From positions 6,657,001-6,721,000 of the forward strand of contig NZ_CP054698.1 of the NCBI RefSeq assembly GCF_014023275.1: DNA of 64,000 nucleotides, given 5' to 3'. Below are positions 1 to 64,000 of the stretch, piece after piece. Within the stretch, counting starts at the first letter, position 1; each line of letters begins with the position of its first letter. This DNA is from Nostoc edaphicum CCNP1411 (GTDB lineage: Bacteria; Cyanobacteriota; Cyanobacteriia; Cyanobacteriales; Nostocaceae). A program made the position numbers and the translations under genes. Under the pieces are notes generated by a model. That model was not told where the DNA came from and searched no databases. It saw only the letters and a list, made by a program, of their open reading frames with translations.

Positions 1-745
1 TATAGGATAGGTAAGCCTCACCAGACCAAAATAGTAACTTTTTCGCCCAAGCAAAAGGCTTGGTGAGAATGTGCCAAAATCCCCCGACAATACAGAGTAT
101 TCCTACCCAAATATGTCCACCGATGACATCTTCTAGATTATTAACTGCTGCCATCCCCTGTTTGCCAAAAGCACCAAAGAGATAGCCAAAGATGCGACCA
201 GGGTTAATAGTTGGTTCAGTAATTACTCGTACAGATGCCACTGCCGGATCATAAAGACCACCCCAAAACAGCGCCTTCGCCACCAATAACCACGCGCCGA
301 ACCCCAACAACAGCAGATGAATGCCGATGATAGTGGTCATCTTGTCTTCATCTTTCCAGTCGTAGCCAAAGAAGCCAGGAAAAGAGGGGTTTTCACTTAA
401 GACTTCCGGACCTAAAAGGGCGTGATAAATTCCGCCTGCACCCAGTACAGCCGAACTAATCAGATGTAAAACACCAATGACAAAATAAGGATAAGTATCA
501 ATAATTTCGCCACCGTCACCAAATCCCAAGGTTGCCAGATGAGGCAGTAAGATTAACCCCTGTTCATACATTGGTTGAGAGGGGTTGTATTTGGTAATTT
601 CAAACAGAGTCATTGCTCCTGCCCAAAGGACAATCAACCCAGCGTGGGCAACATGAGCGCCTAAAAGCCTACCCGACAGGTTAATAAACCGGGCATTGCC
701 AGCCCACCAACCCGATTCCTGGGTTGTTATCGTTGCAGTTGCCAT
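1..745 (-). CDS. CP43-like chlorophyll-binding antenna protein (Pcb/IsiA family), 3' end outside window
   Basis: This is a membrane antenna protein that binds chlorophyll a around photosystems. About 248 codons are visible, from the start at 745 to the window edge; the C-terminus is missing. The visible part has the family signature [15 protein letters not shown], then [19 protein letters not shown] and later HLATLGFG and [15 protein letters not shown], with repeated histidines in hydrophobic segments that are typical chlorophyll ligands. It closely parallels the neighbouring gene upstream, so the two are tandem paralogues. The start codon lies 2 bases after the stop of that gene and the ribosome binding site GGGGAGG lies inside its last codons, so translation is probably coupled. 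I cannot tell whether the missing end carries a PsaL-like extension, as in some Anabaena members. Confidence 0.9.
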
Positions 746-747
746 TT

Positions 748-1779
748 TTAGATTGCCTCCCCACGAGTTGAATGGATGACTCTACCCTTTGCGAAGTCAA
801 ATCCAGCAGCGCGTAAAGCGTGCCAGAGATGCCCTTGAAGAAAGAAGAAACCTAGCCAGAAGTGAGCATTCGCTAGCCAAACGCGAGAAGATAGTAAATT
901 TCCACTCTGGAAGTAGGGAAAGCGGTCAAACCCAATACTCAGGGCTGGCCCATAAAATTCCGGTGGGTAAGCTAATGTGTTAACCGAGACAAAATAGGCA
1001 GCAATCAAACCCATGAGAGCTAAAGCACCCAAACTGTAAGAAAGGTATGCTTCTCCTGACCAGATAAAAAGCTGCTTTGCCCAGCCGAAAGGTTGAGTCG
1101 TAATGTGCCAGATACCGCCTGCAATGCAGAGAATGCTGACCCAAATGTGACCACCAACCAAGTCTTCTAAGTTATTAACTCCAGCAATCCAGTGTTTGCC
1201 ACCGCCACCAAATAAGTAACCAAAAATTACGGCGGAGTTCCAGGTAGGGTTAGAAACTACGCGCACCTCACCCACCGTAGAATCATACAAGCCGCCAAAG
1301 AACATAGCTTTGGCAACTAGTAAGCCTGCTCCCAAACCCAGCAATACTAAGTGAATACCCAGAATAGTGGTCATTTTATTAGCATCTGACCAGCGATAGC
1401 CAAAGAAGGAAAATCTCTCTTCTAAGATGGCGGGGCCACGTAGGGCATGAAAGATACCACCAAGTCCCAAGAAGGCGGAGCTAATTAGGTGCAATACTCC
1501 AATGACGAAGTAAGGATAGGTATCTACTATCTGTCCACCACTTCCAACACCCCAGCCGAGGGTTGCGAGATGAGGCAATAGAATCAACCCTTGTTCGTAC
1601 ATTGGTTGCGCTCTGTTAAAGTGGGCAAGTTCAAATAGGGTTGTTGCACCAGCCCAGAGAACAATTAACCCTGCATGAGCAACGTGAGCGCCCAAAAGTC
1701 GCCCTGAGAGGTTGGTTAACCGGGCGTTCCCTGCCCACCAGGGAATCGATTCCGGTGTTTGAACAGCCATCCTTGTCAT
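748..1779 (-). CDS. CP43-like chlorophyll-binding antenna protein (Pcb/IsiA family)
   Basis: A 343-residue six-helix chlorophyll protein related to PsbC (CP43) and IsiA. It begins with [24 protein letters not shown], has [17 protein letters not shown] in the middle, and ends with the family motif [23 protein letters not shown]. The length fits Pcb/IsiA proteins, which lack the large lumenal loop that makes true PsbC about 460 residues. The sequence is closer to the PsbC-like Pcb paralogues of Anabaena-type isiA clusters than to IsiA itself, so I give no gene symbol. The start is supported by AGGAGG 7 bases upstream; a second ATG three codons in is possible. It is the first gene of the visible operon and is followed after 2 bases by its paralogue. 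Such genes are commonly induced by iron limitation; an inverted repeat at 1826-1854 may take part. Confidence 0.92.
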
Positions 1780-1825
1780 GGCGTTACCTCCTGAGAAAGT
1801 TTTGAAATCGCTGAAATATACAATT

Positions 1826-1854
1826 AGCTTAATGAGGATCTATCTCAATAAGCT
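1826..1854. promoter_or_regulatory. Inverted repeat upstream of the antenna operon, possible Fur-type operator or leader hairpin
   Basis: AGCTTAATGAG (1826-1836) is matched by CTCAATAAGCT (1844-1854) with one mismatch in 11 and a 7-base spacer. It lies about 50 bases before the start codon of the antenna gene. The AT-rich dyad resembles the general form of iron-box operators, but it could equally be a hairpin in the 5' leader. The rest of the 1780-2088 gap shows no other clear signal. Confidence 0.4.
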
Positions 1855-2088
1855 TGGAGATATCCTACCAGATTTATTGATATTTTTTATCATTTAATTT
1901 AAGTAAACTTTTGTAAAGGATTTAAGCGAATAAACCGCCGCCGATTTATTGCAACTCAATCAGGAGTGGGCTACAAACCAACTTCTTGTGAATGCGTTAC
2001 GATATCCTCACACAATACACCGGATAATTACTGATTTCAAAAGCTACATCGTAAAAGAAGCTAGAGAGAGTAAATTTTGTGTGTATTT

Positions 2089-2388
2089 ATGAAATTAATC
2101 CAAATACTAAAAGTAGCTGTAATTCCTGTTTTAACTGTATTGAGCTTGTTGTCTGCATCAAATAAAGCACTAGCTGATTATTTAACTAGTCAGGGTTCAG
2201 GAGGTGATTACCGTTATGAATTATGGTCTACTGATAATAATTATTACTATTTGAAAGTTTGGCGATATGAAGCAAATCCCGAAAGTGACCCATATACAAC
2301 AACTCAAGGATTTGCTTCTAGTAGGGAAGCTTTAATTTATTTTGATTGCAATTATGCTGATAAAAATTTACCAGAATGTTCTCAATGA
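2089..2388 (+). CDS. Small secreted protein, unknown function
   Basis: About 99 residues. The N-terminus (MKLIQILKVAVIPVLTVLSLL, then SASNKALA) is a clear signal peptide with a likely cleavage after ALA, leaving a mature part of about 70 residues rich in Tyr, Asp and Asn with two Cys near the end (FDCNY and PECSQ) that could form a disulphide. I do not recognise the family. I chose the ATG at 2089 because it gives a standard signal peptide; a TTG at 2077 sits behind an AGAGAG stretch and is an alternative. It faces the next gene head-on, separated by an inverted repeat. Confidence 0.6.
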   Translation: MKLIQILKVAVIPVLTVLSLLSASNKALADYLTSQGSGGDYRYELWSTDNNYYYLKVWRYEANPESDPYTTTQGFASSREALIYFDCNYADKNLPECSQ

Positions 2389-2410
2389 TGATTTAGAACC
2401 CCATCAACAT

Positions 2411-2455
2411 AATTCGTAGTTCGTAATTAAAGAATTCAATTACGAATTACGAATT
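2411..2455. repeat. ACGAATT-type inverted repeat between convergent genes
   Basis: The arms 2411-2428 and 2438-2455 are complementary at 17 of 18 positions and are built from the heptamer ACGAATT common in Nostoc intergenic DNA. It sits between two convergent genes and may act as a bidirectional terminator. Confidence 0.6.
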
Positions 2456-2460
2456 ACGAA

Positions 2461-4989
2461 TTACACTTCTGCTGGTTGATATTCTTGTTGTCTTTCCACA
2501 AAACTCTGCACACGGGTGCGGTAGTTTCTCACAGTCTCATCTACCCATTCGCGATCGTTGCTATTTGCATATAAATGCACCAGTGGTTCGCTGGCATCTG
2601 GTAAAACTAACAGCCAACTGTCATCGTAGGGTTGACAAATTTTCACTCCATCAATTAATTCTAGATTTTGGGCTGGGTGAGTTTCCACCAAATAACGCAT
2701 CAAAGCACCCTTGGCTGTCCAGGGGCAACGGACTGTATAAGTTTTGTGAATTACGCGGGGCAATTCCGATCGCGCAGCCGCAAGCGATCGCTCCTGTATA
2801 GTCAACATCTCAATTATCTTGGCAATGCAGAACATGGAATCAAATCCCGGATGCAGTTGCGGGAAAATAAAACCAGTCTCTCCACTACCTCCTAGTACCA
2901 CATTTGGGTTTTTCTGGCAAGCCTCCATTAAAGCTGTGGGGTTGGCTTTGGTACGAATCACTCTGCCATCATGGCGACGGGCGACTTGTTCAATAGCACT
3001 GGAAGCATGAACTGGTACAACTACTGTTCCTCTGGGGTTAGCCGTCAGAATCATGTCTACCATCAGTGCTGTTAAAGTTTCCCCGCGAATTGGGTAGCCG
3101 GATTCATCAACTAAAATCAGTTGTTCTCCATTAGCGGATACTTGCACACCAAAGTTAGCTTTCAATGCCTCCACTACATGGCCTAACTGAGTCAGCAGTC
3201 CTTCTCGGTCAGTAATTGACATCGCCGTTTTATTGACACTGGCATTCAATACCACTGCATCAGCGCCAAATTTATCTAACATTTGGGGTAAAACTGCGCC
3301 TGATACTGCATAAACGTAGTCAATCACCACTTTTGCGCGGCTGTTGCGGAGTGTATGAACATGCAACAATTTCTCAAAAGCAGTGCAGTACCGCTCCATG
3401 ACTTGGCTAGGATAAGATACATCGCCAATTTCATGAATTAGCGCCCGCCGCATATCTTCCTTAAAGTAAGCACCTTCAATTTTCTTTTCCAGGGCTTTGG
3501 AGATATTAATCCCCTTGGCATCCATGAATTCAATCAGAATGTAGTCAGGGCGATCGGGGTGTACCCGTACATGGATACCACCAGCTACCGACATTGTGGG
3601 TATAACTGTACGAGCGATAGGAATAGCTGTGGCATCGAGGTTTTGAATATCAATACCTACTGACATTAAACCAGCAATAAGCGATCGCGTCACCATCCGA
3701 GAAACATTACGCTGATCACGGGAAACCGTTACCTTAGAACCAGGTTTCAAGGTAGAACCGTAAGCAGATCCCAATTTCACGGCGAATTCTGGGGTGATGT
3801 CGATATTCGCTAATCCTTGGACACCACGTTGACCGAATAAATTCCGTTGGGCGGTGTTCCCCCAAATCAAGTTAATGTTTAAAACTGCCCCAGACTCAAT
3901 CTTTTTACTGGGCCAAACGCGCACGCCAGGGCTAATTTGGGCTTCTTCTCCCACCGTAGAAAGCGAACCCACAACAGCAGCTTCTAATACATGGGCGCGG
4001 CGGTCTACACGAGCGCCACGGGAAATCACACAGGCGGAAAGATGTGCTTCATCACCAATGAATGCCCCATTCCAAACTATGGGACGTTTGAGATTCGCAT
4101 CAGCGCCAATGGTGACATTATCGCCAATTACGGTTCCGGCCTCAATCTGGACTCTTGCACCGATGCGGCAATTGTCACCAATCACTGCTGGGGTTTCAAT
4201 CACAGCCGTCTGGTCAATATAAGTATTTTGACCTACCCATAACTCATGGGAAACTTCTTTGTAGGCAAAATCTAGTTGCACTTTCCGATCTAAGGCGTCA
4301 TACTGAGCCTCACGATAGGCGTCTAAGTGACCAACATCACACCAGTAACCCTGAGCGATGTAACCATACATTGGCTCATCTTTTGCGAGTAGTAAGGGGA
4401 ATAAGTCTTTGGAAAAGTCACATTCAATGTTTGCTGGCAGATATTCCAAAACTTCTGGTTCGAGAATGTAAGTACCTGTGTTGACGGTATCGGAAAAAAT
4501 TTCACTACTAGAGGGTTTTTCTAAAAATCGCCGAATCCGTGCTTCCTCATCGGTGATTACCACCCCAAACTCAATCGGGTTAGGAACCCTGGTTAAAATC
4601 AAAGTCGCTTTTGACTTATTTTGTTTGTGAAATGCGATCGCTGCGGTGAGGTCAAAATCTGTTATGCTATCGCCGCTAATTACTAAAAAGGTTTCATCAA
4701 GGAGTTCAGCAATGTTTTTCACACAACCTGCTGTACCCAAAGGCTGATCTTCTTCAACGGCATAAGTCATCTGCACGCCAAAATCGCTGCCATCTTGAAA
4801 ATAATCTCGCAAGACATCAGGTAAATAATGCAATGTCGCAATCACTTCTGTAATTTGATGTCGTTTGAGGAGATTGATAATATGTTCAGCAATTGGTCGA
4901 TTTAGAATCGGCACCATCGGTTTGGGGAGATCGCAAGTTAACGGGCGAAGCCGCGTCCCCGAACCGCCTGCCATCAGTACTGCACGCAT
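2461..4989 (-). CDS. Sugar-nucleotidyltransferase fused to LbH repeats and a phosphomannomutase-like domain
   Basis: 842 residues in three parts. Residues 1-230 form a nucleotidyltransferase domain with the signature [13 protein letters not shown] and KPMVPI, expected to make an NDP-sugar (GDP-mannose or NDP-glucose type). Residues 250-370 are hexapeptide left-handed beta-helix repeats. Residues 385-840 resemble alpha-D-phosphohexomutases. In this last part the active-site serine motif (TASHNP) and the metal loop (DGDxDR) are not present: the equivalent stretches read [10 protein letters not shown] and LVDESGYP, although a DxxR piece (SRDQR) and a GSGETGF loop remain. The mutase half therefore looks non-catalytic and may be structural or regulatory. 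Proteins of this three-part design are widespread in cyanobacteria and often annotated as mannose-1-phosphate guanylyltransferase. It lies just downstream of two glycosyltransferase genes on the same strand, which fits surface polysaccharide synthesis. Confidence 0.85.
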
Positions 4990-5135
4990 AAATCCTCCTT
5001 AACTAGTTACAGCCTTCGCTGCTTCAAAATCCATGAGATATATTTTGTTCTTCTTTCTCTAGTCTCCTATGGATATCGATATTTGAGGAACTTCCATAAG
5101 ATGCATCTGGATTGGGGCATGGGGCATTGGGATTA

Positions 5136-5187
5136 GGGTAGAGGTGACAGGGGAGAGGTTATAGGGAATAACCTGTCACCTCTACCC
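5136..5187. repeat. Perfect 16-bp inverted repeat (dispersed intergenic element)
   Basis: GGGTAGAGGTGACAGG at 5136-5151 is perfectly complementary to 5172-5187, with a 20-base spacer. It is preceded by GGGGCATGGGGCATTGGG and followed by a run ending CCCTTCTTTACTCC. The same tail and parts of the stem recur near 12722-12800, so this is a dispersed repeat family. It may terminate transcription of the glycosyltransferase gene whose stop is at 5225. Confidence 0.6.
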
Positions 5188-5224
5188 TGTACCCTATTCC
5201 CTTCTTTACTCCCCACTCCCCAGG

Positions 5225-7093
5225 TTATTGGCAACGATAAAGTTCATATTCGTAGCCATCTACGCTTGACAAAGACTTAGTATCAGATATCACGCATGTT
5301 TTGACGGCTTCTGCTACAGGGGCGTGAAAGTTTACCAGCCACAAGTCAAAAGGTCGTGGTAACTTCTTTAAAGTATTTTCTAGAGCGATAGTGGAAAGAT
5401 TCGGATCTTGGTCTTGATGGGCAAGAAGAAACAAAAAATTTTGGGGTGAATTAGCAAGTTTAATCTCCCTCGCTACCCCCATCATTTCCCCAGTGTGGAT
5501 GTAAGTTTTGTGGGTGGTGGCAATCAGTACTGGCACTGGCGATACTTGTTGGATTAGTTGCACAAAAAGGTCAGGGCGATAATATTTTTGATAGCCAAGA
5601 TTACAAAATACTGTAACTGCACTGATAAATCCCGTTAACCAAATTAACATCACGGCTTTTTTTCCGTTGATTCCCCATTTGCCTATGCTTTTCATCCCAT
5701 TTTTTGCGTATTCTCTCCCCATCAATTCCTTGGGAGGATGCCAACAAACTGCGAGACTTGCCCCTAGTAAAACAACGATCGCGGGAAAGTAAACAAAGTT
5801 ATATCTAGCACCTCTGGTCAGATCGATTCCCAAAAAGTAGGTAAAGATAAAGAATAAAGCGATCGCACTGATCACTACTCCACCAAGCACCTGAATCATA
5901 ATCCGGTTTTCTGGGTGCTGTAGTTGAATCTTGATCCCCCGCAGCACAATTGGTACTGCCCAAATAAAGAAAATTAGCGTCACCAGTCCCGAAGGAATCA
6001 CAACCAATAGCTGTGAAGATTCAACTGGTAACAGGCAAATCATTGCCATCCATGTTCCTAAAGCTTGAAAAATTGGGCTTAACCAATCTAGTCCAACGCG
6101 TGAACCTCGAATCCAATCGGTCAAATTATCACGGTTTCTATTCTCTAACAAGATTGGTATCCAAATTAAACCCGCCACCAAAGTACCTGTAGCAACGCCA
6201 TAGATGCGCCGCCAGGGAGGAGAGAAGAGGAGAGAAAATTTGCTGCTACTCTGCAATTGAAGCCAAGCAAGAAAAATCAAAACTATGACTTCTGTGCAGA
6301 GGGTGAGGGTGAAGAAATAATGAGTAGCAATACCTAAAGCATTAACTCCTACCCAGAAAAGTGCTACCCATATCGGTAAAGGTGTGCGGTTTTGAATATG
6401 ACGTGTGGCAATTACTAAGCAGGTGAGGGAAGCAGTTACCCATAAGATTGCCAAAGTGTAATGACGTGCTTCTTGTGCTACAAATATGGCGTAGGGAGAT
6501 ACTGCGATCATGGCAGCAGTCAAGTGTCCCACTAATGGCGAACGAAAGGCTACTCTACCTAATACGTAAAAACATGGAATTGAGGCAGCGCCGATGATAG
6601 CTGGTAGCGATCGCGCCGCAAACAGTGAGACTAATCCTCCGTCGCTGGGAAATAATTTCATCCACAAGTGAGCTAACACAAAATACAGCGGTGGATGACT
6701 ATCTTGTGTAGCTAAGTTATGAACCACATCACCAATACTAGCCGCTGGGTTTAGTTGTAGTGGTTGCAATAGGATATCAGGTGCGATCGCTTGATCTAGA
6801 GGTACTGCTAAAAAAGTATTCCCCAAGCTAAACACCAAAGTGGAAAACTCATCAGTCCAAGGAGGCTTTGCAGTCAAGTTGGCTAGGCGCAAGCTGATAC
6901 CGATGATCAACCACATCAAGTTCAGTAAGGGATGAAGCCAGAAAGAAGGGAGGCGAGTCTGCCAATTATACCAATGCTTGTGTTGTGAGCCAGAGGTTGT
7001 GTCTGTCAGAGACAGGAAATGGCTGGTAGGTATAGGTAGCAACGAGATAATTTTTTTGTAAAAATAAAATGCACCTTGGAAAAAAACTCTCAT
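5225..7093 (-). CDS. GT39/RgtA-type membrane glycosyltransferase
   Basis: 622 residues, polytopic. After a basic N-terminal stretch the first helix (LLNLMWLIIGISLRL) leads to PPWTDEFSTL, the acidic DE motif of protein O-mannosyltransferase-like (GT39/GT83) enzymes, and SHPPLYFVLAHLWMKL, the usual second conserved loop. At least ten hydrophobic segments follow, then a soluble C-terminal region of about 120 residues. Family members transfer a sugar from a polyprenyl phosphate carrier to a protein or lipid on the outer face of the membrane. The gene immediately upstream encodes a probable polyprenyl-phosphate sugar synthase, so the two likely form a donor-acceptor pair. The sugar and acceptor cannot be read from sequence. 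The start is tentative because no strong ribosome binding site is visible. Confidence 0.82.
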   Translation of the reverse strand: MRVFFQGAFYFYKKIISLLPIPTSHFLSLTDTTSGSQHKHWYNWQTRLPSFWLHPLLNLMWLIIGISLRLANLTAKPPWTDEFSTLVFSLGNTFLAVPLDQAIAPDILLQPLQLNPAASIGDVVHNLATQDSHPPLYFVLAHLWMKLFPSDGGLVSLFAARSLPAIIGAASIPCFYVLGRVAFRSPLVGHLTAAMIAVSPYAIFVAQEARHYTLAILWVTASLTCLVIATRHIQNRTPLPIWVALFWVGVNALGIATHYFFTLTLCTEVIVLIFLAWLQLQSSSKFSLLFSPPWRRIYGVATGTLVAGLIWIPILLENRNRDNLTDWIRGSRVGLDWLSPIFQALGTWMAMICLLPVESSQLLVVIPSGLVTLIFFIWAVPIVLRGIKIQLQHPENRIMIQVLGGVVISAIALFFIFTYFLGIDLTRGARYNFVYFPAIVVLLGASLAVCWHPPKELMGREYAKNGMKSIGKWGINGKKAVMLIWLTGFISAVTVFCNLGYQKYYRPDLFVQLIQQVSPVPVLIATTHKTYIHTGEMMGVAREIKLANSPQNFLFLLAHQDQDPNLSTIALENTLKKLPRPFDLWLVNFHAPVAEAVKTCVISDTKSLSSVDGYEYELYRCQ

Positions 7094-7160
7094 TGCCAGA
7101 TCTCACACGAATGGATTTGTAGGTTTGACACTTCAGATTTAAGTTCGTTCTAAACTTTCA

Positions 7161-7369
7161 AGAAGAATTCAGAAGTCAGAATTCAGGAGTCAGAATAAAT
7201 CAGTCGCGGGTCTGAATCCCCGACTGATTGAAGACCACCAAATTGAAAATTTGGTGGGGGTCTTAAACCCGATTATTCAGACGCGACGCTCGAATACTCG
7301 CTAACGCTGCGCTATCCACCAGTCATACAGAATTCATTCTGAATTCTGACTCCTGACTCCGGAATTCTG
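7161..7369. repeat. Composite palindromic intergenic element with internal hairpins
   Basis: This element fills most of the 7094-7412 gap. The left end (7161-7196) and right end (7329-7369) are built from the same TCAGAATTC/GAATTCTGA and GGAGTCAG/CTGACTCC units in inverted orientation. Inside are two perfect hairpins: CAGTCG...CGACTG (7201-7226) and CCACCAAATT/AATTTGGTGG with a 3-base loop (7235-7257). A related copy occurs at 58590-58855. No coding capacity is seen. Confidence 0.65.
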
Positions 7370-7412
7370 TTCGATAAGAACAAAAATCACAATCTCAAAT
7401 CCCTGATTGTGA

Positions 7413-8657
7413 TTATTTAACATCGGTGACACGCCAGCTAAGTTTCAAGTTAATCCAGAAATTCCAAATAGTAGTAATTGCGATCGCAATAAAGTTGGCA
7501 ATATAACGGTTAGGAATAAGAAAATTGAATACCAGGTTTAATATCAGTACATTCAATACAAGTCCACCAAGGCAAATGGCGTTGAATTTCAAAAACCGCT
7601 TCAGGCGTTGATGCCATTCTTGCTGTCTGGCGCTGACATCGGCAAATGTCCAAGCGTCATTCCACAAGAAATTATTTAAAATCGCAATTTCACCAGCAAT
7701 AATTTTACTGCGCGTCAGTTGCCAAGCCAAGGTAGTCGGATCACTGAGCAAGTAAAGCACTCCCATATCGACAAATACACCACTAAAGCCAACTAACCCA
7801 AAGCGGAGAAATCGACCAAAGGGAAAATTGACTTTTCTACTCAATCGTCCTACCCTTCCTGTGGAAAGCCGCAACCGCACTAGGTGATGGATGTAATCTA
7901 TATATTGCTTCCATGTAACCTTACTCTCACCCTCTTTGCGTTCGCAGAACACATAGCCAACTTCGGCAACTTCGCCTACGTTTCCCCGTCCGATTACTTC
8001 TAGGAGAATTTTGTATCCGACTGGATTGAGTGTTGCATTGGCGATCGCACTCCGGCGCACCATAAAATAACCACTCATGGGGTCGGAAACTCTTCCCAGT
8101 ACTCCCGGTAAGATTACCAAGCCTAACAACTGAGCGCCACGAGACAATAAACGCCTAACAACACTCCAGCTACTAACGCCACCTCCTTCAACATGACGAC
8201 TGGCTACTGCCAAATCTGCTCCCTGCTCAACACTACGCAACAATTCCATCAGCACCTCTGGTGGATGCTGCAAATCTCCATCAATCACCCCCAACACACT
8301 CCCCGTACCTACTTGCCACCCACGAATCACCGCTGAGGACAGCCCCCGTTCCTGTTGGCGTCGCATCACCCGCAGATGAGGGTATTCTGTCGTCAAGGAT
8401 TCCGCTATTTCCCAAGTTCGGTCTGGACTATCATCATCTACCACTATTAGTTCATAGTTTCCTGGAATAGATTCATCCAGTAATTGGCTCAATATCCTGA
8501 CTACATTTTTGATGTTGTCACGCTCTTTATAAGTAGGAATTACTAAAGAAAGATGAATAGATTCACCACTTGTACCCACACGGCTAGGAGGCAGTTCTGA
8601 AATCTTTAATGGGCCAGTTGGTACTGTTAAAAGCGAGTTGGATGAGTTTGTCTTCAT
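7413..8657 (-). CDS. Polyprenyl-phosphate sugar transferase: GT2 domain fused to GtrA-like domain
   Basis: 414 residues from the ATG at 8657 (a TTG at 8708 would add 17 residues). Residues 35-265 are a GT2 fold of the DPM1/dolichol-phosphate mannosyltransferase type: LVIPTYKERDNI, VVDDDSPDRT, and the metal-binding DGDLQHPPE. Residues 290-410 are a GtrA-like four-helix membrane domain (RFGLVGFSGVFVDMGVLYLL ... NFIAIAITTIWNFWINLKL). The predicted reaction is transfer of a sugar from a nucleotide donor to undecaprenyl or related phosphate, giving the lipid-linked donor used by GT39-type enzymes such as its downstream neighbour. The fusion of DPM1-like and GtrA parts is common in bacteria. Confidence 0.87.
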   Translation of the reverse strand: MKTNSSNSLLTVPTGPLKISELPPSRVGTSGESIHLSLVIPTYKERDNIKNVVRILSQLLDESIPGNYELIVVDDDSPDRTWEIAESLTTEYPHLRVMRRQQERGLSSAVIRGWQVGTGSVLGVIDGDLQHPPEVLMELLRSVEQGADLAVASRHVEGGGVSSWSVVRRLLSRGAQLLGLVILPGVLGRVSDPMSGYFMVRRSAIANATLNPVGYKILLEVIGRGNVGEVAEVGYVFCERKEGESKVTWKQYIDYIHHLVRLRLSTGRVGRLSRKVNFPFGRFLRFGLVGFSGVFVDMGVLYLLSDPTTLAWQLTRSKIIAGEIAILNNFLWNDAWTFADVSARQQEWHQRLKRFLKFNAICLGGLVLNVLILNLVFNFLIPNRYIANFIAIAITTIWNFWINLKLSWRVTDVK

Positions 8658-9613
8658 ATTCCAAATTGCAGAACGAGGATATTTAAAGTCCGTAGAAAAT
8701 AGAGCCAAACATCTGCTGACTTTATTTACTGCATCTAGTTACTCAAAACTTGAGAAATACTTTTGCTACAGTTAGCTGTTCTGAAAGTTTAGTAATTACC
8801 GTACTTGATTCACAGTATTTTTTCAAAATTCATCTAAATTTTACATTTAACCACTTACTATGATATATATGTGCTATTATTATATGCGTTTTTACAAAAC
8901 TATACTGTACCATCAACTCAACTAAGTCAGCAAATATACAGTAGAACAAGCGTATTTTGATGATTTTTAGTACTACTAGGGGTAATATTGAATGAGTATG
9001 AAGTATCCTAATATTTGGTAATATACTTCTACATCATCATTATTAATAATTTTATCAATAAAGAATTCGCCAGGAGATATTTTTTATCACAGTTATCAAA
9101 AGATAGAAATAAAGCGCTAATGCCGATTATATAAGCTTGTTATAACCGTAAAAATTTACTTTTTGACGGAACTATTATTGAATTAACCAAATATCACAAT
9201 ACAGACAAACATCAAATTACAAAGTGAGAGTCATGAGTGCAAGAGGAACCACGCCTACTGTTTACGTGGTTTGAATTAGTCCGATGAAAAACAAAGTTTT
9301 GTCGCCCACCATCAAAGCAAGTTTAGGTCATCGCAAGAGATGGGGTATGCACTAAAATCCTGTTTAACCAATGAACAGTCAACGTTTAGTGATATAAAAA
9401 ATAAACTTCACAAAACTTAACTGCTTAATAAATAAGTATACTATTGAGTAGATATCGGATTGTAAATATGTCAAAAGTAACACTATAAAATCCCCCAATA
9501 GGGCATTGCAAAAAAGAGAAAAATTTTGTTTGTTATTAAATTGAAGGCGTCGATGGCGTAGTTTTATTGCTTGTTTTGAGTAAGTGAACATCTTAGAGAA
9601 TACAGGGTAGATC
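8658..9613. other. Long AT-rich divergent intergenic region before cbiM
   Basis: A 956-base gap between a minus-strand glycosyltransferase gene and plus-strand cbiM. Most of it is AT-rich without a supportable reading frame. The only structured part seen is 9236-9353, listed separately. The promoters of both flanking genes must lie here, but I cannot place them with confidence. Confidence 0.5.
9236..9353 (+). ncRNA. Candidate structured RNA or leader upstream of cbiMQO
   Basis: AGTGCA (9236-9241) can pair with TGCACT (9348-9353) to close a multi-branched fold. Inside are AACCACG/CGTGGTT (9247-9253 with 9265-9271, perfect 7-bp stem, 11-base loop), a CGA..AAAAC/GTTTTGTCG hairpin around 9282-9303, and CATC/GATG (9329-9342). 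It ends about 260 bases before cbiM. I do not recognise the cobalamin or NiCo riboswitch core, so the function is open; it may also be a remnant of a mobile element end. Confidence 0.3.
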
Positions 9614-10537
9614 ATGCATATTCCTGATGGATTTGTTTCTGTTCCAGTGGCAGGGGCTACTAGTTTAGCGAGTGTGGCAGCACTGTTTATTGCCTTTGGG
9701 CGATCGCAAGAAGCTTTTGGTATTCGTCGTGCGCCCATATTGGGACTAACCACCGCCTTCATTTTTGCCGCCCAGATGATCAATTTTCCGGTAGCAGGAG
9801 GTACTAGTGGTCACCTGTTGGGGGGAACCTTAGCTGCGATCGTTTTGGGCAGTCCTTGGGCAGGAACGTTGTGTATCGCCACAGTTTTAATTATTCAAGC
9901 TGTGTTATTTGCTGATGGTGGTATTACTGCCTTGGGAGCAAATATTTTGAATATGGGAGTGATTGGTGTTTGGGTAGGCTGGGTTTTAACCGAAACCTTG
10001 CAACGGCTGTTTGGGGGATCTAAAGGGCGCTTACCTTTAGCTGCTGGTATAGCCGCTGGTGTCAGTGTGGTGGTAGCAGCTGTAGCAGCAGCCATTGAGT
10101 TAGCTCTCTCAGGAACGGCATCTGTAGCTATAGTTTTACCAGCGATGACTGGTGTGCATATTTTGATCGGTATTGGCGAAGGAGTGATAACCGGGGGTGT
10201 GCTGACTTATCTGGCCACCGCTCGACCAGATTTATTACCGGGGGAACAGCAAGAGTTTCGCGGATGGTCAGTGCCTATTGTCACCATTTTCTTAATTGCG
10301 GGAGTACTCTCACTCTTTGCCTCAGCGTGGCCCGATGGTTTGGAGAAAGTTGCCGAAAATACGGGCTTTATCGACTTAGCCGAGAAAGTACGGATAATTG
10401 TGCCGACCCCCTTGGCTGACTATGGGATTGAGGGTTTAGGGCCAATTGGCACTAGTATCGCTGGACTGGTGGGAGCTGCGGTTTGCTTTGCTGTTGCCTT
10501 TGCAATTGCCAAGGTAGTGAAACCGAAGAATGCTTAA
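9614..10537 (+). CDS. cbiM: Cobalt/nickel ECF transporter substrate-binding subunit CbiM with C-terminal PDGLE/CbiN-like part
   Basis: 307 residues, about eight membrane segments. The N-terminus MHIPDGF is the diagnostic metal-coordinating motif of CbiM/NikM, in which the free amino group and His2 bind Co2+ or Ni2+. Residues 1-205 are the CbiM core (AAQMINFPVAGGTSGHLLGG is strongly conserved). Residues 220-305 add a CbiN/NikN-like domain with the motif SAWPDGLEKVAENTGF, so the usually separate N component is fused. Start at ATG 9614, preceded by CAGGG. It overlaps cbiQ by 8 bases and is followed by cbiO, giving a complete energy-coupling-factor importer. Sequence alone does not separate cobalt from nickel; both are used by cyanobacteria (B12, hydrogenase, urease). 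Confidence 0.93.
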   Translation: MHIPDGFVSVPVAGATSLASVAALFIAFGRSQEAFGIRRAPILGLTTAFIFAAQMINFPVAGGTSGHLLGGTLAAIVLGSPWAGTLCIATVLIIQAVLFADGGITALGANILNMGVIGVWVGWVLTETLQRLFGGSKGRLPLAAGIAAGVSVVVAAVAAAIELALSGTASVAIVLPAMTGVHILIGIGEGVITGGVLTYLATARPDLLPGEQQEFRGWSVPIVTIFLIAGVLSLFASAWPDGLEKVAENTGFIDLAEKVRIIVPTPLADYGIEGLGPIGTSIAGLVGAAVCFAVAFAIAKVVKPKNA

Positions 10538-11183
10538 ACTTTCCTTACCGCTACGCTTGCAACTGTCTCTAGTGATTGTCGTGGGGGCAGCTTTATTAAA
10601 GTATTCTGCCTGGTATGGACTAAGTGTATATGGCGCGATCGCAATTTTATGGGCTTGCTTCTTGCGCGTACCAATTCGCCAGTTGGGAGGATTACTCGGC
10701 ACAGAATTGATTTTTTTGTCATTGCTAGCATTGCCCCAGGGATGGGAACGAGCCACTTTTTTGCTGGTTCGTTCGCTGGTTTGTCTGGTTACCATGAATA
10801 GTTTTTTGCTAACCTTACCGCCCCACAGTTTTGGCATTGCCCTCAAAACCTTGCCAGTACCAGCACCTTTAAAGGAAAACTTGTTGTTAGCTGGGCAGTA
10901 CATGGAAATTTTGCTCTCAGAAGTAACCCGAATGCGGCGCAGCGCCCAATTACGCGGTTTGACTGGAACAACAGGATGGCTACGCTATGCCAGTGCTGCC
11001 ATGATTGGAGCCTTGTATCTCCGTAGTCTAGATAGAGCAGAGCGAGTCTACGCGGCAATGGTAGCTCGTGGTTACAACGGACAATTGCCCATAGATTCTA
11101 CCCTCAGACCCAAAGAACGTTTTGCCCTATTAGTAGCTTGGGCGATCGCTGCTGTTGTTACCCTAACTTCTTACAAAATTTAA
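10530..11183 (+). CDS. cbiQ: ECF transporter transmembrane subunit CbiQ
   Basis: 217 residues with four to five hydrophobic segments. It has the two coupling-helix motifs characteristic of T components: RMRRSAQLRGL and ERVYAAMVARGYNG, which contact the ATPase. It starts inside the last codons of cbiM (ATG at 10530), an arrangement expected for a tight operon. The protein transmits ATP-driven movement of CbiO to the CbiM substrate subunit. Members of this family are often 230-260 residues, so this one is slightly short but contains all expected parts. Confidence 0.92.
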   Translation: MLKLSLPLRLQLSLVIVVGAALLKYSAWYGLSVYGAIAILWACFLRVPIRQLGGLLGTELIFLSLLALPQGWERATFLLVRSLVCLVTMNSFLLTLPPHSFGIALKTLPVPAPLKENLLLAGQYMEILLSEVTRMRRSAQLRGLTGTTGWLRYASAAMIGALYLRSLDRAERVYAAMVARGYNGQLPIDSTLRPKERFALLVAWAIAAVVTLTSYKI

Positions 11184-11234
11184 CCCACTCCCCACTCCCA
11201 ACCTCTTTACGCAGTAATATTGAGTTTGTAAATT

Positions 11235-11999
11235 TTGAAATCATTAACTTCTAATCCCCAAACATCAACCAGTAACCCCCACACAGCTGTAGTCGAGGTT
11301 GAGAACCTGGTGTATGCATATTCTCGCCAGGAGCCGGTATTACAAGAAATATCTTTTACCTTGAATAAAGGCGATCGCGTCGCGTTGATGGGAGCAACAG
11401 GTTCTGGAAAAAGTACCTTGCTAGAGAACCTGATCGGCTTAAAACAACCGCAATCTGGGAAAATTACAATTAATGGCATCCCTGTAGAACCGCAAACTTT
11501 ACCCCAAGTGCGTCGTCAAATCGGATTTAGCTTCCAAGATGCCAACGACCAATTATTTATGCCTACCATCTTAGAAGATGTTACCTTTGGGCCACGTAAC
11601 TATGGTGTGTCACCAGCAGAAGCAAGCGATCGCGCCCAACAATTATTAGCTGATTTTAGTCTAGAAGCCTACGCCAATCGTTCCGCCCACGAACTCTCTG
11701 GTGGACAAAGACGCCTAGCCGCCCTAGCCTCGATTTTAGCCCTAGAACCGACAATTCTAATTTTGGATGAGCCAACCAGCGGTCTTGATCCAGCGTGGCG
11801 GCGTCATTTGGCGCAAGTGTTGTTAAAGTTACCCGTGCAGGTGATATTAATTGCCTCTCATGACCTACATTGGTTAGGCAGAGTTACTCAACGCGCTTTA
11901 GTGCTGGCTGGTGGCCGCATTCAAATAGACAGTGATATTCAGCCACTTTTGCAAGATGGTACTACTTTAGACCAGTTGGGTTTGCCGATAGATTGGTGA
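11235..11999 (+). CDS. cbiO: ECF transporter ATP-binding subunit CbiO
   Basis: 254 residues, a complete ABC ATPase: Walker A GATGSGKST, Q-loop region IGFSFQDANDQLFMPT, signature LSGGQRRLA, Walker B ILILDEPTSGLD and the switch histidine in IASHDL. The phrase FQDANDQLF is typical of the CbiO/EcfA group. It follows cbiQ after 51 bases. The start is a TTG at 11235 with no convincing ribosome binding site; no in-frame ATG exists before the conserved domain, so the start is uncertain by a few codons up to about residue 19. It energises the cobalt/nickel importer. A tandem heptamer repeat begins four bases after its stop. Confidence 0.93.
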   Translation: MKSLTSNPQTSTSNPHTAVVEVENLVYAYSRQEPVLQEISFTLNKGDRVALMGATGSGKSTLLENLIGLKQPQSGKITINGIPVEPQTLPQVRRQIGFSFQDANDQLFMPTILEDVTFGPRNYGVSPAEASDRAQQLLADFSLEAYANRSAHELSGGQRRLAALASILALEPTILILDEPTSGLDPAWRRHLAQVLLKLPVQVILIASHDLHWLGRVTQRALVLAGGRIQIDSDIQPLLQDGTTLDQLGLPIDW

Positions 12000-12002
12000 T
12001 TT

Positions 12003-12141
12003 GGGCATGGGGCATGGGGCATGGGGCATGGGGCATGGGGCATGGGGCATGGGGCTGGGGCATGGGGACAAGGAGAGGCAGGGGAAGCAGGGGAAGAAAA
12101 ATTATTAATTAATGCCCAATGCCCAATGCCCAATGCCCAAA
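12003..12141. repeat. Short tandem repeats (GGGCATG heptamer) with an inverted CCCAATG tract
   Basis: About nine consecutive copies of the 7-base unit GGGCATG or a close variant run from 12003 to 12073, followed by purine-rich AGGGGAAGC repeats, then inverted units CCCAATG at 12113-12139. The two tracts can pair into a long hairpin. This is the kind of short tandemly repeated repetitive sequence described for heterocystous cyanobacteria. It lies directly after cbiO and may help end transcription. Confidence 0.85.
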
Positions 12142-12202
12142 TACTTTATTTATTAGTAATATTGGATACTATATTCTCGGTCTTATTGCTGTTGGAGTGT
12201 TA

Positions 12203-12682
12203 ATGTCTGTTTTACATAAATATAGTGTTCTTGCTCCTGTTAGTCTGAGCATCGCTTTGTTAATTACTAGTTGCAGTGAAGATAAAGTCTCTCAATGCCA
12301 GCGACTAATTCGAGTTGTAAATGCCGGCACTTCTCTGATTGATCAAAATAAAGGAACGCAAGTCATAACTAGCATACAGCTATCTAAAGATTTAGAATTT
12401 GTGACTAAATCCATTGGGGAACTGAATTTAACAGATCCCAAGCTGAAAGAATTTCAAAGTGGTTTTGTCAAGATTTTTCAAAATCTCAGTCAAGCGATCG
12501 CTAAAGCTGGTAAGGCCCTGGGTGCGACCAAGACAGCACAAGCCTCGGCATCTGGCAGAGAAAAAATTCAAAAGGCTAGAGCCGAAATTGATTCAACACT
12601 GACAACAGCAGCTACAACTGTTGGTAAGCAGTCAGATACTTTAGTTAATCAGATGAATAAGTATTGTAACGAGCCAGAATAA
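12203..12682 (+). CDS. Predicted lipoprotein, unknown function
   Basis: 159 residues from ATG 12203. Upstream in-frame codons only translate the heptamer repeat, so an earlier start is unlikely. The N-terminus (MSVLHKYSVLAPVSLSIALLITSC) is a lipoprotein signal with lipobox ITSC, Cys about residue 24. The mature part is mostly alpha-helical and polar, rich in Lys, Ala and Thr, with one further Cys close to the end (NKYCNEPE), and reads like a small coiled, surface-exposed protein. I do not recognise a named family. No operon partner is evident: cbiO is upstream beyond the repeat and the porin gene follows after 218 bases. Confidence 0.7.
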   Translation: MSVLHKYSVLAPVSLSIALLITSCSEDKVSQCQRLIRVVNAGTSLIDQNKGTQVITSIQLSKDLEFVTKSIGELNLTDPKLKEFQSGFVKIFQNLSQAIAKAGKALGATKTAQASASGREKIQKARAEIDSTLTTAATTVGKQSDTLVNQMNKYCNEPE

Positions 12683-12689
12683 TCTATCT

Positions 12690-12802
12690 GTACTAGGGCA
12701 TTGGGAATTGGGCATAGGGATTAGGGGAGAGGTTACAGGTGACAGGTGATAAGGAATAATCTATACCCTTTAACCTGATCTCTATTCCCTTCTTTACTCC
12801 GA
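12690..12802. repeat. Dispersed intergenic repeat related to the one at 5136-5220
   Basis: Contains GGGCATTGGGAATTGGGC-type units, GGGGAGAGGTTACAGG and the tail TATTCCCTTCTTTACTCC that also ends the copy near 5190-5213. Some complementarity between the AGGTTACAGGTGACAGG part and the later AACCTG part allows a hairpin. Confidence 0.5.
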
Positions 12803-12900
12803 GCGATAGTAACTTTTATCACTGGTTTTTCAAAAATCTTCCTGATATACACCAACTTTATCTGTCAAAAGAAATAGTGGTGCAAGTCAAATGAAATACC

Positions 12901-14772
12901 ATGAGTGATATTAGTCTACTGATGGCGAGTGTGCTAGTAACAGCGCCAATCTCTGCCCTCAATTTACCAGAGCAGCCTGTAATTACTTCAGACAATCTAG
13001 TGCAGGAGTCAACACAGGATCATTTATCTCAAGTTGTATCACCTGCTGAAATTACACCGCCTGAATTTGTGCAGCCAGATATAACCACTTCATCAGCTAC
13101 AAACAAAAAGTACGAAAATATACTTAAAAAAAGCAGAGAAAAAATTCAATTTATAAGTTCTCCTAGCTTACCTGAATTAAAAGATACTCAAGGTGTAATC
13201 GAAGTTGCACAGAACCAGGAAAACACAGAAGAATTCTCTCTATCTCTCCATCCCCCAGACTCAGACAACCCAATGTCTCAAGTCACCTCAGTGTCGCAAC
13301 TTGAAGATGTGCAACCCTCTGATTGGGCTTTTGATGCTTTGCAGTCTTTGGTAGAACGCTATGGCTGCATTGCGGGATATGCTGATAGTACTTATCTGGG
13401 AAATCGTACCATTAGCCGTTATGAATTTGCGGCGGGTTTAAATGCTTGTTTAGAGAAGATTAACGAAACAATCGCTAACAATAAAATTAATACTGTTAAT
13501 AATGAAGATTTAATCTTGCTGCAAAGGTTGCAAGGCGAATTCAAAGCAGAGTTGCAACAATTACAGCAGCGTGTCGAGGCTGTGGAAAACCAAACTAGTG
13601 AATTACCAAGGAATCAGTTTTCCACAACTACTAGATTATTTGGTCAAGCTATTTTTAGCGTTCAGGGAACCAATAGCCCTGATGTGGATTTGTTTCCGAG
13701 AGATGGAGTCCCTGAACGCCAGGGAAAAACCAATCTGACTTTCACAAGTAGCGCTCAACTAACCTTAGCAACATCGTTCACAGGGCGAGATTTGCTGTTA
13801 ACAGGGCTATCTGCGGGGAATTTAGGTTCTACTGCATCTTTGCTATCCACCAATATGGGACGCTTAGGTTTCGAGTCAAATACAGACAACAATCTAGTTG
13901 TTAGTGACTTATCTTATCGATTTCTTGCTTCGGATAACTTGGGAATCGTCGTAGGTACGGCGGGAGTTAACCCCATCAACACCTTTCGCGGTATTAGCCC
14001 TTTAGAAGGTTCTAGCGACGGTGCAATTTCTCTATTTGGTCAGCGGAACCCGATTTTAAATATTGGTAACGGCACTGGCGGTATAGGCTTTGACTGGCAG
14101 ATTAGCGATCGCATCAGTTTCCAAGGCGTTTATAGTTCAGAAATCCCCAGTTTTCCTGGCAACATCAAGCAGGGTGGACTATTTGGCGGTAGATTTACTG
14201 CTGGCGCTCAGTTAAGTTTAGCACCCACCAATAACATTGATGTCGGCGTACATTATCTTTATTCCCACTCCCCAGATGGCTTACTGGGAAGTGGTATCGG
14301 CGATTCTCAACTAATTTCGCCTTTTGCAGATCCTACAGCTTTTGATACCCACGCAATTGGTGCTACCGTTGCTTGGCGAATTAACCCTAACTTGCAGTTG
14401 GGCGGTTGGGGTGGCTTTACTTCCTCCAAACCAGTTAACCTTTCTGGAAGTGTGGAATCTACCAACTGGATGGTGTTTGCGGCTTTTCCCAACTTGCTGC
14501 GTTCTGGGAATTTAGGGGGCGTTCTCGTCGGACAACCGCCCAAAATTACTTCTAGTACTTTACCCGAAGGCTTAAATTTTCCCAACTTTTCTGATGGGGG
14601 GACAGCAGGCGGACGTACTGACACATCAATTCACGTAGAAGTTTTTTACCGCGCCCAACTGAGCGACAATATCGCCCTGACTCCCGGCTTATTCGTCATT
14701 TTCAATCCCGATCACAATTCTGCTAACGATGCATTAGTCGTTGGGACATTAAGAGCTACTTTCCGGTTTTAA
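12901..14772 (+). CDS. SLH-domain outer membrane porin (OprB/iron-uptake porin type)
   Basis: 623 residues. A short hydrophobic N-terminus is followed by a long polar linker, an S-layer homology domain at about 128-185 (VSQLEDVQPSDWAFDALQSL ... ISRYEFAAGLNACLEKI), a coiled coil at about 200-235 (LQRLQGEFKAELQQLQQRVE) and a beta-barrel of OprB type from about 240 to the C-terminal Phe (TLRATFRF). This is the layout of cyanobacterial SomA-like major porins: the SLH domain binds peptidoglycan-linked polymer and the barrel forms a channel. Start at ATG 12901; the signal peptide is weaker than usual. The linker before the SLH domain is longer than in typical members. Expected in the outer membrane; possible role in passage of small solutes or inorganic ions. 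Confidence 0.88.
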   Translation: MSDISLLMASVLVTAPISALNLPEQPVITSDNLVQESTQDHLSQVVSPAEITPPEFVQPDITTSSATNKKYENILKKSREKIQFISSPSLPELKDTQGVIEVAQNQENTEEFSLSLHPPDSDNPMSQVTSVSQLEDVQPSDWAFDALQSLVERYGCIAGYADSTYLGNRTISRYEFAAGLNACLEKINETIANNKINTVNNEDLILLQRLQGEFKAELQQLQQRVEAVENQTSELPRNQFSTTTRLFGQAIFSVQGTNSPDVDLFPRDGVPERQGKTNLTFTSSAQLTLATSFTGRDLLLTGLSAGNLGSTASLLSTNMGRLGFESNTDNNLVVSDLSYRFLASDNLGIVVGTAGVNPINTFRGISPLEGSSDGAISLFGQRNPILNIGNGTGGIGFDWQISDRISFQGVYSSEIPSFPGNIKQGGLFGGRFTAGAQLSLAPTNNIDVGVHYLYSHSPDGLLGSGIGDSQLISPFADPTAFDTHAIGATVAWRINPNLQLGGWGGFTSSKPVNLSGSVESTNWMVFAAFPNLLRSGNLGGVLVGQPPKITSSTLPEGLNFPNFSDGGTAGGRTDTSIHVEVFYRAQLSDNIALTPGLFVIFNPDHNSANDALVVGTLRATFRF

Positions 14773-14923
14773 TTTTGTACTGGTGTAAATGTAATTAAAT
14801 ACGCTGTTTAGATACTGGCTAATTCAGTATTAGATGCTTTCATTATCCAGTGATAGCAAGGAAAAATCGTACCTAAACCTATGCGTGTTTTTTTTCATAG
14901 GTGATTAAAGGAGCAAATTTTTT

Positions 14924-16114
14924 ATGAAATTAGATTCATTCACTAAATTGGGTTATGCAGTTGTTAGCAGCAGCAGTTTAGCCGCAGCCTTCATCGGTTT
15001 AGGTGGAACAAGTGCTTTTGCTCAAATTACAATCCAAAGCACTGGGACATTATCAGGCACTATCCAGCTTCCCAGCATTAATCCCAATTTCAATCAAAGC
15101 ACTACTCGTATTGATACAGACAACACGGGAACTTACTCGCGGAACTTAGGAACTAATAATAATCCTAATTACGTTCCTGTATACAAGTCAGATTATGTAC
15201 AAGTAAGAACACGTAATGATGGAAGTCTGCATTATTATGTTGACTTTAAAGGCATTCCGATTGTCTCATTCAATGGCGTTCTGACTTCGCCGATTCTCTC
15301 TGACGGTGAATTGACACCCTATAAATACCAGGGAAGATTGGCAGGAACTACATTTCAAGGAGTAGTTCAGGATGAATTTAATCTCACAAAAGCCTTATAC
15401 ACTGGAATTGTCACCGATCCCAAGACTGGAAACCAGTATCAGGGCACTTTTGAAGTGAGTGGATATGGAGTGCGATATAGCGATCGCAATGGTAGTGCAA
15501 CCCCCACAGTCTTTGATTTCAAGTCTGATCTCCCAGGTTCCCCAAAGGTGACATCTTTGGAAATGACTAACGCACCCCTAGCAAGAATACAAATCAAAGT
15601 ACCTGCAACTGCAACTCTCATAACTCCCACGCCCGTAGTTGACGGTGGTAGCACACCCACTCCCCCGCCCGTAGTTAGCGGTGGCAATACACCCACTCCC
15701 CCGCCAGTAATTAGCGGTGGTAGTACACCCATTCCCCCACTAGTAATTGATGGTGGTAGCACACCCACTCCTACACCTGTAGTTAGTGGTAGTAGTGCGA
15801 TCGCTCCTGCGTCTGTAGTTAATGGTGGTAACACATTCACTGTTACGCCAATAGTTGATGGTGGTAACACATTCACTGTTACACCAATAGTTGATGGTGG
15901 CGCTTCCTCGACACCTACAACCTACACATCTGGATCTAATTCTCCATCACTCTCTACTACACCTAATATGGAATTCAGTAGTGGTAATTCCCTGGAAGTC
16001 AACCCTGCAACCCTAGCTCAAGCTGCTTGTTCACAGGATTCTGCCAAGAGTTGTGCAATATCCGCTTCACCCAAACAAGCGATCGGCCCCCGTAGTCGAG
16101 TACTACTGCGTTAG
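14924..16114 (+). CDS. Secreted protein with Pro/Thr-rich tandem repeats
   Basis: 396 residues. A signal peptide with a probable cut after SAFA (about residue 33) precedes a beta-rich globular part (about 34-230), which I cannot assign. Residues about 235-325 are imperfect 13-residue repeats of the form VV(S/D)GGSTPTPPP, encoded by 39-base units at about 15637-15899. The tail has two Cys in AACSQDSAKSCAI and ends in a basic stretch (RSRVLLR). The composition suggests an exported protein with an extended linker. ATG 14924 is preceded by AAAGGAGC, a good ribosome binding site. A strong terminator follows at 16158. Confidence 0.75.
   Translation: MKLDSFTKLGYAVVSSSSLAAAFIGLGGTSAFAQITIQSTGTLSGTIQLPSINPNFNQSTTRIDTDNTGTYSRNLGTNNNPNYVPVYKSDYVQVRTRNDGSLHYYVDFKGIPIVSFNGVLTSPILSDGELTPYKYQGRLAGTTFQGVVQDEFNLTKALYTGIVTDPKTGNQYQGTFEVSGYGVRYSDRNGSATPTVFDFKSDLPGSPKVTSLEMTNAPLARIQIKVPATATLITPTPVVDGGSTPTPPPVVSGGNTPTPPPVISGGSTPIPPLVIDGGSTPTPTPVVSGSSAIAPASVVNGGNTFTVTPIVDGGNTFTVTPIVDGGASSTPTTYTSGSNSPSLSTTPNMEFSSGNSLEVNPATLAQAACSQDSAKSCAISASPKQAIGPRSRVLLR
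15637..15899 (+). repeat. Coding tandem repeat (about 39-base units)
   Basis: Roughly seven units encoding VVxGGxTPTPPP-like segments within the secreted protein gene. The last two units (NTFTVTPIVDGG twice) are almost identical, so the array may vary in copy number between strains. Confidence 0.75.
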
Positions 16115-16157
16115 TTAAACGCGATGTGCAAGTTAATATTCTGACCTCACTTCCATT

Positions 16158-16190
16158 CCTCTCTCCTAAAAGGAGAGAGGCTTTGATTTT
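16158..16190 (+). terminator. Intrinsic terminator of the secreted repeat protein gene
   Basis: CCTCTCTCCT (16158-16167) pairs perfectly with AGGAGAGAGG (16171-16180) around an AAA loop, followed by CTTTGATTTTT. It lies 44 bases after the stop. Confidence 0.8.
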
Positions 16191-16287
16191 TGCTCCCCAA
16201 CGCTAGTAGGGAAGGGGTTGGGGGTTAGGTTTGAGATAAAGTCGCACATGGCGTTAGTTAAGGACTTTCACATAAAAATATCCAACC

Positions 16288-16526
16288 GGGTGGGCGTCTC
16301 GCCACTGGTGTCAACTTAAGCCAAAAATAGCGTACTGATTAGGTGTTGTTCACCCGCCAGGGATTTACAATCCCTGACTAATTGCTCAAGTCTACTGAAG
16401 TAGACTGAAAATTTTTGCGCTCTAAAGTCCTCTTCAGAGGACTTTAGCTATGAGACAGGGATTTACAATCCCTGGCGGACGTGCGGTTTCGCGTTAAGTT
16501 GACACCAATGGCGTCTCGCCCGCCCC
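16288..16526. repeat. Nested palindromic element (MITE-like), about 240 bases
   Basis: TGGTGTCAACTTAA (16306-16319) pairs perfectly with TTAAGTTGACACCA (16494-16507). Inside, 16354-16376 is matched by an inverted copy at 16456-16478 (CCGCCAGGGATT and AATCCCTGGCGG). Between these are two perfect hairpins, AGTCTACT/AGTAGACT (16389-16406) and AAAGTCCTCT/AGAGGACTTT (16424-16445). It holds no supportable gene. The remainder of the 16115-16926 gap is AT-rich and shows no other clear feature. Confidence 0.75.
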
Positions 16527-16926
16527 TAATAACAAAAACTTTGGGTACTTCTGGAACTCTAGCAAGGCAAAATGAAATCAATATAATAGCCAGGACAGGG
16601 GCAATATTGCAATTTAAAAAGTCCACCAGAAGTTATTCGCGGCGTTTTTGCTGCTCAGACTTCCTTTCGGTGGTAGATTTTACCCTGATGATTTTCTGGC
16701 TATACTAGTGACTTAAGCCGATTGATTGACAAATTTTATCTCTCAGCATGAAATATACAAAAACTCTAAACTTTGGACATATATTTCAGTGTGTATTTAC
16801 TTTTAACTGACACAACAATATTGTCTGATATTGGAGAAAAGTAATTTTTTTGGGGAACTAAAAAAGTTTATCAATCAATCATTAGAGTGAATATAAATCA
16901 ATCAAATATCTTCCGAGTAAGCACCT

Positions 16927-17583
16927 ATGAAAGAAGAATTGATAGCCAGAGTTGTGCAGGTATTGCAAATTAATATGAGATGGATGACTTGGAATTTATT
17001 TCTGGCTTTTATACCTTTGGCTTTGAGTGTGTGGCTATTTCGTATAAAGCGCGGTGGCACTTGGCTTTGGTGGCTAGGATTCTTAGTTTTCTACGCTTTC
17101 TTACCAAATGCACCATATTTGTTGACCGATGTAATTCATTTGATAGATGATATCCGCACGATTCAATCGGTTTGGATGATTACTTTAGTCCTCATTCCTG
17201 TATATTTGCTAGTAATTCTCGGTGGATTTGAAGCTTATGTAATATCGTTAATTAATTGGGGTCACTACTTACATCGCATCGGTAAAAGCCACTGGATTTG
17301 GCGCGTTGAGTTGATTACTCATTTTCTGTGTGCGGTTGGTGTCTATTGGGGACGATTTTTGCGTTTCAACAGTTGGGATTTTATTACTCAACCGGATGCT
17401 TTACTTACCAAAGGGGTAGAAGAAATTCTTGGGAAACAGCCCTTGGTGATTATTGCTATCACCTTTGTGGTACTTGCAGGTTTGTACTGGATTATGAAAC
17501 GAGTAACTTTAGGTCTTAGTCAACGAGATAGTAGAATAGGGATAAACTCAGAACGCGCAAACTCTAACACGCCAAACATTTGA
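16927..17583 (+). CDS. DUF1361 family membrane protein
   Basis: 218 residues with five to six hydrophobic helices. Family hallmarks are FLPNAPYLLTDVIHL and WGRFLRFNSWDFITQPDAL, which are strongly conserved in DUF1361 proteins of cyanobacteria and firmicutes. No biochemical role is established for the family. The C-terminal 25 residues are polar (SQRDSRIGINSERANSN) and probably cytoplasmic. It starts at ATG 16927 with a poor ribosome binding site and stands alone, with a palindromic element upstream and a structured leader of the next gene downstream. Confidence 0.82.
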   Translation: MKEELIARVVQVLQINMRWMTWNLFLAFIPLALSVWLFRIKRGGTWLWWLGFLVFYAFLPNAPYLLTDVIHLIDDIRTIQSVWMITLVLIPVYLLVILGGFEAYVISLINWGHYLHRIGKSHWIWRVELITHFLCAVGVYWGRFLRFNSWDFITQPDALLTKGVEEILGKQPLVIIAITFVVLAGLYWIMKRVTLGLSQRDSRIGINSERANSNTPNI

Positions 17584-17674
17584 TAAATGTGGCTATTTTG
17601 GCTTTTAAATTTTGGGTTTTAATTAGTAATTCTCAAACATGAATATTGCCTGTCAAAAGAAAGATGCAACTAAA

Positions 17675-17776
17675 GCCTCTTTGAGGTGAAATAAACTCAG
17701 AGGCAAAGGTTGAACTTCAACCGTCGCCATCTGAGAATAACGTCCCATCAGATCATTTAATACCGATGGTCTGATG
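17675..17776 (+). promoter_or_regulatory. Structured 5' leader of the baeRF-type gene
   Basis: Three stems occur in 102 bases: GCCTCT/AGAGGC (17675-17680 with 17699-17704), GGTTGAA/TTCAACC (17708-17714 with 17716-17722, one-base spacer so probably a palindrome or protein site) and CATCAGA/TCTGATG (17746-17752 with 17770-17776). The ribosome binding site AGGAGG follows at about 17793. This suggests post-transcriptional control. Confidence 0.4.
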
Positions 17777-17808
17777 CATCTGGTCACGTTGATAGGAGGG
17801 ATATTAAT

Positions 17809-18981
17809 ATGCAATTAATTTCTAGAGAGGAGATAAAGACATTAATAGAACAGCCAAAAGGAAATTGTGTTTCAATTTATATGCCAACACACCCAGCCGG
17901 GGCAGAAGTGCGACAAGACCTCATTCGCTTTAAAAATTTGGTCAAGGAAGCGGAGAATCGTTTAATTGATGCGGGTTTGGAACAGAAAGAAGCGATCGCA
18001 TTGCTAGAAAAATCCCATGAGATTGATACCCAAGAGTTTTGGGAGCAAAAGGGAGAGCAAGGGCTGGCGATTTTTATTTCTGAAAATATTTTTCGCTATT
18101 ACACGCTACCAATTGATTTTCAAGAGTTGGTCGTGGTTACAGATCGATTTCATATCAAGCCACTGCTGCCAATTTTAAATGGTAATGGTCGCTTCTATGT
18201 GCTGGCTTTGAGCCAACAAGATGTCAGATTCTTTGAAGGAACACGCTACACCGTCAATGAGGTGGAAGTAGAAAATCTTCCTAAAAGTCTAGATGAAGCT
18301 TTGCAAAAAGACGAGACTGCTAAAGAAGGTCAGTTCCGGCTTGCAACATCAAGAGGGGGAACCGCCAATTCCTTTTCGCAACCAGGTACGTTTCACGGAC
18401 AGGGAAGCCCTGAAAAGGATAAACAACAAGAATACATACTACAATTCTTTCAGATTATTGATGGCGCATTGCACGAAAAACTGCGATCGCAAAAAGCCCC
18501 TTTGGTACTGGCTGGGGTAGAATATCTCTTGCCTTTATATAGACAGGCAAATACTTACCAGCATTTGATGGATGAAGCTATCACTGGTAATCCAGAGATA
18601 CTCAGCGCCCAAGAGTTACATGATCAAGCTTGGCCGATTGTCGAGGCTGATTTCCAAAAGTCGCAGCAAGAGGTTTTGGAGCAATTTCACGAATTGTTTG
18701 GCGGTGATACTGGTAAAGCATCTAACAACCTCAAAGAAATTGTCTCAGCGGCTTATTACCAACGAGTCGATTCCTTACTAGTTGCAGTTGGTCAGCAACA
18801 GTGGGGTTTATTCGATCCAACCTCAGAAACGGTTTATTTGCATCCAGAAAAAGAAGCTGGTGATGAGGATTTGTTGGATTTTGTTGCTGCTCATACTTTA
18901 TTAAATGGTGGTACGGTTTACGCTGTCCCCTTTGAACAGATTCCATATAGCACAGCCGTTGCGGCGATTTACCGATATTAA
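17809..18981 (+). CDS. baeRF-type (release-factor/Pelota-like fold) protein
   Basis: 390 residues. The sequence opens LISREEIKTLIEQPKGNCVSIYMPTH, continues with PLLPILNGNGRFYVLALSQQDVRFFEG and ends with a domain containing RVDSLLVAVGQQQWGLFD and HTLLNGGTVYAVPFEQIP. These are features of bacterial archaeo-eukaryotic release factor-like (baeRF) proteins, related in fold to eRF1/Pelota and predicted to act on ribosomes, often in stress settings. The classical GGQ catalytic loop is not seen. Start at ATG 17809 is strongly supported by AGGAGGG 9 bases upstream. It is monocistronic, with a structured leader and its own terminator. Exact subfamily uncertain. Confidence 0.7.
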   Translation: MQLISREEIKTLIEQPKGNCVSIYMPTHPAGAEVRQDLIRFKNLVKEAENRLIDAGLEQKEAIALLEKSHEIDTQEFWEQKGEQGLAIFISENIFRYYTLPIDFQELVVVTDRFHIKPLLPILNGNGRFYVLALSQQDVRFFEGTRYTVNEVEVENLPKSLDEALQKDETAKEGQFRLATSRGGTANSFSQPGTFHGQGSPEKDKQQEYILQFFQIIDGALHEKLRSQKAPLVLAGVEYLLPLYRQANTYQHLMDEAITGNPEILSAQELHDQAWPIVEADFQKSQQEVLEQFHELFGGDTGKASNNLKEIVSAAYYQRVDSLLVAVGQQQWGLFDPTSETVYLHPEKEAGDEDLLDFVAAHTLLNGGTVYAVPFEQIPYSTAVAAIYRY

Positions 18982-19027
18982 AGATTTCGGTTTTTCACGC
19001 GTAGGCGTAGCCCGTCGTAGACATCGC

Positions 19028-19064
19028 TACCCCACCATATAAGTATATTGAGGTGGGGTATTTT
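19028..19064 (+). terminator. Intrinsic terminator after the baeRF-type gene
   Basis: TACCCCACC (19028-19036) pairs with GGTGGGGTA (19052-19060), followed by TTTT. Just before it (about 18998-19026) lies a copy of the dispersed GTAGGCGTAGCCCGTCGTAG repeat. Confidence 0.8.
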
Positions 19065-19102
19065 GTAATATCGTTAAAAATCGGCACTCTTGAAAGCATT
19101 AG

Positions 19103-19957
19103 CTATGGAGCTTGTAATGCTGAAGCATTGCTTGATGGTCGCCATTTATAACGCGGAACCCATTGAAGGATTTCTTTAGCGAGTTGGGTGTTAATCAAGG
19201 CTTTATAAGGTTCATATTCATATTCATTACCTCCGCGCCAATCCACTTCAGGAAGTAAAGATTGAGCCATTTCTTGACTAGTTCGATGGGCCGAAGAAAT
19301 GTCATCAGCGCATAGTAACAAGGTAACATGACCAGGATTAGGGCAGAATAAAGCAGATCGCGCTGCTTCTGCGGCGTCTCTCACATCCAGAAAAGCGCCG
19401 TATTCCCAAAATGGATTCCACTCAAAATCGGGATTAGCTTGTCGATTAGAAATAATAAAATCGTAAGTTTCTTCATCAAATACACCAGGTGGTCGCAAAC
19501 AAATAGTTGGGATACCTGTGCTATCGGTAAAATATCTGCACATTTCTTCACCAAGCCGCTTGGAAACAGCATAAGGCGTAGTTGGATAACAAAGATGATT
19601 GTCATCTAAAGGAAGATAATCCGGTTTTCTCTCACCTTTAAAGATTCCCAAAACATCAACACTGCTGAAGAAAACAACACGTTTGAGTTTTGCCTCTGCT
19701 GCTGCTGAAAGAATATGCGAAGTTCCGAGAAGATTCACTGCCATTATTTCATCGGGCATATCCTCAGATTTTCCAAGTAGCGCTGCAAGATGAACAACTG
19801 CATCACAGTCAACAAGTGCTGAACTAATTTCATTTGGATTCAGAATATTATGACCATTTTCTATATCAAAGCCAATCACTTCACATCCGTCAGCACGCAA
19901 AACTTTTTCAACAACTGAACCAATCATTCCTTGGTTGCCAGTAACTAATACTTTCAT
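19103..19957 (-). CDS. NAD(P)-dependent epimerase/dehydratase (extended SDR)
   Basis: 284 residues. The N-terminus MKVLVTGNQGMIGSVVEKVL carries the Rossmann glycine motif, DAVVHLAALLG the conserved D-x-H-x-A segment, and YAVSKRLGEE the catalytic YxxxK, with a Ser in FFSSVDVLG. This places it among sugar-nucleotide epimerases and dehydratases acting in the cytosol. The C-terminal substrate domain ends LQWVPRYKWRP, a common end in UDP-sugar epimerase relatives. The substrate is not evident. No obvious operon partner: the PEP-synthase-like gene upstream on the same strand ends about 230 bases before it. Confidence 0.83.
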   Translation of the reverse strand: MKVLVTGNQGMIGSVVEKVLRADGCEVIGFDIENGHNILNPNEISSALVDCDAVVHLAALLGKSEDMPDEIMAVNLLGTSHILSAAAEAKLKRVVFFSSVDVLGIFKGERKPDYLPLDDNHLCYPTTPYAVSKRLGEEMCRYFTDSTGIPTICLRPPGVFDEETYDFIISNRQANPDFEWNPFWEYGAFLDVRDAAEAARSALFCPNPGHVTLLLCADDISSAHRTSQEMAQSLLPEVDWRGGNEYEYEPYKALINTQLAKEILQWVPRYKWRPSSNASALQAP

Positions 19958-20039
19958 AACACTCAGGAGTATTTCTCATATTTCCTAATATGCATACTTA
20001 TACTAATTCAATTAATGATTGCAACACATCATTGGGTAA

Positions 20040-20061
20040 AGACGCGATGAATCGCGTCTCT
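20040..20061. repeat. Short palindrome GACGCGAT-GA-ATCGCGTC
   Basis: A dyad of 8-bp arms around 20041-20058, a common small palindrome in Nostoc intergenic DNA, lying between two minus-strand genes. Confidence 0.5.
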
Positions 20062-20189
20062 ACAAATGGTTTATTTGTCGCATTCTTTTTTTAATTGGTA
20101 TTAGAATTAAAGACATTTTCAATTTTTACTTAACTCTGCTAATTTTAGATTTTTCCTTCAATCTAAAATCAAAATTGAATCACTCTTAA

Positions 20190-22538
20190 CTAATACAGTT
20201 TTCGTCGTGCTGCTGCTAAGATTAGACGTTGTTCAGCACGAGCGATCGCTTGATATGTTCGCTCCACTGCTTCCGGTTCCACGGAAATGGAAGTAATACC
20301 CCATTCCACTAACTTATCGATGATTTCTGGATATAGGGCTGGTGCTTGACCGCAGATTGAACAAGGGATACCGGCAGTTTGAGCCATTTGGATAAGTTGA
20401 GCGATCGCACTCATCACTGCTGGATGACGTTCGTTAAATACTTTTGCTAGCTGTCCTTGTTCTCGATCCACTCCGAGCAATAATTGGGTCAGGTCATTTG
20501 TACCAATAGAAATTCCGGCTACACCTGCTTTGACATATTCTGGCAATAAAAATAGGACGCTTGGCACTTCTGCCATCATCCATAATTGAAATTGCGCCAC
20601 TTCGGTTAAAAAAGCTTGCTCAACTTTACGACGACAAAAGACAAATTCTTCCACAGTCCGCACAAAGGGCAATAGTAGGTTGACATTGCTGTAGCCAGCT
20701 TGCTGTACACTCGCCAAAGCTTGGAGTTCCAATTCAAATACTGCGGGATTTCGTAAATAGCTAAAAGTCCCGCGTTCACCTAACATCGACTGGGGAGAAG
20801 ATTCTAAATTATCACTCAATGATGGTAAATCCTGCGATCGCCAATCTAAAGAACGATAAAAAATTGGTCTTGGTGCAAAAGCACGGGCAAACTGCATAAT
20901 CTGCTCAGACCATAGTTCTAATAATTCTGCCTGACGCCCGCTTAAAATCCAACTATTAGGATGTTGCCCGTTTAATATATTTAGTACCATCAATTCTGAG
21001 CGTAACAATCCCACCCCATCCACAGGCAAGCTTTGCACTTGTTCTACTAAAGTGGACTGACTTAAATTAACCAGCAGTTGGGTAACAATCATAGGTAGAG
21101 GAAACGTAACAGCAGGATGGGGGGCTTTTGGCTTGGGGTGATGGGGGGAAAGAAGATTTTCTTCTCTTCCTTTCTCCATCTCCTCCTTTGAATCTCCTTT
21201 GATCCGATAAACTTCTCCTCTGTCGCCATCAAGTAGCAGTCGTTCGCCAGTTTGAATTAAAGTGGTGGCAGATGTGGCGTTTACTACTGCTGTGATACCT
21301 AATTCTCTCGCCAGAATTGCAGCATGGCTGGTTAATCCCCCTTGTTCTGTGATAATACCAGCAACTTGTTGCAGTAATGGCAACCAATCAGGTGTAATTG
21401 TTGGTACTACTAAAATCACTCCCTTGGGTAGTTGTTCGGGTTTATGTTGTGGATTAATAATTACCAGGGCAGTTGCCACAACACGTCCCCCGGCTGCTCC
21501 TAGTCCCCGAATGAAGTGTAAGTGGGGAATTACAGATTGGGGAGGACTAACTTGTGTGATGTAGAGTTTGCCAGATGTATTGTGCCCACCGATAGTCCAT
21601 TTAATGGTGAAGGTTTTACCCAGTTCACTCACCAGTTGAGTTCCTAGAGCAATTATTTGTTGTAAGTATTGTTCTTGTAAAGAGTACTGTTTTTGTTGCG
21701 CTTCCTGAAGTAGATAGGTACTCAGACAAGTGTGATCTGTTGTTAGCACTGAGTTCGGCACGGGTTGCGAAAAAGCTCTAGGTGTTGCATTATCAACACC
21801 ATAAGCCAGCATTTTATTGCCCAGTTGTTGCTCAAGCACAACCCCAGTTTCCGGTTGAATGTAGTAGATATCTGGCTGGACTTCACCTTGAGCGATCGCA
21901 ATTCCTAATCCCCAAGTAGCCTCAATTTCCCACCCAGAAGGGTTTGCTGTGAGCAAGCCACTGGCGATCGCATTCTCAACAGGTTGCACCAAAACGGCGA
22001 GATTAATTTGTTGCAGATTAATTCCTGAATGCTGCCAATATAATAAACTTCTCGCCCGAAATATCTGGCTCCAGGTACGCTTTAGGGCAAAAGCGATCGC
22101 TTCGGGTTCGCACTCACAAAATACCGACTCCAGCAAACCCGATATATTCTTCATCCCTGGGTTAGCAGTTGATACTGCTAAAGTCGGTCGAAGAATCAAA
22201 CAGCCAGTTTGCCATTCTCTAGCTGCTTGGAAAATTGTACTCACCCACTCCTGTGGGACAGTCGCAGTGAGAATTTCTTGGCGCAAGCGACTAGCCACCT
22301 GCTGAAGTTGACGCCAATTAGTGACATCCAGGTGTAATGAAGAATGGGGTAAGTCAGCCACTAATGACTCTGAACTATTGAGATTTTCGAGAAATTGTCG
22401 TAAAATTTCCGCTGAAACCACAAAACCAGGCACTACCGGATAGCCACGCTGGATAATTTTGCTCAAGTAAAACGCTTTGTCACCTACCTTGGCGCGGTCT
22501 TGTAGTTTAATTTGGTCTAGCCAGTAGAGTTTATCCAC
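20190..22538 (-). CDS. PEP synthase/PPDK-like protein with divergent nucleotide-binding domain
   Basis: 782 residues. The layout follows phosphoenolpyruvate synthase: an N-terminal ATP-grasp-like region (KVGDKAFYLSKIIQRGYPVVPGFVV), a swivelling domain with the phosphohistidine motif GGLTSHAAILARELG (His near 400), and a C-terminal PEP-binding barrel with GVGLLRSEL, GERGTFSYLRNP, GISIGTNDLTQL and the catalytic Cys loop SICGQAPA. In the ATP-grasp part the usual RSSA...ED signature is replaced by LRPTLAVSTANPG, so ATP binding or phosphohistidine formation may be changed. A low-complexity insert (KGDSKEEMEKGREENLLSPH) separates the swivelling and barrel domains. The start is GTG at 22538. It may work as a sugar/PEP regulator rather than a full PEP synthase; I infer this only from the degenerate motif. 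Confidence 0.78.
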   Translation of the reverse strand: MDKLYWLDQIKLQDRAKVGDKAFYLSKIIQRGYPVVPGFVVSAEILRQFLENLNSSESLVADLPHSSLHLDVTNWRQLQQVASRLRQEILTATVPQEWVSTIFQAAREWQTGCLILRPTLAVSTANPGMKNISGLLESVFCECEPEAIAFALKRTWSQIFRARSLLYWQHSGINLQQINLAVLVQPVENAIASGLLTANPSGWEIEATWGLGIAIAQGEVQPDIYYIQPETGVVLEQQLGNKMLAYGVDNATPRAFSQPVPNSVLTTDHTCLSTYLLQEAQQKQYSLQEQYLQQIIALGTQLVSELGKTFTIKWTIGGHNTSGKLYITQVSPPQSVIPHLHFIRGLGAAGGRVVATALVIINPQHKPEQLPKGVILVVPTITPDWLPLLQQVAGIITEQGGLTSHAAILARELGITAVVNATSATTLIQTGERLLLDGDRGEVYRIKGDSKEEMEKGREENLLSPHHPKPKAPHPAVTFPLPMIVTQLLVNLSQSTLVEQVQSLPVDGVGLLRSELMVLNILNGQHPNSWILSGRQAELLELWSEQIMQFARAFAPRPIFYRSLDWRSQDLPSLSDNLESSPQSMLGERGTFSYLRNPAVFELELQALASVQQAGYSNVNLLLPFVRTVEEFVFCRRKVEQAFLTEVAQFQLWMMAEVPSVLFLLPEYVKAGVAGISIGTNDLTQLLLGVDREQGQLAKVFNERHPAVMSAIAQLIQMAQTAGIPCSICGQAPALYPEIIDKLVEWGITSISVEPEAVERTYQAIARAEQRLILAAARRKLY

Positions 22539-23176
22539 TCAATTTTTAGTTGTCAGTTGTCTATTTGTAGCCATAGCTATTCCCTCCTGGTACATTATCA
22601 GCCGTCAATCCACTGACTACTGAATCAGCACTCCTCAATAGGAATAGTTTCCAGCATTTACGTTGAATTTACCGACCTTGTTAGTGGCTAATTGCTCGTT
22701 ACACGATGTATTACTGTAGTTCAACTCCTTTGGAAATCAAATTTTTGCCTTCATTTTGCCTCCTTTCCCTAAAAGTAGGGGTTTAGTTCTTTTACGAGAT
22801 TCTACATGGCGGTATCATATTTAATTATTAGGTGTATGGGTTAAATCTAGCAATTTAAGGTAAAATTTTATAGCATGAGTCATTTTAAATATCCCAAAAA
22901 CTATTTAATAAACTTAAAATTCATGTAGTTTGCCGAAATTATGATCACTGCCATAATTTCGCAATGCAAACCTCAATTTATTGACCGAAAGATTATATTA
23001 CTGAAAAATAATCCTAACAATGGAAGATATTAATTTAGTGGCTTAAAAAGCATTACTGAATCGATAGAATCCAAATACGAGATAGGCTATTGCACTAAAC
23101 CCATTAGATTAAACTCCATTAATAAAAATATTACCAGTTAACCTAGTATATAGAATACCCTATACCAGACTAAGCA
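22539..23176. other. AT-rich divergent intergenic region
   Basis: 638 bases between the PEP-synthase-like gene and the MgtC-like gene. Apart from ordinary AT-rich promoter-like sequence I see no gene, repeat or strong hairpin. Confidence 0.5.
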
Positions 23177-23653
23177 TTGTCAAACACTTACTACCTTGCA
23201 ACTGATGATTGGCTGAATATAAGCTTCCGGCTATGCATTGCATTGGTTGTTGGAGCAATAATCGGCTTAGACCGCGAAATTAAACGCAAACCAGCCGGTT
23301 TAAGAACTCACATGCTGGTGAGTTTCGGTTCAGCCATTTTTATTTTGACAATTATGCAAACAGGAGGACTACAAACCAGTCCTGATGAAATTAGTCGGGT
23401 GATTGAGAGGGATGCAATTAGCCGGGTGATTCAGGGGATTGCAACTGGTATAGGATTTCTCGGTGCTGGAGAAATTGTGCGCCAATCTTCCCAAGAATCA
23501 CAGCGACTTGAAATTCACGGACTCACGTCAGCAGCAGCTATTTGGGTTTCGGCTGCTTTGGGAATTGCTGCTGGCTGCGGTTTATGGCAGTTAGGATTAA
23601 TCGCTTCTCTGCTGACTTTTGTAGTTCTCAACGTTTTTAAAAGGTTAGAATAA
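23177..23653 (+). CDS. MgtC/SapB family membrane protein
   Basis: 158 residues with four to five hydrophobic helices. It has the family signature ALVVGAIIGLDREIKRKPAGLRTHMLVSFGSAIF and, after a loop with two near-identical motifs (ISRVIERDAISRVIQG), the core GIGFLGAGEIVRQ and LTSAAAIWVSAALGIAAGCG. MgtC-type proteins are linked to magnesium limitation and, in some bacteria, to restraint of F-type ATP synthase. This one is the short form without the C-terminal cytoplasmic domain. The start is TTG 23177 because no ATG occurs before the conserved region. The gene ends 8 bases before the convergent recF. Confidence 0.85.
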   Translation: MSNTYYLATDDWLNISFRLCIALVVGAIIGLDREIKRKPAGLRTHMLVSFGSAIFILTIMQTGGLQTSPDEISRVIERDAISRVIQGIATGIGFLGAGEIVRQSSQESQRLEIHGLTSAAAIWVSAALGIAAGCGLWQLGLIASLLTFVVLNVFKRLE

Positions 23654-23661
23654 TTTATACA

Positions 23662-24783
23662 TTACTGTGGGATTATTTCTCCTGATTTCACAAAAAGAAT
23701 TTGTGAGGACTTCAACCATTGCGAATCAAAAGAACCCAAGTGAGTGGTAGTAATTAGGGTTTGAAAACGATCTTGAATGGCATCAAGCAATTGATTTTGA
23801 CGAGATAAATCGAGTTCGGCAAGAACATCATCAAGTAATAGCAATGGTGGCTCTTTGACGACTTCTTCAATTAATTGTAATTCAGCTAATTTTAAGGCTA
23901 GAACTAGCGTTCGTTGTTGACCTTGAGAACCGTATTGACGAGCAGGTGTCTGGTTAATAGTTAATTCTATTTCGTCACGATGGGGGCCAACAAGGGTAGT
24001 GCCTTGGTGCATTTCAGCAATCGTTCGCTGCTGAATTTTTGCTAAAAAAGCTTGCTGCACTTCTTCTAGACGGTTATCCTCTAAAGGAATATTCGGCACG
24101 TAATTAATTTGCAGAACTTCTGTACTGCCGCTAATACTGGCGTGCCAAGCACTTGCAATAGGAGCTAATCTTTGAATGGCGCGATCGCGTCGTCTAATGA
24201 CCCTGGTTCCTGTGGTCGCTAATTGTGCATCCCACACCGCCAATTCTGAGTGTAGAGATGTTGCATCCAAGGTTTCTACATGGCGTTTTAAAAAGGCATT
24301 GCGCTGGCGTAACACATGGTTATACTGCTGCAAAATGTGAGCATAAACTGGTTCGAGTTGAATTAAGAGTGTATCTAACCAGTTTCGGCGACCTTCCGGG
24401 CCACTGCGTACTAGGTCTAAATCCAGGCTGGAAAATTGGACTGCATTGAGAACGCCGAGAAAATCCATTTGACGGCGGATAGACTCGCCATTGATAGCAA
24501 CGCTACGACGACCATTGCGCCGGAGAGTTAAGGTAAGGTCACTAACCCCTGTTTGTCGCTCAAGGGTAGCATTAATTTGGGCTATGGCTTCCCCTTCTTG
24601 AACCAAATCGCGATCGCGGGCCATTCGGTGCGATCGCAATGTCGCCAGCAACTCCACCGCCTCCAACAAATTCGACTTTCCCTGAGCGTTATTACCTACC
24701 AAAATTGTTTTGGCAGCAGTAAATTCAACCTTTTGGTCTTGATAATTGCGAAATTGTCGGAGGTTTATAGTTTTGAGGTACAT
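23662..24783 (-). CDS. recF: DNA replication and repair protein RecF
   Basis: 373 residues from ATG 24783. It is an SMC-like ATPase that with RecO and RecR loads RecA at single-strand gaps. The conserved N-terminus [15 protein letters not shown] leads to Walker [15 protein letters not shown]; the signature-like stretch [19 protein letters not shown] and Walker [14 protein letters not shown] follow near the C-terminus. The frame stays open 22 codons further upstream, but that part only translates GGGCAT-type repeat DNA, so I place the start at the conserved methionine. It converges with the MgtC-like gene with an 8-base gap. Confidence 0.93.
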
Positions 24784-24786
24784 GGT

Positions 24787-24981
24787 GAAGATTGGGCATG
24801 GGGCATTGGGGATTGGGCATTGGAGACGAGGGAGATAAGGGACTTTCAACTAGAAAAATGTCCCATCGCTGTGTAAGCAGGGGGAGTAGGGGAGGCAGGG
24901 GGAGCAGAGGGGTAAAGGAGAATAATTAATAACCAATGCCCAATGCCCCATGCCCCATGCCCCATGCCCCATGCCCAATGC
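24787..24981. repeat. Heptamer repeats in inverted arrangement between recF and the P-type ATPase gene
   Basis: GGGCAT(G/T)GG units at 24793-24824 are matched by CCAATGCCC and CCATGCCC units at 24930-24983, separated by purine-rich GGGGGAG repeats. The tracts can fold into one large hairpin. It occupies the whole space between the two minus-strand genes, so recF may need a promoter within or just before it. Confidence 0.8.
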
Positions 24982-24986
24982 CCAAT

Positions 24987-27845
24987 TTACACAGCCTTCT
25001 TGCCCATAATCCGCAAAAATATCTTCTCCCCTTCAATCCACACAAACATTAAGGCACTGAAGCCAATACAAACCCCCAATTCCTCTAGAGTCAGGTAGTG
25101 AGTACCAAAGAAATCTCGCAGGGGTGGGACGTAAACTAGCATCAACTGCAAAATCGTGGTGACAACAACAGCCGCTAATACAAAGATATTGGAGAAGGGA
25201 TTCATCTCGATAGTCAGTCGGTTGTTAGAGCGAATGGCGATCGCATGACCCATTTGTGCAATACACAAGGTGGTAAATACCATTGTCTTCCAAGTGTCTG
25301 GATTTCCCTGATACTCAGGGGCATGGGTATGCTGATAAGCCCACCACATCAAGGCAATGCTGATAATGGCAAATATTATCCCAATGCGAATCATATAAGA
25401 ACCCAATCCCCTGGCGAAAATACTTTCGCGGGGACTAAAAGGCGGACGTTGCATTACATCCGGTTCTGGAGGTTCTACAGCTAATGCCAAAGCTGGTAAA
25501 CCGTCTGTCACCAAGTTCATCCACAGAATTTGTAAGGGTGTAAGGGGAACGCCTCCCAAACCAATTAGAGGTGCGGCTGCAATTGTCAGAACTTCGCCAA
25601 TGTTACTGCCCAGGATGTATTTAATAAAGCGGCGGATGTTGGTGTAAACAACTCTCCCTTCCTTGGTGGCGGTGACAATGGTGGCGAAGTTGTCATCAAG
25701 TAACACCATGTCACTGGCTTCTTTACTAACATCAGTCCCAGTAATGCCCATTGCAATACCGATATCGGCTTGTTTGAGGGCTGGGGCATCGTTAACACCA
25801 TCGCCTGTCATCGCTACAAATCGGCCCCGGCGTTGCAGTGCTTGGACAATTCGCAGCTTGTGTTCTGGGGAAACCCTGGCATAGATGCTTACTAAGTCAA
25901 CATTTTGCTCTAATTCCTGGTCAGTCATCCGTTGCAATTCTTGACCAGTGAGAACACGATCGCCTTCTTGGGCAATTCCCAAATCGGTAGCGATCGCTCG
26001 TGCTGTTAATTGGTGGTCGCCTGTAATCATCACTGGGCGAATACCTGCTTCTCGGCACTCTTGGACAGCTGCCCTCACCTCTGGGCGTGGCGCATCTAGC
26101 ATTCCCACCAATCCCAGCCATACCAAATCTTGCTCAGATGTTTCGTCTGAACCTTCTGCTGGGATGTCCGTCAGAGGTTTGTAGGCAAAACCTAGTACCC
26201 GCAAACCTTTACTCGCCATCAGATCATTTTGTGCCAAAATGTTTTGGCGTTGTTCTTCCGTCAAGGGGCCTGTGTCATTGCCCAAATGAATTTGAGCCGA
26301 ACGTGCCAAGATTAACTCTGGGGAACCTTTGGTAAACATTAAGTAAGGTTCAGATTGAGTCAAGCTAGCGATCGCTGGGTCAACGCCTCTCGAAGACGCA
26401 TCACCTGTGGCGACTCCCTCCACCTGAGAAATCACGCTCATCCGCTTCCGTTCTGAAGAGAAGGGAAACTCCACAACGCGAGGTAACTTATTGTTCCACT
26501 GGTCTTTTTCAATTCCCGCTTTCCCCGCCAGAGTGACTAACGCCCCTTCTGTAGGATCTCCTAAAATTGCCCATTCACCTTGTTCCTTTTGCAACACTGA
26601 ATCATTACAAACAGCACAGGCGACTGACAACGCTGAGATTTCTGGAGACTCCTCCAGGGAAATTGTTTGACCATCTAACTGAAAGTCCCCTGTGGGAGCA
26701 TAACCTTCGCCGGTGACGCGAAAAGTTTTGTTATTGGTGAAAACCGATTGCACCACCATTTTATTTTGAGTCAGCGTGCCGGTTTTATCGGAACAGATGG
26801 TGGTTACAGAACCCAATGTTTCCACTGCTGGGAGTTTACGAATCAAGGCATTTTGGCGCACCATTCGCTGGGTTCCCAGTGCCAAGGTGACGGTAATTAC
26901 AGCGGGTAAACCTTCTGGTACCACAGCAACCGCCATACTCAAGGAAATTTCCAAGAGTTCTTGGATGTTGCTAAAACCTCTCGCTTGGATCACACCGCCG
27001 ACGACAACAATCGCTACCAGAATCAAAGAACCCGTAACCAGGACATTACCCAGTTGAGTCATCCGCTGCTGTAATGGCGTAGGTTCACTTTCCACCGCCT
27101 GCAACATCGCAGCAATTTTACCAAGTTCTGTAGTCATTCCGGTGTTAGTCACCAGAACCTTGGCGCGTCCTTGGATAACTTCGGTTCCTTGAAATACTAA
27201 ATTTAGGCGATCGCCTAAATCTGTTTCTTCTGGTAATTTGAGCGTTGCCTGTTTATTCACAGATTGGGCTTCACCAGTCAATGCCGACTCACGCACTTGT
27301 AAATTCGACTGTTCGATTAAGCGTCCATCTGCGGCTATCTGCATCCCAGCTTCTAGCAGCATGACATCCCCTGGAACTAGTTCCTTGGCTGCTATCTCCA
27401 CCAGTCTGGCGGCGCGGATGACTCGCACCAAGGGAGAGGTCATTTTTTTCAGGGCTGCCAAGGCTTTTTCGGCACGGCTTTCTTGGACGTAGCCGAGTAT
27501 GCCATTGAGGATGACAATTGCCAAAATAGCGATCGTATCTTTAAATGGCACTTCACCAGGCTTCAAACTGCCCGATTGCAAACCTATCAGGTCTATAATC
27601 CCGGAAATCAGAGCTACGCCAATCAGCATCAACAACATAATGTTCTTGAACTGATCCAGCAGAATTTCCCAAGTGCTACGGCCAGCAGTTTCTTCGAGTT
27701 CGTTGGGGCCGTATTTTTGTAATCTCTGTTGAATTTCTTGGGGTGTTAAGCCACTGTCTGCGTTACTATCGAGCAGGTCTAACGCTTTATCAACTTCTAA
27801 ACTATGCCAAACGGCGGCACCTTCAGGCAGAGAATTAGCAGACAT
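24987..27845 (-). CDS. Cation-transporting P-type ATPase, Ca2+ (type IIA) group
   Basis: 952 residues from ATG 27845 (GTG 27857 is an alternative). An N-terminal cation-ATPase domain ([15 protein letters not shown] ... [19 protein letters not shown]) is followed by transmembrane helices, the actuator motif ALTGEAQSV, helix 4 with [21 protein letters not shown], the phosphorylation site [13 protein letters not shown] (Asp near 350), the nucleotide-binding domain with FTKGSPE, the hinge [21 protein letters not shown] and a six-helix C-terminal region ([24 protein letters not shown]). The PEGLP motif and the PMR1/SERCA-like pattern indicate Ca2+ or Mn2+ export from the cytosol. Metal specificity is inferred from family. 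Confidence 0.92.
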
Positions 27846-28319
27846 CGTGTAAGTCACAGGAAATAGTTACAAAATTCGATCATAATTTAGTGATGGCAGG
27901 AATTCCATCTTCTAAAGTTACATTAAGGCGATCGCCCAGTTGTATGAGTGTATATGTAATTTTTAACATTTGTAAATTTATTCTTTTTTTAAGATAGTAT
28001 TATTTCTCACGAAAGAGTTTATCGGAACACATTTTACTGATAATTATGAGTAATAGAGCTTTGAAGCTTTGTTACAGAGGATATGCCACAATTAATTTCA
28101 GGCTGCCATTGCTTTCATTTACATCCCGTAATCAATAGTTAGGATGCATGGCCCGATTGCATTTCTTCATTTTTAATTTTGTCAAAAGTTGAGCCACTCG
28201 CTTGTGTATTTCCTCGCTCAAGCGAACTGGCGTGCCAGTAGGGTTTCCCGATTTAGCAAACTTTTCAAGACGAATTTTGAATTTTGAATTGCCCAGGCGT
28301 GCTAAACCATTCAAGAAAT
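27846..28319. other. Intergenic region before the transglutaminase-like gene
   Basis: 474 bases, AT-rich. The minus strand at 28132-28314 has a 60-codon open frame (core LSEEIHKRVAQLLTKLK) that could be the remnant of a small helix-rich protein, but it has no ribosome binding site and no known relative that I recall, so I do not call it a gene. Short AATTTTGAATTTTGAATT repeats occur at about 28273-28290. Confidence 0.4.
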
Positions 28320-29996
28320 ATGCTTAATATAAGTTTTGCACTCCCCACGACCGCAAGCCAGATGTTTGGGCAAAAGACAATTCGACCGCTTACTGCTGCT
28401 ACCCTGTGTGGCATTACTTTCATCAAAGATAGGCTACTTGCCATTGACAGTATTAAAGGCCATCTACTGGAGATTGATCCCACCTCTGACAACAGCAAAA
28501 TTCTCAATCCCCATCAAGTTAAAGAATTTACTGATGTCACTGGTCTAGCTGCATGGGAAGATACCCTATGGGTGAGCCGAGAAAATAGTGTTTACTTGTG
28601 CAAGCTCAATGCTTTGGGTCTAGAACATTTTGTAACATTGCCTTATCCCGCTGATGGCGTTGCTGTTTGGGAAACAGCAGTTTATGTAAGTTGCCAAAGG
28701 CTGGGCTACATTCTGGTTTTTGACCGCGAAACGCGAAAAGAGATTACCAGATTTTATGCTCCTGGAGTTGGCATAGAGAATTTGGCAGTCAACCAAGAAA
28801 TGCTATGGATTTGCGATCGCACCGAACAATCAGTTTACGCGATGGACAGAGCAACGGGTGAACTGCAATTCAGCGTTCTGACACCCTTTGAATGTCCTAC
28901 AGGTATTGCAATCCATAAAAATGACGAAACAGGTAAAGAAAGTATTTACGTTGCCTACGCCTCAGAGGAGCCTTATATTCGGGATAATCCCAATGCTGAT
29001 CCGAGTCATGAGCTAACGTTCCGCGATCGCACTTTTATTCATCCCCTGTATTATCATTACCAGCCAGATAAGTGCTATGCCCTCTCTAATGGCTATCTCA
29101 TTGAAATGTCTTATGCTGAGGAAATTGCACCCTTAGACGAGGTTTATTTACCTGACGTGGAATGGCGTATCGCCCTACCATCCGAAACTGAGCGTCAAAA
29201 GGTGAAACACGTTGAAGCCATTGGTATACCCTTTACCGAAGAAGTGATAGAGGGGCAACGTGTAGCAGTATTTAAATTTGATTCTCTTACCCCAGGAGAA
29301 CGGCATATATTTGGCTGGAAAGCACTTTTGGAAGTTCGAGGCATTAAGTATCGCATCACACCCAGAGATGTGGAAGACGTTCCTGAACTGTCTCCAGAAT
29401 TGCAAACACGCTACCTAGTGGATGATGACGATTTAGCAATGGATACTACCATTGTTCGCCGTGCCGCCAGAGAAGCGATTGGTTCTGAAACCAATGTGCT
29501 GCGGAAAATGTACAGCATCCGCAACTACGTTTACGATCAATTATCTTACGGTATTAAACCTTACATTGACACGCCAGATATAGTTTTAGAACGGGGTGTT
29601 GGTTCCTGTGGCGAATATGTCGGTGTCTTACTTGCCCTAGCCCGTTTAAATGGCATCCCCTGCCGTACCGTAGGTAGGTACAAATGTCCTCCCCATAGTG
29701 ACTTACTAGGAGTGCCACTACAACCCGACTTTAATCATGTTTGGCTGGAGTTCTACGTCCCAAATTTTGGTTGGTTGCCAATGGAATCAAATCCTGACGA
29801 TGTGGGTGAAGGTGGGCCTTATCCGACGCGCTTTTTTATGGGCTTATGCTGGTATCACATTGAAATTGGCAAAGGTATCACCTTTGAAACCGTTACAAGT
29901 CAAGGTGCGCGGCTAACCAAAGAAGATGTCCCTATCGGTGATTTGGCCATAAATCATATCCGGTTTACAATTCTTAAAGAATTACCACCTTTTTAA
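28320..29996 (+). CDS. Transglutaminase-like protein with N-terminal beta-propeller-like region
   Basis: 558 residues from ATG 28320 (a TTG 12 codons earlier is less likely because it reads repeat DNA). The first half (about 20-230) has short repeated strands such as GITFIKDRLLAIDSIKGHLLEID and GLAAWEDTLWVSRENSVYL, which suggest a six-bladed propeller. The C-terminal part is a transglutaminase core: Cys in GVGSCGEYVGVLLALARLNG, His in DFNHVWLEFYVPNFGWLPME, and a nearby Asp or Asn (SNPDD) completing a papain-like triad. Such proteins can be peptidases or cross-linking enzymes; no signal peptide is seen, so action in the cytosol is likely. A strong terminator follows. Confidence 0.8.
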   Translation: MLNISFALPTTASQMFGQKTIRPLTAATLCGITFIKDRLLAIDSIKGHLLEIDPTSDNSKILNPHQVKEFTDVTGLAAWEDTLWVSRENSVYLCKLNALGLEHFVTLPYPADGVAVWETAVYVSCQRLGYILVFDRETRKEITRFYAPGVGIENLAVNQEMLWICDRTEQSVYAMDRATGELQFSVLTPFECPTGIAIHKNDETGKESIYVAYASEEPYIRDNPNADPSHELTFRDRTFIHPLYYHYQPDKCYALSNGYLIEMSYAEEIAPLDEVYLPDVEWRIALPSETERQKVKHVEAIGIPFTEEVIEGQRVAVFKFDSLTPGERHIFGWKALLEVRGIKYRITPRDVEDVPELSPELQTRYLVDDDDLAMDTTIVRRAAREAIGSETNVLRKMYSIRNYVYDQLSYGIKPYIDTPDIVLERGVGSCGEYVGVLLALARLNGIPCRTVGRYKCPPHSDLLGVPLQPDFNHVWLEFYVPNFGWLPMESNPDDVGEGGPYPTRFFMGLCWYHIEIGKGITFETVTSQGARLTKEDVPIGDLAINHIRFTILKELPPF

Positions 29997-30075
29997 ATTT
30001 CTTCGATTTATTTACCCAAATTATGCTTTTTAATTAGCTCCTGTTTTTCAGGATTATTGAGCCAGTCTTTTAGAG

Positions 30076-30103
30076 CCTCAGCGATATGATCGCTGAGGTT
30101 TTT
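30076..30103 (+). terminator. Intrinsic terminator after the transglutaminase-like gene
   Basis: CCTCAGCGAT (30076-30085) pairs perfectly with ATCGCTGAGG (30089-30098) around a 3-base loop, followed by TTTTT. Confidence 0.9.
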
Positions 30104-30186
30104 ATCTGCTTTTTAGGCTATGTTGATTTAGTGGTTTTTCCTATTCATCAACCATGAAGACAACATTTTAGATTCAGACTAAGGGT

Positions 30187-31575
30187 ATGAATGATTGGAA
30201 ATCTCTGAATGACTTCTCTGACAAACAATATACACAGCAGCAAAACTTCTCGCTGGCTTTTCTGCTGCGGATGATCAATGGTATATCTGACCCCATTTTT
30301 CTTAAAAACGACCAACATCAGTGGATACTACTTAACGATGCCTTTTGTAATTTCATCGGGTATAGCCGAGAAGAATTAATTGGTAAGTCTGACTATGATG
30401 TTTTTTCCAAAGCGGAAGCTGATGTGTTTTGGGAAAAAGATGAACTAGTTTTTACTACAGAGATAACTCATGAAAACGAGGAATTATTTACAGATTCCGA
30501 TGGCGCAACACACTGTATCCTGACCAAAAAATATTTGTTTAAGGATGATTTAGGTAATCGTTTCTTAGTTGGGATTATTCGTGATTTAACAGAGCAAAAG
30601 CAGGTAGAAGCTGCCTTGCGCCGTAGTAATGCTGTACTTAAACAAGCGGAAGCAGACCTACGACAGCAAACACAAGAACTAGAAACAGCATTATCCAAAC
30701 TACAAAATACCCAAACTCAGTTAATTCAAAGCGAAAAAATGTCCAGTTTGGGTCAACTAGTTGCAGGTGTGGCACATGAAATCAACAACCCAGTTAGCTT
30801 TATTTACGGCAATATTAGCCCAGCGGATGAATACACCAAAAGTTTATTTTCACTGTTAGAACTCTACCAAAAACATTATCCCCAACCAGTCAAGGCAATT
30901 CACGAGTTTACAAATCTAATTGAACTAGACTTCTTAAGGTCAGACTTACCCAAATTATTCCAATCGATGATGATGGGAGCAGAGCGGATTCGAGAGATTG
31001 TGCTTTCCCTGCGGACTTTTTCACGCGTAGATGAAGCTGAAATGAAACGGGTTGATATCCATGAGGGAATTGATAGTACGATGATGATTATCCAAAGCCG
31101 CTTCAAGGCTACTGACCAGCGCCCGAAAATTGAGGTGATCAAAGAATATGGCAACCTCCCCTTGGTTGAATGTTATGCTGGGCAGTTAAACCAAGTATTT
31201 ATGAATATTTTAGTGAATGCGATCGATGCTTTAGAAGATTCATCGGTTATATCTCGGTGGTCAACAAAGAAACGACTAAAAACGGATAATCCCCGAATTT
31301 ATATTCGCACCAAATTACTAACACCAAATCAAGTCACAATTGGCATTGCTGACAACGGACTCGGAATACCAGAAGATGCTAAAAAGCAACTATTTGATCC
31401 CTTTTTTACGACCAAGCCCGTTGGACAAGGTACGGGTATGGGGCTGGCTATTAGTCACCAAATTATCACAGAAAGACATGGCGGCTCTTTAGAATGCATT
31501 TCGCAACCAGGAGTTGGTACTGAGTTTATCATTCGCATTCCCCTCATTCAACAACGTCAAATTTCTAACGCCTAA
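30187..31575 (+). CDS. PAS-domain sensor histidine kinase
   Basis: 462 residues, soluble. A PAS domain at about 25-145 (SDPIFLKNDQHQWILLNDAF, IGYSREELIGKSDYDVF) is followed by a coiled coil (145-180) and a transmitter domain. The phosphoacceptor His lies near 196 in LVAGVAHEINNPVSFIYGN, then an N box NQVFMNILVNAIDALE, G1 IADNGLGIPEDA, an F box FDPFFTTKP and G2 GTGMGLAISHQI. The HEINNPVxFIYGN form is typical of a large cyanobacterial kinase group, also seen in the larger kinase at 40370. No response regulator is adjacent. Its last 11 bases overlap the convergent nuclease gene. Confidence 0.9.
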   Translation: MNDWKSLNDFSDKQYTQQQNFSLAFLLRMINGISDPIFLKNDQHQWILLNDAFCNFIGYSREELIGKSDYDVFSKAEADVFWEKDELVFTTEITHENEELFTDSDGATHCILTKKYLFKDDLGNRFLVGIIRDLTEQKQVEAALRRSNAVLKQAEADLRQQTQELETALSKLQNTQTQLIQSEKMSSLGQLVAGVAHEINNPVSFIYGNISPADEYTKSLFSLLELYQKHYPQPVKAIHEFTNLIELDFLRSDLPKLFQSMMMGAERIREIVLSLRTFSRVDEAEMKRVDIHEGIDSTMMIIQSRFKATDQRPKIEVIKEYGNLPLVECYAGQLNQVFMNILVNAIDALEDSSVISRWSTKKRLKTDNPRIYIRTKLLTPNQVTIGIADNGLGIPEDAKKQLFDPFFTTKPVGQGTGMGLAISHQIITERHGGSLECISQPGVGTEFIIRIPLIQQRQISNA

Positions 31576-32425
31576 TATTAACTCTTAAACTGGGCAGTGG
31601 ATACGACTGATGTTGCTTAAAATCGGCAAACTCACAGATTGAGTTAAATGGACAAAAGCGGCAGTGAGAACCAGGATTAGGGGGGAAAATTTTACTGAAA
31701 TTACTGCTTTGTTCCTGATATTTTTGTAAATCGTGTTGGTGCTTGTGAGCAATGTTCGCTAACTCAAATTTTAATGATTCCAATTCACTATTATTAATGC
31801 TAATTAACTCAGACTTTTTACATATTTCTAAATTATAAAATGATGCCACAGCTTCTCGCCCAGGGTAAAGATAGCGAGCTGCTAATAAATAAACTAATGC
31901 CTGTCGTTGATCAAAAGCCGACTTACCAGTTTTGAAATCCAAAATATGTAAAGTGCTATCAGACTCAATGAAAACGCAGTCCATAGCCGCATATAAGCGA
32001 AAACAATAATCCTCTTGTTCAACTACTATCGGTTTAGGAAAGCCTTCATCGCCTGGAGTTAATTGGATAATATCTTTATCCAAAAGCAACGGAGCATCGT
32101 GATATTTTTTCAAAATTTGCAGCACGCGTTGCTGGACTTGATCGCTTGAGTTGGCTAATTTAAGTAGCTGTGCAACTCTTTCTACACCATCTGCTTGCTT
32201 CAACAGATGCCTGTGATGATGAAACTCATAAACGCCTTTTTGGGCGAGTATCCCAATCCGCTGGGGTGCGGTGGCTTGCGCTAACAGCGCCTTGACTTGT
32301 GGTTCGTGTTGCCGTGCTTTGATAAACCCCCGTCTCATCTGGCAATGCCAGCGTTCTTGCCCGGTTGCTGGGGCAACTAGAGACCAAAGGTGATAACTGG
32401 CAAAAGGTCGATCGGGGGTTGACAT
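31565..32425 (-). CDS. PD-(D/E)XK nuclease family protein (RecB/Cas4-like)
   Basis: 286 residues. The central motif LHILDFKTGKS with the upstream MDCVFIES and downstream QRQALVYLLAARYLYPG matches RecB-family nucleases of the PDDEXK_1 type (the D-F-K-T core corresponds to D/E-x-K). Near the C-terminus CRFCPFNSICEF gives three closely spaced cysteines, and a fourth Cys occurs near residue 28 (WHCQMRR), which together could hold an iron-sulphur cluster as in Cas4 and AddB. No cas gene is present. It probably processes DNA ends. Its 3' end overlaps the kinase gene by 11 bases in convergent arrangement. Confidence 0.8.
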   Translation of the reverse strand: MSTPDRPFASYHLWSLVAPATGQERWHCQMRRGFIKARQHEPQVKALLAQATAPQRIGILAQKGVYEFHHHRHLLKQADGVERVAQLLKLANSSDQVQQRVLQILKKYHDAPLLLDKDIIQLTPGDEGFPKPIVVEQEDYCFRLYAAMDCVFIESDSTLHILDFKTGKSAFDQRQALVYLLAARYLYPGREAVASFYNLEICKKSELISINNSELESLKFELANIAHKHQHDLQKYQEQSSNFSKIFPPNPGSHCRFCPFNSICEFADFKQHQSYPLPSLRVNIRR

Positions 32426-32572
32426 TGCTCAGAAACAGTGAGAGAAAATACGGTGGGGAGAAGTTTAAGCTAAGGCTTCCTTAGAAAAGAACTTCGGAGG
32501 ATACTTGCTGCTACACACGCTTTGCGGGAAGCTTTTAATAGTACTGATAATGTACGGGAGCAAGTGGCAAAA

Positions 32573-34003
32573 ATGAGCGCTAGTAGCAATTCCAGCAAGA
32601 TAAAATTTGGTACCGATGGATGGCGAGGGATTATTGCCGATGACTTTACTTTCCCAAATGTACGGAAAGTAACAAGGGCAATCGCCACTTACTTAGAAAC
32701 AGCCTACACAAAAGATAGACCAGTACTTATTGCCTACGATACTCGCTTTTTAGCTGACCAGTTTGCCCAAACAGCGGCCCAAGTCCTAGCAGACTTAGGT
32801 TGGACTGTGAAAATTACTGACCGGGATTGCCCCACACCAGTAATTGCCTACAACGCCCGTCACCTAAATTCCGCAGGGGCGTTAATGTTTACTGCTAGTC
32901 ATAATCCAGCACCTTACTGTGGAATTAAATATATACCCGATTATGCTGGGCCTGCCACTCCAGAGATTACTGATACTATTGTGGCAAATATAGAAAGTGC
33001 ATCTGATGAGTTGCCTGGAAGCAATCCATCAGGTTCAATTTCAATTTTCGATCCGAAACCTGATTACCTGAAATTTATCTACACTCTACTTGATGTAGAA
33101 AAGATCAGAAGCGCTAATTTAAAGGTAAAGTACGATGCTTTGTATTCTACCTCTCGCGGATATTTAGATGAAGTTTTGCAACATAGTGGCGTTCAGCTAG
33201 AAAGTTTCCACGATTGGCGGGATGTTTTATTTGGGGGTGGAATGCCAGAACCCAAAGGAGAACAATTAGTTGAATTAGTGGAAGCAGTACTTCGAGATCA
33301 AGCTGATTTGGGCTTGGCGACGGATGGAGATAGCGATCGCTTTGGTATCGTTGATGAACAAGGAAACGTCCTGACTCCGAATACTGTGCTGCTACTTCTA
33401 GCACGTCATTTAATCAAAAACAAAGGTAAAACTGGCGCTATTGTCCGCACTGTGGCGACAACCCACCTGCTGGATAATTTTGCTGCTAAAAATGGGCTGC
33501 AAATTTACGAAACAGCAGTTGGTTTTAAATACATCGGCGAAAAAATGCGCGAAACTGATGTGTTAATTGGCGGAGAAGAATCAGGCGGATTGAGTATTAT
33601 CGGACATATTCCCGAAAAAGACGGGGTTTTAGCCGATATGCTGGTGGCAGAAGCGATCGCTTATGAAGGCAAACCGCTAAGTCAACTTGTCAAAGAAGCG
33701 ATCGCTGAAGCCGATGGCCCACTTTACAACAACCGCCTAGACTTGCACCTCACAGAAGCCCATAAAACCGCCGTCATCGACTCCTTTACCAAAAATCCAC
33801 CTACAGAGGTAGCAGGAATTAAAGTCAAGGAGGTGGGGCGTAAAGACGGTATTAAGCTCTATTTAGAAGAAGGTAGCTGGGTTTTATTGCGTCCTTCCGG
33901 TACAGAACCACTGGTGCGCGTCTACCTAGAAACCAACACTCCCGAAAAACTCACCCAAATCGCCCAAGAGTTAGAGAGTGCCATTGCTAAACTAGAGGCA
34001 TAA
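32573..34003 (+). CDS. Phosphoglucomutase/phosphomannomutase (alpha-D-phosphohexomutase)
   Basis: 476 residues from ATG 32573; the frame is open to a TTG at 32522 but conserved sequence starts at KIKFGTDGWRGIIADDFT. All active-site elements are visible: phosphoserine loop MFTASHNPAPYCGIKY, metal loop ATDGDSDRFG, sugar-binding GGEESGGLS and phosphate-binding RPSGTEPLVRVY. It interconverts hexose 1- and 6-phosphates in the cytosol and feeds glycogen or nucleotide-sugar synthesis. In contrast to the mutase-like half of the protein at 2461-4989, this enzyme looks fully active. Not in an obvious operon; short repeats lie downstream. Confidence 0.92.
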   Translation: MSASSNSSKIKFGTDGWRGIIADDFTFPNVRKVTRAIATYLETAYTKDRPVLIAYDTRFLADQFAQTAAQVLADLGWTVKITDRDCPTPVIAYNARHLNSAGALMFTASHNPAPYCGIKYIPDYAGPATPEITDTIVANIESASDELPGSNPSGSISIFDPKPDYLKFIYTLLDVEKIRSANLKVKYDALYSTSRGYLDEVLQHSGVQLESFHDWRDVLFGGGMPEPKGEQLVELVEAVLRDQADLGLATDGDSDRFGIVDEQGNVLTPNTVLLLLARHLIKNKGKTGAIVRTVATTHLLDNFAAKNGLQIYETAVGFKYIGEKMRETDVLIGGEESGGLSIIGHIPEKDGVLADMLVAEAIAYEGKPLSQLVKEAIAEADGPLYNNRLDLHLTEAHKTAVIDSFTKNPPTEVAGIKVKEVGRKDGIKLYLEEGSWVLLRPSGTEPLVRVYLETNTPEKLTQIAQELESAIAKLEA

Positions 34004-34013
34004 TAATCAAGAA

Positions 34014-34130
34014 TTAGGAGTTAGGAGTTAGGAGTTAAGAGTTGTAAATTAACAATTCTTAACCTCTAACTCCTTTTAAAAGTTATGAGTGATGAGTTCT
34101 AAATTAATAACTCCTAACTTCTCAATCGCG
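34014..34130. repeat. GGAGTTA heptamer repeats in inverted arrangement
   Basis: Four consecutive TTAGGAG/TTAAGAG units at 34014-34042 are matched by TAACTCC and TCCTAAC units at 34066-34116. Between phosphoglucomutase and the LapA-domain gene; likely a hairpin or terminator. Confidence 0.7.
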
Positions 34131-34153
34131 TCTCTCCTCACTTCGATCAAAGT

Positions 34154-34432
34154 ATGAAAACTCTCGCTCCTTTTTTGACATCTCTAGTTGTGGCGGTTTG
34201 GGTAATAGCGATCGCAATTATTTCAGTCCAAAATGCCACACCCGTATCGTTAAAATTCTTAACATTCCAATCAATTCAGATACCAATGGGTTTAGTGCTA
34301 GCTTTTAGTGCCGGTATCGGGTTAATTGGTATGGCACTGCTGCAACCTCTGTGGGGACTTGCTGGTTTTGGGCAGGGTAATTCTCGATTGGAAGACGATG
34401 CGGAATTTTTTGTCGATGATGAAGACTTTTGA
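34154..34432 (+). CDS. LapA-domain (DUF1049) membrane protein
   Basis: 92 residues with two hydrophobic helices (SLVVAVWVIAIAIISVQNATP and IPMGLVLAFSAGIGLIGMALL) and an acidic C-terminal tail (LEDDAEFFVDDEDF). The VQNATPVSLKFL segment after the first helix is the LapA/DUF1049 signature. In proteobacteria LapA links to lipopolysaccharide assembly; in cyanobacteria the role is unknown. Start at ATG 34154. It ends just before the small-gene island. Confidence 0.85.
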   Translation: MKTLAPFLTSLVVAVWVIAIAIISVQNATPVSLKFLTFQSIQIPMGLVLAFSAGIGLIGMALLQPLWGLAGFGQGNSRLEDDAEFFVDDEDF

Positions 34433-34445
34433 GAGTTGAATAGCT

Positions 34446-34699
34446 GTGCAGTATCAAAACATTATTACAATCGAACCAGGAAAACGAGGTGTAAGCCTTG
34501 TATTCGAGGAATGCGAATTACTGTATACGATGTTTTATCTTATCTTGCTTCTGGGATGACCTACGAGGAAGTGCTTGATGACTTTCCTTATTTGACACAA
34601 GAGGATATTTTGGCTTGCCTAAGCTATGCGGCTGATCGAGAACGGCAAATGCTGACAATGCAAAAGCTTTTGACAAAAATCCAAATTTGGGAGTTTTGA
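34446..34699 (+). pseudogene. DUF433 antitoxin-type gene broken by a one-base frameshift
   Basis: From GTG 34446 the frame reads VQYQNIITIEPGKRG, the typical start of DUF433 proteins, and runs off-frame at GGTGTAAGCC (about 34489-34498). The continuation KPCIRGMRITVYDVLSYLASGMTYEEVL...YAADRERQM is in the frame one base away. The family normally reads GKPCIRGMRI, so a single G appears lost after GGTG. The frame that stays open from 34436 starts with unrelated residues (NSCAVSKHYYNRTRKTR) and is unlikely to be the original protein. DUF433 proteins are small helix-turn-helix antitoxins, often next to a PIN-like DUF5615 toxin; no such toxin follows here. Confidence 0.7.
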
Positions 34700-34721
34700 C
34701 ACTGTATTAAATTTAAAAACT

Positions 34722-34979
34722 ATGGAAGCTGAGTATGATTTTAGCCAGGGCAAGCGGGGAGCGATTGAATCAACATCAACAGGCAAAACTCGAATTACAA
34801 TTTGCCTAGATGATGAAGTACTAGGATGGTTTCGTGACCAAGTTCACGCAGCAGGTGGAGGAAATTACCAAACTTTGATTAACGATGCCTTGCGTGAGTA
34901 CATTCAGCAGCGCCGTGAACCGTTAGAAGATACATTACGGCGAGTATTGCGAGAAGAACTTGAGCGTATTGGAAAATAA
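34722..34979 (+). CDS. BrnA-like antitoxin without adjacent toxin
   Basis: 85 residues: EYDFSQGKRGAIES at the N-terminus, then a ribbon-helix-helix part TRITICLDDEVLGWFRDQVH and AAGGGNYQTLINDALREYI, which is the BrnA antitoxin pattern, and a charged helical tail. BrnA represses its operon and binds BrnT ribonuclease. No brnT lies upstream here; the gene follows the broken DUF433 gene after 22 bases. The start ATG 34722 has no strong ribosome binding site. It may be an orphan left after loss of its toxin, or act on BrnT encoded at 37111. Confidence 0.8.
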   Translation: MEAEYDFSQGKRGAIESTSTGKTRITICLDDEVLGWFRDQVHAAGGGNYQTLINDALREYIQQRREPLEDTLRRVLREELERIGK

Positions 34980-35013
34980 GGATATTTTGGCTTCGGTAAG
35001 ATCGAGAACGGCT
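34980..35013 (+). repeat. Scar resembling the DUF433 3' region
   Basis: GGATATTTTGGCTT at 34980-34993 and ATCGAGAACGGC at 35001-35012 recur in the same order within the DUF433 gene (34603-34616 and 34635-34646), with a shorter spacing. This looks like a deleted duplicate of that gene end, between the orphan BrnA and DUF29. Confidence 0.55.
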
Positions 35014-35457
35014 ATGAGCGCAACTTATAAAGCAGATTTTAATTTGTGGATTGAGCAGACAGCCCAACTATTGCGATCGCATCACTGGCATGAAATTGAT
35101 GTAGAACATCTGATTGAAGAGGTTGAAGGCTTGGGCAAAAGTGAAAGGCGGGCTATTGCCAGTCAACTAACTCGCTTACTCTTGCATCTGCTCAAGTGGC
35201 AATATCAACCCCAGCGTCGCTCAGATAGTTGGCTCGATTCGATTGCTGATTCTCGCACCCAAATTGAGTTAGCAATAGAAGATAGTCCTAGTCTTAAGAG
35301 CTATCCTACAGAGCAACTTGAGGAAAGTTATCAAAGGGCACGTCGCCAAGCAGCCAAGCAAACGGGGATACAAATTTCTGTGTTTCCAGAAGAGTGCCCA
35401 TATTTTTTAGAGTTAGTGTTGGATGAAGACTGGCTACCGGAAGCAAGCGATATTTAA
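35014..35457 (+). CDS. DUF29 family protein
   Basis: 147 residues from ATG 35014 (upstream in-frame codons read the scar sequence). The family pattern is clear: YKADFNLWIEQTAQLLRSHHWHEIDVEHLIEEVEGLGKSERRAIASQLTRLLLHLLKW, then SWLDSIADSRTQI and a C-terminal FPEECPYFLELVLDEDWLPE. DUF29 proteins are small, helix-rich and often found in several copies next to toxin-antitoxin or transposon remnants in cyanobacteria; the function is not known. Convergent with the ParE-type toxin gene that follows. Confidence 0.88.
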   Translation: MSATYKADFNLWIEQTAQLLRSHHWHEIDVEHLIEEVEGLGKSERRAIASQLTRLLLHLLKWQYQPQRRSDSWLDSIADSRTQIELAIEDSPSLKSYPTEQLEESYQRARRQAAKQTGIQISVFPEECPYFLELVLDEDWLPEASDI

Positions 35458-35490
35458 TAACTTTAATTTGTAACTGTGTGGCTAGTGGCG

Positions 35491-35769
35491 CTAATCTGGA
35501 TAACGCTTTGACGTGTGGAAAACCCGAAGAATTTCTACTGACTCTTCTTTGACTCGATAAATAACAATATATGGCGTACCAGAAACTACTAGCTCCCTTG
35601 TACCTTCTATACGTCCAGTTCGCCCCATAAAAGGATAATTCTCAAGTTGACTGGCAGCAAGTTGAATCTTCAATATCACTTCCTGCGCTGCTTGTGGATT
35701 CTCTTTCAGGATGTAGCTATGTGCTTGTTCCAAATTACGAAGCGCACGACGCAGCCACTTAATCTGCAT
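35491..35769 (-). CDS. RelE/ParE-type toxin
   Basis: 92 residues from ATG 35769. IKWLRRALRNLEQAHSYILKENPQAA, NYPFMGRTGRIEGTRELVVSGTPYIVIYRV and the end EILRVFHTSKRYPD match ParE/RelE family toxins (ribosome-dependent mRNA cleavage or gyrase inhibition). The start codon lies within the last codons of the antitoxin gene upstream (11-base overlap), a typical type II toxin-antitoxin layout. ParE is favoured because the partner is a ribbon-helix-helix protein. Confidence 0.88.
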   Translation of the reverse strand: MQIKWLRRALRNLEQAHSYILKENPQAAQEVILKIQLAASQLENYPFMGRTGRIEGTRELVVSGTPYIVIYRVKEESVEILRVFHTSKRYPD

Positions 35770-36001
35770 TGGTGAGCCTTGCAAAAGTCGCTTTTACTTC
35801 TTCATCACTGGCAAAGTCTCCAGCATCCGCTTCAGCAATTCCCTTTTGAATCTCCTCAATTTGCCACTGATACATTTCTAGATAAGTGGCTACCGCCTCA
35901 TTAAGTACGTAGCTGCGATCGCGATTCATTCCTGCTGCGATCGCGTCAAGTGCAGCCTTCTGATTGCTATCTATCCGAAACGTAATATTTTCTTTGCTCA
36001 T
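35759..36001 (-). CDS. Ribbon-helix-helix antitoxin partner of ParE
   Basis: 80 residues from ATG 36001 (MSKENITFRIDSNQKAALDAIA, then RDRSYVLNEAVATYLEMYQWQIEEI). The N-terminal half is a ribbon-helix-helix DNA-binding fold and the acidic C-terminal half (AEADAGDFASDEEVKATFARL) the toxin-binding tail. The frame is open 19 codons further upstream but those codons read the probable operator, so the later ATG is preferred. Expected to autorepress through the palindrome at 36034-36051. Confidence 0.88.
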   Translation of the reverse strand: MSKENITFRIDSNQKAALDAIAAGMNRDRSYVLNEAVATYLEMYQWQIEEIQKGIAEADAGDFASDEEVKATFARLTNAD

Positions 36002-36033
36002 CGTCTTGTGAAAGTTGTCTTGCAACATATTAT

Positions 36034-36051
36034 ATTGCAATATATCGCAAT
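36034..36051. promoter_or_regulatory. Palindromic operator of the RHH/ParE pair
   Basis: ATTGCAATATATCGCAAT is a dyad with one mismatched pair, and similar TTGCAAC and TGCAAC half-sites flank it (36019-36026 and 36050-36057). The spacing of repeated half-sites before the antitoxin gene fits an RHH repressor. Confidence 0.6.
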
Positions 36052-36120
36052 GCAACATGATTATAGTGGCGATCGCTATTTTCTCAAAGAGTTTGTAGCC
36101 TGTAAGCCTTGCAATACATG

Positions 36121-36148
36121 AAAAAGGCCTACGTTGGCAGGCTTTTTT
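36121..36148. terminator. Bidirectional terminator
   Basis: AAAAAGGCCT (36121-36130) pairs with AGGCTTTTTT (36139-36148) with one bulged base. T-runs on both strands; it probably ends the minus-strand micro-operon finishing at 36185. Confidence 0.7.
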
Positions 36149-36184
36149 AGAAGGTTTTGGGAGAGCGATCGCACTCTTATAAAA

Positions 36185-36589
36185 TTAAAACGTCCATTCG
36201 TGGTCTGGATCATCTAGGGCGGCGCGAACAGAAGCTAAGTTAGCAAGGTCTTTGAAAGGGCTTGATTTAGCTATTTCTGTGATTGAGTTTAAGGTAAGCG
36301 CTAGTTGTTCATTATTGCCGGATGCGATCGCATTATCAACGACAGCAAACAAAGCGCGAAAGTTTTCTGCACGTTCATCAAAAGAGCGATCTAGATACGC
36401 CATCAGCAACTCTCGCTGGGCGTTAATCTTGGTGATTGTTTCATTTTCCCAAGCTTCAATCTCTCGTCTGTTGAACTGTTCCTGTTCGGCAATTCTTTTA
36501 TACTTAATATAGGCTGAAACCATTTGCTGTAGGCATTCAGCAGGATTTATGTTTGCGAGTGCAAAAGCACCTATTTTCTGTACTGACAT
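36185..36589 (-). CDS. Hypothetical helical protein, third gene of a micro-operon
   Basis: 134 residues, almost wholly alpha-helical by composition (VSAYIKYKRIAEQEQFNRREIEAWENETITKINAQ), with an N-terminal segment that is mildly hydrophobic (IGAFALANINPAECLQQMV). I do not recognise a named family. The start ATG 36589 has an excellent ribosome binding site, GGAGG, that lies inside the last codons of the upstream 29-residue frame. The three frames 36770 to 36185 run on the minus strand with a 4-base overlap and a 2-base gap, so they form one unit. The middle part recalls coiled-coil proteins of phage or stress modules, but this is only an impression. Confidence 0.75.
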   Translation of the reverse strand: MSVQKIGAFALANINPAECLQQMVSAYIKYKRIAEQEQFNRREIEAWENETITKINAQRELLMAYLDRSFDERAENFRALFAVVDNAIASGNNEQLALTLNSITEIAKSSPFKDLANLASVRAALDDPDHEWTF

Positions 36590-36591
36590 AC

Positions 36592-36681
36592 TTAATATCC
36601 TCCCATAGTACGATACTTTGCTTGGATAGTCGTGCTTGTAGGATTCAGATACCCTTCACTGTCTAAAACAGGAGTTTTCAT
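36592..36681 (-). CDS. 29-residue peptide gene in the micro-operon
   Basis: The frame reads MKTPVLDSEGYLNPTSTTIQ and ends AKYRTMGGY. The ATG overlaps the stop of the preceding 30-residue gene in an ATGA arrangement, and its end carries the ribosome binding site of the next gene. The peptide is polar and not membrane-spanning. Support is organisational: overlap, tight spacing and conserved direction; there is no homology that I can recall. Confidence 0.55.
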   Translation of the reverse strand: MKTPVLDSEGYLNPTSTTIQAKYRTMGGY

Positions 36682-36770
36682 GATTTCTGCAAGTGCATGC
36701 CTTCAGCACCTTTTAGCGCTCCGAAGGCTCCAGTAGCCAAAGTAGCAGCACCCAAAATCAGTGGAATCAT
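36678..36770 (-). CDS. 30-residue hydrophobic peptide gene in the micro-operon
   Basis: The frame reads MIPLILGAATLATGAFGALK and ends GAEGMHLQKS. It starts at ATG 36770 with AGGAG 7 bases upstream. The Ala/Gly-rich hydrophobic N-terminus could be a single membrane helix. Longer cyanobacterial proteins begin in a similar way (MIPLI..A.LATGAFG..KG), so this may be a shortened relative rather than a designed peptide. Its stop overlaps the start of the 29-residue gene. Confidence 0.55.
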   Translation of the reverse strand: MIPLILGAATLATGAFGALKGAEGMHLQKS

Positions 36771-36976
36771 GAAATACTCCTGATGTGATTAGTATTTGGT
36801 TAGTACTTGTCTACGGGTTGAACATAATAAAAAAGCATCACCTTATACTTATTTTTCTCGGAGATACCAACTAATGAACATTCAGAAGATGTAAATTTGA
36901 TACTGCGATTAATGCAGTTGTCAATCCTTTTCGTGTTGAGTGCGATCGCACAGGGGCCAAAATCTCAATGCAATGG

Positions 36977-37077
36977 ACAAGCGATGTCTACGACGGGCTA
37001 CGCCTACGCACTCGGCTTGACGCTAGAATATTAGTCGCAATCTTGTAGAGATGATTGGCGATGAAAATTAAAGCAGT
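36977..37077. repeat. Duplicated segment, copy 1 (upstream of brnT)
   Basis: From ACAAGCGATG through GGGCTACGCCTACGCACTC, TTGACGCTAGAATATTAGTC and on to ATGAAAATTAAAGCAGTT, this segment recurs at 37692-37816. Copy 1 lacks a 23-base stretch present in copy 2. It contains the dispersed GCGTAGGCGTAGCCCGTCG-type repeat. Confidence 0.8.
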
Positions 37078-37114
37078 TGATTTTCCCGGTGTCACTGGTA
37101 TATTGAGTCCATGA
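37061..37114 (+). pseudogene. Truncated hicB start
   Basis: Seventeen codons (MKIKAVDFPGVTGILSP) begin like the HicB antitoxin gene at 37799 (MKIKAVIWQEDG) and then diverge. The stop TGA overlaps the ATG of brnT. It lies inside the duplicated segment and is most simply the remains of a second hicB copy. Confidence 0.65.
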
Positions 37115-37398
37115 AGTTTGAGTGGGATGAGCGTAAAAACCAAAGCAACATCACAAAGCATGGTTTCGACTTTGCTGATGCTTTCCGCATCTTTAATCTA
37201 CCCATGCTTGTCTACCTAGATGAACGAGAGGACTATGGAGAGGAACGGTATCTCGGCATTGGACTACTTGATGGTCGAATTGTAGTAGTTATTTACACCG
37301 AGCCAAGTGAAGAAATGGTTCGGATCATCTCATTAAGAAAGGCACTATCTCATGAACGAAAACGCTATGAACAATACCTCAAGAACCGATTGGGTTAG
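37111..37398 (+). CDS. brnT: BrnT-type ribonuclease toxin
   Basis: 95 residues. MKFEWDERKNQSNITKHGFDFADAFRIF, DEREDYGEERYLGIGLLDGRIVVVIYTE and IRIISLRKALSHERKRYEQYL (with M for I at one place) reproduce the BrnT fold, a RelE-like RNA-cleaving toxin. Catalytic-type Arg and basic residues in the last third (SLRKALSHERKRYE) are present. It overlaps the start of brnA by 47 bases, the standard toxin-first brnTA order. The operon probably reads from a promoter inside the duplicated segment. Confidence 0.92.
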   Translation: MKFEWDERKNQSNITKHGFDFADAFRIFNLPMLVYLDEREDYGEERYLGIGLLDGRIVVVIYTEPSEEMVRIISLRKALSHERKRYEQYLKNRLG

Positions 37399-37645
37399 AG
37401 TCGATGCAATGAATGACGAAGACATCGATACCTCAGATATTCCACCCTTGTCAGAAGAATTTTTTGCTAAAGCACAATTGCGAATGCCCAAGTCAGGTCT
37501 AACAATAACAGTTAAGGTAGATCCTGAAACTTTTGCTTGGTTCAAAGAGCAGGGAGAGACTGCGGAACAGCAGATGGCTGTAGCATTAAAGATTTATGCA
37601 GAAGCACACAAAGCTTATCCAGGGTCTGAGGCGAAGTCAACCTAA
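37352..37645 (+). CDS. brnA: BrnA antitoxin
   Basis: 97 residues. The N-terminal part contains IDTSDIPPLSEEFFAKAQLRMP, the conserved BrnA motif, and a ribbon-helix-helix region LTITVKVDPETFAWFKEQGETAEQQM near the C-terminus. ATG 37352 lies within brnT; an ATG six codons later is also possible. BrnA dimers bind DNA and BrnT. The last ten residues are polar and variable. Confidence 0.9.
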   Translation: MNENAMNNTSRTDWVRVDAMNDEDIDTSDIPPLSEEFFAKAQLRMPKSGLTITVKVDPETFAWFKEQGETAEQQMAVALKIYAEAHKAYPGSEAKST

Positions 37646-37691
37646 TACAATACTAAATTGGATGTCTTTAATAATAACTTCAGTGCAGCAA

Positions 37692-37816
37692 ACAAGCGAT
37701 GTATACGATGGTAACTGAGCTTGTCGAAGTGCGGGCTACGCCTACGCACTCAGCTTGACGCTAGAATATTAGTCGCAATCTTGTGGAGATGATTGGTAAT
37801 GAAAATTAAAGCAGTT
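37692..37816. repeat. Duplicated segment, copy 2 (upstream of hicB)
   Basis: Matches copy 1 at 36977-37077, with an added TGGTAACTGAGCTTGTCGAAG stretch shortened here to its first and last bases. It runs into the intact hicB start. The two copies enclose brnTA. Confidence 0.8.
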
Positions 37817-37999
37817 ATCTGGCAAGAAGACGGTGTGTGGTGTGCTTCTGTACCTGCCCTACCAGGATGCCACACTTGGGGAGACAGCTATGAACATTTG
37901 TTAGAGATGCTGCAAGATGCAGTTCAAGGTTGGTTGGAAGTTGCTAGCGAACGAGAAGAACTTGACCCGGAGAAAGAGTTGGTTGAAATATCGCTATGA
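37799..37999 (+). CDS. hicB: HicB-family antitoxin
   Basis: 66 residues from ATG 37799 (a TTG two codons earlier is less likely). The core MKIKAVIWQEDGVWCASVPALPGCHTWGDSYEHLLEMLQDAVQ is the HicB partial RNase-H-like fold, and it lacks the C-terminal DNA-binding domain, as in short cyanobacterial members. Its stop overlaps the start of hicA (ATGA), so the pair is translationally coupled in antitoxin-first order. Confidence 0.92.
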   Translation: MKIKAVIWQEDGVWCASVPALPGCHTWGDSYEHLLEMLQDAVQGWLEVASEREELDPEKELVEISL

Positions 38000-38205
38000 A
38001 AGCGGTTTCAGGTAAAGCACTTTGTAAAATTTTGGAACGGCAGGGTTGGGAATTGAAACGGATTACTGGCAGTCATCATATCTACATAAAAGAAGGTGTT
38101 GATGTAATCCTCTCCGTTCCGGTTCATAGTAATCGAGATTTACCGACTGGAACTTTGAAAAGCATTATGAAAGATGCTGGACTTACCGAAGAAGATTTGG
38201 ACTAA
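37996..38205 (+). CDS. hicA: HicA-family mRNA interferase toxin
   Basis: 69 residues: SGKALCKILERQGWELKRITGSHHIYIKEG is the double-stranded RNA-binding-like fold with the catalytic His (GSHHIY), followed by VPVHSNRDLPTGTLKSIMKDAGL, the usual end of HicA. The toxin cleaves mRNA in the absence of HicB. Overlaps hicB by 4 bases. Confidence 0.93.
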   Translation: MKAVSGKALCKILERQGWELKRITGSHHIYIKEGVDVILSVPVHSNRDLPTGTLKSIMKDAGLTEEDLD

Positions 38206-38297
38206 AAGCGATCGCAATTATCCAAAGTTCACATACATAACAGCACCTAAGTTATACCAATTATGTATGAAGATACACATAATAATACCCCCCTGTA

Positions 38298-38320
38298 GTC
38301 CCCCCTTGGCAAGGGGGGAC
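38298..38320. repeat. GC-rich palindrome, possible terminator of hicBA
   Basis: GTCCCCCCTT (38298-38307) pairs perfectly with AAGGGGGGAC (38311-38320) around GGC, within an outer CCCCCC...GGGGGG pair. A common type of Nostoc intergenic palindrome. Confidence 0.6.
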
Positions 38321-38369
38321 GGCGATAGCCGGGGGGTGAATTTATATGCAGCTTCACAAAAAAATAGTA

Positions 38370-39074
38370 TTAGCAATTTTGGGTTAGTTGTAGCTTCAAG
38401 TAATCAATGAATTCCAGAATTTCTGTATCAGTGAGTTGTAGACGCGATCGCTTGCCATATTTCTGCTGCAAATAATCCCTTCCCTGCTCTGGAGTCCAAT
38501 TTAACTGGGCTAAATATGTGTCACTTTGAGCTATCAAAACTGCATGAATTTCTGATGCTGTTGTATTAGCACATATTTGGATTTCATCTTGATGTAAATT
38601 TTGAATACAATTAATTTTTAAACTTACTTTTTGTCCTAAAGCTTGCCAGTCAATTTCCCTGTGTCCATTCCAACTAACACCTATAGAACGATAAGTGATT
38701 GGATTATAAATTGCACAAAATACAATTGTTCTCTCTCCAGGACTGACTGCGATCGTCAATGGATGATGCAATTGTTCAGAAGTCAAGGCATCAAGCGAAA
38801 GCAGCAAACTTTTAGAGAAGTAAGATTCACTTCCTGAGCGGATAACATAAGGTTTATCTGCCAGAATATGCAAATCAGTTTTTTCTGCTTCTCCATGTGA
38901 AGTTTCCACTTTTTTGTTAATTTCTATCCCTGTAATCACCCCAGTCAAGGCTCTTTCATAAATTGGGATTTGTCTTGTATCGTCGGATAGCATATACCAG
39001 CAGTGATCCGATTCTTTGCTGACAAAGACATATTGAGGTTTTGGGACTGCTCCAAATCCTAATTTAACTTCCAT
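38370..39074 (-). CDS. Hypothetical protein, unknown function
   Basis: 234 residues from ATG 39074; the open frame continues upstream by 22 codons but that part is Cys-rich and unlike the rest. The sequence begins MEVKLGFGAVPKPQYVFVSK, is beta-rich in the middle (LHILADKPYVIRSGSESYFSKSLLLSL, RTIVFCAIYNPITYRSIGVSW) and has a helical C-terminus (DYLQQKYGKRSRLQLTDTEILEFIDYLKLQL). I do not recognise the family. No signal peptide or membrane helix. Next to a Uma2 gene on the same strand but 150 bases apart. Confidence 0.65.
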   Translation of the reverse strand: MEVKLGFGAVPKPQYVFVSKESDHCWYMLSDDTRQIPIYERALTGVITGIEINKKVETSHGEAEKTDLHILADKPYVIRSGSESYFSKSLLLSLDALTSEQLHHPLTIAVSPGERTIVFCAIYNPITYRSIGVSWNGHREIDWQALGQKVSLKINCIQNLHQDEIQICANTTASEIHAVLIAQSDTYLAQLNWTPEQGRDYLQQKYGKRSRLQLTDTEILEFIDYLKLQLTQNC

Positions 39075-39224
39075 ATTTTTGATGCAGGTTTTGGTAAATA
39101 TATTTATTGAGCAACAAGCCATGACGATTTGCACCATCAAGCAATGAGTTGCTTTATAGATATAATTCCCTAGCCAGGAAGCTAATTAACATTAAGGCAG
39201 CAAAAATCACAAAATTTGGTGCAT

Positions 39225-39947
39225 CTAAGACAAAGTTTCTGGATCAACACCTAGCGCATTCAACCTTTCAATTAACATTTTTACTTTTTGTTCTGCTTCC
39301 ACCCGTCGCTGTTCTTCAAAAGCTGCGCGTTCTTCCGCTTCTCTAATGCGTTCTTCTGGTGTCAGCAATCTTTGCCCTTCTTCGTCATACCAGTACAGCC
39401 ACTCCCGCACTATACCTTGATAAATTCCCCGTTCTCGCCCAATTCCTAAACCGATTTCTGGTAGCCAAACAGGATTTCCTGACATTAAGATATATTCCCC
39501 CTCAACTAGGCGATACACTTCCAAAGGTGTCTTTTTACGCCGAAGGGGACTATATACAACGTAGTACAAAATTCCTAATTCTTTAGCATAGAATTCTTTC
39601 TTGATGTTATATTCTTCCCGATATATTTGGGAAACAACTTCTAGTGCTAAAATTGGCAGTTGCTTTTCTTCCCACAGCACATAACTTAGGCGTAAATCTT
39701 CATCAACGAAGCGTTTAACTCCTAAGCTGAGAAATCCATCAGGGACAATAGCTGATTTTTCTGGGTCATAATAAATACCCATATCAACACCAAAGAACCA
39801 ATCCCAGCGATCGCACCAAACTAAAGCTAGTGTCGTTTTCAGCAAGCCGGGAATTAAATTTTGGACTTCATTATCCACAGGGGTGTCATTAGAGTCCGGT
39901 AGTTCTTCGGAAGATGGCAAACAATGGAGCGGATTGTAGTTTAACAT
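39225..39947 (-). CDS. Uma2-family (DUF820) putative endonuclease
   Basis: 240 residues from ATG 39947, chosen because LNYNPLHCLPSSEELPDSNDTPVDNE is a common start of these proteins; an ATG at 40022 would add 25 residues. The PD-(D/E)XK core is visible as IVPDGFLSLGVKRF, LPILALEVVSQIYREEYNIKKEFYAKELGILYYVVY, where D, E and K fit the catalytic triad (P-D, E-V-V-S, K). The C-terminus is a charged coiled coil (PEERIREAEERAAFEEQRRVEAEQ). Uma2 proteins are highly expanded in cyanobacteria and their role is unsettled. Confidence 0.87.
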   Translation of the reverse strand: MLNYNPLHCLPSSEELPDSNDTPVDNEVQNLIPGLLKTTLALVWCDRWDWFFGVDMGIYYDPEKSAIVPDGFLSLGVKRFVDEDLRLSYVLWEEKQLPILALEVVSQIYREEYNIKKEFYAKELGILYYVVYSPLRRKKTPLEVYRLVEGEYILMSGNPVWLPEIGLGIGRERGIYQGIVREWLYWYDEEGQRLLTPEERIREAEERAAFEEQRRVEAEQKVKMLIERLNALGVDPETLS

Positions 39948-40369
39948 GAGCGGTTTTGCCAAATCTGATTCTAGATAGATTGTAGGTAATCTATTGATGT
40001 GCGATCGCATATCAAAAATCAAAAACCATTTTTAGCCTAGGCGTAGCCCGTCGTATACATCGACTTATGTCTTTTATCTCAGTATGAAAATACTTATAAG
40101 TGTCAAATCTTTACATTAAACTCGTGGTTTTTCGGTACTGACTATCAGAGTGTCTAACTGACAATAGCAAAAAAGGGTGGAATATTGTTCAACTAGAACA
40201 TTCCAGAAGTCGCAAAGTATTCAATTTCATGGTGAATTTGGTAGCTGGGCTGATTACCTATACCTACCAGGAGAAAAAGTTTTCTCTCAACCTGGACTCC
40301 GAAAATGTGGCGCAGCTGGAACTTAGCTAATTTTTAGCCCGATTTTTGAATCGTACTTAAGTATCAGAT
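39948..40369. other. Intergenic region with one dispersed palindromic repeat
   Basis: 422 bases between the divergent Uma2 gene and the large kinase. It includes a copy of the GTAGGCGTAGCCCGTCGTA-type repeat at about 40036-40062. I see nothing else that can be named. Confidence 0.5.
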
Positions 40370-42970
40370 ATGTCACCACAGATCCATTCACGAATTTTAA
40401 TCAAACACTTTTTAACGGTTTTTTTGCCGTTGTCAACATTAGTTGGGGGTGTTATCGCGACTATCTACTACCAACAGGTACAAACTGAGAAAGTTGTATT
40501 AAAAACTAATGAACTCGGTAAGGTAGATTTACAAACCAAAGTAATCAGCGGAGATTTTCATTCTGTCGTCTCAGATTTGATGGTTATCTCTAAACAAAAC
40601 GAGCTAGAAAGAATTTTAGAGGGAGTGAATGGACAACAACAGGCACTTTCCCAAGAATTTTTATTATTTTCTGGATATAAAAAACTTTACGACCAAATTC
40701 GCTTTTTGGATCAATCAGGTAAGGAAGTTGTCAGAGTCAACTTTAACCAGGGTGAACCAGCAATTGTCCCCGAAGAAAAACTGCAAGTTCAAGCCAAGCG
40801 CTACTGGTTTAATGACACTTTGCGGTTAAACCAAGGACAAGTATTTGTCTCTCCCCTTGACCTCAATATCGAACGAGGTCAGGTTGAACAACCCTTGAAG
40901 CCAATGATCCGCTTTGGTACTCCCGTTTTTGATAGCCGTGGGCAGAAACGAGGCGTTGTAGTGTTAAATTATTTCGGCGCAAAACTACTGGACAATTTTA
41001 ATCAAGCTTTTGCTAACGCTTCTAGCCAGGGAATGCTACTGAATGCCGATGGTTACTGGTTAAAAGGGGCGAAATCTGAGGATGAATGGGGATTTATGTT
41101 TCCCGGTCGCAAAAACCGCACTTTTGGCAAAGCTTTTCCCCAAGCATGGCAGGAAATTTCTCAAAAAGAATCAGGACAATTCCAAACTGCTGAGGGAATG
41201 TTTACTTTTACCACAGTCTATCCACTTGTGGAAGGTCAAAAATCTAGTACGGGAACAGGACAAGCTTTTGCACCAAGCCAACATCAAATTGATACTAAAT
41301 CCTATCACTGGAAGATTGTCTCATGGGTATCGCCAGAGGCGTTGACGACCAAATCAAACCGATTCTTGAGTCAATTGCTACTGCTATATGCTGGTTTAAT
41401 AGGACTAATTGGCATTGGTTCTTGGCTACTAGCAAGAGCTAGTGTCAATCGTCAGATGGCCCAGCTAGAGTTAAAACAGTCTGAAGTCCAATTGCGAGAG
41501 CTAGTTGAGCGGGAGAAAATTCTTAAAACTCGTCTATCTAGTCAAATTCGTAACTCGCTGGATCTAAATACGATTTTGAGTACAGTAGTAGTTGAAGTTC
41601 GGGAACTGCTACAGATTGATCGATGCCAGTTTTTTTGGTGTCATCAAGAAAATGAATCTACTAGCTTTGAACTGAGTCAGCAAGCTTGCGCTCCCGACTT
41701 AACAGAACCTTTAGGCTGTTCTCCTATCCAGAATGTGGAAGCGCTGAGTGAAGCTGTCATACAAGGGAATTTGCTTTGCTTTGATGACATTGCAACAGAT
41801 TCGTGGCTTGATTTCAAGAGTCGGAATTTACTAGTGACATTGGGCTTTAAGTCTCTACTAATAGTTTCAATTCAAACTCAGTCGGGTTGCTTGGGTGTGA
41901 TTGTCTGCGAACATACTAGAGCGCTTCGTCCCTGGAGTGACGATGAGGTTGAACTGATTCGAGGTGTGGCTGACCAGTTAGCGATCGCTATTGACCAAGC
42001 GCAATTGTATAATCAAAGCCGCGCTGCTACTGCTGCTGCTACTACTCAGGCAGAACAAATCAACCAAGTTCTGCACAATCTCAAACAGACTCAAGCTCAA
42101 CTGATTCAAACTGAAAAAATGTCGAGTTTAGGTCAATTAGTGGCTGGAGTAGCTCACGAAATCAATAACCCAGTTAACTTTATCTACGGCAACCTGATCC
42201 ATGTCAATGAATATACACTGGGCTTATTGGAACTAGTAGAACTCTATCAAAAGTCCAATGCTCATTCAACACCTGAAGTAGAAGCTCATATAGAAGCGAT
42301 CGACCTTGAATTTATGGCTGAGGATCTACCTAAAATCCTAACTTCAATGAAAATGGGAGCTAATCGCATTCGTGAAATAGTTCTATCCTTGCGGAATTTT
42401 TCTCGACTTGACGAAGCGGAGATGAAGCCTGTCAACATTCATGAAGGTATTGATAGCACACTACTGATTTTACAAAATCGCTTCAAACAAACGTCTGGAA
42501 ATGCCGGAATTGAAATAGTCAAAGAATATGGTGATATCCCTTTAGTCGAGTGCTATGCCGGACAACTCAATCAGGTATTTATGAATCTGATCGGTAATGC
42601 CATTGATGCCCTGGATAGTTATAACAGTAAGCGAACTTTTGAGGAGATAGAAGCTAAACCTAGCCAGATTGTAATTAGTACTCAGTTACGCGACTTAGAT
42701 CGCATAACTGTAAAAATTGCAGATAATGGCTCTGGCATGACCGAAGTAGTTAAGCAAAGATTATTTGACCCTTTCTTTACCACAAAACCCGCAGGTAAAG
42801 GCACAGGATTAGGATTGGCAATTAGCGCTCAGATAATCACAGAAAAACACAATGGAGCTATTTGGTGTATTTCAGAACCAGGACAGGGAGCAGAATTTTG
42901 GGTTGAGATTCCGATTTCTCAAAGTAGTACACTAGCTACTACAAGTACTGCTACTCTATCTAGAATTTGA
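40370..42970 (+). CDS. Membrane sensor histidine kinase (dCache-GAF-HisKA-HATPase)
   Basis: 866 residues. One helix near 13-32 and a second near 331-357 enclose a periplasmic double-Cache sensor region (with QIRFLDQSGKEVVRVNF and VVVLNYFGAKLL). A GAF domain follows at about 385-545 (LNTILSTVVVEVRELLQIDRCQFF, SDDEVELIRGVADQLAIAIDQAQLY). The transmitter has the phosphoacceptor His near 594 in LVAGVAHEINNPVNFIYGN, N box NQVFMNLIGNAIDALD, IADNGSGM and GTGLGLAISAQII. The transmitter is a close relative of the kinase at 30187. No receiver-domain gene is adjacent. The stop overlaps possible start codons of the next gene, so the two may be cotranscribed. Confidence 0.92.
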   Translation: MSPQIHSRILIKHFLTVFLPLSTLVGGVIATIYYQQVQTEKVVLKTNELGKVDLQTKVISGDFHSVVSDLMVISKQNELERILEGVNGQQQALSQEFLLFSGYKKLYDQIRFLDQSGKEVVRVNFNQGEPAIVPEEKLQVQAKRYWFNDTLRLNQGQVFVSPLDLNIERGQVEQPLKPMIRFGTPVFDSRGQKRGVVVLNYFGAKLLDNFNQAFANASSQGMLLNADGYWLKGAKSEDEWGFMFPGRKNRTFGKAFPQAWQEISQKESGQFQTAEGMFTFTTVYPLVEGQKSSTGTGQAFAPSQHQIDTKSYHWKIVSWVSPEALTTKSNRFLSQLLLLYAGLIGLIGIGSWLLARASVNRQMAQLELKQSEVQLRELVEREKILKTRLSSQIRNSLDLNTILSTVVVEVRELLQIDRCQFFWCHQENESTSFELSQQACAPDLTEPLGCSPIQNVEALSEAVIQGNLLCFDDIATDSWLDFKSRNLLVTLGFKSLLIVSIQTQSGCLGVIVCEHTRALRPWSDDEVELIRGVADQLAIAIDQAQLYNQSRAATAAATTQAEQINQVLHNLKQTQAQLIQTEKMSSLGQLVAGVAHEINNPVNFIYGNLIHVNEYTLGLLELVELYQKSNAHSTPEVEAHIEAIDLEFMAEDLPKILTSMKMGANRIREIVLSLRNFSRLDEAEMKPVNIHEGIDSTLLILQNRFKQTSGNAGIEIVKEYGDIPLVECYAGQLNQVFMNLIGNAIDALDSYNSKRTFEEIEAKPSQIVISTQLRDLDRITVKIADNGSGMTEVVKQRLFDPFFTTKPAGKGTGLGLAISAQIITEKHNGAIWCISEPGQGAEFWVEIPISQSSTLATTSTATLSRI

Positions 42971-42990
42971 TGCCACTCTGGGCAAATGAC

Positions 42991-43944
42991 ATGACTAATG
43001 TTAACGACCGCGCTGATTTTGATAGTCCTTGGAAAGAAATCATAGAAGCTTATTTTCCCCAAGCAATGCATTTCTTTTTTCCAGAAACTTCTGCATTAAT
43101 TGATTGGGAACGCCCATACGAGTTTCTAGATAAAGAATTCCAACAAATAGCTCGTGAAGCTGAACAGGGTAAGAGATATGCCGATCAACTAGTCAAAGTT
43201 TGGCAAACCCAAGGAGAAGAACTTTGGTTATTAATCCATGTTGAAATTCAGGCACAAAAAGAAGATAACTTTAGTAAGCGGATGTTTACCTACAACTTTC
43301 GCATATTTGACCGCTTTGATCAACCAGCAATAAGCCTTGCAATTCTCTGTGATTCAAACCACGAATGGCGACCAAGCAATTACAGTTACAATTATCCCAA
43401 TACACGCTTAAATTTTGAATTTGGTAGTGTTAAACTTTTGGATTATGAAAATCGCTTTCACGAGTTAGAAAATAGCGATAATCCATTTGCAACTGTTGTC
43501 ATGGCGCATTTGAAAACGCAGCAGACACGCTCATCACCAGAACAACGCAAAATATGGAAATTTAGCTTAATTCGCAGACTATATGATTTGGGCTTACAAG
43601 AGCAGGATATTCGTAATCTGTATCGATTTATCGATTGGGTTATGATATTACCAAAGGCATTAGAAAATCAGTTTTGGGAAGAGTTTAAACAATTTGAGCA
43701 GGAGCGAACCATGAGATATGTAACTACAGGTGAGCGCATCGGCTACGAGCGTGGGGAACAAGAAGGTGAACAACGACTTATTTTAAGGTTACTACAAAGA
43801 CGAGTGGGAGAATTATCACCAGAATTGCAAAAACGCATCCAATCTCTTTCTTTAAATCAATTAGAAACCCTTGGCGAAGCTTTGTTAGATTTTACTGCTA
43901 TGGAAGATTTACTTAACTGGTTGCAAACAAATCAATCAGCTTAA
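42991..43944 (+). CDS. Rpn/PD-(D/E)XK-like protein with DUF4351
   Basis: 317 residues from ATG 42991 (starts at 42967 or 42970 overlap the kinase stop). The first 200 residues resemble Rpn/YhgA transposase-associated nucleases: ADFDSPWKEIIEAYFPQAMHFFFP, then EELWLLIHVEIQAQKEDNFSKRMFTYNFRIFDRF, where E-x-Q near K fits a PD-(D/E)XK core. The C-terminal about 55 residues (RLILRLLQRRVGELSPELQKRIQSLSLNQLETLGEALLDF) are a DUF4351 domain. Very common, multi-copy in filamentous cyanobacteria; function uncertain, possibly DNA rearrangement. Confidence 0.85.
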   Translation: MTNVNDRADFDSPWKEIIEAYFPQAMHFFFPETSALIDWERPYEFLDKEFQQIAREAEQGKRYADQLVKVWQTQGEELWLLIHVEIQAQKEDNFSKRMFTYNFRIFDRFDQPAISLAILCDSNHEWRPSNYSYNYPNTRLNFEFGSVKLLDYENRFHELENSDNPFATVVMAHLKTQQTRSSPEQRKIWKFSLIRRLYDLGLQEQDIRNLYRFIDWVMILPKALENQFWEEFKQFEQERTMRYVTTGERIGYERGEQEGEQRLILRLLQRRVGELSPELQKRIQSLSLNQLETLGEALLDFTAMEDLLNWLQTNQSA

Positions 43945-44046
43945 AATCTATTTTTATGAAAATTCACCTACCCTATACAGGATTTTTTAAATCAGTTCGA
44001 TGATTTATTTTTTACTTTGCCCCATAAAAAGTTACGAATGAGTAAC

Positions 44047-44072
44047 AAAAAGGGCAAGTATAAAACCTGCCC
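44047..44072 (-). terminator. Intrinsic terminator of ndhD
   Basis: On the minus strand GGGCAGG...TGCCC pairs (44052-44056 with 44068-44072) and is followed by TTTTTG, 41 bases after the ndhD stop. Confidence 0.7.
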
Positions 44073-44112
44073 TCAAAGCAATCAATATTAAAACTAAACT
44101 AGCGATCGCAAC

Positions 44113-45693
44113 TTAATTACCAATTTGGGGCGCACTCAAAGAAACCTTTAGTGTGTCATCTTTTTGCTGTGCTAAAGTCGGCACGGAATCACGCAATCTT
44201 GCCGTCAATTGTACAGTTGTAGCGTCGTACATCTGAGTCAGCAATTTTGGATAGAAACCAATACCAATAATTGGAATTAACAAACAGGCAATGATAAATA
44301 CTTCACGGGGTTCAGCATCTATCAAAGCTTGATGAGAAACTAATTCCTCGTTCTCTTTACCGTAGAAAATTTCTCGCAACATCGACAGCAGATAAATCGG
44401 AGTTAAAATCACTCCCACTGCCATCAAGAACACCACGATAACTTTGAAGGTAGAGCTATAAGCATCGCTAGTAGCAAAGCCGACAAATACCATTAATTCT
44501 GCCACGAAACCGCTCATCCCTGGCAATGCCAAAGAAGCCATTGAACAGGTAGTGAACATGGCGAAAATCTTCGGCATTCTCTTAGCGACACCGCCCATTT
44601 CATCCAGCATCAGGGTGTGGGTGCGATCGTAAGTTGCGCCAACCAGGAAGAACAAACTCGCCCCAATTAACCCGTGGGAAACCATTTGCAATACTGCCCC
44701 ACTCAATCCCAAATCGGTGAAGGAGGCAATACCAATCATCACAAAGCCCATGTGAGAAATTGAGGAGTAGGCAATTTTTCGTTTGAGGTTTCGCTGGGCA
44801 AAGGATGTCAAGGCAGCGTAGATGATATTAACTACCCCCAAAACTACCAATACTGGCGCAAAATAAGCGTGAGCATCGGGGAGCATTTGGGCATTCATCC
44901 GAACTAAGGCATAACCGCCCATTTTCAGCAGAATACCTGCTAATAACATGTGTACGGGGGCTGTAGCTTCACCGTGGGCATCAGGTAGCCAGGTGTGCAA
45001 GGGAATAATCGGCAACTTGACAGCGTAGGCAATCAGGAAGCCAGCATAGAGGGCAAGTTGGAAATTCAGGGCAAAATCTTTTAAGGCGATCGCTCTCATG
45101 TCGAATGTCACCGTATCGCCGTAAAATCCCATTGTCAGGGCAGACAGCAAAATAAACAGCGAACCGCCGGCTGTGTATAAAATAAATTTGGTCGCTGCAT
45201 ATTGCCGCCTTTTGCCTCCCCAAATCGACAGCAGAAAGTATATCGGCACCAGTTCGAGTTCCCACACCAGGAAAAACAACAGCATATCCTGGACAGCGAA
45301 CACGGCAATCTGACCGCCATACATCGCCAAAATCAAGAAGTAAAAGAGCTTGGGCTTGAAGGTAACAGGCCAAGCTGCTAAAATCGCCAGCGTCGTAATG
45401 AATCCAGTCAAAATAATTAGGGGCATGGATAAGCCATCTGCCCCTACTGACCAATTCAAACCCAATTGTGGTACCCAAGGGTAACTTTCCACCAACTGCA
45501 AATCTGGATTGGAGAAATCATACCCAGTATAAAAAGCATAAACAATTAGTGCAAAATCTATCAGCCCCACGATGAGGGAGTACCAGCGCACTGTTTTGCC
45601 TTCTTTGTCAGGGATGATGGGAAGAAGTAGCGATGCGGCTATCGGAAACAGAATAATCGTCGTCAGCCACGGAAAATTAGCTATATTCATCAC
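44113..45693 (-). CDS. ndhD: NAD(P)H-quinone oxidoreductase chain 4 (NdhD)
   Basis: 526 residues, about 14 membrane helices. It is the MrpA/NuoM-like proton-pumping subunit of the thylakoid NDH-1 complex, which oxidises ferredoxin and reduces plastoquinone in respiration and cyclic electron flow. Conserved motifs include [23 protein letters not shown] (Glu in a membrane helix), [37 protein letters not shown] and [19 protein letters not shown]. Because ndhF1-type ndhF lies upstream on the same strand, this is most likely NdhD1 of the NDH-1L form. In Anabaena relatives the two genes are adjacent; here 4.8 kb separates them. Start ATG 45693 is also preceded by no strong ribosome binding site. 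Confidence 0.92.
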
Positions 45694-46168
45694 AATTAGT
45701 CTGCTATCAAAATCATGTTTGGCAAAAAGTCACTAGTTATTAAGTAACAGCTTTTTGGGGATTTCGTCTTCCTCGTTAGGTTGATTTAATTAAATTGGCA
45801 ATCCCCGGTTTCTGCTGTTGGGAGTCTCTTTTGACCTTTAGGCGTGCGGAATGTGGGTTGTGATACTCCCAGTCAAGTCAAAAATTTACCCTAAAAAAGT
45901 TGGTAAAATTCTAATTTAGGGGTGCGATGTCTACGATAAGCCGCTCCGCGTCTATGCGTAGCCCAACCCTAAAAATGCAAAATGCTGTTTGGTGGTTGTT
46001 GAAAAAAGCGATTTAGTGCAAAAAAGCATAGCAGGAGAAATAACACTATGATAATCGCACAAATTGAAAGTCATTTTTCCGGCTTTAGAGCTTTGGGACT
46101 ACAGTAGGCGATTTGATTGAGTTTTTTTAGTAAAATAGACAGGGAAAGTTGATAAGGGAAATTCGATT
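45694..46168. other. Intergenic region with a short gene remnant
   Basis: 475 bases that should hold the ndhD promoter. It includes a copy of the GCGATGTCTACGA-type palindromic repeat at about 45924-45965 and the first copy of a 105-base duplicated segment (listed separately) whose last part encodes the short start MIIAQIESHFSGFRALGLQ at 46048-46107. Confidence 0.55.
45971..46075. repeat. Duplicated 105-base segment, copy 1
   Basis: Runs from AAAAATGCAAAATGCTGTTT to ATGATAATCGCACAAATTG and beyond. A similar copy is at 46402-46506; about four in five positions agree. Both end in the start of a small frame with MIIAQIES and then diverge. Confidence 0.7.
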
Positions 46169-46375
46169 ATGTCATCTCCAGCGATCGCTACTGTAATTAA
46201 GATGATGGAATCTTTATCTGAAGATGTGCAAGAGAAAGTTGCAGAACATCTCCGAGAGTACCTAGAAGATTTGCAAGATGAATTGAAATGGAATAAATCA
46301 TTTAACAAAACTCAACAACAACTGATTGCATCTGCCCAATCTGCTAAAAGAGAGATTTTGCAAAGCTTACCTTGA
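46169..46375 (+). CDS. Small antitoxin-like helical protein
   Basis: 68 residues: VIKMMESLSEDVQEKVAEHLREYLEDLQDELKWNKSFNKTQQQLIASAQSAKREI. Such short, highly helical proteins with ESLSEDVQEKVAEHLREY are frequent in cyanobacterial genomes beside small RNase-like toxins and are often called antitoxins. No toxin follows. It is enclosed by the two copies of a 105-base segment, so it may be one member of a decayed toxin-antitoxin cluster. Confidence 0.7.
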   Translation: MSSPAIATVIKMMESLSEDVQEKVAEHLREYLEDLQDELKWNKSFNKTQQQLIASAQSAKREILQSLP

Positions 46376-46401
46376 GCGATCGCGGAGCTTAACTCATCGC
46401 T

Positions 46402-46506
46402 AAAAATACACGATGCTGTTTGCTGATTGTTGGAAAAAGCGATTTGGTGGAAAAAAAGTATCACAGTAGAAGTAGCCATAATGATAATCGCACAAATTGA
46501 AAGTCA
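46402..46506. repeat. Duplicated 105-base segment, copy 2
   Basis: Second copy of the segment at 45971-46075. It ends with ATGATAATCGCACAAATTG at 46481-46499 and the frame MIIAQIESQIRDIN, closed by a stop at about 46525. Confidence 0.7.
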
Positions 46507-46616
46507 GATTCGTGACATAAATTAGCTAGTGTGCCTAACTCATCCTACGATTACTAATGCTGATTATCTTGTATGTTACAACAGTGTAATAACTAGATAC
46601 TTAGCATCTCCAAAAT

Positions 46617-47832
46617 ATGGCACTCAAAAAAGTTCGTCATTCTCACATCTCTGCCGAAACCCCTGAAGCACTTTTCCGAGATATTAAAAATAAACAATCT
46701 AAAGGACTGATTTCTCACCAAGCTGACTTACTTAGAGATTACTGCAAGCCAGAAATTCTCAATCTACCAAATGTTGCCTTACAACTTCCAACAGGTAGTG
46801 GTAAGACACCAGTCGGGCTTCTGATTGGAGAATGGCGACGTTGCCGTTTTAATGAAAAAGTAGTGTATCTATGCCCTACTCGTCAGCTTGTTAATCAGGT
46901 AGTTGAGCAATCATTAACTATTTTTGGGATAAAAGCAAATGCCTTTACAGGTAGACAGGCTGAATATACTCCTACTATCAAGGCTGAGTATACCAATGCC
47001 GAAACTATTGCTGTCACAACTTATAGTGGTTTATTTAATACAAATACTTTCTTTAACAACGCCGAAATAATAATTCTTGATGATGCTCATTCTGCTGAAA
47101 ATTACATAGCAAAATATTGGTCTATTTCAATTGAGCGAAATAATCCTACACATAGCACTCTTTTTAAAGCTTTAGTTTCGGCTATGCGTGGGATCGTTCT
47201 AAATGAACACTACTCCAGGTTGATTTCTGACTCTCCTGATTTAGGAGATATTCAATGGGTTGAAAAGATACCTACTCCATTCTTGTATGAAAGACTTGAA
47301 GAAATAACTAGAATACTAGATGTACATATTAAGGATATAAACGACTTACAGTATTCTTGGTCTGTTCTAAGAGATCACTTATTTTCATGCCATATATACA
47401 GCAGCTATCACTCTATATTAATTCGTCCTGTTTTACCACCTACTCGTACTCATCAACCATTTTATAATCCTAAACAACGTATATATATGTCTGCTACATT
47501 AGGAGAAGGAGGAGAACTAGAAAGGCTCGCAGGTATAGAAAAAATAGTTCGTTTACCAGTTCCAGAGGGATGGGATAAACAGGGTATTGGTCGTCGATTT
47601 TTCTTTTTTCCAGAAAGGTTTCTTGATGAACAAGCTGCACTCAATCTTGCTGTAGATATGATCAAAGAAACACCAAGAACTCTCGTCCTTGTCCCGAATG
47701 ATTCTACTGTAAATAAACTTGGAGAACAGATATCTACAGCAACTAATTATAAAATATTTAATGCTAATGAAATTGAGCAGTCAAAGCAGACTTTTATATC
47801 TGAGTCAGAAGCAGTAGCTATAGTTGCAAACC
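46617..47832 (+). pseudogene. SF2 helicase, N-terminal part (gene split by IS insertion)
   Basis: Codons 1-405 of a helicase that continues at 49026. Motif I is LPTGSGKTPVGLLIGEW, motif Ia YLCPTRQLVNQVV, motif II IIILDDAHSAENY (DDAH in place of DEAH) and motif III IYMSATLGEGGELERL. The form is closest to XPD/DinG-like SF2 helicases, but the four-cysteine iron-sulphur cluster of those proteins is not seen. The fragment ends at SEAVAIVAN. Removing the element and one target copy (47833-49025) joins the codon c|ga to give RYDGIDLGG in frame. In the present genome the open frame runs on into IS sequence to 48179, so a truncated helicase may still be made. Start ATG 46617; opposite strand to the ndh genes. 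Confidence 0.9.
47824..47832. repeat. Target-site duplication, left copy
   Basis: TTGCAAACC, identical to 49017-49025 on the other side of the IS element. Confidence 0.92.
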
Positions 47833-49016
47833 CAGAAGTGTTGAACGGTAAGAAAAATCCGATAAAAATAGCCCAAAATATGGTATTTTTGGGCGAAGGC
47901 TTAAACTATATTAGTTTGATTGTGATTATAAATTCATTTCCCAAAATTGTCAAAGATATCTTGAAAAGCCTGCCAAAAAATGATTATCCAGTATTGAATA
48001 GTCGTCTATTCTTTGAGTGCTGGCTATCCTATGCTCTGGATAATAGCTTAACAAGTATGCGAGATTTATTTAAGAGATTAAACAATACAGGATTTGAGGT
48101 AGATATTTCTACTTTTTCTAAAGCAAATTTACATCGAAGCCAAAAACAATTTCAAGGAATTTACCAAAAAATTAAATGAATTAGTACAGAAGAAAATTCA
48201 CAAAAAATTACACGATAAATATGCTATTTGTCCTATTGATTCAACAATTATTACCCTGACAAGTAAATTGTTATGGGTTTTGGGTCATCATCAAGTCAAA
48301 CTTTTTAGTTCTTTGAATTTAGCTACAGGTAGCCCAGAAGATAACTTGATCAATTTTGGACATGATCATGATTATAAATTTGGTTCCAAGATGATGTCTA
48401 GTCTCCCAACTAATGCTGTAGGGGTAATGGATAGAGGCTTTGCGGGATTAAAATTCATTCAAGAATTGGTACAAGAAAACAAATATTTTGTTTTGCGGAT
48501 TAAAAACAATTTCGTTACTAGAATTTGAGGATGCAACTGGATTAGTCAAAGTAGGTGCATCTGATGAGGCTATTGCCTATAGAGTCATTAATTTTTTGTG
48601 ATTTAGAAACGAAAACTGAGTTCCGCTTAGTGACTAATTTACCAAAGTCGGGAGATGCAGCTGTTAATGATGATGAAATTAGGGATATTTATCGATTACG
48701 TTGGGGAGTTGAACTCTTGTGGAAGTTTTTAAAGATGCACTTAAAACTTGACAAATTAATTACCAAAAACGTCAACGGTATCACCATACAAATTTACGTT
48801 AGTTTAATAGCTTATCTGATTTTACAGCTTTTATCTATTCCCGCACAATGGGGACATACACTATTAGATAAATTCCGCTATTTGCAATCTTGTATGTGTC
48901 AGAAAATCAGCTATGTTCATTGGTTTGAGGAGATGATGTTATGTTGACTAATTTAGCCTTTTTAGAGTTAGTGCAACTATCTATGTAAAGTTTTGTATCA
49001 GCATTCAACATTTCTG
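47833..49016. mobile_element. IS4-type insertion sequence, 1184 bases, inside the helicase gene
   Basis: The ends are inverted repeats: CAGAAGTGTTGAA at 47833-47845 against TTCAACATTTCTG at 49004-49016 (12 of 13 pairs match). Both sides are bordered by the 9-base duplication TTGCAAACC. The interior codes for a DDE transposase of the IS4 family, which is broken by frameshifts. The length fits a one-gene IS. The perfect duplication suggests a fairly recent event, yet the transposase is already damaged; a copy could have been mobilised by another transposase. Confidence 0.92.
47880..48947 (+). pseudogene. IS4-family transposase with at least three frameshifts
   Basis: The protein runs through three frames: FPKIVKDILKSLPKNDYPVL ... 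QGIYQKIK (frame of the helicase), then CPIDSTIITLTSKLLWVLGHH ... VMDRGFAGLKF, then CDLETKTEFRLVTNLPKSG ... YRLRWGVELLWKFLK. The first break is at about 48169-48174, where six A occur and five would keep the frame; the second is near 48515-48530; the third is an extra T at about 48590-48598. The DDE residues (PIDST, VMDRG) and the Y-x2-R-x3-E-x6-K signature are all present. The start codon is unclear: the best conserved start region reads ATA in place of ATG, and ATG 47880 is a possible upstream start. Confidence 0.85.
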
Positions 49017-49025
49017 TTGCAAACC
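49017..49025. repeat. Target-site duplication, right copy
   Basis: TTGCAAACC, identical to 47824-47832. Confidence 0.92.
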
Positions 49026-50431
49026 GATATGATGGCATTGATTTAGGAGGCGATGAATGTCGTCTCTTAATAGTAAAAGGACTACAAAAAGCAATAAATC
49101 TTCAGGAAAAATTTCTCTTAACACGAATGCCAGCAAGTATTCTTTTTAATGACCGTGTGTTAACTAGAATCGTTCAGGCAGTTGGTCGCTGTACAAGAGC
49201 AGATAATGACTATGCCGCAGTGGTAGTGCTTGGAGAAGAATTGAATAAATTTTTACTAGATAAGAATAAAAGAAAATTTTTACATCCAGAAATTCAAGCT
49301 GAGATAGAGTATGGAATTGAGCAATCTAAAGTTGTTGAATCGTCCGAATTTATTGAAAATTTGCAAATTTTTCTAACACATAAAGAAGAATGGAATGAAG
49401 CAGAGAAAGATATTATAGATTCGAGAGATAAATTAGAACAATTTAAACTTCCAGGCATAGATAAATTAGAGGCATCTGTTGCTCATGAAGTTAGATATCA
49501 AGAGGCACTTTGGAGCGGCAATTTTGAAAAGGCAGTTGAAGAATGTCATTCTGTATTAAGTTCGCTTAGTGGAGATGATGTTAAAGGATATAGAGCCTTT
49601 TGGTACTACCTTGCTGGAAGTGCAGCCTGGATAGCAGCAAAACGCGGTATTGCTTCTATGGAGGGAGTAGCCCGTGAATTGTTTAAGCGTGCTGCTTCTA
49701 CTACTGAAGGAGTTAGTTGGCTCTATCAACTCTCTAAGTTGAATTTAGAAGAAAATCAAGAAAATCAAGCTGATAAATTAAGACTGACTTCTGTAATTGA
49801 AGGACTAGAATCACAATTGTCACTATATGGCAATTTCAATGATAAAAAGTTTGAAGCAGAGGTAAAAGCAATTCTTGTGAATCTCCAAAGAGTAAAAGAT
49901 ACTAACGAAGACTCCAAAGCCTTTGAAAATGGTCATGAAAGATTAGGGCGTTTATTGGGTTATCAAGCTGGAAATTCAAACGGAGATGCTGACCCAGACC
50001 CCTGGTGGATTGCTTATGATGATTTTTGTATTGTATTTGAAGACCATTCAACTAATAATCATGGAAATTCACTAGGAGCAGGCAAAGTTAGACAAGCGAC
50101 TTCACACCCTAACTGGATTAAACAGAATATTTCATCACTTCGCCAAGATTCAGAAATCATACCTGTTGTGGTTACACCTTGTAAAAGTATTACGAATGGT
50201 GCAAAGCCTCATACACAAGACTTGTGTTATTGGAATCAGCAGGATTTTCAAGCCTGGGCTGAAAAAGCAATTACTGTAGTACGTGAACTAAAACGTAGTT
50301 TTCCTGGTGAAGCTAACTTGGAATGGAGAAAACTTGCTATGCAAGCTTATCAAGATAATAGTCTTGACCCAGCATCCTTAGCAAAAAATTTACGCGAACA
50401 GAAATTAGCTAATCTCCCAATTATTGGATAG
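49026..50431 (+). pseudogene. SF2 helicase, C-terminal part with possible nuclease-like end (gene split by IS insertion)
   Basis: The reading frame continues from the N-terminal fragment: RYDGIDLGGDECRLLIVKGL (motif V), then RVLTRIVQAVGRCTRADNDYA (motif VI). After the helicase core follows a helical region (about 49300-49920), then a C-terminal domain with DPDPWWIAYDDFCIVFEDH, LGAGKVRQATSHPNWIKQNI and IIPVVVTPCKSITNGAKPH. The order D...ED...K recalls a PD-(D/E)XK fold, but I cannot assign it firmly. An open frame with ATG 49127 could give a 434-residue protein lacking motifs I to V. The uninterrupted protein would have 873 residues. Confidence 0.85.
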
Positions 50432-50471
50432 TTAAGAAGTAGGGGTGGACGATCGCCCGCCCCTATGAAAA

Positions 50472-52577
50472 TCAGGTAACACCAAAGACAATCACTAAGC
50501 CCAAAACCGCCCCAAATACAATTAGGGCATAGAATTGAGCGCGACCGTTTTCTAGGTACTTCAGACCTTCACCGCTAACAAGGGTGAAAAAGCCTGTGAG
50601 GTTAACAGCACCATCGACAACGCGGAAGTCAACTTCCATAACTTGTCTAGCTAGGCGACGCAAGCCGAGGACAAAAACCCGATGGTAAATGTCATCAAAG
50701 TACCACTTGTTGAGAGATAACTCGTAAAGTGGTTTGATTTGAGCAGCGATCGCAGCCGGGTCAATTTTACGACGTAAATACATCAGCGAAGCCAGGGTAA
50801 TCGCAATTAAAGAAATTCCGACTGAGGCACCCGCCATGATGTAAAATTCCGTCGGATTGAACTCGGCAGCCTTTTCTATAACTTCGGAGAGGGTTTCGCT
50901 AGGAGGAAAGATAAACTCTTCAAAATAATTGGCGTAGGGAGTTCCCACCAAACCAATCAAAATAGAAGGCACAGCTAACAGTGCCAACGGCAGGGTCATT
51001 GTCCACGGCGATTCGTGGGGAGAGTCGCTGTGATGCCCGTGGGAGTCATGGGAATCATGCTGCTGACTAGTTGCCGCCAATTCTCCTTTCTTCATCGCCC
51101 CAGGCCCAAAATTCGGCGCTAGTTCTTCTGACTCTAATTCCAGGACAATTGTGGCCGCAGCTTTCTTGAGTTTTTCCTTGATTTTCTCGTCAGTACCCCG
51201 GAATTTACCTTCAAATGTCATGAAATACATTCTAAACATATAGAAAGCAGTAATCCCGGCAGTTAGCCAGCCGATGAACCAGAGGAGTGGATTAGCCTCA
51301 AAAGCCTTCCCCAGAATTTCATCTTTTGACCAGAAGCCAGCAAAAGGCGGAATACCAGAAATTGCCAAGCAACCAATCAAAAAGGTAATTGAGGTGACGG
51401 GCATATATTTCCGCAGTCCACCCATCAAGCGCATATCTTGCGCTAAGGCCGGGTCGTGTCCAACAACACCTTCCATGCCATGAATTACTGAACCTGAACC
51501 CAAGAACAGCATCGCCTTGAAATAGGCGTGGGTCATTAAGTGGAATAGTCCAGCACTGTAGGAACCGATTCCCATTGCCATCACCATGTAGCCAAGTTGG
51601 GAAATGGTGGAGTAAGCCAAGCCCTTTTTGATGTCGTTTTGGGTAATGGCAATGCTAGCCCCCAAAAACGCCGTAAACGCCCCAGTAAAGGCAATGACAT
51701 TCATTGCGACAGGGACGCCTTCAAATACTGGGTACATCCGGGCAATGAGGAAAACACCCGCTGCCACCATTGTTGCCGCGTGAATCAAGGCAGAAATGGG
51801 GGTGGGGCCTTCCATTGCGTCTGGTAGCCAGACATGGAGAGGGAATTGGGCTGATTTTGCAACTGGCCCTAAGAAAACTAAAATCGCAAACAGGACAGCG
51901 AGAAAATTGCTGATGGAACCTGATTCTACGAGTTGGGCGAGGCGATCGCCCATGATATTAAAATCAAAGCTTCCTGTTGCCCAGAATAGTCCCAAAATGC
52001 CGAGTAACAAACCAAAGTCGCCTACGCGGTTGGTTACAAACGCTTTTTGCGCCGCATCTGCTGCTGACTTGCGATCGTACCAAAAGCCGACCAGCAAGTA
52101 GGAACACATCCCCACAAGTTCCCAGAATATATAAATCTGTACTAGGTTGGGGCTGATCACCAGACCTAACATTGAGGAGCCAAATAAACTGAGATAGGCG
52201 TAAAACCTCACATAACCGGGATCGTGAGCCATGTAGCCATCGGTGTAAACCATGACTAAGCAGGCTACCGTGGTTACAATCACCAGCATTAGGGCTGTCA
52301 GGTGGTCGATAGTGTAGCCCATGCTCAGGTGAAAATTACCTGCTGCCGCCCACTCAAAGGTGCGGAGATAAGGCGCATGTCCTTGAATTTGACTCCACAA
52401 CAAGGCAAACGACAGCCCCATAGCTGCTGCCATCATGGAGATAATCACCACAGCATTGAACTGCCGTAGGCGGTTTGTCACCTGATTCAACGAGATTAAC
52501 CCTAGACCGACCAGCATTGCCCCAAAAAGAGGGAACACCGGAATCAGCCAGGCATACTGATAGATTACTTCCATCAC
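50472..52577 (-). CDS. ndhF: NAD(P)H-quinone oxidoreductase chain 5 (NdhF)
   Basis: 701 residues with about 15-16 membrane helices and the long lateral helix near the C-terminus. It is the NuoL-like proton-pumping subunit of thylakoid NDH-1. Family motifs are FFAYLSLFG-type YAYLSLFGSSMLGLVISPNLVQIYIFWELVGMCSYLLVGFW, FPLHVWLPDAMEGPTPISALIHAATMVAAGVFLIARM and IKKGLAYSTISQLGYMVMAMG. Its size and context with ndhD suggest NdhF1 (NDH-1L). A soluble loop near residue 500 is rich in His and Ser (SQQHDSHDSHGHHSDSPHE), possibly metal-binding but probably neutral. It starts at MM (ATG 52577 or 52574). The next gene downstream on this strand is ndhD, 4.8 kb away. Confidence 0.94.
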   Translation of the reverse strand: MMEVIYQYAWLIPVFPLFGAMLVGLGLISLNQVTNRLRQFNAVVIISMMAAAMGLSFALLWSQIQGHAPYLRTFEWAAAGNFHLSMGYTIDHLTALMLVIVTTVACLVMVYTDGYMAHDPGYVRFYAYLSLFGSSMLGLVISPNLVQIYIFWELVGMCSYLLVGFWYDRKSAADAAQKAFVTNRVGDFGLLLGILGLFWATGSFDFNIMGDRLAQLVESGSISNFLAVLFAILVFLGPVAKSAQFPLHVWLPDAMEGPTPISALIHAATMVAAGVFLIARMYPVFEGVPVAMNVIAFTGAFTAFLGASIAITQNDIKKGLAYSTISQLGYMVMAMGIGSYSAGLFHLMTHAYFKAMLFLGSGSVIHGMEGVVGHDPALAQDMRLMGGLRKYMPVTSITFLIGCLAISGIPPFAGFWSKDEILGKAFEANPLLWFIGWLTAGITAFYMFRMYFMTFEGKFRGTDEKIKEKLKKAAATIVLELESEELAPNFGPGAMKKGELAATSQQHDSHDSHGHHSDSPHESPWTMTLPLALLAVPSILIGLVGTPYANYFEEFIFPPSETLSEVIEKAAEFNPTEFYIMAGASVGISLIAITLASLMYLRRKIDPAAIAAQIKPLYELSLNKWYFDDIYHRVFVLGLRRLARQVMEVDFRVVDGAVNLTGFFTLVSGEGLKYLENGRAQFYALIVFGAVLGLVIVFGVT

Positions 52578-52657
52578 TGACGCCTACTTTTAGAATTCTT
52601 GATTAGCGTGTCGAAACTGTTAATAATTGTGACACACACCCTTTAGCATAAAATAAC

Positions 52658-52681
52658 CCACCCAAAGGTCATTGGGTGGGG
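52658..52681 (-). terminator. Terminator of the thioredoxin-like gene
   Basis: CCCACCCA (52658-52665) pairs with TGGGTGGG (52674-52681); on the minus strand it is followed by TTATTTT. It lies between the thioredoxin-like gene and ndhF. Confidence 0.6.
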
Positions 52682-52708
52682 TGTTAAGCATGGTTTTAGA
52701 TTTGGTCA

Positions 52709-52790
52709 CTCGTCATTGGTCATTAGTCACTCGTCATTTGTCATTGGTCATTGGTCATTTGTCCCATGCCCAATGCCCAATGCCCAATAT
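52709..52790. repeat. GTCATTG-type heptamer repeats
   Basis: GTCATTG, GTCATTA, GTCACTC and GTCATTT units follow each other, then CCCAATG units (52763-52787). Another short tandem repeat tract typical of this genome. Confidence 0.75.
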
Positions 52791-52793
52791 CCA

Positions 52794-53180
52794 TCAAGCT
52801 GATCGACACTCTAAGTCCACTGTTTTGGAACTTTTGTAGATTTTGGGGTAATTGCTGTAGCTGGCTTTAATCTCTTCTAAAGCTAGACGTAAATCTTCTC
52901 TGCCGCGAAAGCATTCCAAGCGATGGCGAATAGTACCATTTTCAATCAATAGTAAAGTGGGTAGTGATTTTAGCCTATAAGTAGTAGACAATTTAAAATT
53001 TTGATCGGCGTTAACGCTAACTAATTTAATTTCTTCCCCGCATTGGGCTTGAAATTGCAACAACAGTGGGTGGATAATCCGACACAAGCCACACCAAGGT
53101 GCTTCAAAATTAACTAAAACAGGAATAGGAGATTCTAAAACTTCTTGAGTAAATGTCCGCTCACTAACCGACAACACCAT
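52794..53180 (-). CDS. Thioredoxin-like protein with CGLC active site
   Basis: 128 residues. The fold is a standard thioredoxin: VLESPIPVLVNFEAPWCGLCRIIHPLLLQF, then LVSVNADQNFKLSTTYRLKSLPTLLLIENGTI with the cis-Pro loop, and a C-terminal helix. The redox motif is WCGLC in place of WCGPC; the change at the third position is expected to shift redox potential. The last 20 residues (PKIYKSSKTVDLECRSA) extend beyond a normal thioredoxin and include one more Cys. Probably cytosolic disulphide reductase for specific partners. Confidence 0.88.
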   Translation of the reverse strand: MVLSVSERTFTQEVLESPIPVLVNFEAPWCGLCRIIHPLLLQFQAQCGEEIKLVSVNADQNFKLSTTYRLKSLPTLLLIENGTIRHRLECFRGREDLRLALEEIKASYSNYPKIYKSSKTVDLECRSA

Positions 53181-53223
53181 GACGCCTCTTGGATTATTAA
53201 GGTTTTTATATCAAACTAGCTAT

Positions 53224-53440
53224 CAGCACTGAATTCAGTGGTGCTGAGTTCTGAGTCCTATCAGCGGTAGGGGGCGTTTAGCCCGTGTTGAGTATAAGTC
53301 CATAACTAAAGTTAAGGGATTCAATGAGGAACTCGTTTCTTTTTCTTTTTAGAGTACAAGGGGGCTTGGGATTAATTGCCAAGCAATGAATACTAAATTG
53401 CTTGATTTTACTCAGGACTCAGGACTCAGCACTAACTTCG
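53224..53440. repeat. Inverted AGGACTCAG/CTGAGTCCT repeat pair
   Basis: CAGTGGTGCTGAGTTCTGAGTCCT (shown here as parts: GTGCTGAGTT, CTGAGTCCT, 53241-53264) is matched in inverted form by AGGACTCAGGACTCAGCACT at about 53416-53435. The interior has no gene. Part of the 53181-53807 gap. Confidence 0.55.
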
Positions 53441-53546
53441 GTGAAGGATTGGCAAATCAATAACTGCCGATAGATGCTTTCAGGACACCAACTTTCAGGA
53501 CACAGAATAATTAAATAAAAATTGAGCGCATTAATGTGTCTCTGAC

Positions 53547-53582
53547 AAAAAAGCCACCGTAGAAGTCGCGTTGGCTTTTTTT
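53547..53582. terminator. Strong hairpin with T-run, orphan terminator
   Basis: AAAAAAGCCA (53547-53556) pairs with TGGCTTTTTT (53572-53581). No gene ends immediately before it on the plus strand; it may end a small RNA or be a bidirectional insulator. The remaining part of 53181-53807 shows nothing else. Confidence 0.6.
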
Positions 53583-53807
53583 GATGTTAAACTACTGACC
53601 GCTGTGACTACCTGGGGTTGACTGAATCTGCCATTAACTCCCAAGGAAAGGCAACTGACTAACGACTACCAATATAGAATCTCAAGCTGACTGAACGCAC
53701 CCCCACTGATAGATGTTTGAATTTATCCTACATTGATTTGGGGTAATTGATAAGCTTAAATTTCCATCTATTTCGGATTTTCTGTTGACACTGGGGATCG
53801 CCTAAAT

Positions 53808-54524
53808 TTACCATGCTATCCTACTAGTTGCTTCCAGTAACAGAGGGTGCGACCACCAAAGCAAAGCTATAAAAATAGCAACTCCCAAATATGCAGGACG
53901 TAGAAATTCCTGCCATTTGAGAGATTGACGCCCGTCAATAATTGCTTTAAAGGGAATAATTGAAGTCCGTTGTTTGGCAAGTTCAAAAGTTTCCCCATAG
54001 CGATCGCTCAAACGGCGATCCCCGTGCCAAACCCCAAACAAGTGATGCAATACTAATCCAATGGAAGTCACAAGGGTAAAGGTAGTACCCAACCACAGAG
54101 TATGAGCAACACACCAAATTATTTGTCCTACCATCTGGGGATGACGGGTAATCCGAATAATTCCTGTTTCGTAGAGATGAACTTGGGGCTTTTGAATGGC
54201 AGCAATTTCTAGTAGATTGAAGGTAGCAGGATATAAAAACAAAAACGAGATTGCTGACAGCAGCCAAACAAATTCTTGTACTCCTGGCACCCCTTGTACC
54301 TGCCAAAGTTGCAAACCATCATAGCGGTGCCCAAAAAAGTAAATAATTAATATCACAGCCAACGGTAGGCTGACTAATGCAAAGAGAATGCGATAAAGCC
54401 TTGGGCCAATATACTTTTCTGCCCAAGGACGCAAAGCAGCGCCTCCACTGTGAGCGATCGCAAAAACTATTTGTAACCCCAGTATGACAAAATGACTGGG
54501 TGTCAACCAAGAAATCAGCAGCAT
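53808..54524 (-). CDS. NnrU/Z-ISO family membrane protein
   Basis: 238 residues from ATG 54524 (GTG 54530 also possible). Six to seven helices. The family signature is visible: HSGGAALRPWAEKYIGPRLYRILFALVSLPLAV, GIIRITRHPQMVGQIIWCVAHTLWLG and HHLFGVWHGDRRLSDRYGETFE. NnrU-type proteins relate to plant 15-cis-zeta-carotene isomerase (Z-ISO), which uses haem bound by histidines; the conserved HP and H-x-L-W histidines are present. In cyanobacteria a carotenoid isomerase function is possible but not proven. Divergent from the PacR-like gene. Confidence 0.83.
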   Translation of the reverse strand: MLLISWLTPSHFVILGLQIVFAIAHSGGAALRPWAEKYIGPRLYRILFALVSLPLAVILIIYFFGHRYDGLQLWQVQGVPGVQEFVWLLSAISFLFLYPATFNLLEIAAIQKPQVHLYETGIIRITRHPQMVGQIIWCVAHTLWLGTTFTLVTSIGLVLHHLFGVWHGDRRLSDRYGETFELAKQRTSIIPFKAIIDGRQSLKWQEFLRPAYLGVAIFIALLWWSHPLLLEATSRIAW

Positions 54525-54736
54525 ATACACCGGTGAAGTAATTTAAAGAAAATTGAATTCAGTACAACCAATACCACAAAGTATTCAAAAGGGGACTTTA
54601 GTCAAGATGTTGTGCTACTGTCTTTTTCGAGTCAAGCCTTCAAGTTCAATATGCAACAAATCATGTCCGGCTAATTGCTGCCAAACCGGATTCATTGCGT
54701 GCATCTGCTCCTTTAAAAGTTTGTGGGTTGAGCCTT

Positions 54737-55750
54737 ATGTCTGACCTTCCTTTCACTTTAGATCAGTTACGTATCCTGAAAGCGATCGCTGTTGAAGGAA
54801 GCTTCAAGCGTGCCGCTGATAGTCTTTATGTCTCCCAGCCCGCCGTGAGTTTGCAAGTGCAAAATCTCGAACGGCAACTCGATGTCCCCTTATTCGACCG
54901 TGGAGGACGACGCGCCCAATTAACCGAAGCCGGGCATCTACTCTTAAACTACGGTGAAAAAATCCTCAGTCTGTGTCAGGAAACCTGCCGTGCGATTGAG
55001 GATTTGCAAAATCTTCAAGGCGGTACTTTGATTGTCGGTGCTTCTCAAACCACCGGCACTTATCTTTTACCCAGAATGATCGGCATGTTTCGACAAAAAT
55101 ATCCCGATGTGGCGGTGCAATTACATGTCCACTCCACCCGGCGGACTGCTTGGAGTGTTGCTAACGGACAAGTTGATCTAGCGATTATCGGCGGTGAAAT
55201 TCCTGGGGAACTGTCGGAATCTTTAGAAGTTATTCCTTACGCTGAAGACGAACTAGCGCTGATTTTACCTGTCTTTCATCCCTTTGCCAAACTTGAAAAA
55301 ATCCAAAAAGAAGACCTATATAAATTACAATTCATTGCCCTAGATTCCCAATCGACTATCCGCAAAGTAATTGACCAAGTGTTAGCACGCTGTGAAATTG
55401 ATACCAGACGTTTGAAGGTGGAAATGGAATTGAATTCCATTGAAGCCATTAAAAATGCTGTGCAATCTGGTTTGGGGGCTGCCTTTGTCTCAACAAGTGC
55501 GATCGCTAAAGAGTTACAAATGGGCGTTCTACACTTTGCCAACATTGAAGGCGTCGTTGTCAAACGGACACTGTGGCTGATTTTTAATCCCAATCGCTAT
55601 AGATCCAAGGCCGCAGAAGCCTTTAGTCAAGAAATTTTGCCCCAATTTGCTAACCCAGGATGGAATCAAGATGTGTTAAAATTAGCACAAAAAAACATAG
55701 TGTTAACTACATTAGAGATAGCAACGCCCATCTCCTCCAGCGAAGAATAA
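54737..55750 (+). CDS. LysR-type regulator of carbon assimilation (PacR/RbcR type)
   Basis: 337 residues from ATG 54737 (the frame is open upstream but conserved sequence starts at [18 protein letters not shown]). The N-terminal winged helix-turn-helix ([46 protein letters not shown]) is nearly identical to cyanobacterial RbcR. The effector domain starts at [17 protein letters not shown]. This gene corresponds to the Anabaena protein known as PacR or All3953, a global activator of carbon assimilation genes. The location near ndhF-ndhD and, farther on, a DevH-like gene matches that organism, with other genes inserted. It may also autoregulate. Confidence 0.88.
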
Positions 55751-55754
55751 AATT

Positions 55755-56065
55755 AGGTCATTTGACCAAATAATTCGTAATGACGCTCTCTACGAGACGC
55801 TAAAAGCGTAGCTTGCTTCCCTGTAAGGGTACGCGGACTCGCTACCGCTGCGCTAACGTAATTCGTAATTATTAACCTATCGCTGTTCGTGCAGGGTACT
55901 GTAGGCAAGCCAAGGGTTTAACATCAGAAAAAAAAGGTTCCTGTTCCTCATTAAGAAATTTAGTTTCTCTGTAACCTGAACTAATTACGAATTACGTCGC
56001 TTGCTTCTCGCCTTCTCTACGAGACGCTACGCGAATGGCGAGTATTATCAATTACGAATTATTTT
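55755..56065. repeat. Composite repeat region (TAATTCG and CTACGAGACGC units)
   Basis: AATAATTCGTAAT (55769) and AATTCGTAATTATTA (55860) face AATTACGAATTACG (55982) and CAATTACGAATTATT (56050). Between them are CTCTACGAGACGCT units and GCGGACTCGCTACCGCTGCGCT, which recurs at 63214. Together they fill the 55751-56079 gap. No gene. Confidence 0.6.
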
Positions 56066-56079
56066 GACTAATCACGAAA

Positions 56080-57483
56080 ATGGAAGTTTACTGCACTCGT
56101 CCACGTTGTCCACGACCGCAAAACTATTTTGCTGATTTAGATGATGTTACGACACTGAAAACAACCCAGCAAAAGTATTGCACTACCTGTGGAATGCCAC
56201 TGATGCTAGATGGTCGATACGTGCCAACGAAGCTGCTGGGAAGGGGCGGGTTTGGAGCAGCCTTTTTGGCACGCGATCGCCGAATACCAGGAATGCGTCA
56301 ATGCGTGGTTAAGCAATTTCAACCAGCGGGAAATTTAACCTTAATTCAACTACAACAAGCACAGTTGATGTTTGAGAGAGAGGCAGAAGTTTTAGCACAA
56401 CTTGGTAACGATCACGATCAAATTCCTGACTTATTTGCCTTCTTTCCAGTGATAGTTAATAGCTTGCAAGCAGGAGAGCAAGACCAATTTTTTTACTTGG
56501 TGCAAGAATACATTGATGGGCAAAACCTAGAGGAAGAATTAGTTCAACAGGGCAAATTTTCTGAGAAGCAGGTGTTAGAGGTATTGCAAGAAATCCTGAA
56601 GGTATTAGAGTTTGTCCATGACAGAGGCATTATCCACAGAGATATTAAACCTTCTAACATCATGCGTCGTCGTGATGGTAAGCTTTTTTTACTAGATTTT
56701 GGTGCAGTTAAACAAGTCACAAATGCTGCATCTGGTTCTGCGGCTTCTTCCACAGGAATTTATTCTATGGGATTTGCACCACCTGAGCAGATGGCTGGGG
56801 GTCAAGTATTTCCATCTACGGATTTATACGCTTTAGCTGTAACTCTGATTACCTTGTTAACAAATCAGGAAGCAATTCAACTATTTGATGCCTATAGCAA
56901 CCAGTGGAAATGGCGATCGCAAGTTAGTGTCAACCCTCGCCTTGCTGATATTCTAGACAAGATGCTGCTACCCGCCGCTAATCAGCGCTTCCAGTCAGCC
57001 CAAGAGGTTCTACGTGTACTTAACTCACAGGCGGCTCAAGCCCCTACACAACTTAACTCGCCCTCTGCAACCCTCCCGCCACAAACACCCAAAAGTTCCA
57101 GTCCTGTCGTCCCCCGTCTTCCACCAACTCAACCAGCATTTTCTACACTGGAATTATTGGCTGGGGCGGCGTTTAGTGGATTTGAGGGTGCATTGCTCGC
57201 GATCGCTCTCTTCAGTCTAGTAAAATCACCAATAGTTACTTTAAGCGTTGCAGCTGTGATTTTGGGGATGCTGATATTTGCCCAAACCAGGCGATGGATT
57301 GAAAAGTTCGATTTATTAATTATTCCAACAATTACTTTTGCGATTATTTTTTTTCTCCCCTTTTTACGCGGGGGACTTGACATTTTGTCAGTAGTTATTT
57401 TAGCGGTTGCCGCAGGCTTAGTAGCCATTTCACTCACAGCCGTATTTCGACTTATTTATAAATTATTATCTCTCTTACTTTAA
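56080..57483 (+). CDS. Serine/threonine protein kinase with zinc ribbon and four-helix membrane end
   Basis: 467 residues. Cysteines at about 5, 10, 34 and 37 (CTRPRCPRP ... YCTTCGMPL) form a zinc ribbon. The kinase domain (about 48-310) is complete: glycine loop LGRGGFGAAFLARD, lysine CVVKQF, IHRDIKPSNIM, LLDFGAVKQ and GFAPPEQMAGG. A Pro/Ser-rich linker (SPSATLPPQTPKSSSP) leads to four hydrophobic helices (from about 350), so the kinase faces the cytosol while tethered to membrane. The kinase is the first gene of a run with three proteins that start MSQKNE. The close spacing to the next gene (26 bases) suggests one transcript. The substrate is not known. Confidence 0.9.
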   Translation: MEVYCTRPRCPRPQNYFADLDDVTTLKTTQQKYCTTCGMPLMLDGRYVPTKLLGRGGFGAAFLARDRRIPGMRQCVVKQFQPAGNLTLIQLQQAQLMFEREAEVLAQLGNDHDQIPDLFAFFPVIVNSLQAGEQDQFFYLVQEYIDGQNLEEELVQQGKFSEKQVLEVLQEILKVLEFVHDRGIIHRDIKPSNIMRRRDGKLFLLDFGAVKQVTNAASGSAASSTGIYSMGFAPPEQMAGGQVFPSTDLYALAVTLITLLTNQEAIQLFDAYSNQWKWRSQVSVNPRLADILDKMLLPAANQRFQSAQEVLRVLNSQAAQAPTQLNSPSATLPPQTPKSSSPVVPRLPPTQPAFSTLELLAGAAFSGFEGALLAIALFSLVKSPIVTLSVAAVILGMLIFAQTRRWIEKFDLLIIPTITFAIIFFLPFLRGGLDILSVVILAVAAGLVAISLTAVFRLIYKLLSLLL

Positions 57484-57509
57484 AAACTCCTGGTGCTAAC
57501 AGCCACATA

Positions 57510-58553
57510 ATGTCTCAGAAAAACGAAACACTTAGTCTTTTTTTAGCCGTTATCATCACTATTGGCTTAATATTTGGTGGTCTATGGTTTCTTATGGAAC
57601 GGTGGGCGCAGTTGAGTGGAACTGCTTCTAAACCTTCGGAAAATGGTAATACAAATAATCCCATAAACCAGTTTGTCAACAGATGTAACGTGGCAAATCT
57701 TCCAGAGGGGACATTTAACTATGGTGGTAGCACAACCTGGGCACCCATCCGTAAAGACGTAGACTTCGTACTACAAACTCAATGCCCTCGGTTTATTTTA
57801 CGCTACACTCAACCTCCTTCAGGTCAAGCAGGATCGGGAACAGGCATTCGGATGTTGATAGATAATCAACTGGCTTTTTCTCAATCTTCTCGCTCAGTGA
57901 AAGCTGAAGAAAATACAGAAGCTAAACAAAAAGAATTTAGTTTGAAAGAAATACCGGTGGCGATTGATGGTATTGCGATCGCAGTTAACCACAATCTCAA
58001 TATCCCTGGTTTAACTGTCGCCCAACTCAAAGACATCTACACGGGCAAGATTACTAATTGGCAACAAGTAGGTGGGCCAAATTTGCCAATTACAGTCTAC
58101 TCTCGTAGCAAAGAAGCTGGAGGGACAGTAGAATTTTTTGTCGAAAATGTTTTAAATAAAGAGAATTTTGGTACCAACGTTAGTTACATTAGCACGACCA
58201 CAGAAGCAGTACGAAAAGTAGCAGTTAATACTGGCGCAATTTACTATGCTTCGGCCCCAGAGGTTGTACCCCAGTGTACGATTAAGTCTTTACCACTAGG
58301 GCGGACAAGCAGCCAATTTGTGCCTCCCTACCAGGAACCATTTATACCTCAATCTGAATGCCCTAGTAAGCGTAATCAGTTGAATACTAAGGTATTTCGT
58401 AGTGGAGATTATGCAATTACCCGCAATTTATTTGTAATCGTTAAACAGAATGGTCAAACAGATCAGCAAGCTGGTGAAGCTTATGCAAATTGGCTGCTGA
58501 CACCTCAAGGTCAAGAACTAATCGAAAAAGCTGGATTTGTCAGAATTAAATGA
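57510..58553 (+). CDS. PstS-like periplasmic-binding protein, membrane-anchored (MSQKNE leader)
   Basis: 347 residues. N-terminus MSQKNETLSLFLAVIITIGLIFGGLWFL is a membrane anchor, not a lipoprotein signal, and there is no obvious cleavage site. From about 60 the fold follows phosphate-binding PstS-type proteins: FNYGGSTTWAPIR, RYTQPPSGQAGSGTGIRMLIDNQLAFSQSSR and AIAVNHNLNIPGLTVAQLKDIYTGKITNWQQVGG. No permease or ABC ATPase genes are near, so transport is unlikely; a sensing role with the adjacent kinase is an inference. It is about as similar in architecture to the gene at 60562 as a recent paralogue. Confidence 0.85.
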   Translation: MSQKNETLSLFLAVIITIGLIFGGLWFLMERWAQLSGTASKPSENGNTNNPINQFVNRCNVANLPEGTFNYGGSTTWAPIRKDVDFVLQTQCPRFILRYTQPPSGQAGSGTGIRMLIDNQLAFSQSSRSVKAEENTEAKQKEFSLKEIPVAIDGIAIAVNHNLNIPGLTVAQLKDIYTGKITNWQQVGGPNLPITVYSRSKEAGGTVEFFVENVLNKENFGTNVSYISTTTEAVRKVAVNTGAIYYASAPEVVPQCTIKSLPLGRTSSQFVPPYQEPFIPQSECPSKRNQLNTKVFRSGDYAITRNLFVIVKQNGQTDQQAGEAYANWLLTPQGQELIEKAGFVRIK

Positions 58554-58589
58554 TCAAAATACTTAGATTTAAGCAAATAATCAAATAAT

Positions 58590-58855
58590 AAAACAGGAGT
58601 CAGAATTCAGAATACTTTACCCATAAAGGGATAGAGTTTTAAGGCGAGAATATTTTAATTTTTTTCGCCCACTATTCCACTCGCTTTTAGCCAATATTCA
58701 GACGCGGTCGCTCGAATACTCGCTCTAAGCGAAGCTATGCCGTTGGCGAAGCCTCTCGAACGGCGCTATCGCGGACTCGCACTCCGCAAGCCACCACCCA
58801 CTCGTACAGAATTCATACTGAGTTCTGAATTCTGAATTCTGAATTCTTCTTATAA
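58590..58855. repeat. Composite palindromic element, second copy of the one at 7161-7369
   Basis: Begins with AGGAGTCAGAATTCAGAAT and ends with TACAGAATTCATACTGAG and three TTCTGAA units. It contains the common central motif CAGACGCG..CGCTCGAATACTCGCT, matching 7279-7304. Fills most of the 58554-58882 gap. No gene. Confidence 0.65.
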
Positions 58856-58882
58856 ACATATTTACTTTATTCAAATTTGTTC

Positions 58883-60271
58883 ATGTCACAAAAGAATGAA
58901 ACCACAATTTTAGCCTTGGCCCTGCTGCTGACAGTTGGAATAGTTGGCAGTGGTTTTTGGTGGTTTACTAACAACTCTGGGGTCAAAATTGGCAATACCA
59001 TCACTCAAAACCCAGAAACAGTCAGCCAAGACCGCCTTAGTTTTGGGGAAAAAACCTTTACTTCCGGTGAGATTTCCCCAGTTAAAAAAGAAGGAGTACA
59101 GGCGATCGCTAATAAAAGTTATGACAAAGCGATCGCCAATTTCACCGCTGCCCTAAAACTCAACCGTAACGATCCAGAAGCTCTGATATTTCTTAACAAT
59201 GCCCGGATCGGTTCTTCCAAGAGTTACACCATCGTGGCTTCTGTACCATTTGGCACTGACCCCAATGTTTCTTTAGAAATTTTACGTGGTATTGCCCAAG
59301 CCCAAAATCAAATTAATACCTCTGGTGGAGTCAAGGGAGTGCCGTTGAGGGTAGGGATAGCTAATGACGACGACAATCCAGAAATAGCCAAACAAGTTGC
59401 TTCCAGCCTAGTCAGCAATTCCGAAGTTTTAGGTGTAGTTGGGCCCAATACTAGCGATTCCACCTTAGCCGCAGGTACTATCTATACCTCTGGACAACTT
59501 GTAGCAATTTCTCCTACCAGCACATCTGTCAAAATTTCTAACTTTAGCCGCTACGTTTTTCGCACGGTTCCTAGTGATTTTATGGCTGCTAGAAGTTTAG
59601 CTAACTATATGGTGAAAACCTTGCAGAAAAAAAATGCAGTGGTTTTCTTTAATTCTCAGAGTAACTATAGCCAGTCTTTAAAGTCAGAGTTTGTTTCATC
59701 TGTTTCCCTAGAGGGTGGACAGGTATCCAGCGAATTTGACTTATCCAAAGCGGATTTTAGTGCGGCTAAAAGTGTAGAACAAGCAACAAAGCAAGGTGCA
59801 GAAGTGTTGATGTTAGCTGCTAACACTGCAACTCTCGATAAAGCGCTGCAAGTAGTTCAGATTAACCAGAAACGGTTAACTCTGCTAGGAGGAGATGATG
59901 TTTACACCGTTAAAACTTTAGAAATTGGCAGAGAGCAAGCCGCGGGGATGGTAGTCGCAGTTCCTTGGCATATTGAGGGCGATCGCAAGTCAGATTTTCC
60001 TCAGAAATCGCGGCAGTTATGGGGCGGTGATGTGAGTTGGCGAAGCGCCCTCAGTTATGATGCCACTGTCGCTCTAATTGCGGCATTAGAACGTAATCCC
60101 ACACGATCGGGAGTTCAACAAGCATTAGCATCCTCTGAATTTTCTACCAGTGGCGCTTCTGGCACAATTCGATTTTTAGCATCAGGCGATCGCAATGCCC
60201 CAGTCCAACTTGTAGAAATTGTTCCTGGTTCCCGCTCCCGCACTGGTTATGACTTTGAACCAGTGCGTTAA
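58883..60271 (+). CDS. Branched-chain-amino-acid-binding-like protein, membrane-anchored (MSQKNE leader)
   Basis: 462 residues from ATG 58883 (TTG 58877 is also in frame). It starts MSQKNETTILALALLLTVGIVGSGFWWFTNN, the same leader as its neighbours, then a short helical pair at about 72-110 resembling a TPR (SYDKAIANFTAALKLNRNDPEALIFLNNA) and a type I periplasmic-binding domain (IVASVPFGTDPNVSLEILRGIAQAQNQIN ... LGVVGPNTSDSTLAAGTIYTSG). The binding fold matches LivK-like proteins, but no transporter is encoded nearby. A TPR next to the binding domain indicates protein contact. Likely part of the same functional unit as the upstream kinase. Confidence 0.83.
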   Translation: MSQKNETTILALALLLTVGIVGSGFWWFTNNSGVKIGNTITQNPETVSQDRLSFGEKTFTSGEISPVKKEGVQAIANKSYDKAIANFTAALKLNRNDPEALIFLNNARIGSSKSYTIVASVPFGTDPNVSLEILRGIAQAQNQINTSGGVKGVPLRVGIANDDDNPEIAKQVASSLVSNSEVLGVVGPNTSDSTLAAGTIYTSGQLVAISPTSTSVKISNFSRYVFRTVPSDFMAARSLANYMVKTLQKKNAVVFFNSQSNYSQSLKSEFVSSVSLEGGQVSSEFDLSKADFSAAKSVEQATKQGAEVLMLAANTATLDKALQVVQINQKRLTLLGGDDVYTVKTLEIGREQAAGMVVAVPWHIEGDRKSDFPQKSRQLWGGDVSWRSALSYDATVALIAALERNPTRSGVQQALASSEFSTSGASGTIRFLASGDRNAPVQLVEIVPGSRSRTGYDFEPVR

Positions 60272-60561
60272 TCGGTAAGAAAAAATTAAAAATTAACCAA
60301 TACTTAACCTGGAAAAGCTCTCAACATGGGAAATTAAGCTTCATGGGGAAAAATCTTACTGTCAACTTATTATCACAAGCACTCAAACCTTGAGACAAGA
60401 GACAAATAATTTAGGTGAAATTTACTATACTTGGCTTCTAAAGTAATCAGAAGTTAGGATTTGTCATAATTTGCTAATAAAACACCCGTCCTCCAAATAC
60501 AATCTCAAGTAGCAAGCACCTATCAAGCACTTATATTGAATGGACGCGGGGTTAATTTACT
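60272..60561. other. Intergenic region within the binding-protein cluster
   Basis: 290 bases. AT-rich, without a clear repeat. A promoter for the third binding-protein gene could lie here. Confidence 0.4.
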
Positions 60562-61608
60562 ATGTCCCAAAAAAATGAAATACCTATTCTTGTATTATCA
60601 ATACTGATTACGGTTGGACTAATAGCTGGCGGTTTTTGGTGGTTCAGTAGAAAGTCTGGTTTGGAGCTAAATACAATTAATTCTGGTAACACGAAAACAC
60701 CCCAAGCCGCATCAGGAAAACCTAGCAGCGGGACTTTCTCTTTAGTAAAGGATGTTCCTACAGGATTATTCAATTACGGTGGCAGTACATCTTGGGCACC
60801 GATTCGACTAATAGTTGATTCCGCAATTCAAGCCGCGCGGCCAGAGTTACGGTTGCGCTATGTAGAACCCAGCAATGCATCTCCTGGTTCTGGTACTGGC
60901 ATCCAGTCCTTAATAGATGGTCAACTAGCCTTTGCCCAGTCCTCTCGACCAGTTTTAGATCAGGAATTAAGTCGTGCCCAGCAGCGTGGATTCAGTTTAA
61001 AACAAATTCCTGTGGCAATTGATGGTTTAGCGGTTGCAGTTAATTCCAACCTGAATATCCCAGGACTAACGATAGAACAGTTAAAGTCAATTTACACAGG
61101 CAAAATCAATAATTGGAGCCAGGTGGGCGGCCCCAATATCCCGATTAAGCCTTATTCCCGCCGCATTACTGATGGCGGTACAGTGGAACTTTTTGTCCAA
61201 GACATCTTGGGTGGTCAAGCTTTCAGCTCCAATGTGGAATTTATCTCCACAACCACCCAAGCCTTGCAAAAATTGGCTGGTAGTCCTGGCAGCATCTACT
61301 ACGCTTCTGCCCCAGAGGTGATTCCTCAATGCTCAATCAAAGCCTTACCGTTGGGGCGGACGCAAGGGCAATACATTGCTCCATACCAAGAACCTTCTGT
61401 CCTCCCGTCGGAATGTCCTGGTAAACGGAACAAATTGAACATTGAAGCTTTCCAATCAGGAAAATACCCAATTACCCGGAATCTGTTTGTGGTGGTCAAA
61501 CAGAATGATCAGACTGAGCAGCAAGCAGGTGTCGCTTATGCCAACTTACTGCTGACTGAGCAGGGACAGGAAATGATTACCCAAGCAGGGTTTGTCAAAA
61601 TTCGCTGA
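60562..61608 (+). CDS. PstS-like periplasmic-binding protein, membrane-anchored (MSQKNE leader)
   Basis: 348 residues. The leader MSQKNEIPILVLSILITVGLIAGGFWWF is the same type as in the two previous proteins. The binding domain has FNYGGSTSWAPIRLIVDSAI, SGTGIQSLIDGQLAFAQSSRP, VAVNSNLNIPGLTIEQLKSIYTGKINNWSQVGG and ends NLLLTEQGQEMITQAGFVKIR. It is clearly a paralogue of the protein at 57510. A ligand such as phosphate is suggested only by family. A hairpin follows at 61656. Confidence 0.85.
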   Translation: MSQKNEIPILVLSILITVGLIAGGFWWFSRKSGLELNTINSGNTKTPQAASGKPSSGTFSLVKDVPTGLFNYGGSTSWAPIRLIVDSAIQAARPELRLRYVEPSNASPGSGTGIQSLIDGQLAFAQSSRPVLDQELSRAQQRGFSLKQIPVAIDGLAVAVNSNLNIPGLTIEQLKSIYTGKINNWSQVGGPNIPIKPYSRRITDGGTVELFVQDILGGQAFSSNVEFISTTTQALQKLAGSPGSIYYASAPEVIPQCSIKALPLGRTQGQYIAPYQEPSVLPSECPGKRNKLNIEAFQSGKYPITRNLFVVVKQNDQTEQQAGVAYANLLLTEQGQEMITQAGFVKIR

Positions 61609-61655
61609 CTCCTGCGATCGCTTCCATATAGGGCGTAGCCCATCGCACTCAAGAC

Positions 61656-61678
61656 AGAGTGGCGGAAATCGCCGCTCT
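61656..61678. terminator. Hairpin between convergent genes
   Basis: AGAG-GGCG (61656-61664) pairs with CGCC-CTCT (61670-61678), each arm with one unpaired base, around a 5-base loop. It lies between the binding-protein gene and the convergent DevH-like gene. No T-run, so its role is uncertain. Confidence 0.4.
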
Positions 61679-61688
61679 GAACTCTACC

Positions 61689-62408
61689 TTAACCAGCTCT
61701 ATTAATCGATTCCGCTGGCAAGCAGATTAGATTATCCCCTTGAGTCAGAATTAAGCCACGTTGACGTAGCTTACCCATCAAGCGGGTGACGGTGACACGA
61801 GTAGAACCAATCGCGCTACCAATTTGGGCATGGGTGAGTGGGAAGGGCAAAGCATAGCCGCGAATCACATCAGGATCAGTGTCGCTCATTGCTGGCTCTC
61901 CATATTCCTCAATTAACAATGTGAGAAATCCTAAGAGTCGGTCAATTGTGCGGCGTTGTCCCAAGGCACTCAGCCACAGCAGCTTACGCTGGTGCTGATA
62001 CCTAAAGGCATCCATAACTTCGCGACGAAAGTGAGGCCAATTGTCTAAATCGTGCCAGTACATCCACAGCACCGCAGTTTGATCAACGTGGGCGTAAGCC
62101 TGGAGTGTGAATGGTGATTGAGCAACAATTTCAAATGGCTGTCCCGCTCCCACAAAACCCAAGAACGCTTCTTCTGGAGTTCTGTTGATTCGTCGAGACG
62201 TTAGCTGACTAGCAGTCGCACTAACTTGTGCGGTTCCTACCATACGGATCGCACCCCTTTGCACCAAATACAGCAATCCAGGCCGGGCTGGAATGCGCTC
62301 ATCTTTGCTAAAGGTGCGGCAGCGGTAGTGTTCTTGAGCCCAGTCAAGAATGCGTTGCCAAGTCAAAAAAGGCCGTGATGCCTCAGAAAAGGAGGATGGA
62401 GATTGCAT
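61689..62408 (-). CDS. devH: CRP/FNR-family transcription regulator, DevH-like
   Basis: 239 residues from ATG 62408 (TTG 62438 would add ten). N-terminal beta-roll (RIPARPGLLYLVQRGAIRMVG ... FLGFVGAGQPFEI), a long dimer helix, and a C-terminal winged helix with LPFPLTHAQIGSAIGSTRVTVTRLMGKLRQRGLI, the HTH form of NtcA/CRP regulators. The sequence looks like DevH of Anabaena, needed for a working heterocyst glycolipid layer. Position relative to the PacR-like gene (convergent with it, with the kinase cluster between) supports this. The identification rests on my recollection of the protein. Confidence 0.72.
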   Translation of the reverse strand: MQSPSSFSEASRPFLTWQRILDWAQEHYRCRTFSKDERIPARPGLLYLVQRGAIRMVGTAQVSATASQLTSRRINRTPEEAFLGFVGAGQPFEIVAQSPFTLQAYAHVDQTAVLWMYWHDLDNWPHFRREVMDAFRYQHQRKLLWLSALGQRRTIDRLLGFLTLLIEEYGEPAMSDTDPDVIRGYALPFPLTHAQIGSAIGSTRVTVTRLMGKLRQRGLILTQGDNLICLPAESINRAG

Positions 62409-62720
62409 AGGTAACAAAGAGCGTTCGGCTGAAGACAAAGACGTAAATAAAAGGGTGCAAGGAGTGTCTTTGTGTTGGCGAGGCAGGCTTAACGCCTAAC
62501 AGCGCCAGCCAATCCAAAGAATAGAAAGCAAATTACTCTCTACTCTTTTGTTATACTTCCTACTGTACAATGATGGTAGTAAAGTTTACTTACTATTTAT
62601 CGATTATTCATCAAATTTTATCCTCTTCTCATTTTTCTTCATCTAAATTAAATTTATACCGCAAGATAGATGACAGAAATGTAACAAATATATCTTACAT
62701 GATGATTTAAGAAATATTAC
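62409..62720. other. Divergent AT-rich intergenic region
   Basis: 312 bases between the DevH-like gene and the DALR-domain gene. No repeat or gene. I could not place an NtcA-type GTA-N8-TAC site with confidence. Confidence 0.45.
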
Positions 62721-63713
62721 GTGCATTATAAATTACCAGTTAGCAGATATACGTCAATCAAGCAGCTAGTCTACAGTTATCTAATAAAATCACTAAGCAT
62801 TGATACTTATAAAGCAGAAAATCAATGCATAAAAGATGAGAAAATTCCTCTACATAAAGGTAGAGATGATCATAGAGTTTTATACACCTCAAGTGTGTCC
62901 CTACGACTATCAAAATCTCAGAATCGAAAAGCGATGGAGCTTGCCAGTGCGATCGCCTCAGATATATCAGAGATTTGTGGCGACGTTTTTAGCATCCAAA
63001 CAGTTCCCCCTGGTTGGATACATTTTGAATTAACTCACTCAACCTTAGCGACTTGGTTACAAAGTCTCGCAGTGGGGAGTTCGGGGAAAGAGGGGGAGAT
63101 CGGGGGCAGGGAGCAGGGAGCAGGGGGAGAAATCAATTCAAAATTCAAAATTCAAAATTCAAAATTAAAGAACTTCTGCCTTCTACCTTCTGCCTCCTCC
63201 CTCCTGCCGACGCTTGCGGACTCGCTACCGCTGCGCTATCCTGCCTCCTCAGTGCCCAATTCTTTGTTTGCTGTTCAATATGCTCACGCACGCTGCTGTT
63301 CCCTAGTGCTTTTGGCTCATCGAGAGGGGTTGATTAAACTTAGAGAACCAGTTCCAAATACTAGTTCAGCTTGTTGGGATGTTATCTCTCCTAACCCTCT
63401 ACCTTGGCTTAATTGTGACGGAACACTGCGGTTAAATCACCCAGATGAGCGTCAGCTAATTGGTGAGTTAATACAAGTGATAGACGATATTGAGTGCCCT
63501 GATGTTAACGGTTCTGTAAAATGGGAAAAAGTGGCGCTGAATTTGAGCCAAGCTTTTGAAAAGTTCTGGTCTAATTGCCGGATTTGGGGTGAGGTAAAAA
63601 TTAAATCACCAGAGCTAGCCCAAGCCAGACTCGGATTGCTCATGGCTACTCAGTCAGTATTAAGATTTGTCCTAGAGGAAAACCTGGGTGTTTTTGCGCC
63701 TTTGGAGTTATAA
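62721..63713 (+). CDS. DALR anticodon-binding-domain protein with in-frame repeat insertion
   Basis: 330 residues from GTG 62721. The N-terminal part (VSLRLSKSQNRKAMELASAIASDISEI) resembles the N-terminal helper domain of arginyl-tRNA synthetase, and the C-terminal part (AVQYAHARCCSLVLLAHREGLI ... LNHPDERQLIGELIQVIDDI ... LGLLMATQSVLRFVLEENLGV) the DALR anticodon-binding domain; the catalytic domain is absent. Free-standing proteins of this type occur in cyanobacteria. Residues about 118-180 are unlike the rest: GEIGGREQGAGGEINSKFKI, then QNSKLKNFCLLPSASSLLPT, translate intergenic-type repeats (GGGAGCAG and AAATTCA units). The insertion keeps the frame. Function not known; possibly tRNA-Arg binding. 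Confidence 0.8.
   Translation: MHYKLPVSRYTSIKQLVYSYLIKSLSIDTYKAENQCIKDEKIPLHKGRDDHRVLYTSSVSLRLSKSQNRKAMELASAIASDISEICGDVFSIQTVPPGWIHFELTHSTLATWLQSLAVGSSGKEGEIGGREQGAGGEINSKFKIQNSKLKNFCLLPSASSLLPTLADSLPLRYPASSVPNSLFAVQYAHARCCSLVLLAHREGLIKLREPVPNTSSACWDVISPNPLPWLNCDGTLRLNHPDERQLIGELIQVIDDIECPDVNGSVKWEKVALNLSQAFEKFWSNCRIWGEVKIKSPELAQARLGLLMATQSVLRFVLEENLGVFAPLEL
63074..63247. repeat. Intergenic-type repeats inserted in the DALR gene
   Basis: GCAGGGAGCAGGGAGCAG units, five AAATTCA units (63130-63165), CTTCTGCCTTC units and GCGGACTCGCTACCGCTGCGCT are found in this order. Flanking GGGAGCAGG and CCTCCTGCC parts are complementary, as in a mobile palindromic repeat. No in-frame stop is created. Confidence 0.75.
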
Positions 63714-63758
63714 ATCGGTAATGTCGCTTAGGTAAAAATAAAAACTTTAATATAGCTA

Positions 63759-63787
63759 TTGACTCAATGCACCACCTCGGCTACATT
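63759..63787 (+). promoter_or_regulatory. Sigma-70-type promoter of the candidate small RNA
   Basis: TTGACT (63759-63764), 17 bases, TACATT (63782-63787). Transcription would start near 63794. Confidence 0.65.
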
Positions 63788-63793
63788 AGCAGG

Positions 63794-63865
63794 TGTGTGA
63801 GGAGCGAACCAGCTAGGGCACCGAGACGAAACACGGCCAGTCGTCGGTGTCCTTTCTGATTTATA
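63794..63865 (+). ncRNA. Candidate Yfr2-type (cyano-1) small RNA
   Basis: The predicted transcript begins GTGTGAGGAGC, which complements the conserved CUCCUCACAC motif of Yfr1. It continues with a hairpin CACCGAGACGA/TCGTCGGTG (63819-63829 with 63841-63849), whose loop has AAACACGG, and then TCCTTTCTG. From what I recall, Yfr2-family RNAs are short, strongly transcribed, carry a GAAACA-type loop and are predicted to pair with Yfr1. The terminator part is weak because the T-run is interrupted. The opposite strand also contains GCTCCTCACAC but lacks a matching terminator. Confidence 0.45.
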
Positions 63866-63892
63866 TGGGTTAGGTTTAAAAAAGTGCCCTCA

Positions 63893-64000
63893 CTACAGCA
63901 AAAACTTTTCAATTGCGACTGCTGCCCCATCTTCTTCTACGCTAGGAGCTACCCACCTAGCGATCGCTTGTACTGCTGCTGGTGCGTTGCCCATAGCTAC
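63893..64000 (-). CDS. HAD-superfamily (Cof-type) hydrolase, C-terminal end only
   Basis: The last 35 codons before the stop at 63893: VAMGNAPAAVQAIARWVAPS, then VEEDGAAVAIEKFLL. VAMGNA is the conserved fourth HAD motif of Cof-type phosphatases, and the EEDG..AIEKF ending is standard for the family. The rest of the gene is beyond the window edge. It would dephosphorylate a sugar phosphate or related compound. Confidence 0.85.
   Translation of the reverse strand, partial: VAMGNAPAAVQAIARWVAPSVEEDGAAVAIEKFLL

Follow-up and report, generated by a model that had tools for sequence, protein, structure and literature searches.

Abortive infection by Hna is reportedly the subject of a study by Sather et al. 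in 2023. According to the available part of PMC13381803, Hna is a single-protein abortive-infection system, in which a 3'-5' ssDNA exonuclease is restrained by ATP and activated by a phage SSB. The same part of that paper reports that the K729A substitution abolishes the nuclease activity of Hna, and that upsetting the balance between ATPase and nuclease in the Hna of S. meliloti leads to toxicity. A second point of comparison is PDC-S28, which appears in the accessible text of PMC11811056 as an unpublished candidate phage-defence gene in PADLOC. Among mobile elements, the IS4 family is described in the available portion of PMC2266710 as having a single transposase frame.

In the window, by which we mean the whole 64-kb stretch of DNA analysed here, an IS insertion with a 9-bp target duplication splits a helicase gene. 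The insertion itself is routine and ordinary in kind. Why, then, should it deserve attention? It gains weight from the gene that it broke, apparently a relative of the phage-defence helicase-nuclease Hna, from the broken copies that four of the six sampled family genomes with this gene hold, and from the location, an interval between two photosynthesis-linked genes where toxin-antitoxin and defence genes seem to gather in the genus.

The insertion and its target

The element, its ends and the two parts of the interrupted gene lie as follows.

46617..47832, + strand: 5' part of the Hna-like gene (405 codons and the first base of codon 406)
47824..47832, + strand: left copy of the 9-bp target duplication TTGCAAACC (from the sequence and copy comparison)
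47833..49016, + strand: IS4-family element (IS4Sa-like), 1184 bp in the window copy
47833..47845, + strand: left terminal inverted repeat CAGAAGTGTTGAA
49004..49016, - strand: right terminal inverted repeat, CAGAAATGTTGAA on the - strand, matching at 12 of 13 positions; the end reads TTCAACATTTCTG
49017..49025, + strand: right copy of the 9-bp target duplication TTGCAAACC (from the sequence and copy comparison)
49026..50431, + strand: 3' part of the Hna-like gene (the last two bases of codon 406, 467 codons and the stop)

The sequence-only reading had placed the duplication at 47824-47832 and 49017-49025, with 1184 bp between the copies and inverted repeats pairing at 12 of 13 positions, and the coordinates, the length and the pairing were all borne out. 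As a word alone, the 9-mer is mildly enriched, occurring four times in the 64-kb window against 0.86 expected. A chance repeat was rejected as an explanation, because the two copies abut both ends of the element exactly and exact 9-bp duplications flank the same ends of 17 of the 20 full-length copies compared, the window copy included. Joining the flanks by script gives the codon CGA and one helicase frame of 873 codons with a terminal stop only, as had been claimed. The further claim, that precise excision restores the frame, stands as arithmetic on the letters; neither an excised allele nor an uninterrupted one from this species was seen.

The element resembles IS4Sa as presented in the available portion of PMC2266710: its 1184 bp fall inside the family range of 1150-1750 bp, its ends CAGAAGTGT agree with CA------T, the Y-2-R-3-E-6-K signature of the IS4 family is found as YRLRWGVELLWKFLK in the ORF at 48555-48947, and the 9-bp duplication falls among those of 8-10 bp. 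Against NCBIfam transpos_IS4_1, which has a cut-off of 115, the transposase encoded by L066, a copy from a relative, reaches 190.9 bits.

The genome carries 21 full-length copies of this IS4Sa-like element (40 of 65 first-look candidates were scored). Compared with the window copy, 20 copies differ by 0-5 substitutions, and the insertion looks recent, since one of them (L002) differs by indels only, with zero substitutions. A 97% copy (L063) also has an exact 9-bp duplication. The target duplication is absent in L004, L007 and L010 among the 20 compared copies, and inspection of these three by eye found no swapped flanks.

Homologues speak to the same point. A protein search with the window ORF, using words from residues 1-405, found 3057 homologues. 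Among the best 120, 115 match both pieces, in every case with exactly one residue between the 5' and 3' matches, and no intact homologue dissimilar across the join was found among these 115; the other five are proteins of 294-388 aa without a match to the 3' part. The nearest among the matches listed, P0001, reaches identities of 88% and 90% with the two pieces. At the DNA level, a relative (L179) reads ATAGTTGCAAACCGATATGATGG, which is the target once, unfilled. The earlier claim of a recent IS insertion in a helicase gene is thus upheld by homologues that span the join, by the unfilled target of a relative and by almost identical copies at other loci of the genome. The genome also encodes a second, distant helicase of ~840 codons (L052, G000:C6:2903323-2903928), 26-28% identical to the Hna-like gene.

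Likeness of the interrupted gene to Hna

The earlier reading called the gene a helicase and did not notice its likeness to Hna, which profile matches and a structural model bring out. The two pieces of the broken window copy each match PADLOC PDC-S28. The intact homologue P0001 matches the profile nearly over its full length, with residues 12-867 aligned to profile positions 16-842 of 846 (E 7.1e-114). For a P0001 model built from 61 homologues, the best solved structure is Hna (9yhn); the P0001 profile matches the Hna chain with E 1.1e-59, and the structural match of the model is whole-length and so takes in the whole-protein fold of Hna. Hachiman HamB, Cas3 and CRISPR DinG gave weaker PADLOC matches and were set aside as identities, since Hna ranks ahead of them.

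The architecture is also that of Hna: a single protein of ~850 aa, with SF2 helicase domains and a C-terminal PD-(D/E)XK-like domain. The SF2 motifs GSGKT, DDAH, SAT, NRYDGID and QAVGR are present in the window pieces, although severed there, and are conserved in the 61 homologues. Walker A GSGKT starts at residue 60 and DDAH at residue 155, both in the 5' part, and the 3' part (49026..50431) encodes the rest of the second helicase domain and the C-terminal nuclease-like domain. The split codon CGA is Arg406 in NRYDGID, and this arginine is invariant. What the insertion disrupts is therefore a candidate abortive-infection gene, cut within that codon.

The likeness has limits. Identity to Hna is ~20%, the window gene is interrupted, and the PD-(D/E)XK active site departs from that of Hna at the essential lysine, K729, the position of which is occupied by His746.

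50045..50047, + strand: codon CAT, encoding His746 where S. meliloti Hna has its essential nuclease lysine K729

Of the 61 homologues, 45 have His at position 746 and 5 have Lys; Asp730 is invariant among them, and Glu744 is found in 60. Because K729 aligns to His746, we call the gene Hna-like and not a proven Hna, and the histidine makes nuclease activity, hence an Hna-like mechanism, uncertain. Lys759 is nearly invariant and might substitute for the nuclease lysine of Hna.

Taken together, it is very likely that an IS4Sa-like element transposed into an Hna-like accessory gene, most likely disabling its product, and that the gene was laterally acquired cargo of the interval in which it sits. 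The element jumped into codon 406 of an accessory Hna-like SF2 helicase gene, duplicating 9 bp that are plainly seen at the site, and thereby interrupted its second helicase domain within NRYDGID, at the invariant Arg. As predicted from the frames, the 5' part runs into transposase sequence and the 3' part has been left with no ATP-binding site; for these reasons the product of the split gene is most likely non-functional. The intact gene would, by its relation to Hna, have been a single-gene abortive-infection defence triggered by the phage SSB, a role that we infer from its relatives.

Could the split gene still act, through a freed 3' half with its nuclease-like domain or through a fusion of helicase and transposase? 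Each half is an open frame with no further lesion, and the toxicity of S. meliloti Hna with a disturbed balance of ATPase and nuclease (available part of PMC13381803) would fit such an activity. However, the insertion separates the helicase motifs at a residue that is invariant, the nuclease lysine is absent, and the recency of the insertion accounts by itself for the intact frames, so that we regard continued activity as very unlikely and prefer loss of function.

By title, the open-access library searched offered nothing relevant on Hna in cyanobacteria; nothing was found in it on Hna combined with insertion sequences or on 9YHN, nor was a functional assay of a PDC-S28 protein under that name.

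The ndhF-ndhD interval and broken copies in relatives

The Hna-like gene lies between two ORFs that we take to be ndhD and ndhF, and shares the interval with a small ORF.

44113..45693, - strand: presumed ndhD, border of the variable interval
46169..46375, + strand: 68-aa antitoxin-like ORF (named by its position in relatives only)
50472..52577, - strand: presumed ndhF, the other border

The 68-aa ORF is called antitoxin-like because its counterpart in G009 (L152) adjoins a ParE-like toxin gene. In the window, the ParE-like toxin gene is absent beside it, and it matches no antitoxin profile above the cut-off. A direct repeat (45969-46073 and 46400-46506, 83% identical) flanks this ORF, its second copy lying just upstream of the Hna-like gene.

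The ndhF-ndhD stretch was taken from 20 of the 38 relatives searched. Of the 20 stretches, 17 contain both ndh genes, separated by 233 to 5826 bp; another two have no ndhD within ~7.4 kb, and on one the contig ends early. The relative closest by ndhF (G016) has an interval of just 233 bp. The cargo in the relatives' intervals (L137-L156) comprises genes for HicA, ParE, ParE-like, DUF4258, HEPN and nucleotidyltransferase proteins, along with weaker RelE-like and MqsA-like matches, parts of type I restriction-modification systems and PD-T4-6; 4 of the 10 large cargo proteins of these intervals have no PADLOC family. This content suggests that the interval (45694-50471 in the window), which in the genus can be as short as 233 bp or exceed 7 kb, is a probable collecting site for toxin-antitoxin, restriction-modification and defence-like genes, and that the Hna-like gene would be part of its laterally acquired cargo. 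A search of open-access titles returned nothing relevant on an ndhF/ndhD toxin-antitoxin hotspot in Nostoc.

The same interval of Spirirestis rafaelensis (L121 5990-7083) holds a 3' remnant of the Hna-like gene, which lacks the 5' part next to a RelE-like ORF. Over 49335-50384, bins of the remnant and the window gene agree at 97-100%, compared with 69-93% in the neighbouring ndh bins, and on the strength of this difference the gene has probably moved recently between genera.

How often has the gene been broken? Across 192 genomes of the family, its own included, in which the gene was counted at E 1e-50 or better, it was present in six and broken in four, of which the window genome is one; the intact genes are those of G112 and G224. 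In G093 an ISAs1-family element of 1380 bp, with a repeat of 10 bp (L179 4387-5766), interrupts the gene near codon 126. G169 retains only the residues from ~510 on and shares a tested 100-base stretch with Spirirestis L121, and G199 retains only the first ~250-280 residues. The ISAs1-family element of L179 is unrelated to the window IS, and its host belongs to another genus of the family.

A survey of the order gave matches in 15 of 388 genomes, again with its own included. Outside the family, nine matches have at least 54% identity, of which seven are a single open frame; the gene of G518 contains an in-frame stop, and that of G489 is split over contigs. Loci at 34-39% identity were left out of the order count (G401, G441, G469, G275, G482 and the second locus of G491). 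With G518 and G489 counted as broken, the difference between four of six copies in the family and two of nine in the other genomes of the order is not significant (Fisher p 0.14). We offer only tentatively, as a possible but doubtful broader picture, that cyanobacteria have a distinct Hna-like clade with His in place of the nuclease lysine (the lysine perhaps having moved to Lys759, or the nuclease being lacking), and that in the window's family a costly defence gene, once transferred laterally and in some cases into an ndhF-ndhD defence hotspot, has repeatedly been broken by truncation or by IS elements unrelated to one another.

Transposase frames and probable errors in repeats

The transposase of the window copy is divided over three fragments, a break that the sequence-only reading had passed over.

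47880..48179, + strand: transposase fragment 1 (in frame with the helicase; start codon inferred)
48268..48528, + strand: transposase fragment 2 (mechanical ORF)
48555..48947, + strand: transposase fragment 3, with the Y-2-R-3-E-6-K signature YRLRWGVELLWKFLK (mechanical ORF)

As a side observation, the ORF at 46617-48179 passes from the helicase frame into the transposase frame without a stop, so that a fusion is encoded; the chance of this is ~1/3.

The single frame of the IS4 family contrasts with this assembly, in which all 21 full copies (the 20 compared and L063) are split. The transposase is a single frame in 8 of the 10 aligned copies from relatives, one of the eight (L071) being partial, and is split in L065 and L070; L074, for which no alignment was returned, stands outside this count of 10. 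Over 20 copies of the element there are 46 one-base gains, at nine homopolymers, all at element positions 281-892. Runs of at least 4 bases vary at 9 of 18 sites in the interior and at none of the 15 sites in the ends (Fisher p 0.0014, for a boundary chosen post hoc, after the data had been seen). The outer ~280 bp show no length variation among the compared copies, and none of the nine gains was found in 11 comparison copies, 10 of them from other genomes.

Other repeats of the genome give a mixed picture. Its 16S copies (L122, L123 and L124) are 1491, 1499 and 1499 bases long and differ by single-base gains, in stretches that are presumably highly conserved, pointing to consensus errors in the repeats of this assembly. 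Lengths of 16S copies are also unequal in two of three comparison genomes (G007 and G002) and equal in G061. A four-copy element (L053-L056) and a pair (L057/L058) have internal gains; pairwise comparison found none in the two-copy elements L059/L060 and L061/L062. In unique coding sequence there was about one isolated homopolymer gain in the 33,011 bases aligned, as judged by eye from 24 out-of-frame gap events, the others being clustered or compensated. As far as the available part of the Polypolish paper goes, homopolymer errors remain in repeats after short-read polishing.

If the assembly errs in its repeats, might the element itself, with its frameshifted transposase, be a repeat copy misplaced at this locus? 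The 16S gains and the 46 gains over the IS copies lend the idea some substance, but the exact 9-bp duplication lies outside the element, here and at 16 other compared loci, the outer ~280 bp of the element are constant in length, and the flanks match an uninterrupted homologue. We consider such an artefact exceedingly improbable and retain a genuine insertion.

The frameshifts are another matter. That they are real, the element being dead or a frameshift-regulated transposon, is a reading that we hold unlikely, with some points in its favor: the repeats without internal gains show that not every repeat is affected, and 20 of the 21 full-length IS copies share a frame-shifting segment that is not a homopolymer change, AACAATTTCGTTACTAGAATTTGA (48505-48528 in the window), which within 1 mismatch was found in 0 of 52 other genomes of the genus. 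Against it stand the confinement of the nine homopolymer gains to the interior, their absence from the comparison copies, the single-base gains in 16S, the rarity of such gains in unique coding sequence and the persistence of homopolymer errors that the Polypolish paper describes. We rejected the idea that the frame is split mainly through decay of the transposase, since the gains are interior-only, absent from comparison copies and repeat-linked. We thus favor assembly error, which is likely for the nine homopolymer sites; most transposase frameshifts within the element are probably errors confined to repeats, and the split transposases of this assembly are not to be taken at face value. The segment AACAATTTCGTTACTAGAATTTGA, on the other hand, is not accounted for by assembly error. 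One copy, L020, which lies on contig C5, carries in its place the version found in relatives, and the segment may have been spread in trans by L020, may reflect frameshifting, or may have some other cause.
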